Shown here one piece after another: positions 1 to 22,301 of a stretch of 22,301 nt of DNA (position 1 is its first letter; each line of letters starts with the position of its first letter). Source of the DNA: a virus; the IMG/VR virus record IMGVR_UViG_3300042868_002360, positions 1-22,301 of that record; one strand, given 5' to 3'. The notes below the pieces were generated by a model, which made no database searches, had not been told where the DNA came from, and saw only the letters and a program-made list of their open reading frames with translations. The translations under genes and the position numbers were made by a program.

Positions 1-177
1 TTGTCGTGCCATTTTGTAGGTAGGAGCCACATACCATACATCCTTCCCAGGATCCTTGGCGTGATAGCATAACTCTCTTATAGAAAGGTGGGTTTTACCA
101 AAGCGGCGTCCTGCTACTACCACCCTGAATCGTGCGGGGTTTTTTGCTACTGAGTCTTGTGCTAGACTAAGCGGCAT
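1..177 (-). CDS. terL: Terminase large subunit, N-terminal fragment (runs off the left edge)
   Basis: This is the ATPase/nuclease motor that packages DNA into the prohead. Only the first 59 residues are in the window. Residues about 17-28 read FRVVVAGRRFGKT, a classical terminase Walker A (P-loop) with the GxxxxGK[ST] core. A further segment, VWYVAPTYKMARQ, is the conserved strand after the P-loop in large terminases (adenine-binding Q/YxxPT-type region). The ATG overlaps the stop of the upstream small-terminase-like gene in a TAATG junction, so translation is probably coupled. The Walker B and nuclease domains lie beyond the window. Identification is strong from the P-loop context plus the neighbouring HTH protein. 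Confidence 0.92.
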   Translation of the reverse strand, partial: MPLSLAQDSVAKNPARFRVVVAGRRFGKTHLSIRELCYHAKDPGKDVWYVAPTYKMARQ

Positions 178-575
178 TACTCATCATCGCTCCAAGGCAA
201 TGGTTTCTTATCTTCTGAGTTGACTGGAACATCCGCCATGCCCAATAGATTTTTAGCAAGAAAGATTTGCACCGCGGCATTGTGATTGCGACAGGCATTG
301 TCCAGCATTGCACGGCGTAAGGCTATCTTTACTTCCTCACGCCCTTTTGTGATAAAGGCGGCAAAATGACGGGAGACATTGCTTTCTTCAATGCCAAAGA
401 AGTTAGCAATATCACGGTTAGAACAGCCCAATGCCGCTAACTTTTGAACTTCTTCTGGTGGAACTATCTTTTTGTCACGGCCAATTGGATAACCTTCAAT
501 GGTGCCTTCTACCAATTGTTTTTGTTTTTTAGGCGGCTTTAGGAGCACGGCTCCGCTGTCGTGTATTTCGTTCAT
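177..575 (-). CDS. terS: Probable terminase small subunit (HTH DNA-recognition protein)
   Basis: A 132-residue basic protein. Residues about 41-75 form a helix-turn-helix (PPEEVQKLAALGCSNRDIAN followed by FFGIEESNVSRHF), the usual way small terminases recognise the packaging site. A helical segment (EEVKIALRRAMLDNACRNHN, then AAVQIFLAKNLLGMAD) follows, as in phage HTH proteins encoded just before terL. Its stop overlaps the terL start (TAATG). The ATG at 575 has no Shine-Dalgarno site. It is preceded at 6 nt by a TAAATA motif, which itself follows a terminator at 596-622, so the gene probably has its own promoter and a very short or absent leader. It could also be a regulatory HTH protein, but position favours terminase. 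Confidence 0.78.
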   Translation of the reverse strand: MNEIHDSGAVLLKPPKKQKQLVEGTIEGYPIGRDKKIVPPEEVQKLAALGCSNRDIANFFGIEESNVSRHFAAFITKGREEVKIALRRAMLDNACRNHNAAVQIFLAKNLLGMADVPVNSEDKKPLPWSDDE

Positions 576-587
576 ACAGTTATTTAT
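576..587 (-). promoter_or_regulatory. TAAATA late-promoter-like motif at the terS start
   Basis: The minus strand reads ATAAATAACTGTATG; the last base of TAAATA is exactly 6 nt before the A of the start codon. A terminator ends about 9 nt upstream, leaving no room for a -35 element outside it. The motif resembles the T4 late promoter TATAAATA, where transcription begins about 6 nt downstream, so the mRNA would begin at or next to the ATG. Inference from position and recurrence at 884 and 1596. Confidence 0.55.
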
Positions 588-595
588 TGTAGAAC

Positions 596-622
596 AAAAA
601 AAAGCCTGACTAAAACGGGCTT
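596..622 (-). terminator. Rho-independent terminator between the 621-884 gene and terS
   Basis: On the minus strand AAGCCCG and CAGGCTT form a 7-position stem with one C-A mismatch around TTTTAGT, followed by a run of eight T. It overlaps the stop codon of the 621-884 gene and ends about 20 nt before the terS ATG. Confidence 0.75.
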
Positions 623-884
623 ATTGTGGTGTTTGCATCTTATACAGTTCTAGTCTAGCACCTTGTTGGATGACTTCGTGTCTCAGTGCTTCTACCATCT
701 GTTGCAGTTTGCGATTGTTGAATTGCAGTTGTTGTATGACTTCTTGTTGATGATTGAACTTATTGGCCAAGTCCTTCATAACTTCAGTGCCGTTGTTGAT
801 AGCATTGGCACATTGCAAGATGTTTTGTTCGCATTGCAGTAGTGCGTGGTGGGGATCCCATCCCGTGTTCCAATAATCATCCAT
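621..884 (-). CDS. Small coiled-coil phage protein, function unknown
   Basis: Eighty-seven residues. After a short N-terminal segment rich in aromatic residues and histidine (MDDYWNTGWDPHHALL), residues about 17-80 are rich in Gln, Asn, Leu and Glu with heptad-like spacing, predicting a continuous helix or coiled coil. There is no catalytic motif or membrane segment. The ATG is 8 nt downstream of the previous gene's stop and has no Shine-Dalgarno site. A TAAATA motif that contains the upstream stop codon lies 6 nt before it. A terminator follows the gene. Its place beside the terminase genes suggests a structural or packaging accessory role, but this is a guess. Confidence 0.7.
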   Translation of the reverse strand: MDDYWNTGWDPHHALLQCEQNILQCANAINNGTEVMKDLANKFNHQQEVIQQLQFNNRKLQQMVEALRHEVIQQGARLELYKMQTPQ

Positions 885-896
885 ACAGTTATTTAA
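885..896 (-). promoter_or_regulatory. TAAATA late-promoter-like motif before the 87-aa gene
   Basis: The minus strand reads CAGTTAAATAACTGTATG. TAAATA ends 6 nt before the ATG, with the same downstream bases (ACTGTATG) as at the terS start. The core is a perfect inverted repeat, CAGTT-AAAT-AACTG. The stop codon TAA of the upstream gene is embedded in it. There is no Shine-Dalgarno sequence, so either leaderless initiation or coupling to the upstream gene would be needed. Confidence 0.5.
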
Positions 897-1294
897 CTGC
901 CGAATCCAATCTGGAATCTCATTGCAGTAATTTCTTCACGGATGCTACTCAACAACAAGAACACCATTTCCAAGTCCTTCATTTGCTTGTCCGAGAAGTC
1001 TCGTTGTTGCGGTGTTTTGAACATCATATTGTGTACAATGCCGCCCAACACTGAACAAGGGGTATTCAAACCATTTTGACTCTTGTGCAGGCGTTTGTCT
1101 TTTTTATGCCACCATTGCTCACGAACCCACTTTCGATCTTCGTCATCACTGCTGGCTGTGTCATATTCAGCCATTGTTGCCAATGCCTGTATGCAGGAGG
1201 TCAATATGAACTGTTTGTCGTCCTCTTCAATCTCTCTGTACTCAGTACCGGCGGCTGTGTTCTTTGGTATGTATTTTATGATTCTTGTTGCCAT
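893..1294 (-). CDS. Conserved-looking small phage protein, function unknown
   Basis: A 133-residue, mostly hydrophilic protein beginning MATRIIKYIPKNTAAGTEY. The start at 1294 is chosen over an open extension to 1405 because an AAGGA Shine-Dalgarno site lies 9 nt upstream and because the extension would overlap the upstream gene entirely. An Asp/Glu-rich stretch (residues about 45-52, TASSDDEDR) is followed by a Trp/Lys-rich one (WVREQWWHKKDKRL). The C-terminal part (KQMKDLEMVFLLLSSIREEI) looks helical. No family was recognised. It overlaps the upstream gene by 19 nt and its stop lies inside the TAAATA motif of the next gene. Confidence 0.65.
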   Translation of the reverse strand: MATRIIKYIPKNTAAGTEYREIEEDDKQFILTSCIQALATMAEYDTASSDDEDRKWVREQWWHKKDKRLHKSQNGLNTPCSVLGGIVHNMMFKTPQQRDFSDKQMKDLEMVFLLLSSIREEITAMRFQIGFGS

Positions 1295-1596
1295 TTCCGT
1301 TTTTCCTTTTTGTAAAGTCCACTTCTTTTTAGGTGTTCGTGTCTGGGTATGCACACAACATTGCCCAAGACCCAAGCACCTCTTTGATCTTCGCGTGTCA
1401 AGCAAAAATCATCAATGCCACGACCCTTTTGATCCCAACGACCCAACCATAACTGTCTAAAGTCTTCAAAACTCAGCATCCAAAGTTCTTTGCGATAGTT
1501 GGCTTGTGCTTTCATTTGTAGCCAGGCCAGATACTGAGCGTGGGGTATTTCCCCCTGCACTTTCCAACAATGTGGTCTTGGTCCTATTCTGCTCAT
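1276..1596 (-). CDS. Small protein, possibly related to phage HNH/AP2-like accessory endonucleases
   Basis: A 106-residue basic, Trp-rich protein. The central pattern (WMLSFEDFRQLWLGRW) followed by GRGIDDFCLTREDQRGAW and NVVCIPRHEHLKRSG recalls short phage proteins in which an LTR.D..GAW..NV...PR.EH tail resembles DNA-binding or HNH-like nuclease folds. A complete HNH motif with the expected metal-binding histidines is not visible, so the comparison is weak. It starts at ATG 1596 with no clear Shine-Dalgarno site but with a TAAATA motif 6 nt upstream. It could instead be an unrelated packaging accessory. Confidence 0.6.
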   Translation of the reverse strand: MSRIGPRPHCWKVQGEIPHAQYLAWLQMKAQANYRKELWMLSFEDFRQLWLGRWDQKGRGIDDFCLTREDQRGAWVLGNVVCIPRHEHLKRSGLYKKEKRKWQQES

Positions 1597-1608
1597 ACAT
1601 TTATTTAG
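1597..1608 (-). promoter_or_regulatory. TAAATA late-promoter-like motif before the 106-aa gene
   Basis: The minus strand reads GCTAAATAAATGTATG. TAAATA ends 6 nt before the A of the ATG, the same spacing as at 575 and 884, and TGTATG is shared. A run of six T at 1636-1631 lies just upstream but its hairpin is weak. There is no Shine-Dalgarno site in the 20 nt before the start. Confidence 0.5.
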
Positions 1609-1638
1609 CAGGGTGAATAAAGAATGGGGTAAAAAAGA

Positions 1639-1920
1639 CTATTCATTATGGTCCCCAAACAGGCAGTCCGAAATATAGTGTTGTATTTCTCTGGCACGGG
1701 TTGCAGTGGCACGAACTATCGCGGCACCTTCACCGTCCCATTTGAGATGCTCTGAGCCCCACTTGCCACGATATGCTCGGTATGGTGCTGTCTTGATGTT
1801 GTGAAAGAACTTGTGCCTAGGATTTTTAGGTTCGTATAATTCGATGTCGCCCTGTATCTCAAGTTCTCGCATTTCGGAGGCACTGGCGATGATATGTTCT
1901 TCTAGTGTTATTTTACGCAT
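1639..1920 (-). CDS. Small hypothetical protein
   Basis: Ninety-three residues beginning MRKITLEEHIIASASEMREL. Mixed charge, with several His, Arg and Trp residues in the middle (HKFFHNIKTAPYRAYRGKW). No recognised domain, signal peptide or membrane segment. The ATG overlaps the last 8 nt of the upstream gene (1913-2194) and has no Shine-Dalgarno site, so it is probably translated by coupling from the sigma70 transcript that starts near 2220. Function unknown. Confidence 0.6.
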   Translation of the reverse strand: MRKITLEEHIIASASEMRELEIQGDIELYEPKNPRHKFFHNIKTAPYRAYRGKWGSEHLKWDGEGAAIVRATATRAREIQHYISDCLFGDHNE

Positions 1921-2194
1921 CGGTATTCAAAGTTAAGTATAAGCGACCTTTTGGATCATCTCGTTGGCCTTCAACCACCCAACCACCTTTGAGTTTACGG
2001 AGATTGTATAACTTACCAGATGGAAATCTTTCATAGTTGCTGGAACTTTTGACCACATACAAATCATTTTCAAAGGCAATAATTTTACCATCTAAACGAA
2101 GTATGCCACCATTGCGTCCATCAGCACGATTGCGTCCGGATCTCATATCACTGGTACGAATACCAAATCTAACATTGTCACCTATTTTGAACAC
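1913..2194 (-). CDS. Small hypothetical protein (GTG start) with its own sigma70 promoter
   Basis: Ninety-three residues, Gly/Arg/Asp-rich (IRTSDMRSGRNRADGRNGG), with alternating hydrophobic residues (GKIIAFENDLYVV) suggesting a small beta-barrel of the KOW/SH3 type, though this is only an impression. The start is GTG at 2194, supported by a GAGAG Shine-Dalgarno-like stretch about 8 nt upstream, in the same AAGAGAGC context used by its two upstream neighbours. A consensus promoter lies at 2228-2256. It overlaps the next gene by 8 nt. Function unknown. Confidence 0.62.
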   Translation of the reverse strand: MFKIGDNVRFGIRTSDMRSGRNRADGRNGGILRLDGKIIAFENDLYVVKSSSNYERFPSGKLYNLRKLKGGWVVEGQRDDPKGRLYLTLNTDA

Positions 2195-2227
2195 TTTTTT
2201 GCTCTCTTTCGTTGTTAATAAGTTTAT

Positions 2228-2256
2228 ATTATAGCACCAAACGGCACCGTTGTCAA
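2228..2256 (-). promoter_or_regulatory. Consensus sigma70 promoter for the 2194 gene
   Basis: -35 TTGACA (2256-2251), a 17-nt spacer, -10 TATAAT (2233-2228): a perfect match at both hexamers. It abuts the stop codon of the upstream gene at 2258 and lies 34 nt before the GTG start. Confidence 0.88.
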
Positions 2257-2257
2257 C

Positions 2258-2467
2258 CTAGTCAGCAAAGTCTTGTTGGTTAGGGTCAAAGCCAGAGCGT
2301 TCGAACTCTTCTGAGTCATTGATCTCACTAAGGCTTTTCAATGCTTGATGCATCTCATACAAAATATCACTAGGGGATTTACCTGACTCTAATTTCTCAC
2401 GCAATACTGGGAGAAAGTCTTCTAATTGTTGCAGATGCATCTGTTTATCTAAAATTGAATGTGTCAT
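2258..2467 (-). CDS. Small acidic hypothetical protein
   Basis: Sixty-nine residues, acidic, predicted largely helical (MHLQQLEDFLPVLREKLESG; ILYEMHQALKSLSEI), with an acidic tail ending DFAD. The ATG at 2467 has a GAGAG Shine-Dalgarno-like sequence 7 nt upstream. A consensus promoter lies at 2511-2539, so the gene is expressed as its own short unit. The size, acidity and individual promoter fit early phage proteins that act on host functions, but no specific function can be read. Confidence 0.66.
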   Translation of the reverse strand: MTHSILDKQMHLQQLEDFLPVLREKLESGKSPSDILYEMHQALKSLSEINDSEEFERSGFDPNQQDFAD

Positions 2468-2520
2468 TTATCGCTCTCTTTCTTGAAGGTTAATTAATCA
2501 CTACAAATACAGTATAGCAT
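2468..2520 (-). repeat. Promoter-leader cassette, copy 1
   Basis: From the -10 hexamer to the ATG of the 2467 gene, this stretch matches 2799-2851 almost base for base: TGCTATACTGTATTTGTAGT, then GATTAATTAAC, then CAAGAAAGAGAGCGA and a spaced ATG. The differences are a few bases before CAAGAAAG and one base in the Shine-Dalgarno-to-ATG spacer. Confidence 0.85.
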
Positions 2521-2539
2521 CAAAAGGGGCTGTTGTCAA
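2511..2539 (-). promoter_or_regulatory. Consensus sigma70 promoter for the 2467 gene
   Basis: -35 TTGACA (2539-2534), 17-nt spacer, -10 TATACT (2516-2511). The -35 region sits in a GGGGTTGACA..AGCCCC inverted repeat (GGGG at 2544-2541, CCCC at 2529-2526), which may be a terminator remnant or an operator. The leader from the -10 to the ATG is nearly identical to that of the 2798 gene. Confidence 0.88.
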
Positions 2540-2550
2540 CCCCTTTTGAG

Positions 2551-2568
2551 TGTGGCTTTTATGCCACA
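2551..2568. repeat. Hairpin repeat, copy 1 (GTGGC stem)
   Basis: TGTGGC-TTTTAT-GCCACA, a perfect 6-bp stem. The stop codon of the 2559-2798 gene lies in the loop. The same 18 nt recurs at 2914-2931. No T run follows here on the minus strand, so it is less clearly a terminator than the second copy. Confidence 0.7.
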
Positions 2569-2798
2569 TCATATTCTAAGATATATTCGCACATCAAATA
2601 GCCTTGGGCTTTAAGGTGTTCAACTTTCCACTTTGGAAGTATCTTGGCTGTGTTGGGGAATACAACACCATCGCTAGGGCCAGTGTAACCTAAAGTTAGG
2701 TTTTGAACATTAGCACAATCCCCACCCATTACAATACCAATGATTTCATAGCCACCTTCATTGTATGTAATATAGTTACCTTTTTTGAAATTAGTCAT
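2559..2798 (-). CDS. Small hypothetical protein
   Basis: Seventy-nine residues. The N-terminus (MTNFKKGNYITYNEGGYEII) resembles the opening of small beta-rich phage proteins; aromatic and glycine-rich throughout, with two Cys (residues about 28 and 70). No recognised domain or membrane segment. The ATG at 2798 has a GAGAG Shine-Dalgarno-like sequence 7 nt upstream and a consensus promoter at 2842-2870. Its stop codon lies in a hairpin loop, which could stabilise the mRNA 3' end. Function unknown. Confidence 0.65.
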   Translation of the reverse strand: MTNFKKGNYITYNEGGYEIIGIVMGGDCANVQNLTLGYTGPSDGVVFPNTAKILPKWKVEHLKAQGYLMCEYILEYDVA

Positions 2799-2851
2799 TT
2801 TTCGCTCTCTTTCTTGGTTGTTAATTAATCACTACAAATACAGTATAGCAC
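2799..2851 (-). repeat. Promoter-leader cassette, copy 2
   Basis: Second copy of the leader described for 2468-2520, in front of the 79-aa gene. The coding sequences downstream are not similar, so the expression signals were duplicated or recombined independently of the genes. A more diverged relative (CTTATTAACAACGAAAGAGAGC) precedes the 2194 gene. Confidence 0.85.
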
Positions 2852-2870
2852 CAATCAACCAAAATGTCAA
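2842..2870 (-). promoter_or_regulatory. Consensus sigma70 promoter for the 2798 gene
   Basis: -35 TTGACA (2870-2865), 17-nt spacer, -10 TATACT (2847-2842), 44 nt before the start codon. Perfect -35 and a one-mismatch -10. It lies just downstream of two tandem terminators, so this gene begins a new transcription unit. Confidence 0.88.
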
Positions 2871-2907
2871 GTGGTATTTTGTTGTTTTTTAGCCACAGAA
2901 ATTAGGT

Positions 2908-2931
2908 AAAAACTGTGGCTTTTATGCCACA
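2908..2931 (-). terminator. Second tandem terminator hairpin (GTGGC stem, copy 2)
   Basis: On the minus strand TGTGGC-ATAAAA-GCCACA forms a 6-bp stem followed by G and five T. The GCCACAG half can alternatively pair with CTGTGGC at 2898-2892 downstream, giving a competing hairpin; the two cannot form together. Confidence 0.6.
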
Positions 2932-2955
2932 AAAAAACCCTGTGTTTACAAGGGT
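2931..2955 (-). terminator. Rho-independent terminator of the 3245 gene unit
   Basis: On the minus strand ACCC(T)TGT and ACAGGGT pair (7 bp with one bulged base) around AAAC and are followed by seven T (2937-2931). It closes the transcript of the four small genes 3778-3051 together with its structured 3' untranslated region. Confidence 0.82.
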
Positions 2956-2960
2956 CTTTG

Positions 2961-3025
2961 CTCAGTAAATTCCCCCGTTTCGCGGAACATTACGGGGGGA
3001 AATGCTGAGAAACGGGCCAAGCCCG
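2961..3025 (-). other. GC-rich structured 3' untranslated element
   Basis: About 65 nt between the stop of the 3051 gene and its terminator. A long stem pairs CTCAG (2961-2965) with CTGAG (3005-3009) and TTCCCCCGT (2970-2978) with ACGGGGGGAA (2992-3001), around a loop that contains TTCGCGGAA. A second stem pairs CGGGC (3013-3017) with GCCCG (3021-3025). It is much richer in GC than its surroundings and has no coding potential. It may protect the mRNA end, be processed into an RNA, or bind a protein; none of these can be decided here. Confidence 0.6.
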
Positions 3026-3050
3026 ATCCGCGGGTCACAACCTAACGGAG

Positions 3051-3245
3051 TCACTCGTTGGTTGACAGTAGAACCCAATCTTCGGCATAGTCGTCTGCCT
3101 CGTGTTCAGTGGCGAACGGATGCCCCATTCTTTCCAAGCCGTTGATGTAGCCAATCACCACATAATCTTTCAAGTCTCTTCGACGGCATACCCAAGCGGT
3201 ACGATTCCCGTTGACATATTCACTGAGGAATAGTTGTTCTGACAT
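3051..3245 (-). CDS. Small hypothetical protein
   Basis: Sixty-four residues (MSEQLFLSEYVNGNRTAWVC to the C-terminal DWVLLSTNE). Compact and mixed alpha/beta in appearance, acidic C-terminal half with EHEADDYAEDW. No recognised family. The start at 3245 has an AAGGA Shine-Dalgarno sequence about 9 nt upstream and lies 26 nt inside the end of the previous small gene, so the two are translationally linked. Last gene of the 3778-3051 unit. Confidence 0.62.
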   Translation of the reverse strand: MSEQLFLSEYVNGNRTAWVCRRRDLKDYVVIGYINGLERMGHPFATEHEADDYAEDWVLLSTNE

Positions 3246-3378
3246 TTTCTTGTTCCTTTTGACGCAGTCTCATTTGCTTGATTTTATTTATAGATTCAAG
3301 TTTACGCTGTTCGTGTTTTAGGGCTTCTTCACGATTGAGTCTGCGGATCTGTTCCATCATAGTTTCATTTGAGTTCAT
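3220..3378 (-). CDS. 52-aa charged helical protein
   Basis: A very short gene encoding MNSNETMMEQIRRLNREEAL followed by a Lys/Gln/Arg-rich helix. It is supported by a strong GAGGAGG Shine-Dalgarno site 7 nt before the ATG and by an ATGA overlap with the preceding 52-aa gene. It is predicted to be one long amphipathic helix. Its last 26 nt overlap the start of the 64-aa gene. No family recognised; the packed arrangement and ribosome site argue that it is real. Confidence 0.6.
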   Translation of the reverse strand: MNSNETMMEQIRRLNREEALKHEQRKLESINKIKQMRLRQKEQENVRTTIPQ

Positions 3379-3391
3379 TCTGCGGCCTCCT
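3374..3391 (-). repeat. Duplicated gene junction, copy 1 (AGGAGGCCGCAGAATGAA)
   Basis: The 18-nt segment carrying the Shine-Dalgarno site, the end of one gene (codons ending ..EAAE stop) and the ATGA start of the next. It is identical to 3529-3546. Confidence 0.85.
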
Positions 3392-3533
3392 CACAGGCTT
3401 GAGTCAGTTGTGTCATCATCTGATCACGCAGGGCTTCAGGCAAGTTATAGATCTCTTGAACAAACTGAGTAATCATTTCACTGCGTTGATCTGCTGTCAA
3501 GGGCTGAGCAAGACTTTTAGTAAAGATATTCAT
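3375..3533 (-). CDS. 52-aa helical protein
   Basis: Encodes MNIFTKSLAQPLTADQRSEM followed by a helix (ITQFVQEIYNLPEALRDQMM) and ending TQACEEAAE. Its ATG overlaps the upstream stop as ATGA, with AAGGAGG 7 nt before. Its own end is ATGA with the next gene. The same C-terminal EAAE and junction DNA occur at the end of the preceding gene. The length, 52 codons, equals that of its downstream neighbour, but the two protein sequences are not clearly related. Function unknown. Confidence 0.62.
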   Translation of the reverse strand: MNIFTKSLAQPLTADQRSEMITQFVQEIYNLPEALRDQMMTQLTQACEEAAE

Positions 3534-3546
3534 TCTGCGGCCTCCT
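3529..3546 (-). repeat. Duplicated gene junction, copy 2
   Basis: Identical 18 nt to 3374-3391, at the border of the 82-aa and 52-aa genes. The pair suggests that one of the small genes arose by, or was inserted through, recombination at this junction. Confidence 0.85.
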
Positions 3547-3778
3547 TATGGAGTGTACCGGTTGCTTCAAACTCTGCCATATCAGCCAATGCCTCGTAGT
3601 CTTGCTCATCTGAAAATGCAAGGAGTTCATTGCCATTAAACCAAAGTAATGTGCGACCCGAATATGTTTGGTCCAACATAAAATCAGTGTCATTCATAGT
3701 GAATTGATAAGCACCTTCGCAGTCTTGAAACTTGTCTGCGTGTTTAAGAAACCGCTGTTTGAATGTAAGTTTTGCCAT
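3530..3778 (-). CDS. Small hypothetical protein, first gene of a four-gene unit
   Basis: Eighty-two residues (MAKLTFKQRFLKHADKFQDC to GTLHKEAAE). The N-terminus is basic and the rest acidic with many aromatic residues (FNGNELLAFSDEQDYEALAD). No domain recognised. The ATG at 3778 is preceded by AGAGAG about 8 nt upstream and by a consensus sigma70 promoter at 3823-3851. It heads a unit of four small overlapping genes ending at the terminators near 2940. Its start context differs from the late-type TAAATA starts, suggesting a different expression time. Confidence 0.66.
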   Translation of the reverse strand: MAKLTFKQRFLKHADKFQDCEGAYQFTMNDTDFMLDQTYSGRTLLWFNGNELLAFSDEQDYEALADMAEFEATGTLHKEAAE

Positions 3779-3822
3779 TTTAGTTTCTCTCTAAAATCAG
3801 TGTGAAGTAACACCATACACAT

Positions 3823-3851
3823 AGTATATGCTCAAATCGTGATTATGTCAA
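3823..3851 (-). promoter_or_regulatory. Consensus sigma70 promoter for the four-gene small-protein unit
   Basis: -35 TTGACA (3851-3846), 17-nt spacer, -10 TATACT (3828-3823). The -35 element is within ATGTC-TTATT-GACAT, one of three nearby ATGTCTT copies, so an operator role for these repeats is possible. The leader carries GTGTTACTTCACAC, a short inverted repeat. Confidence 0.87.
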
Positions 3852-3859
3852 TAAGACAT

Positions 3860-4446
3860 TTTACCAATCAGTTCCTCTAAGACATTTTGGACTACTAATG
3901 ATGTCTAAAGACATCAACTCAATCGCTTTCGCGATTTCGTATTTCGCTTCGCTTCTTTCTTCATCGAGGTAATGAACTAAGTGAGATAAATGATTGACTT
4001 ATGAAACTTTATGTAGATTTTTCAGTCAGACGGAACCGTTTTGAGCGGTTCCACCTTGGGTCTTTATGTGAGTTTCACAGCCGAGACTTTGGGAAGCAGG
4101 TGTTTTGTTCACTGTATGCTAAAGGACTCTGTGCTTTTCCGTACCTGCCACGATATACTTAAAAAAGTATTCTAAACCTCGTTCCTAGTGTCTAGATGTT
4201 TATAGCCAGTGTGTTCGTATGCTAACATTCATACTATATCAATGCGTTGGTTATCTTTGTTTTCAACCTCAACTCACTTCCGATTTTTCAGGATAGTCGT
4301 TTCCACGACGGGAGTGCTTCAATATGTTGCGTGTCTGGTTATTCCCCAGTTTTTCCACAGCCCAATTATAACCGGCGGGCTAACCTTATGTGTTAGTTGA
4401 TATGCCTAGTGATTTGCCAAAGAATGATGATTGTATTTGCCTGTCA
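3860..4446 (-). ncRNA. Candidate large structured non-coding RNA (about 590 nt)
   Basis: No convincing gene occurs on either strand for about 650 nt. Read on the minus strand the segment folds well by eye. Local hairpins: CTAAC/GTTAG (4397-4381), CTGG/CCAG, GTCGT-GGAA-ACGAC (4309-4296), GTATG/CATAC, ATACTT-TTTT-AAGTAT (4170-4155), GGAACCG/CGGTTCC (4052-4032), AATCGC-GAAA-GCGATT (3936-3921) and TGATGTC/GACATCA. Two tetraloops are GNRA only when read on this strand. GTGAGTT (4277-4271) can pair with AACTCAC (4074-4068), closing a 200-nt domain. Inside it, GCAGGT/ACCTGC (4148-4143 with 4101-4096) and CACAG/CTGTG (4133-4129 with 4080-4076) would form a pseudoknot. A TATAAATA motif lies just upstream. 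It might be a phage large ornate RNA, or an origin region. Confidence 0.45.
3899..3916. promoter_or_regulatory. Palindrome near the 3823-3851 promoter (possible operator or RNA hairpin)
   Basis: TGATGTC-TAAA-GACATCA is a perfect 7-bp inverted repeat. Related half-sites (AAAATGTCTTA) follow at 3891-3881 and 3867-3854 on the minus strand, running into the -35 element. It could be a repressor operator or the 3' hairpin of the upstream non-coding RNA. Confidence 0.45.
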
Positions 4447-4450
4447 CAAG

Positions 4451-4458
4451 TATTTATA
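4451..4458 (-). promoter_or_regulatory. TATAAATA late-promoter-like motif before the large non-coding region
   Basis: An exact TATAAATA followed by CTTGTG on the minus strand. It lies between the terminator at 4491-4515 and the structured region starting near 4446, where no gene follows for 670 nt. Expected transcription start is about 4446 if it acts like a T4-type late promoter. Confidence 0.5.
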
Positions 4459-4490
4459 AGAGAGACAAAATAACGGGAGAAAATGTGAGT

Positions 4491-4515
4491 GAAAAGAAAG
4501 GGCACCTAAGTGCCC
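4491..4515 (-). terminator. Rho-independent terminator of the 54-aa gene
   Basis: On the minus strand GGGCAC-TTAG-GTGCCC forms a perfect 6-bp stem followed by TTTCTTTTC. It lies directly after the stop of the 4521-4685 gene. Confidence 0.82.
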
Positions 4516-4520
4516 AATCC

Positions 4521-4685
4521 TTATTTCATTTTTGCTTCAATCTTTTTAAGAGTATTAGCAATCTCTTCCAAACTATATGCTATGTTGAACAAATGACTTG
4601 ATGCTTTAGTATTGTGGTACTCATCACATACACTACTCTCAACTGCATCTGCTATTCTATCTAATGCGTTTTCAATATTTTCCAT
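4521..4685 (-). CDS. 54-aa helical hypothetical protein
   Basis: Residues MENIENALDRIADAVESSVC then a helical C-terminus (LFNIAYSLEEIANTLKKIEA). The start at 4685 is preferred to an open extension to 4772 because AAGGAG lies 8 nt upstream; the extension runs through two promoters and a leader hairpin. The pattern of two amphipathic helices (IENALDRIADAV and LEEIANTLKKI) suggests a small helical oligomer. Single-gene unit with tandem promoters and its own terminator. Function unknown. Confidence 0.7.
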   Translation of the reverse strand: MENIENALDRIADAVESSVCDEYHNTKASSHLFNIAYSLEEIANTLKKIEAKMK

Positions 4686-4704
4686 TTTATATTCTCCTTT
4701 GTTA

Positions 4705-4722
4705 TGTAGTGTTGTCACTACA
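4705..4722 (-). promoter_or_regulatory. Leader hairpin of the 54-aa gene
   Basis: TGTAGTG-ACAA-CACTACA on the minus strand, a perfect 7-bp stem between the -10 element and the Shine-Dalgarno site (about 7 nt before AAGGAG). It could stabilise the 5' end or act as an operator. The TTGTAGTGA half also occurs in the duplicated leaders at 2468 and 2799. Confidence 0.6.
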
Positions 4723-4728
4723 ATTACT

Positions 4729-4756
4729 ATTATATACTCGTGAGAAAATAAAGCAA
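4729..4756 (-). promoter_or_regulatory. Proximal promoter of the 54-aa gene
   Basis: -35 TTGCTT (4756-4751), 16-nt spacer, -10 TATAAT (4734-4729). Perfect -10 with a half-matching -35. The -35 region TTGCTTTATTTTCT nearly repeats that of the distal promoter. Confidence 0.65.
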
Positions 4757-4805
4757 TCATCAAGATTACCAATCTATCTTACACGGTGGTTGAGCCCGTA
4801 TAGTT

Positions 4806-4834
4806 AGTATAGCGGATTAAAGGAAATAAAGCAA
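4806..4834 (-). promoter_or_regulatory. Distal promoter of the 54-aa gene
   Basis: -35 TTGCTT (4834-4829), 17-nt spacer, -10 TATACT (4811-4806). TTGCTTTATTTCCT matches the proximal copy in 13 of 14 bases. It lies just downstream of the terminator at 4863-4885, so it opens a new unit. Confidence 0.68.
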
Positions 4835-4862
4835 GGGGGTATTTTGCCAAACTTGAAAAGAC

Positions 4863-4885
4863 GAAACGCCCAAGACGGGCGTTTC
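4863..4885 (-). terminator. Hairpin terminator after the four-way-junction RNA
   Basis: GAAACGCCC (4863-4871) pairs with GGGCGTTTC (4877-4885), a 9-bp GC-rich stem with a 5-nt loop, followed on the minus strand by GTCTTTTC. It begins immediately after the 3' base of the structured element at 4886-4978. Confidence 0.72.
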
Positions 4886-4978
4886 TAGCAGAGCGGTTTC
4901 ACCATGGCAAGTGAAACTCTTTAGTGTGACAGCACTTAGAACCATATCCAGGTAGAATAACGGATTTTGTCTCTGCTA
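4886..4978 (-). ncRNA. Candidate small structured RNA with a tRNA-like four-way junction
   Basis: An 8-bp closing helix pairs TAGCAGAG (4978-4971) with CTCTGCTA (4893-4886). Three hairpins lie inside: ATCC/GGAT (4965-4962 with 4949-4946), AGTG/CACT (4936-4933 with 4926-4923) and a 7-bp GTTTCAC/GTGAAAC (4917-4911 with 4902-4896). The outline is a cloverleaf, but there is no T-loop TTCRA sequence, the third stem is 7 bp, and the linkers do not fit tRNA spacing, so it is not a normal tRNA. A TAAATA motif ends 5 nt before the closing helix and a terminator starts right after it, as expected for an independent transcript. It could also be just the 3' untranslated region of the upstream gene. Confidence 0.45.
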
Positions 4979-4982
4979 ATAT

Positions 4983-4988
4983 TATTTA
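4983..4988 (-). promoter_or_regulatory. TAAATA late-promoter-like motif before the four-way-junction RNA
   Basis: The minus strand reads GACTAAATAATATTAGCAGAG. The motif contains the stop codon of the 5516-4986 gene and ends 5 nt before the first paired base of the RNA element. Same motif class as at 575, 884 and 1596. Confidence 0.42.
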
Positions 4989-5516
4989 GTCATCTCGCAT
5001 TGTTTCAGGGTATATTCTGATGATTCCTGCGTTTTCTACAACCACTTCTTTACGCTTTTCATTGCCTGGTGTTTTACGAGCACCTTTGGTTTCACGCATG
5101 AAGTCATTCCATTTGATTGAAGCCGCTTGCCCTATGAGTTCAAACTTGCCATTAAATGGATTTTGAAATTTGTTACAGGTTAAGCATTTTTGTCGCCAAG
5201 CCGCTTTGCCGTTCTTTTGGTGTAGCCTCGCTTCTTTTTCTCTGCCGTTGGCACAATGTTCTCCGCAGTCTTGACAGGTTGTTGCACATCGTTTGACTTT
5301 GGTAAGCATGGGGGCGTAGGTTGGATTAACGCCATTAAATAATTCCATAAAGACTTCTTCGTGTTCATCTTGATATTTCTCCTCGCTGGTCTTTCTGCCT
5401 CGTTTCTTTCTGGCAGCGACACTGGTTTCTTTTTGGGTTTCAGGAAGTTTCCATTCTGCTACTTCACTAAGCCTTCTTCTAAATTCTTTGTCTTCCATTG
5501 TTCCAATGTGGGCCAT
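4986..5516 (-). CDS. Cys-rich (zinc-ribbon-like) phage protein, function unknown
   Basis: A 176-residue basic protein. Residues about 37-43 are a Lys/Arg cluster (KKRGRKT). The centre carries C77, C81, C84 and C88, then C111 and C114 in a CLTC knuckle, a pattern able to bind one or two zinc ions. A region rich in charged and Trp residues follows (RETKGARKTPGNEKRKEVVV). The combination suggests nucleic-acid binding, but no named family was recognised. Two in-frame ATGs are possible: 5516 (weak AGG 4 nt upstream) and 5498 (weak GGA). Either overlaps the upstream Cys-rich gene by 40-58 nt, unusually long for this genome. Its stop lies in a TAAATA motif. Confidence 0.72.
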   Translation of the reverse strand: MAHIGTMEDKEFRRRLSEVAEWKLPETQKETSVAARKKRGRKTSEEKYQDEHEEVFMELFNGVNPTYAPMLTKVKRCATTCQDCGEHCANGREKEARLHQKNGKAAWRQKCLTCNKFQNPFNGKFELIGQAASIKWNDFMRETKGARKTPGNEKRKEVVVENAGIIRIYPETMRDD

Positions 5517-5662
5517 TTACCTAAAGGGCAATGGGCTCCTGTTAATCTTGTTTTAACCAACATGAAGCAACCGCATTGTTGGCATCTCTTTAATGTAGTT
5601 AGTTCTGGACAACTTTCGCATATAGCCATTCTGGCTTGCTGTAAATCTTCTGGTGCTGGCAT
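5459..5662 (-). CDS. Small Cys-rich phage protein, zinc-binding type (DUF6171-like)
   Basis: Sixty-seven residues with C15-x2-C18, C27-x2-C30, C32 and C45. The text RMAICESCPELT, RCQQCGCFM and CPLGKW is a pattern I know from a widespread family of small phage zinc proteins encoded near tail or lysis genes; assignment to DUF6171 is from memory. Biochemical role unknown. The ATG overlaps the upstream stop (TAATG). It is encoded next to a second Cys-rich protein that overlaps its 3' end. Confidence 0.75.
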   Translation of the reverse strand: MPAPEDLQQARMAICESCPELTTLKRCQQCGCFMLVKTRLTGAHCPLGKWPTLEQWKTKNLEEGLVK

Positions 5663-5853
5663 TACTGAATATTCTTTATAAAATCAACCAACATAGGTAT
5701 AAAAGTAGCACCGCATAGGATAATTAGGATAGCCCAAATTCTGTTGTCAATCTTATCTACCTTGCTTTCAACGCGGTCAATGTCTTCAGCCATGTGTGTA
5801 AGATGGTTGTTCTTGATAATGTCTATCTCGCGAGCAAGTTCTTTCAGTGTCAT
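5662..5853 (-). CDS. Small membrane protein, holin/XhlA-like
   Basis: Sixty-three residues. Positions 1-37 are an amphipathic, charged helix or coiled coil (EDIDRVESKVDKIDNRI) and positions about 38-58 a single hydrophobic membrane helix (IWAILIILCGATFIPMLVDF), ending in KNIQ. This topology, a cytosolic coiled coil with a C-terminal anchor, is that of XhlA-type hemolysin/holin accessory proteins that sit near phage tail-fibre genes. No endolysin is present in the window, so a lysis role is inferred only from topology and position. TAATG overlap with the upstream gene. Confidence 0.68.
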   Translation of the reverse strand: MTLKELAREIDIIKNNHLTHMAEDIDRVESKVDKIDNRIWAILIILCGATFIPMLVDFIKNIQ

Positions 5854-6185
5854 TATGCTGACCTCGCCAATACCTTAACACGGAAGTTTCTGCGATCAAT
5901 AAGTCCATTGGTCGTGGTAACTTTGCAGGTTACTGTATAGATTTTACCTTCTTGACCTTCTTTAAGTTCAACATAGGTGTTAGCACCTGAAAGTCCTTGG
6001 GTATGTATTGCCAATGGATCTGGGTCGTTTGCACGAGCAGTTATTGTGTATAAAGTACTGGCCAGCGTATCTCCTGTTGGTAACCATTGGCTCCAATCAA
6101 AAGTATAAATTAATCTTGCTTCAGTATCTTTGTTAATAGTTAAACCTTGTATGGTTTGTGTAAATCCAGAACGGGCGGTAGCCAT
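5853..6185 (-). CDS. Fibre-tail adaptor-like structural protein
   Basis: A 110-residue beta-rich protein. The pattern KDTEARLIYTFDWSQWLPTG followed by DTLAS, an ITAR strand, TYVELKEGQEGKIYTVTCKV and a terminal RNFRVKVLAR matches small phage proteins called fibre-tail adaptor proteins: D/DWS..L..GD.I, then G..Y.V...ITT..G..D.R.F...V. They are thought to link fibres to the tail. It follows the last large fibre gene by 1 nt and has AAGGAG 6 nt before its ATG. The start of the next gene overlaps its stop. Assignment by eye, moderate confidence. Confidence 0.7.
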   Translation of the reverse strand: MATARSGFTQTIQGLTINKDTEARLIYTFDWSQWLPTGDTLASTLYTITARANDPDPLAIHTQGLSGANTYVELKEGQEGKIYTVTCKVTTTNGLIDRRNFRVKVLARSA

Positions 6186-6186
6186 T

Positions 6187-9045
6187 TCATTCTCCTTGTG
6201 TTATTATATATTTTCTAGTTTCAGAACCAATGGTATATTGGCGTGTTTCTGAAGAAATTTCAAACTCAAAAATTTCTCCTGGTATCACATACACGATTTC
6301 ATCAATGCGTATTTCGCGAACACTGGCTGTGAATGTCATTGCTGAAGTAATCACCATCTGTGCTGATAATAGATTACCTGCCAAGAATGTTATGCTAGAC
6401 GCAGAAGTTATAGCACTGGCAGCAGTAACTCTGTAACCAACAATTGCAATTACAGAAACAGAAGTATTTGCAGACGCTTGTATTGATTTAATTACACTAA
6501 CGGTTGTGACCATTGATGCAGTTACATTCATCGCAGAGCCTAATCCTGCTATTTCCATTACCACAGACATTTGAATTACGATGCTTGGTAAAATGGCACT
6601 GGCTGTAATTACACTTTGGCCTGAAACACTAACATTACTGTTGGAAGTAACCGCTGATGCGGCGTTCTGTATGCGATTGGCTATAACATTGACAGTGGCA
6701 ACGGTGGCTGGCAGAGTTGACGCCACACCAACAATTTTCATTGCAGTGGCTGACAATGTAACTGCATTAAACAATGTGCATTCTATTTTGCCAAGATTGT
6801 TACCGGTGGCAGAGACCTGACTATTAGACACCACTGACATTGCAAAGAATCTTATTCTATCTCCAGATGTGGTTTGTGCAAAGTTACTGTTGAAACTACC
6901 TGCGGCAACTTTAGCCACCACTGCATCTACGGCAAGTGTTGCAGATGATTCTAAGGCACTAGAAAGTTGTTTGATTCTAAATGCGGTAACCGTAGTCTGT
7001 GATTGACTTTGTAAACTGCTTTGTGCTGAGGCTGTACGAACACCCACAGTGGTTAAATTAAATTCGCAGAGATCATCTGCAAACAATCCTGCCAATCTTA
7101 CTACCGCAGAAAGTTGTGAACTGATTGCTTGTGTGGTTATGACAGCGTTTCTGTTAGCGGATATGGCGGTGCTTAGTGAGACCACAGATTCTATATTTGA
7201 TTGCGTATCTGTAGTTTTAACTGCATTGGCACTAACACTGATAGCACTGGTTAAATTAGATGCCAGTGATTTAATTCTTGTGGCTGTGGCTGAAAGTTCA
7301 GCATCATCAAATGCCACAAGATTGATTTCTTTTAATTTGCCAACGACTGCGACTACACTACTTGACGCAGATATCGCGGCTTGGTGTGTGGCAACATACC
7401 CAACGGCTGCTGATACTGTGGCATTTGATGACAATGCTAATGTTGGAGTCATCACCTCACTGATATCATCTGTATAATTACTGTCAAAATGACTTAATAA
7501 TAATATCTTGGTTTGATCTTCAGGATACCATCTATCACTAGGTATAGTGAATGTTGATGTTGCTGATGAAGTTAATGTTTCTCTAGTGATTAACAGTTCA
7601 TCAATTCTAATAGTTGGAGGATTGAATACAGGATTATGTCCAATTCTTAATGTTTGATTAAATCCAATACCTGCGGATGTATAATTTACAGCCACAGGAT
7701 TTTGTTTAACACCATCAAGCCACATGGTAATTGCACTACCATCATCTAGTAATCTAAAATGACGCCAAGTGTTATAACTGATGCCTGACCCAAAATCTAA
7801 GTTATGATAATAGTCTACACCAGCAATCCTAGCACTATAACTAGCACCAATAATGCCAAACTTTATTCCTTGATTTTGAGATTGAAAGTTTAGACTTCTA
7901 TTATTATTGCTATCTGTATACCAAGTCAATACTGAATGGGACAAGCCTCCACTTAGATCATCAAATTCTGTTGGGTTTGGAATGTTAAACCAAAAATCAA
8001 CAGTTTTAATTCTGCTCCAGTCTGCACTTGCTGGAACTGTGATATGATTTGTATAATTTAATCTAGCACTGGCAGCACCAAACTTTTTAGAACCAGTGTC
8101 TAGTGTTGGTGTTCCAACTTGTGTGTATGGTCTTGGACGACCTGCTCTGATTAATCTGCCTGCGTAGAATGTAGCAATGGATGATACATTTGCAGAAGTA
8201 GATGTACGCAATACACCATTGAAAAATATTGTGCCAACGGATTGTATTGATGCTGAACCATTAGTTGTAAAGTTTGGAATACAATTAATGGCAGCAACAC
8301 CAGTGCCTGTTAAATGAGCATCACGGATCTTTCTTGCAGTGGCTGTGACTGTGCTGGCTGCGGATAATGCCACTGTGCCAAATCTTATTCTATCTCCAGA
8401 TGTGGTTTGTGCAAATTCAGAATTTTGAGAACTGTTAATACCTCTAAGTCTTTCAGCGACTATAGAAACTGTAGATTGAACAGTGGCAGTTGCGGCAACA
8501 CCTGTAATGACATTGGCACTTACATCAAAAGAAAACGCAGCCTGCGTTTGTGTAATTGTGTCACGGCTGCGTAGTCCATTAATGATGGCAGAGAATATGG
8601 CATCAACATCAGCATCAGCACTTCGTTCAACAACAAAGTCAATGGCAACACTAAACACTGACGAAGCAGTAATATTAGTACCACGGATTCTACTTACTTG
8701 AACACTGATAGCCGCATCGCTAAAGGCAAATAGATCAGTGTCTTTGCCGCGTGTGCCAATGGCTGTTTGTGTAAATGAACTGGTTAGTGCAATTGAAGTA
8801 GTTAAGAATCTTTGAGCACCAGCATTGATTGAGAATGTACCAAATAGAGATGCCTGTGCTTCCAGTAGCATACCCACAACAATTTCTGCATCACAGAATA
8901 TAGCCGCAAAGGAACCACGATCTTCAAAGAAGTCCGCGGGCAAGTATCCTTCAGCAATGTAAGGTGTAAAGCCTGCTGTGGCATTGGCTACATAGACAAA
9001 ATACTTTGCCTCTACATAGCCTGATTCAAAGTAGAGTTGATCCAC
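6187..9045 (-). CDS. Large repeat-stalk adhesin with one central LamG-like domain
   Basis: A 952-residue virion protein. Residues about 90-300 and 520-900 consist of short degenerate repeats of the type SxxAxVSAxAxRIRxxxSxLxS, rich in Ala, Ser, Val and Thr, which probably form an elongated beta stalk. Residues about 305-510 (GTPTLDTGSKKFGAASARLN onward, with TVDFWFNI, YNTWRHFRLLDDG and RIDELLITRETL) form a LamG/concanavalin-like lectin domain. The C-terminus (EIVYVIPGEIFEFEISSETR) is a distinct cap. The start is GTG at 9045, with AAGGAG 7 nt upstream embedded in the stop of the preceding gene (TAAGGAG). Likely receptor-binding or surface-glycan binding. A 35-nt sequence encoding FAQTTSGDRIRF occurs twice. 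Confidence 0.82.
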   Translation of the reverse strand: MDQLYFESGYVEAKYFVYVANATAGFTPYIAEGYLPADFFEDRGSFAAIFCDAEIVVGMLLEAQASLFGTFSINAGAQRFLTTSIALTSSFTQTAIGTRGKDTDLFAFSDAAISVQVSRIRGTNITASSVFSVAIDFVVERSADADVDAIFSAIINGLRSRDTITQTQAAFSFDVSANVITGVAATATVQSTVSIVAERLRGINSSQNSEFAQTTSGDRIRFGTVALSAASTVTATARKIRDAHLTGTGVAAINCIPNFTTNGSASIQSVGTIFFNGVLRTSTSANVSSIATFYAGRLIRAGRPRPYTQVGTPTLDTGSKKFGAASARLNYTNHITVPASADWSRIKTVDFWFNIPNPTEFDDLSGGLSHSVLTWYTDSNNNRSLNFQSQNQGIKFGIIGASYSARIAGVDYYHNLDFGSGISYNTWRHFRLLDDGSAITMWLDGVKQNPVAVNYTSAGIGFNQTLRIGHNPVFNPPTIRIDELLITRETLTSSATSTFTIPSDRWYPEDQTKILLLSHFDSNYTDDISEVMTPTLALSSNATVSAAVGYVATHQAAISASSSVVAVVGKLKEINLVAFDDAELSATATRIKSLASNLTSAISVSANAVKTTDTQSNIESVVSLSTAISANRNAVITTQAISSQLSAVVRLAGLFADDLCEFNLTTVGVRTASAQSSLQSQSQTTVTAFRIKQLSSALESSATLAVDAVVAKVAAGSFNSNFAQTTSGDRIRFFAMSVVSNSQVSATGNNLGKIECTLFNAVTLSATAMKIVGVASTLPATVATVNVIANRIQNAASAVTSNSNVSVSGQSVITASAILPSIVIQMSVVMEIAGLGSAMNVTASMVTTVSVIKSIQASANTSVSVIAIVGYRVTAASAITSASSITFLAGNLLSAQMVITSAMTFTASVREIRIDEIVYVIPGEIFEFEISSETRQYTIGSETRKYIITQGE
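6848..6882 (-). repeat. 35-nt exact repeat in the stalk gene, copy 1
   Basis: Identical to 8381-8415; both encode FAQTTSGDRIRF in the repeat stalk. Exact identity 1.5 kb apart in otherwise diverged repeats suggests recent internal duplication or recombination. Confidence 0.85.
8381..8415 (-). repeat. 35-nt exact repeat in the stalk gene, copy 2
   Basis: Second copy of the sequence at 6848-6882, in the same reading frame. Confidence 0.85.
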
Positions 9046-9056
9046 TTACTTGCTCC

Positions 9057-12000
9057 TTAGGCGTTGTCATCTGTAAATGCTTTTGAAGTGTTAGCACCAT
9101 CAGCGTGTATCAATAATAAGGTATTGGCATCATTAGTAAATGCAGTTGTTGATGGAGTAAAGCCTGCGGTGTAACGAGCCGTGTTTGAAACACGAACTTC
9201 ATCAATGTAACCATTAAGCATGGCAGTTGTGCCTTCAATCAAACCACCTATACACAGATAGTCTTTACTGAATATGCTGGCACTTGATGTTATTGTGCTG
9301 GATGCTTCTGTTCCATCAACAAAGCCTCTGAATGTAGAACCACTGCGAGTTACTGCCACATGATACCAAGTATCAACCTGCGGAGTAATATCTGAAATTG
9401 TCCAATTATTAGCAATAAGACTACCAGTGCTATCAACTATTGTTACTCTAAATCTTCTAACACCACTTATAGTTTGTGATGCAATTAAGAAACTTGTAGT
9501 AGTATCGTCAGCACTGCTTAAGAAATATTTGTTGCCAGCGGTAGTGGTAACATCGTTGAATCTCACCCAACATTCTATTGTAAAATTTTGATTGGTAAAA
9601 TTAACATTAGGACCATTTACCCTTAACATTGAAGCATCATTGTATGCACCATCAAAGTATGCTGAACTACCACCAAACTTGCTCTGTGCAGTTGATATCT
9701 GTGCGTTTCTGCTAACAATTATATTATTCTGAATGCGAGTTCCAGTAATTGGTGCAAGGCCGTTATCATCTGTGAACACTGTGCTGCCATCAGAGCCATC
9801 TGCGTGTATCAACAATAATGTGCTGGCATCACTTTGGAATGGCGTAGTTGATGGTGTGAATGCTATACCTTGGTATCTTGCTGTATTACTAACACGGAAT
9901 TCATCTATGTGACCATTCCAATGTTTTGCAGTATCAAAGTCGTGTGCACCTATCCAAAGGTATGAAGTAGTTCTATCACCAGTTGAGGCTGTGCCTATGA
10001 CGCTGCCATTGAGATACATTCTTCTAGTTGATCCTTGTTTTTCGCAGACAAAATGATACCAAGTATTAGTTGAAATGGTAGTAGAGACATTTAAATTACT
10101 GTCCCAATCATACCAAGTTACACCACTGCTGTAAAAATAAGGAGTATGACCATTAGGTCCTGCATACCAAAGATTATTTTGTGTGCCTAAAGTTGAAGCA
10201 CGGAACCAACATTCAATGGTCCAATCACCAGTCAATGGTAAGACCTGACTGTCAATAGTTAGTTTATCAGTATTGCCGTCAAATAAAGCACTGGCACCAC
10301 CAAACTTTGATTGTGCGGTATCAACCTGTGCGTTACCTATGGCACTAATACCTTTCTGCGTTCTACCTGCATCATCACGGAATGTGGTTGAAGCATTGGC
10401 ACCATCTGCGTGTATCAACAATAGGGTATTTGAGTCTTGAGTAAAGGCTGTGGTTGCAGGAGTAAAGGAGGCAGTATAACGAGCAATATTTGAAACACGA
10501 ATTTCATCTATATAACCAGTCCAGCCGTGTTGGAATCCATCTGTATTGATGCCAATGGCTGTGATTACTGGTGTAGCAACAGTGCCTGAATATGTGCCAG
10601 TTCCAATACTGGTTCCATCTCTATAGACTGTTACAGTGCTACCACTTCTAACCAATGATATATGATACCAAGTATTGGTTGATAATGTAGTTGATGCACT
10701 TACTCTTTCTGAACCATTGATAAAGATTGAAAACTTGGTAGCATTGTGCCAATAGGCAAAATAGAGGCCACTAAAAGCAAAATTAAAATTTGAATATAAA
10801 ACATTGTATTCATTTAGTGTAGTGCCTCTTACCCAAAATTCAATTGTGAAGTCAGCAGTAAATCCAAAATCAGCAGTATCTGCTATTGATAGGTAATCAC
10901 CTGTTCCATCAAATAGGGCTGAACTACCACCAAACTTTGATTGTGCAGTTGATATCTGTGCATTGCCAACCGCAGTTATAGCCTTTGGTGTAGATCCAAT
11001 AATGCCATTGTCATCACGGAATACTGTTGAGGCATCTGTGCCATCTGCGTGAACTAACAATAAGGTATTGGCATCATTAGTGAAAGGTGTGGTTGATGGA
11101 GTGAATGTTGTGGTATAACGAACTGAGTTTGAAACACGGATTTCATCTAGCCAACCATTTAAACTATAGTTAGCACTGGTATATGCTCCTAGGATATTGG
11201 TTCCAGAAACAAACAAAGTTGATGTGCTGGTCATTGAACCAGCAATAGTGCTTCCTGCATATGATGTTCCGTCTTGATAGAATGTCAGTGTGCTGCCTGA
11301 TTTAATCAATGCTATGTGATACCAAACACCAGTTGTGATACTAGGAGTGTATCTTGCCACATATTGATTACTGCCTGTCATTAAACTAGATTCCCATCTA
11401 TAGGTTCCACTATTGTTTAATAAAGCAAAATATCTATTGCCGTCACCTGTGACAAACATATGAAAACTATTAGATGCAGGTAAAGAATTAAATCTCACCC
11501 AGCATTCAAAGGTAAAATCTCCAGTTATGTTGCCTGCGAGATTTTCTACTAAAAGATAATCACCAGTGCCATCAAATAGGGCACTTGCACCACCAAACTT
11601 GCTCTGTGCAGTATCAACCTGTGCGTTACCTATAGCAGTGATACCTTTCTGTTCTCTTGCCCCATTGTCATCTTCAAAGAATGTGGCTGCGTCTGTGCCG
11701 TTGGCGTGCATTAAGAATAATGTGTTGGCATCATTGACAAATGGTGTATTTGGGGCTAAGAAGTTGGCGGTATAACGGGCGGTGTTGGAAATGCGGAATT
11801 CATCTATGTGGCCATTAATTGAAATGGCACCATCAAATTGTGCACCAATGATACAACTTCTATCAGTGCCCATATCTTGCGTGTAGCCAGTTGCTGTGTA
11901 TTCAACGGTGCCATTAACAAATATTCTTAATGTGGTGCCACTTTTACTAAATGCCAAATGTCTAAAAGTTGAGTCTGCACAATTAGTAGTTCCTGAAATA

Positions 12001-12344
12001 GTTCCTGTGGTGTTATCATAATAACTGGCAAAGCCTGATGCACTTAGAAAAAATACCCCTGCACTTGCGGTGGGTATTCTATTGTCAAAGAAAACTCTAT
12101 TGGCTGTTCCTGTTCTAAGCCATAATTCAACGGTCCAGTCACCTGTGCCTAATGATATAGGAGTTGTAGAAGAAAGATAATCACCTGTGCCATCTAATAA
12201 AAGACTTGCCCCACCAAACTTGCTCTGTGCTGTGTCAATCTGTGCATTGCCAACAGCAGTGATGCCTTTCTTAGATCGCAAGACCTGTGCCACAGCAGCC
12301 ACTGTGAAACTTGCACCAACCATTGAACATAGAAATCCACTCAT
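9057..12344 (-). CDS. Virion adhesin with five tandem LamG-like lectin domains
   Basis: A 1095-residue protein. After a short N-terminal segment (MSGFLCSMVGASFTVAAVAQ) it consists almost entirely of five LamG/concanavalin-like units beginning near residues 27, 235, 455, 665 and 872. Each opens with NAQ[IV][DS]TAQSKFGG[AS]S, then DFTIE[FC]WVR, W...YHIA..RSGST, and closes with IDE[FI]RVSNTARYTA and DANTLLL[IV]HADG. Such domains bind sugars or surface polymers. The start at 12344 forms a TAATG overlap with the upstream fibre; an open extension to 12401 lies wholly inside that gene and is rejected. The stop forms part of the next Shine-Dalgarno site. Probably a host-surface adhesin in the fibre complex. 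Confidence 0.85.
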   Translation of the reverse strand: MSGFLCSMVGASFTVAAVAQVLRSKKGITAVGNAQIDTAQSKFGGASLLLDGTGDYLSSTTPISLGTGDWTVELWLRTGTANRVFFDNRIPTASAGVFFLSASGFASYYDNTTGTISGTTNCADSTFRHLAFSKSGTTLRIFVNGTVEYTATGYTQDMGTDRSCIIGAQFDGAISINGHIDEFRISNTARYTANFLAPNTPFVNDANTLFLMHANGTDAATFFEDDNGAREQKGITAIGNAQVDTAQSKFGGASALFDGTGDYLLVENLAGNITGDFTFECWVRFNSLPASNSFHMFVTGDGNRYFALLNNSGTYRWESSLMTGSNQYVARYTPSITTGVWYHIALIKSGSTLTFYQDGTSYAGSTIAGSMTSTSTLFVSGTNILGAYTSANYSLNGWLDEIRVSNSVRYTTTFTPSTTPFTNDANTLLLVHADGTDASTVFRDDNGIIGSTPKAITAVGNAQISTAQSKFGGSSALFDGTGDYLSIADTADFGFTADFTIEFWVRGTTLNEYNVLYSNFNFAFSGLYFAYWHNATKFSIFINGSERVSASTTLSTNTWYHISLVRSGSTVTVYRDGTSIGTGTYSGTVATPVITAIGINTDGFQHGWTGYIDEIRVSNIARYTASFTPATTAFTQDSNTLLLIHADGANASTTFRDDAGRTQKGISAIGNAQVDTAQSKFGGASALFDGNTDKLTIDSQVLPLTGDWTIECWFRASTLGTQNNLWYAGPNGHTPYFYSSGVTWYDWDSNLNVSTTISTNTWYHFVCEKQGSTRRMYLNGSVIGTASTGDRTTSYLWIGAHDFDTAKHWNGHIDEFRVSNTARYQGIAFTPSTTPFQSDASTLLLIHADGSDGSTVFTDDNGLAPITGTRIQNNIIVSRNAQISTAQSKFGGSSAYFDGAYNDASMLRVNGPNVNFTNQNFTIECWVRFNDVTTTAGNKYFLSSADDTTTSFLIASQTISGVRRFRVTIVDSTGSLIANNWTISDITPQVDTWYHVAVTRSGSTFRGFVDGTEASSTITSSASIFSKDYLCIGGLIEGTTAMLNGYIDEVRVSNTARYTAGFTPSTTAFTNDANTLLLIHADGANTSKAFTDDNA
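9660..12270 (-). repeat. Five ~630-nt LamG coding repeats
   Basis: The conserved block encoding TAQSKFGG occurs near 12215, 11595, 10932, 10302 and 9674, a period of about 620-660 nt. Blocks 2 and 4 share NAQVDTAQ and blocks 3 and 5 share NAQISTAQ, also at DNA level (GGTTGATACTGC-type versus AGATATCAACTGC-type codons), suggesting a two-unit duplication. Confidence 0.8.
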
Positions 12345-14080
12345 TATGATACATTCCCAGTAATGATACAGCGTGTTCCACTTAGGAACAGGATGTTGCA
12401 AACTCCTCTTGTGGCCAAACTCACTGAGGCTTTGTCAGTGTCAGTGCCCGCAATGTAAGCATCTGAAATTGTACAGGTTATGGTTATGGCTGCGGAGTGA
12501 TTATTCACAACCACAACAACATCACCTTCTGCAAATGTTGAGTTAGGTATGGTAATTGAACCACCTGAACCTACTTGAACATATTCACCTACATCGCCTA
12601 CTGCTAGGGTGTATGAAGAAGTTTTTGTGCCTACAGGTGGCAGTGTGCGATAACCAACCTTGTTAGTGCCGTCTGCTGTGGTGTTAGTTAAGTTGCCTGA
12701 TGCTGGTGTTCCCAGTGCAGGTGTTACCAATGTTGGTGAAGTGGCAAATACCAATGCACCTGTGCCTGTTTCATCTGTGACTGCTGATATTAAATTTGCT
12801 GAACTTGGAGTGGCTAAGAATGTAGCAACACCAGTGCCTAGTCCTGAAACACCTGTTGAGATTGGCAAACCTGAAGCATTAGTTAAAGTGGCTGAACTTG
12901 GTGTGCCTAGAGCACCACCACTTACTAATGGTGTAGTGCCACTTGAAGCGGCTGTGATACGACCTTGTGCGTCAACTGTGATTGAAGCATAGGTATATGA
13001 GTTTGCCGAAACTGCGGTATTAGCCAATGCAATAGCACCGGTTGAACTGTTATAAGAAATGCCAGTCGACCCACTTAATGCTGAACGAGCATTTGAATCT
13101 GCATATTGTGTAATGGTTGTGGCAATAGCACCATTGGTAATTGTAATGCCTGTTGAAGCAGAAAAACTATCTCTGGCTCGTTGTGTAGTAAAATAAAGAT
13201 TGGTTGAACCTTCAGTTACTGAATCAGTTGACCCAGGGCTTGCTGAAATCTCTACATAAGCACTACCACTCCAACGATAAATTTTACCGTTGTCTAGTGT
13301 AACATAAATCTTTGATGTTTCACCTGTGACTGGCAATGCGGCTTGGTTTGCGGATTCAACAACATCGTCAACATAACTTGGTAATTGGCTGCTTGGAACC
13401 AATCCAGAACTATCAAGGCTGGCATAACCGTTTGCCTGTCCTTTTGCTGATGTAACTTCAAGTCCTGAGAAACTTGGACCTGTGTAGGTAACAACACCTG
13501 TTGATGAGTTATAACTTAGACTGCCTTCACCGCCTGCGTCTGTAACACTAACGGCACCTCTTGCGGCTGCGTCAGTGTATTGAGTGATTGTTGTAGCAAT
13601 GGCACCATCTGTTATGGTGATACCTGTGCCACCTGAAAAGTGTGCTCTTACTTCACTGGCACTAGGTCCTGTGTAGGTAATAACGCCTGTGGTATTGTTG
13701 TAGGCCACACTACCATCGCCACCTGCATCGGTGACTGATATGGCTGTTCTTGCATCAGCAGTGGCAAAGTCTGCTGAACCGTTTGATGCGGCTGTGATAC
13801 GACCCTGTGCATCTACTGTGATTGAGGCTTTGGTATATGAACCTGCTGTGACTGCGGTATTATCTAAATTTAGTGTAACAGTTTTGGTAGTCATTGCTGA
13901 CGATAAACCTGTGCCACCTGAAATCGTTACTGTGTCGTTTAAGTCAATAGCCTGACTGGTGCCGCTATCGCCAGCAACGGTAACGGTTGCATTTTGTAAG
14001 TTGGTAAAGTTTGCATCTCCTTCCACGAAAGAGAGTGCGGAGCCTTTGCCTGCTCTGGTTACTATAACTGGCTTAGTCAT
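12344..14080 (-). CDS. Repeat-rich tail fibre protein
   Basis: A 578-residue Ser/Thr/Gly/Ala-rich protein. The N-terminus MTKPVIVTRAGKGSALSFVE followed by GDANFTNLQNATVTV is an attachment sequence I recognise from fibres of uncultured aquatic phages. Residues about 70-400 repeat ITVDAQGRITAAS, VSVTDAGG[DE]GS and Y[NS]TGV[IV]TYTGPS, which fold into a beta fibre. The C-terminus (YTLAVGDVGEYVQVGSGGSI, then TIPNSTFAEGD and ITITCTI) resembles a fibre tip. AAGGA lies about 8 nt before the ATG at 14080. A terminator hairpin lies just upstream, so this gene and those after it may be expressed at a lower level or from another promoter. It is coupled to the LamG gene by TAATG. Confidence 0.83.
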   Translation of the reverse strand: MTKPVIVTRAGKGSALSFVEGDANFTNLQNATVTVAGDSGTSQAIDLNDTVTISGGTGLSSAMTTKTVTLNLDNTAVTAGSYTKASITVDAQGRITAASNGSADFATADARTAISVTDAGGDGSVAYNNTTGVITYTGPSASEVRAHFSGGTGITITDGAIATTITQYTDAAARGAVSVTDAGGEGSLSYNSSTGVVTYTGPSFSGLEVTSAKGQANGYASLDSSGLVPSSQLPSYVDDVVESANQAALPVTGETSKIYVTLDNGKIYRWSGSAYVEISASPGSTDSVTEGSTNLYFTTQRARDSFSASTGITITNGAIATTITQYADSNARSALSGSTGISYNSSTGAIALANTAVSANSYTYASITVDAQGRITAASSGTTPLVSGGALGTPSSATLTNASGLPISTGVSGLGTGVATFLATPSSANLISAVTDETGTGALVFATSPTLVTPALGTPASGNLTNTTADGTNKVGYRTLPPVGTKTSSYTLAVGDVGEYVQVGSGGSITIPNSTFAEGDVVVVVNNHSAAITITCTISDAYIAGTDTDKASVSLATRGVCNILFLSGTRCIITGNVS

Positions 14081-14098
14081 GTTTGATTCCTTGTAAGT

Positions 14099-14130
14099 AA
14101 AAAGAGGGTGCTAGAACACTAACACCCTCT
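14099..14130 (-). terminator. Strong intrinsic terminator inside the adhesin block
   Basis: On the minus strand AGAGGGTGTTAG pairs with CTAGCACCCTCT (12 bp including one G-T pair), with loop TGTT, followed by five T. It lies between the stop of the 14140-14565 gene and the Shine-Dalgarno site of the fibre gene. No consensus promoter is visible between them, so partial read-through or an unseen promoter is required. Confidence 0.85.
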
Positions 14131-14139
14131 ACGAGCCTA

Positions 14140-14565
14140 TTAGGCTAAAGATACTGTTAAGTTACCAGAACTTACTTGGAATGTGTCGCCTGTTTCAATA
14201 GTCTTGGAAGTTGTTACTGCACCCCAAAACAATACATTACCTGCACCTGCTGTTGCACCGTCCATGATGGCGATGTGAGTGATAGTGCCCCAGTTAGCAG
14301 TAGCGGCATCAAATGTCACTGTTGCGTTGGTTGCTGATGTACCACTTGAAGCGGTTGCAAATGTCACTGCCTTACGAGCATAAGCAGAACTAGAAGTTGT
14401 TACTTCGTCTGATAATGTTCCTGCTTCTAGGTTAGCGGCTGCGTTTGTAGAAGTGTTTGTGAACAATGCTAGATAGATTGTTGACGCACCTGTGTATGGT
14501 GCTGTGCCATACTTAAGAGTATGGTCTAATAGTTTGTTTTCTAGATAATTACTGGCTGCTGACAT
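14140..14565 (-). CDS. Small tail structural protein (Gp80-like)
   Basis: 141 residues beginning MSAASNYLENKLLDHTLKYG, followed by STIYLALFTN, an Ala/Thr-rich middle, ITHIAIMDGATAGAGNVLFW and a TIETGDTFQVSSGNLTVSL ending. This arrangement (N-terminal helix KLLDHTL, IYLALFT, H[IW]AI.D, GD...V..GNL.V.L) is known from small tail-associated proteins of the Gp80 type in many siphophages; role probably fibre or tail-tip related. The start at 14565 has a clear AAGGAG 7 nt upstream; an open extension to 14628 runs through an inverted repeat and is less likely. A terminator follows. Confidence 0.8.
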   Translation of the reverse strand: MSAASNYLENKLLDHTLKYGTAPYTGASTIYLALFTNTSTNAAANLEAGTLSDEVTTSSSAYARKAVTFATASSGTSATNATVTFDAATANWGTITHIAIMDGATAGAGNVLFWGAVTTSKTIETGDTFQVSSGNLTVSLA

Positions 14566-14566
14566 A

Positions 14567-14641
14567 TTAAATCTCCTTGGTTGATATGTTGTCATAGCAG
14601 ACAACATATGGTTGTCTGTTGTCATCACTGTCTTCTGACAT
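14567..14641 (-). CDS. Possible 24-aa leader peptide upstream of the Gp80-like gene
   Basis: ATG at 14641 opens MSEDSDDNRQPYVVCYDNIS then TKEI and stops with TAA 1 nt before the ATG of the Gp80-like gene; its last codons contain that gene's Shine-Dalgarno site. A TAAATA motif ends 3 nt before its ATG. An 8-bp hairpin (CAGACAAC/GTTGTCTG) lies in the middle. No Shine-Dalgarno site of its own is visible. It may be a leaderless coupling peptide or a chance frame. Confidence 0.3.
   Translation of the reverse strand: MSEDSDDNRQPYVVCYDNISTKEI
14596..14616. repeat. Hairpin in the leader of the Gp80-like gene
   Basis: CAGACAAC-CATAT-GTTGTCTG, an 8-bp perfect stem without a T run, flanked by ATGACAACA repeats. 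Possible operator or mRNA 5' stabiliser. Confidence 0.6.
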
Positions 14642-14643
14642 TG

Positions 14644-14649
14644 TATTTA
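14644..14649 (-). promoter_or_regulatory. TAAATA late-promoter-like motif upstream of the Gp80-like gene
   Basis: The minus strand reads TTCACTAAATACAATGTC. It is the only copy of this motif seen in the right-hand 17 kb, and lies in the 143-nt gap between the BspA-like stalk gene and the Gp80-like gene. ATTTAG-GTTTTCA-CTAAAT overlaps it as an inverted repeat. Confidence 0.42.
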
Positions 14650-14708
14650 GTGAAAACCTAAATAATCATCAGAAAAAGGCAATAAAAGGTGAAAAAAGTT
14701 TCTTACTG

Positions 14709-16649
14709 TTATGGAGGACAGGATCCCCAAATTGGTTTTAATGTAACACCGGTCCAGCCTGGTGGTTCAGAAGTTATATTAGTTACGCACCAGCCTGTTA
14801 AATCGTGTGTGTATGTGCCTCCTCCAAGTAACATGCTGTTCATATTTGTTGCTGAACTTACATCCCAATCTGCTAGATTTTGATTGTATTTGTTTCCTGA
14901 ACTTCTTGAAAACATACCTTCAAAGGTAGTAACAGATCCTACATCCCAAGCATTGATATTTCTATTAAAAGAATTAGTATCCATAAACATTTCGCTCATA
15001 TCTGTTACATTGCTGGTATTCCAACTGCTGATATCTGTGTTAAAATTAGCACCTCCACCAGTTGTTCCTGTGTTTCTAAACATCCTACGCATTGTAGTAA
15101 CGCTGCCAGTGTTCCAACTGCCTATAGGTAAGGCACTGGCATCACCTTGCACTAATCTAAACACACCTTCCATTTTTTGAATATTGCTGGTATTCCAATA
15201 TTGTAATCTTTCTGGATTTGCAACTTCTGTACCATAATAAAAATAAGATATGTCTAACACACTACTTGGAATAGTATATGGCGTTCCGTATTCTTTTCCA
15301 TAAGCAATTAGAGTTTGTATGCCAATGTCACCAAAGCCTAAAACACTATATCCACTTCCGCCAACTGTTGAATTTACTTGTGCTAAAAACTGTGAAGCAT
15401 TTGCATAGCCCCAATTCTGAACAGATCCTTTGATATAGATTTTTCTACTGGCATTTGTTGTAGAATAAGTTTTAGTTAAATTAGTCTTAGAATTAGGAGT
15501 TGATGTCACAGTCTCTGTGGTTCCATCACCCCAATCTATAACTGCATTGATACTGCCATACCATAACGGTAGTGAAACGCTGGTCCCAACCGCAGTCAAT
15601 ACCATTGGAACATCTGCAATAATACTCATCGAAGCAGTCATAACTAGATTAGTTACAGGCAATCCTTTCTGTGCAAACACATCTGCAGATTGTGATACTG
15701 TTGCGGTTATTGCAGAATTACCTCTGGCAGTCTTGACAGCAACAGTATTCATAGTTGCGGCATCTGCTACAAAGGCAGTAATTACACCAATGCTTCTATC
15801 GCCTGCGGCAGATATTGTAGCAGTAGAGGTTATCGAAACAACCCCAGGTGTTTTGTATTTTTCTGCATCAGTAGTTAAAGTAGCAAGTCCGGAATCAAAG
15901 ATACTTGCTAATTGTTTAATTCTAAGATTAAGGGTGTTAGATGCAAAACTTGAAACCATTAACGAAACACCTCTCGCTGTCTTAACTGCGGTTGGTAGTG
16001 TAAAAAACACACCGCCAAACAATGCCGCAAGTTTACCAGGATTGAATATTGGATACGCAACCAATGATGCAGATGATGATACAGAACCTGCTAATTGTTT
16101 TATCCTTAATCCAGTCCTGTTAGGCAATGTAAAAGCAGAGTTTATAAAACTTGCACCCTGCCATGGTGTTCTAAATGTAAAGAAGTTACCTACTGCTGGG
16201 CTAGATGCTTTGGTGCTTTCTAAATAGACACCATCTCTAATCCAATCTTCTTCAAAACTTACAGTACAGGTTGTGCCTTGTGGTAGTTGAAGTTTATCAA
16301 CATCAATTCTAAAATATGTTGGAAACTTGCAGACTACACTGGCTGTGACTCGCCAATTGTTGGTATTGTCAATGACTCTTGAAGCACCAGGTGTAATAAC
16401 ATTATTACCACCACCAAATGTTTTTAGTCTTTCATTAGTTAATGACACAGAAGGTGTTACAACCAAATCAGCAATGGCTCTGCGTAATTTAAAGGCCAAT
16501 ACATTAGCAAAGACAGTATCACCGCCTGATGCGGGTCTATTTCTATTTCCAAGACTAAATGATGCTGTTAGTGCGGCAGATATATTTTTATCTACGCAGA
16601 AACATCTAATACCTGTATATAATTTTGCACTTGCTGAAAGTATAGCCAT
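14709..16649 (-). CDS. Virion stalk/adhesin with C-terminal BspA-like (DUF285) repeats
   Basis: A 646-residue protein. The N-terminal half has repeat-stalk sequence with NLRIKQLASIFDSG and GLRIKQLAGSVSSS motifs shared with the 6187-9045 stalk protein. Near residues 370-390 VIDWGDGTTETVTS is a PKD-like strand. The last about 175 residues contain a series of BspA/DUF285 leucine-rich-type repeats: WNTSNIQKMEGVF, WNTGSVTTMRRMF, WNTSNVTDMSEMF, WDVGSVTTFEGMF and WDVSSATNMNSML, ending in a typical cap LTGWCVTNI then PIWGSCPP. These repeats occur on bacterial surface adhesins and some phage fibres. The Shine-Dalgarno site AAGGA overlaps the upstream stop. Probably displays a binding tip at the tail end. 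Confidence 0.84.
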   Translation of the reverse strand: MAILSASAKLYTGIRCFCVDKNISAALTASFSLGNRNRPASGGDTVFANVLAFKLRRAIADLVVTPSVSLTNERLKTFGGGNNVITPGASRVIDNTNNWRVTASVVCKFPTYFRIDVDKLQLPQGTTCTVSFEEDWIRDGVYLESTKASSPAVGNFFTFRTPWQGASFINSAFTLPNRTGLRIKQLAGSVSSSASLVAYPIFNPGKLAALFGGVFFTLPTAVKTARGVSLMVSSFASNTLNLRIKQLASIFDSGLATLTTDAEKYKTPGVVSITSTATISAAGDRSIGVITAFVADAATMNTVAVKTARGNSAITATVSQSADVFAQKGLPVTNLVMTASMSIIADVPMVLTAVGTSVSLPLWYGSINAVIDWGDGTTETVTSTPNSKTNLTKTYSTTNASRKIYIKGSVQNWGYANASQFLAQVNSTVGGSGYSVLGFGDIGIQTLIAYGKEYGTPYTIPSSVLDISYFYYGTEVANPERLQYWNTSNIQKMEGVFRLVQGDASALPIGSWNTGSVTTMRRMFRNTGTTGGGANFNTDISSWNTSNVTDMSEMFMDTNSFNRNINAWDVGSVTTFEGMFSRSSGNKYNQNLADWDVSSATNMNSMLLGGGTYTHDLTGWCVTNITSEPPGWTGVTLKPIWGSCPP

Positions 16650-16659
16650 CTTTTAATCC

Positions 16660-19600
16660 TTAGAATCGTTCATTGTATTTTATTTGAACTGCTAGGTCCA
16701 ATGGGCTAATCTGGGTTAGCAATGTTCCGTTAGCAGCCACTACATTCATCTTACCACTACCTAAAGTAATTGGTCTATCATACTCTAAATCAAAACGGAC
16801 GCTGCCAAAATTCAATGCCTGCGGGGCAGTAGGTTCTGCACCATCAGTCTTCCAACTAATGGTTGTGGTATCACTAACACCATCAAATGGAACATCACAG
16901 GCAGTATCTCTTAGCACACCACTAACCATAGTAATATGATAATTAGTGTTTGGTGTAAATGCCTTGGTTGGATTGATAGTTAAGATATTAGAATTTACAC
17001 CAGATATGGTAGCATATTTCTTAGCGGCATAGGTTCCGTTGATATCAATCTTTTGAACTGTGCCAAAGAAACCGCCATCATTAATAATAATGTCTCCAGT
17101 GCCCTTGCTGATAGTCTTGTTAAATGTAATCTTGATGTTTGATGTCAGTGTGGCTTTACCTGTAGGGGTTGTGCAGACTTCAACATTGGTTATCACTAAC
17201 GGAGCACCAGTAATGAAACTCCAAGATTTTGCTCTAGAAGGTCTGTCTGGTAATGCAGGAGTAGTAGTTGACTTGTCGCAGACCACAGTGGTTGTTACAG
17301 GATTGTCTGTTAGTAGCAAACCTCTTGGTGCAATTAAATCATAAGATACACCTTCATCTATAGATGTGATTGTGCCAAAGTCCACGGTCCAATTATTGCC
17401 TACTTGTGCGATAGTTGATGCACTAACAGCAAAGGTTGATATGGTGCTGCCTGTGGCTGTGTCTTTAAGAGTAATAAAGCCTGATCCTTTCTTGACCTTT
17501 TGCGTGAATGTTAATATTATTTTTTGTGCATTAGAACAAACTGTTGAGCCAGGTATCTTAGTAAAGTCTACCGCCAATGTGTCTGCAGGATTTCTAGCAT
17601 CACTGGCAGAATTAGCACTTGGTGCAGGAATACTTACTGGACTTAATGCAGTTGAGCGATAAGAATCCACAGGAGCAATACTTGTGGTAAATGCCCAAGT
17701 AGTAGCATTATCAACTGCGGCGTTTTCGCAGGTACAAGAAGTTACAATACCTTCATCCCAAATAATATAATAGTCTTTGCCTGGTGCTCTGCTAGAGAAT
17801 GGAATCTCAATGACATCACCGTGAACAATACAGGCAGCAATGGCCTTGGTATCTTCTAACTTACCATCAGTGCCGTAGAGTTTGAAACTGCCTGTGCCTT
17901 TAACCAATGGGGCTGTAAATTCTGTAGAAAGACTGGTGTCTGATGCACCACCTTCTAATGTGCCTCTAGTAATGGCAAACTTAATGAAATAACTTCCGGT
18001 AAACGGAACTGTAGAAGTAGTAGTGCATAGACTACTAACACCACCAAAGTTGTTTGCAGGCAATGTGCTTGATACCGTAAGACTACAAGGAGTCGCTGGT
18101 GCAGGTGGTTCTACTGGTGCTGGAAATTCACAATCAATACAACCACTAATTGTTTCCCATTTGCTGGTAGCGGAATTCCATGCCAGGATGTCTTTGTTGG
18201 CAGTACCGTCTTTTAGTTTAACTGTAAGAGTACTGGTGCCTTGTGCTTTTATAGGACCAATAAAGTCTATGCTGGCAGTGGTAGCACCAAGACTTACTCC
18301 ATCTGCCTTAACGGATAGATTACTGGCAACAACCAAGTCACCTGCGGCTGCATCGCCTACTAGGTCAATACCTGTGACATCTTCAAATGTTTCAAATATC
18401 TTATCAAAGATACTTTTACCAATGTCACCGGCTCCAAACAAATCACTTAACTTACCTAATAATTCTATTAATGCCAATGCACCTAGCAGTCCGCCTGTGG
18501 AATCAAATGCCTGTGTGTTAGCATCAATGGCGTTGGTAGTCTGCACTGGTGCAAACTCAACTAATCCGCTTGGTGTGCTAAATGGGCCTACGGTATTGGT
18601 ATTGAAGCCACGAGTCTTAACAAAGAAGTTGGTTGTGCCAAGATTGTCGTAGTCTAATACCACTGCGGTACCTGATGTGTAAACACCACCACCTACTGGT
18701 TTCTTGGTGGCTATCAGAGTATAACTACGATTTTCTTCGGCTAATGCTACATCAGTGGTAAGCCAATATTCCATGCCTTCAACTAATCCTGTTGGTGCTG
18801 TGGTAGTAATATTAACTCTAGGACGAGCATCTAATTCAACTTTGGTAACTGTAGGTGTTCCAGGTGTGCCAATGGCACCCAATGGGATGATGCCATCTAC
18901 ATCACTGCGAGTGAAACGGTATAAGTCAGCAATTGAATAAACATTGACATCATATTCTAATGCCGTGATGCTCATTTGTAGTGCACCACCGTCGTCTTGG
19001 ACTTCAGTGACACTCATTACTCTAAACAGTTTAGAACTAAATCCAAATCGTGTGTTGGTTACATCTACGATATCACCTGCTTTGATATTGTAATAACTAA
19101 AGTCTGTTTGGAACTGTATAATTTTATCAATGCGACTTTGTTTAAGTTCAATCAATCCCAACATCTGTGCCTGGATGGGCTCATTAATGATGTCGTAGGT
19201 TATTTCAAGAGTGTTATTTTCTTCGTTGGTGTTGCGACTGAATGGTGTCCAGTCTGCAGGTATGCTAGATGTTGGTACTGCTATATTATAGAAGTCCGCA
19301 CTATCACGAAGTTCTCTATGTGGAAACTGCACCTTAACACTATTATATAAATCCTGTAGGCCAGTGCCACCAAGACTGATACTGCCTATGATATTTGAAT
19401 CATCAAAACTGGCAATGCTGGTGTCTGCTTTGTTGATAACAATGCCCCACTTGCCTTCATGTGTGTCGTAACTTAACCAACTGGCTGTGGCATTTAGAAT
19501 TGCTTCTGCATTTTCTAATACTGGATTTTTACTATCAAGCAATCCATTGATTTGATAACGATCCGCCAGTGTTTCAGCACCAGTGCCTTGATCAGCATAG

Positions 19601-20412
19601 GCAACACCAGCCACAGAATAAGTGTTAAGGGCAGTGACATCAGCAGTTAAGATATCACCTGCGGTAATACCTGCACCATATGTGGTGTTGGTTAGATAAT
19701 CATATATGACATCGCCTGGCTGAAACATAGAGTTGCTGATATTAAACAGCATATCTCCTAGGCCAGTTATATTCTTTTCACGATTGTAGTCAACACGAAC
19801 AAGAGCAAATACCACATTGGTTAATGCGTGTGTGCCACTTGTCCAATTTGGAAATAGTGTTTCTGAATTGCCTGGAGCAGTTCCAGCATAGCCACTTGGT
19901 AATTGTCCAGCAGTTCTTCCGCCTGCATAGAAATATACCCTTACCTGTCCGCTGATATTTCTATCAATTGTTCCGCTTTTGTCTACAGTATAATTGGCAG
20001 TAATACCATCTGCGTTAAAAATTATTCGTTGATTGTTCCAATAGACATTGTTTAGGGTATAAGCACTGGCGGTACTTGATGAATAAACTGTGCCAGTCTT
20101 TTCTGTTAGTGCAATAGCATACCACATGGTTTTATTGCTATTGGTCATTACGGCATCAAAGATGTTACCGCCAAAGAAAGCACTACCATACAATATAGGT
20201 ATCTTGCTATCAGCGTTGGGATTTATCTGTAGTCTAACACCTTCATCAATATTTTGTGTGCCAGTGTCGTTGCCTTTGATTGCACTCTTGCTTAATTTGT
20301 TAAGAGTAAATCCAAGTATGGCTGTTTTAGCCAATGTGCCAACAATACTGTTTCCTGACAGAGTACTAACAGCACTCTTGGTAAAGTTTACAATGCCACT
20401 TAAGAAACTCAT
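16660..20412 (-). CDS. Central tail-tip (J-like) host-specificity protein with Ig-like C-terminal domains
   Basis: 1250 residues. The N-terminal region contains a hydrophobic segment (GTLAKTAILGFTLNKLSK) and then RLQINPNADSKIPILYGSAF, typical of baseplate-hub/J-like tip proteins. Residues about 330-480 (ENAEAILNATASWLSYDTHE onward) match the phage-tail_3 type domain of J proteins. Residues about 510-630 look like a fibronectin-III domain. Residues about 800-1240 carry about three SbsA-like Ig (Big_5) units, marked by IILTFTQKVKKGSGFITL and IKITFNKTISKGTGDIII. It follows the L-like gene with an ATGA overlap. By homology in order to lambda J it should sit at the tail tip and contact the host. 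Confidence 0.85.
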   Translation of the reverse strand: MSFLSGIVNFTKSAVSTLSGNSIVGTLAKTAILGFTLNKLSKSAIKGNDTGTQNIDEGVRLQINPNADSKIPILYGSAFFGGNIFDAVMTNSNKTMWYAIALTEKTGTVYSSSTASAYTLNNVYWNNQRIIFNADGITANYTVDKSGTIDRNISGQVRVYFYAGGRTAGQLPSGYAGTAPGNSETLFPNWTSGTHALTNVVFALVRVDYNREKNITGLGDMLFNISNSMFQPGDVIYDYLTNTTYGAGITAGDILTADVTALNTYSVAGVAYADQGTGAETLADRYQINGLLDSKNPVLENAEAILNATASWLSYDTHEGKWGIVINKADTSIASFDDSNIIGSISLGGTGLQDLYNSVKVQFPHRELRDSADFYNIAVPTSSIPADWTPFSRNTNEENNTLEITYDIINEPIQAQMLGLIELKQSRIDKIIQFQTDFSYYNIKAGDIVDVTNTRFGFSSKLFRVMSVTEVQDDGGALQMSITALEYDVNVYSIADLYRFTRSDVDGIIPLGAIGTPGTPTVTKVELDARPRVNITTTAPTGLVEGMEYWLTTDVALAEENRSYTLIATKKPVGGGVYTSGTAVVLDYDNLGTTNFFVKTRGFNTNTVGPFSTPSGLVEFAPVQTTNAIDANTQAFDSTGGLLGALALIELLGKLSDLFGAGDIGKSIFDKIFETFEDVTGIDLVGDAAAGDLVVASNLSVKADGVSLGATTASIDFIGPIKAQGTSTLTVKLKDGTANKDILAWNSATSKWETISGCIDCEFPAPVEPPAPATPCSLTVSSTLPANNFGGVSSLCTTTSTVPFTGSYFIKFAITRGTLEGGASDTSLSTEFTAPLVKGTGSFKLYGTDGKLEDTKAIAACIVHGDVIEIPFSSRAPGKDYYIIWDEGIVTSCTCENAAVDNATTWAFTTSIAPVDSYRSTALSPVSIPAPSANSASDARNPADTLAVDFTKIPGSTVCSNAQKIILTFTQKVKKGSGFITLKDTATGSTISTFAVSASTIAQVGNNWTVDFGTITSIDEGVSYDLIAPRGLLLTDNPVTTTVVCDKSTTTPALPDRPSRAKSWSFITGAPLVITNVEVCTTPTGKATLTSNIKITFNKTISKGTGDIIINDGGFFGTVQKIDINGTYAAKKYATISGVNSNILTINPTKAFTPNTNYHITMVSGVLRDTACDVPFDGVSDTTTISWKTDGAEPTAPQALNFGSVRFDLEYDRPITLGSGKMNVVAANGTLLTQISPLDLAVQIKYNERF

Positions 20413-20972
20413 TGTGGTGCTCCAAAGTTGAAGTTAGACTTCTGTAATGGTAAAACACGAGCCATATCGCCATTGGGAAAGTCTTGTGTATTTGTTCTTC
20501 TACCATTGATTTTATTTTGCAGTAGTTCAACCACTGAAGTCACAATCAATGTCAATGTCACAGTTCCTGTGTCACTGCCCATGTCTAAATCATCGCTGAC
20601 ATCATAGTTTGAAACAATACCTTGAAACTTACCTGCGGGGTTACCTGCAATGCTTAACAATGCACCTGTGTCAACATTAAAGAAGCCACGATATACTTTG
20701 CACTCACTGCCTTTGATACGATTATTGATTATGTCAGAGACATTGCCACTTGGAATGCCTGAGATGCTGATGCTAAGTTCGCTGGGTGTAGCACGAAGAT
20801 TGTCATCAGTGTTGCCTACTGCCAACAACTGTCCTAGTCCTGTATAACTTGTTCCATCAATGGTATAATTTCTGTGATAGTCACTGAATGTTAATACTGC
20901 ATAACCAGGAATGTCTAACTTGACAAATAAGTTCGTTTGTATTGAGCGATATGAACTTAGATCAATAGCCAT
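20409..20972 (-). CDS. Tail-tip completion protein (gpL / DUF2163-like)
   Basis: 187 residues. The central text YTIDGTSYTGLGQLLAVGNT, TPSELSISISGIPSGNVSDI, CKVYRGFF and GKFQGIVSNYDVSDDLDMGS, and the end NKINGRRTNTQDF, RVLPLQKSNFNFGAP, match a family of tail-tip proteins encoded between the tape measure and the J-like protein. The ...GRRTN..... [ML].R...LQ...F.FG ending is characteristic. Its order parallels lambda gpL. The start overlaps the upstream stop (TAATG) and the stop overlaps the next start (ATGA), so the three tail-tip proteins are translationally coupled. Confidence 0.78.
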   Translation of the reverse strand: MAIDLSSYRSIQTNLFVKLDIPGYAVLTFSDYHRNYTIDGTSYTGLGQLLAVGNTDDNLRATPSELSISISGIPSGNVSDIINNRIKGSECKVYRGFFNVDTGALLSIAGNPAGKFQGIVSNYDVSDDLDMGSDTGTVTLTLIVTSVVELLQNKINGRRTNTQDFPNGDMARVLPLQKSNFNFGAPQ

Positions 20973-21586
20973 TAGATAGCCTCCGCGAATACGAAAGGTC
21001 CGTCCCAGCCTACTTGATCTCTAGCAAATACTGTCCACTTAGGAAACTGAACGCAGATAACACTCCATGTCACTGACTGTCCTACTATCAATGTATATGA
21101 TCCTGCGGCTTCACGCACTGGACGATTCAATGTAATAGTTGTGCCATTATAGACAACATCACTGACAACACTATAAACTGATCCGCCTGAGCCTAATTGT
21201 ATTAAGTCACCTGAACGGAATCTATAACCACTGCCTAATGATGCACCTGAAGTGATTGTTACAGTATTACCTGATGTGAATGTTACTCCAATGCCGCTTA
21301 GACTGGTTAAGTTACCTTGATAGCCTGTTAGCCAACTGTGATTAGCGTTGTTGATTTGTATTGTACCAACTGTCACACGATCCAAGGCTTCCATACGCTC
21401 AATCAACGGACGATATTCACTCCATCTAGGACCGTTAGGAAGACTTACTTCAAACTCCCAAATCTGTCCACCTAGGCTGGTTGACTTTACTGTGCCATCA
21501 CGGCTCACAGTCTGTGATACTTTCTTTCTACGATTAAAACTAATTGCTTCCGCATTATCAATAACTGTTTGAAACGCTGTGGTCAT
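20972..21586 (-). CDS. Tail-tip minor protein between tape measure and gpL-like protein
   Basis: 204 residues. N-terminus MTTAFQTVIDNAEAISFNRR, then QTVSRDGTVKSTSLGGQIWE and FEVSLPNGPRW; a beta-rich middle; C-terminus SVICVQFPKWTVFARDQVGW. The position matches the gpM slot of lambda-like tails, and the SRDG..W.FEV pattern occurs in phage distal-tail proteins. AGGAG lies 6 nt before its ATG and overlaps the end of the tape-measure gene. No catalytic motif. Probably bridges the tail tube end and the tip complex. Confidence 0.72.
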   Translation of the reverse strand: MTTAFQTVIDNAEAISFNRRKKVSQTVSRDGTVKSTSLGGQIWEFEVSLPNGPRWSEYRPLIERMEALDRVTVGTIQINNANHSWLTGYQGNLTSLSGIGVTFTSGNTVTITSGASLGSGYRFRSGDLIQLGSGGSVYSVVSDVVYNGTTITLNRPVREAAGSYTLIVGQSVTWSVICVQFPKWTVFARDQVGWDGPFVFAEAI

Positions 21587-21588
21587 CT

Positions 21589-22301
21589 TTATCTCCTACT
21601 AAATGGGACTGTCTTTCTACCTTGCTCTGTGACAGCGTAAATGAAACTTGGGTCACTGGCAACTAACTCTTTGAAACTGCGAGCATCAACTGCAGATATG
21701 TTATAGGTTACTGAACCACCACCGCTGAGTGCATTGTTTGGAATCACACGATTACCACTTGCACCTACTAATAGTTCAGGACCACGCTCGCCTACAATGA
21801 CAGGACCATTTGTTGGAACAATACCACCATTGGCAAAGCCCAGCAATGATGTTAGACTCTTGAAGCCACCGCCACTACTTCTACCACCGCCACCTAGTAC
21901 CTGTGCAATAAGTTGACGGACTTGACTGCGTAATAGTTCTTCAAGGATGGTGTTTAAGAAACTCTTAAATTCAAACTTACCTGTTCTTGAAAACTCAACA
22001 ACTGCATCTTCCATGCCTTGTGTAATCTTATTAAAGATTCTACCAGCAGTTTCAAAGTTTTCTTTTGCACTTTCAACATAGGTGTTATAGGCTTTAGACC
22101 AACCCTTGGCAAAGTCACGACTGTTTTTAACATCTTGTTCGTTCTGGACTCGGGTTTGTTCTAGTCTTTCATCATAGATACCATTGATTTCTTTTTCACG
22201 AGCCAGTCTTTCTGTTTCTGGTAAGTCTTTGATCTGACGGATACGACGAAGTATTTCTAATCTTTCTTCTTCAATATCAAATAGACGCTGTGCTCTCTCT
22301 T
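21589..22301 (-). CDS. Tail tape measure protein, C-terminal fragment (runs off the right edge)
   Basis: An open frame continues to the window edge, well beyond the internal ATG at 22014, so this is the end of a longer gene. About 237 residues are visible. A charged coiled-coil-like part (ERLEILRRIRQIKDLPETER, then LAREKEINGIYDERLEQTR) is followed by the lambda-type tape-measure C-terminal domain: FNKITQGMEDAVVEFSRTGK, FEFKSFLNTILEELLRSQVR, then LLGFANGGIV, GPVIVGERGPELLV and VIPNN. This ANGGIV/GERGPE tail is the best single marker of siphophage tape measures. It sets tail length and is ejected or rearranged at DNA entry. Confidence 0.93.
   Translation of the reverse strand, partial: ERAQRLFDIEEERLEILRRIRQIKDLPETERLAREKEINGIYDERLEQTRVQNEQDVKNSRDFAKGWSKAYNTYVESAKENFETAGRIFNKITQGMEDAVVEFSRTGKFEFKSFLNTILEELLRSQVRQLIAQVLGGGGRSSGGGFKSLTSLLGFANGGIVPTNGPVIVGERGPELLVGASGNRVIPNNALSGGGSVTYNISAVDARSFKELVASDPSFIYAVTEQGRKTVPFSRR

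Follow-up and report, generated by a model that had tools for sequence, protein, structure and literature searches.

What is encoded in a phage by several hundred nucleotides without a recognizable gene? The window (the whole stretch of DNA analysed here, a viral record of 22.3 kb) has its genes on the minus strand: the start of the large terminase comes first, followed by the small terminase, whose PHROG match is weak, by small genes and by a long module for the tail. A long tail-type protein with several similar LamG-like repeats is encoded at 9057-12401 (minus strand). No convincing gene could be found between the terminator of the upstream gene at 4515-4500 (minus strand; the gene itself ends at 4521) and a sigma-70-like promoter at 3851-3823 (minus strand). 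The first-pass annotation had already described this gap as gene-free, with a terminator upstream, and both points hold. It had further proposed a large structured non-coding RNA on the minus strand, perhaps of a new class, to be checked by Rfam, homologues and covariation and to be refuted by an ORF conserved in homologues. These checks were run and all speak for the proposal. On comparative evidence, the gap holds a genuine gene for a large, intricately folded minus-strand RNA without a protein product.

All coordinates of the RNA given below refer to the minus strand. Its probable extent is 3900-4446, with the 5′ end at about 4446 being deduced from a TAAATA element. It comprises a conserved core, CUAACACAUAAGG ... 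UCUACAUAAAG, at 3990-4399, as defined by alignments and nhmmer, and a terminal hairpin, GAUGUC-UUUA-GACAUC, at 3900-3915. In 163 of 174 homologues, the core is followed by a perfect hairpin with 6 bp or more, in 96 different sequences, versus 17 of 174 in shuffled sequence; the 3′ end of the RNA is thus probably near 3900. A further hairpin with a GNRA loop, AAUCGC-GAAA-GCGAUU (3921-3936), has related hairpins after the core in relatives.

Homologues in uncultured phages

The search for homologues started from the neighbouring protein of the window (4986-5516), which led to three related contigs. One of these, L004, aligns with the gap over 612 nt at 80% identity. L004 is the closest full relative of the window, and its terminase shares 53% identity with the one of Pelagibacter phage HTVC111P. 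When DNA patterns derived from the gap were searched in viral contigs, a 20-nt piece matched 15 of them, a second piece 78, a variant of the second piece at least 120, and a third piece at least 119. As most homologues came from such exact patterns, conservation is biased at the patterns themselves, while pairing elsewhere is unbiased. When a profile built from the homologues was run with nhmmer, it confirmed about 160 loci of the first set and each of the 117 loci that were new in the second. About 270 IMG/VR contigs carry homologues of the RNA. These contigs are between about 4 kb and 364 kb long, which indicates that the RNA is probably common in uncultured phages, and their comparison reveals a spread across unrelated tailed phages. 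One pattern match, in contig L116, proved to be false.

No ORF is conserved among the homologues. Their lengths are random modulo 3, and stretches without stop codons are as long as in shuffled sequence. A coding or antisense gene in the gap was rejected, as there is no coding potential among the homologues.

Among 50,697 phage records, none gave a credible match to the RNA, the sole weak match, in cyanophage S-PRM1, being due to chance (only 5 bits with the core model). The plasmids searched gave no credible match, and when 84,980 bacterial and archaeal genomes were scanned with a pattern, only four chance matches that lack extended homology came up. The isolate relatives HTVC111P, HTVC202P, DSL-LC06 and Melnitz match neither the profile nor the covariance model R1 (see below), and nothing was found by R1 in the bacterial, cyanophage, pelagiphage and methylophage sequences searched. 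In the literature searched, which left subscription journals and preprints mostly outside its scope, no description of the RNA was found; a published one is possible.

The slot of the RNA holds other RNA-like sequence in syntenic relatives (L002, 10640-11250; L003, 11000-11480). L002 has only the 5′ end and helix P1 in common with the RNA, L003 only the part with the 3′ hairpin, and no relationship is seen between the middle parts. Interchangeable RNAs may occupy this slot. In L178, 10591-10440 (minus strand) matches R1 marginally (21 bits, E 0.16) at the site that corresponds by synteny to that of the RNA in T4-like contigs; this may be a strongly diverged member of the family. Phage DSL-LC06 (L185) has 755 nt without annotated genes at 573-1327, which do not match the RNA; an ORF at the start of this region has an in-frame TGA inside a zinc-ribbon-like motif (KAQY*CQDC).

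Covariation and fold

The folding energy of the gap is unremarkable when compared with 20 shuffles per strand (z of 0.02 for the minus and -1.56 for the plus strand). Because the minus-strand fold is no better than that of the shuffles, thermodynamic folding was left out of the evidence, and the case for the RNA rests on conservation and covariation. We aligned 91 core sequences, built a tree, and simulated 40 alignments on this tree with site rates kept. Pairs were scored by APC-corrected G, the threshold being the level at which 0.05 pairs per alignment are expected; the null is our own tree simulation and not R-scape. Among the 91 RNAs, 13 pairs exceed the null, 11 of which are canonical. 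With 174 RNAs, 11 pairs do so, nine of them canonical at a level of at least 80%. These include 4396/4222, which joins the 5′ end to a hairpin loop. Counts for named helices with slid controls support 18 helices, P11 weakly, and four of the 18 cross others and thus form pseudoknots. For the central domain (45 sequences), there are 296 double-change cells, in which both partners of a pair differ, versus 97 +/- 10 in shuffled alignments (0 of 500) and 26-61 in slid ones. An independent tool found 87.9% paired cells in this domain versus 69.1 when shuffled and 32-47 when slid. The covariance model R1, which was built from the central domain, recovers the left-out divergent relatives L060, L071, L020 and L038 with E-values from 7e-14 to 7e-8. 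As the helices covary much more than the shuffled, slid or tree-simulated controls, we regard base-pair covariation as decisive for the fold, and the conserved pairing confirms the minus-strand orientation.

In 5′ to 3′ order, the RNA consists of a CUAACA segment that pairs with the loop of P6, followed by P1, P2, P3, P6, P7, P10, P11, P12 and the terminal hairpin. P3 encloses the P4 domain and the optional P5, while P7 encloses P8 and P9 together with the crossing helices PK_b and PK_c. The CUAACA segment (4391-4396) is the 5′ strand of PK_a and pairs with 4227-4222 in the P6 hairpin loop; this helix is 100% canonical in the 91 RNAs, with 28 double-change cells. Hairpin P1 (4360-4380) pairs GCCC with GGGC (4380-4377 with 4363-4360; 100% canonical, 27 double changes). 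Hairpin P2 (4335-4349; CUGG/CCAG, 4349-4346 with 4338-4335) is supported by helix counts and the tree-null test. The long-range helix P3 (4236-4325; 4325-4319 with 4242-4236) is 99% canonical with 33 double changes. Within P3, the P4 domain (4272-4315) is closed by the outer helix ACUC/GAGU (4315-4312/4275-4272; 93% canonical, 18 double changes). The domain contains the GNRA hairpin P4b, GUCGU-GGAA-ACGAC (4309-4305/4300-4296), with pairs 4307/4298 and 4305/4300 above the null, and P4c (4293-4291/4281-4279), which is supported by helix counts. Helix counts and pair 4266/4251 in the tree-null test support hairpin P5 (4249-4268), which is optional in the family. Hairpin P6 (4217-4234), whose loop forms PK_a, is 100% canonical.

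The central domain is closed by the long-range helix P7/P7b (4110-4211; 4211-4203 with 4121-4118 and 4114-4110), which helix counts and the central-domain test support. Its hairpin P8 (4172-4195) has the near-invariant loop AGGAACGA and is supported by helix counts and covariation tests, while hairpin P9 (4155-4170), which varies in length, is supported by covariation tests. PK_b (4131-4151; GUG/CAC, 4151-4149 with 4133-4131) is 100% canonical with 98 double changes and is also supported by the tree-null and central-domain tests. It is crossed by PK_c (4124-4140; GGA/UCC, 4140-4138 with 4126-4124), for which helix counts and the central-domain test were positive. P10 (4096-4148; GCAGG/CCUGC, 4148-4144 with 4100-4096) crosses P7, is 100% canonical and is supported by the central-domain test as well. 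P11 (4060-4087; GUCU/AGAC, 4087-4084 with 4063-4060) is 81% canonical, and hairpin P12 (4029-4055; GGUGGAACCG/CGGUUCCGUC) 94%.

The structural details of the first-pass annotation fared unevenly. Hairpins with GNRA loops, as it had proposed, exist at 4309-4296 and 3936-3921. Of its proposed pseudoknot, helix 4148-4143/4101-4096 stands (100% canonical in 91 homologues, 19 double-change cells) and is indeed part of a pseudoknot. The crossing helix 4133-4129/4080-4076, however, is only 69% canonical and had to be dropped; what the first helix actually meets is P7 (4211-4203/4121-4110), PK_b and PK_c. A 7-bp helix of 4277-4271 with 4074-4068, which was thought to close a 200-nt domain, is not supported: 82% of its pairs are canonical, there are 4 double changes, and it competes with the outer helix of the P4 domain.

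Few classes of large structured RNA are known from bacteria and phages, with GOLLD, ROOL and OLE among them. Being conserved, covarying, non-coding and phage-borne, the RNA falls into the broad class of large structured phage RNAs. None of 4227 Rfam families, GOLLD and ROOL included, matches it at curated thresholds, which places it outside the described families. At low thresholds, the window and 14 relatives gave only skipping-rope RNA and scattered chance matches. Skipping-rope RNA (RF02924; 18.3 bits at 4277-4209, minus strand, E 0.2) was rejected, as its gathering score is 36.7 and relatives show no such match. A tmRNA was considered since Melnitz carries one and the size fits; ARAGORN and Rfam found none.

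GOLLD resembles the RNA in being large, pseudoknotted and phage-encoded, and ROOL in being a large ornate phage RNA without assigned function. Both often lie near tRNA islands, which for GOLLD is usual though not obligatory, whereas ARAGORN detected no tRNA genes near the RNA in the window and 60 loci. The RNA is also shorter than GOLLD and is found beside a GIY-YIG gene in relatives. By analogy, an RNA-only oligomer or cage would agree with the phage origin, the size, several pseudoknots and the GNRA loops, and GOLLD and ROOL assemble without protein, their functions, like that of OLE, being still poorly understood (PMC12286853). With neither a match to the Rfam models of GOLLD and ROOL nor tRNA genes at these loci, we consider such a cage rather unlikely. 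The compact core with its short crossing helices P10, PK_b and PK_c and its invariant purines is also what a ribozyme might look like, be it self-cleaving, self-processing or acting in trans. This is quite unlikely, as no ribozyme or intron model of Rfam matches and inspection of the flanks of the RNA loci revealed no interrupted gene. The latter point also makes a spliced intron unlikely.

Paired heptamers and upstream elements

The heptamer ACAUAAA occurs twice in the RNA, at 4063-4069 and at 4008-4014, and the two copies change in concert. The block sits inside the motifs ACUCACAURAAG and AUCUACAURAAG. Both copies are identical in 163 of 174 RNAs, while shuffling one copy among the RNAs results in a mean of 66 and a maximum of 77. 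The heptamer takes 13 forms, with about 30 changes per copy on the RNA tree, and 4065/4010 is the only strong non-canonical pair of distant columns that exceeds the null in both runs (91 and 174 RNAs). The copies are not complementary to each other, a search for a third element complementary to them found none, and they are not enriched elsewhere in the contigs. We infer that both heptamers are sites for one common partner outside the RNA. This partner is unlikely to be the GIY-YIG endonuclease described below, because the copies are also identical in 19 of 24 RNAs without an adjacent gene for it.

A candidate promoter element, TATAAATA, is found at 4451-4458 (minus strand). The first-pass annotation had singled out this exact sequence, whose frequency in the window, however, is that expected by chance (2 copies versus 1.58 expected). 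Most related siphophages have [GA]CTAAATA instead, at about the same distance: in siphophage-type relatives this or a similar element is 54-78 nt upstream of the core. TATAAATA might be a T4 late promoter. In the T4-like group, no [GA]CTAAATA-like element is found upstream of the core, and the RNA may be co-transcribed with the upstream gene. One might ask if the RNA only arises by processing of a trailer or leader that belongs to neighbouring genes and does nothing in trans by itself. In many relatives the upstream gene has its stop codon inside the 5′ end of the RNA, and a promoter-like element is missing from those relatives. Yet the fold stays constant while flanking genes differ, and no single downstream gene is common to the loci, which makes this explanation highly improbable.

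Elsewhere in the window, TAAATA elements occur directly before gene starts (580-587, 889-896 and 1601-1608, minus strand), and 7 of 9 matches to HTAAATAH are on the coding strand. This suggests that TAAATA is a promoter or leader element of the window phage. A second short conserved non-coding stretch at 4985-4863 (minus strand), about 80% identical in L002, L003 and L004, starts at a CTAAATA element and has a strong terminator at its end (4885-4863). It probably encodes a small RNA.

The GIY-YIG endonuclease gene

A recurrent neighbour of the RNA codes for a SegE-type GIY-YIG endonuclease (PF19835), the closest relative of which is that of Methylophilales phage Melnitz. Of the 156 loci in the first set, 99 have its gene next to the RNA (91 upstream, 8 downstream), as have 102 of 117 loci in the second. 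In the window, the RNA is present without this gene. As we read the protein sequences, the order in many T4-like loci is gp47, gp46, a small gene, the GIY-YIG gene and the RNA. In L244, the gp46-like protein upstream of the RNA appears to have an intein-like insertion after the nucleotide-binding motif. Distances between RNAs track those between endonucleases (r 0.62-0.64) more closely than those of gp46 (0.41-0.49) or of the gene in between (0.37-0.44), while the gene in between tracks gp46 (0.51-0.75). The partial correlation of RNA and endonuclease is 0.54 (0 of 500 permutations), although the correlation could be due in part to the closeness of the two genes. At the level of sequence, the RNA is co-inherited with the SegE-type endonuclease gene. 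Of 30 RNA-bearing records without an adjacent endonuclease, which may be fragments, none has one elsewhere (positive control 7 of 7).

This invites comparison with structured RNAs that travel with nucleases. Group I introns with a GIY-YIG homing endonuclease are known in T4-like phages, but here no intron model matches and the endonuclease lies outside the RNA. HEARO / IscB omega RNA is likewise a structured RNA beside a co-travelling nuclease gene, but the nuclease is IscB (HNH/RuvC) and not GIY-YIG (PF19835), its model does not match, and the RNA described here is kept without a nuclease. By analogy to the omega RNA of IscB, RNA and GIY-YIG protein could be one enzyme, with the RNA as cofactor or guide of the nuclease. 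Co-inheritance, the nearly constant adjacency in T4-like relatives (102 of 117) and adjacency in two gene orders would be expected from this. However, the window phage and other RNAs without a nearby endonuclease keep fold and heptamers, and the ends of the RNA showed no noticeable hypervariable segment that would resemble a guide. Furthermore, the neighbour belongs to the SegE-like freestanding endonucleases, a protein family that is common without the RNA: hundreds of phage records hold such proteins where no such RNA was found. We therefore think a joint enzyme unlikely, if worth keeping in mind.

With moderate confidence, we favour a new class of trans-acting phage RNA that has spread with a homing endonuclease. 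Transcribed from a promoter of its own, the locus would yield a stable structured RNA of some 500-550 nt that lies between the terminator upstream and the promoter downstream. The fold, a compact core in which four helices cross others, is shown by sequence comparison, and the two heptamers would be equivalent binding sites for one outside partner, which may be a protein of host or phage or a different RNA. The RNA might then serve as scaffold or decoy ribonucleoprotein during infection. The endonuclease would be a homing-type passenger for which the conserved RNA gene is a niche, and its homing would spread the RNA between phages; the window phage would have retained the RNA without it. More tentatively, this undescribed class of large RNA, whose core would bind a single external partner at two identical 7-nt sites that co-evolve, might spread between unrelated phages as an RNA-plus-GIY-YIG cassette and represent a new kind of mobile ribonucleoprotein or RNA-dependent homing system.

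Large phage RNAs as such are familiar, and novelty is claimed for the RNA family. The concerted pair of heptamers provides a direct handle for identifying the partner, and the link to the endonuclease is a test case for the movement of non-coding RNA genes between viruses. If our reading is true, phages carry a new class of RNA with a fold of its own that is probably common in their uncultured members.
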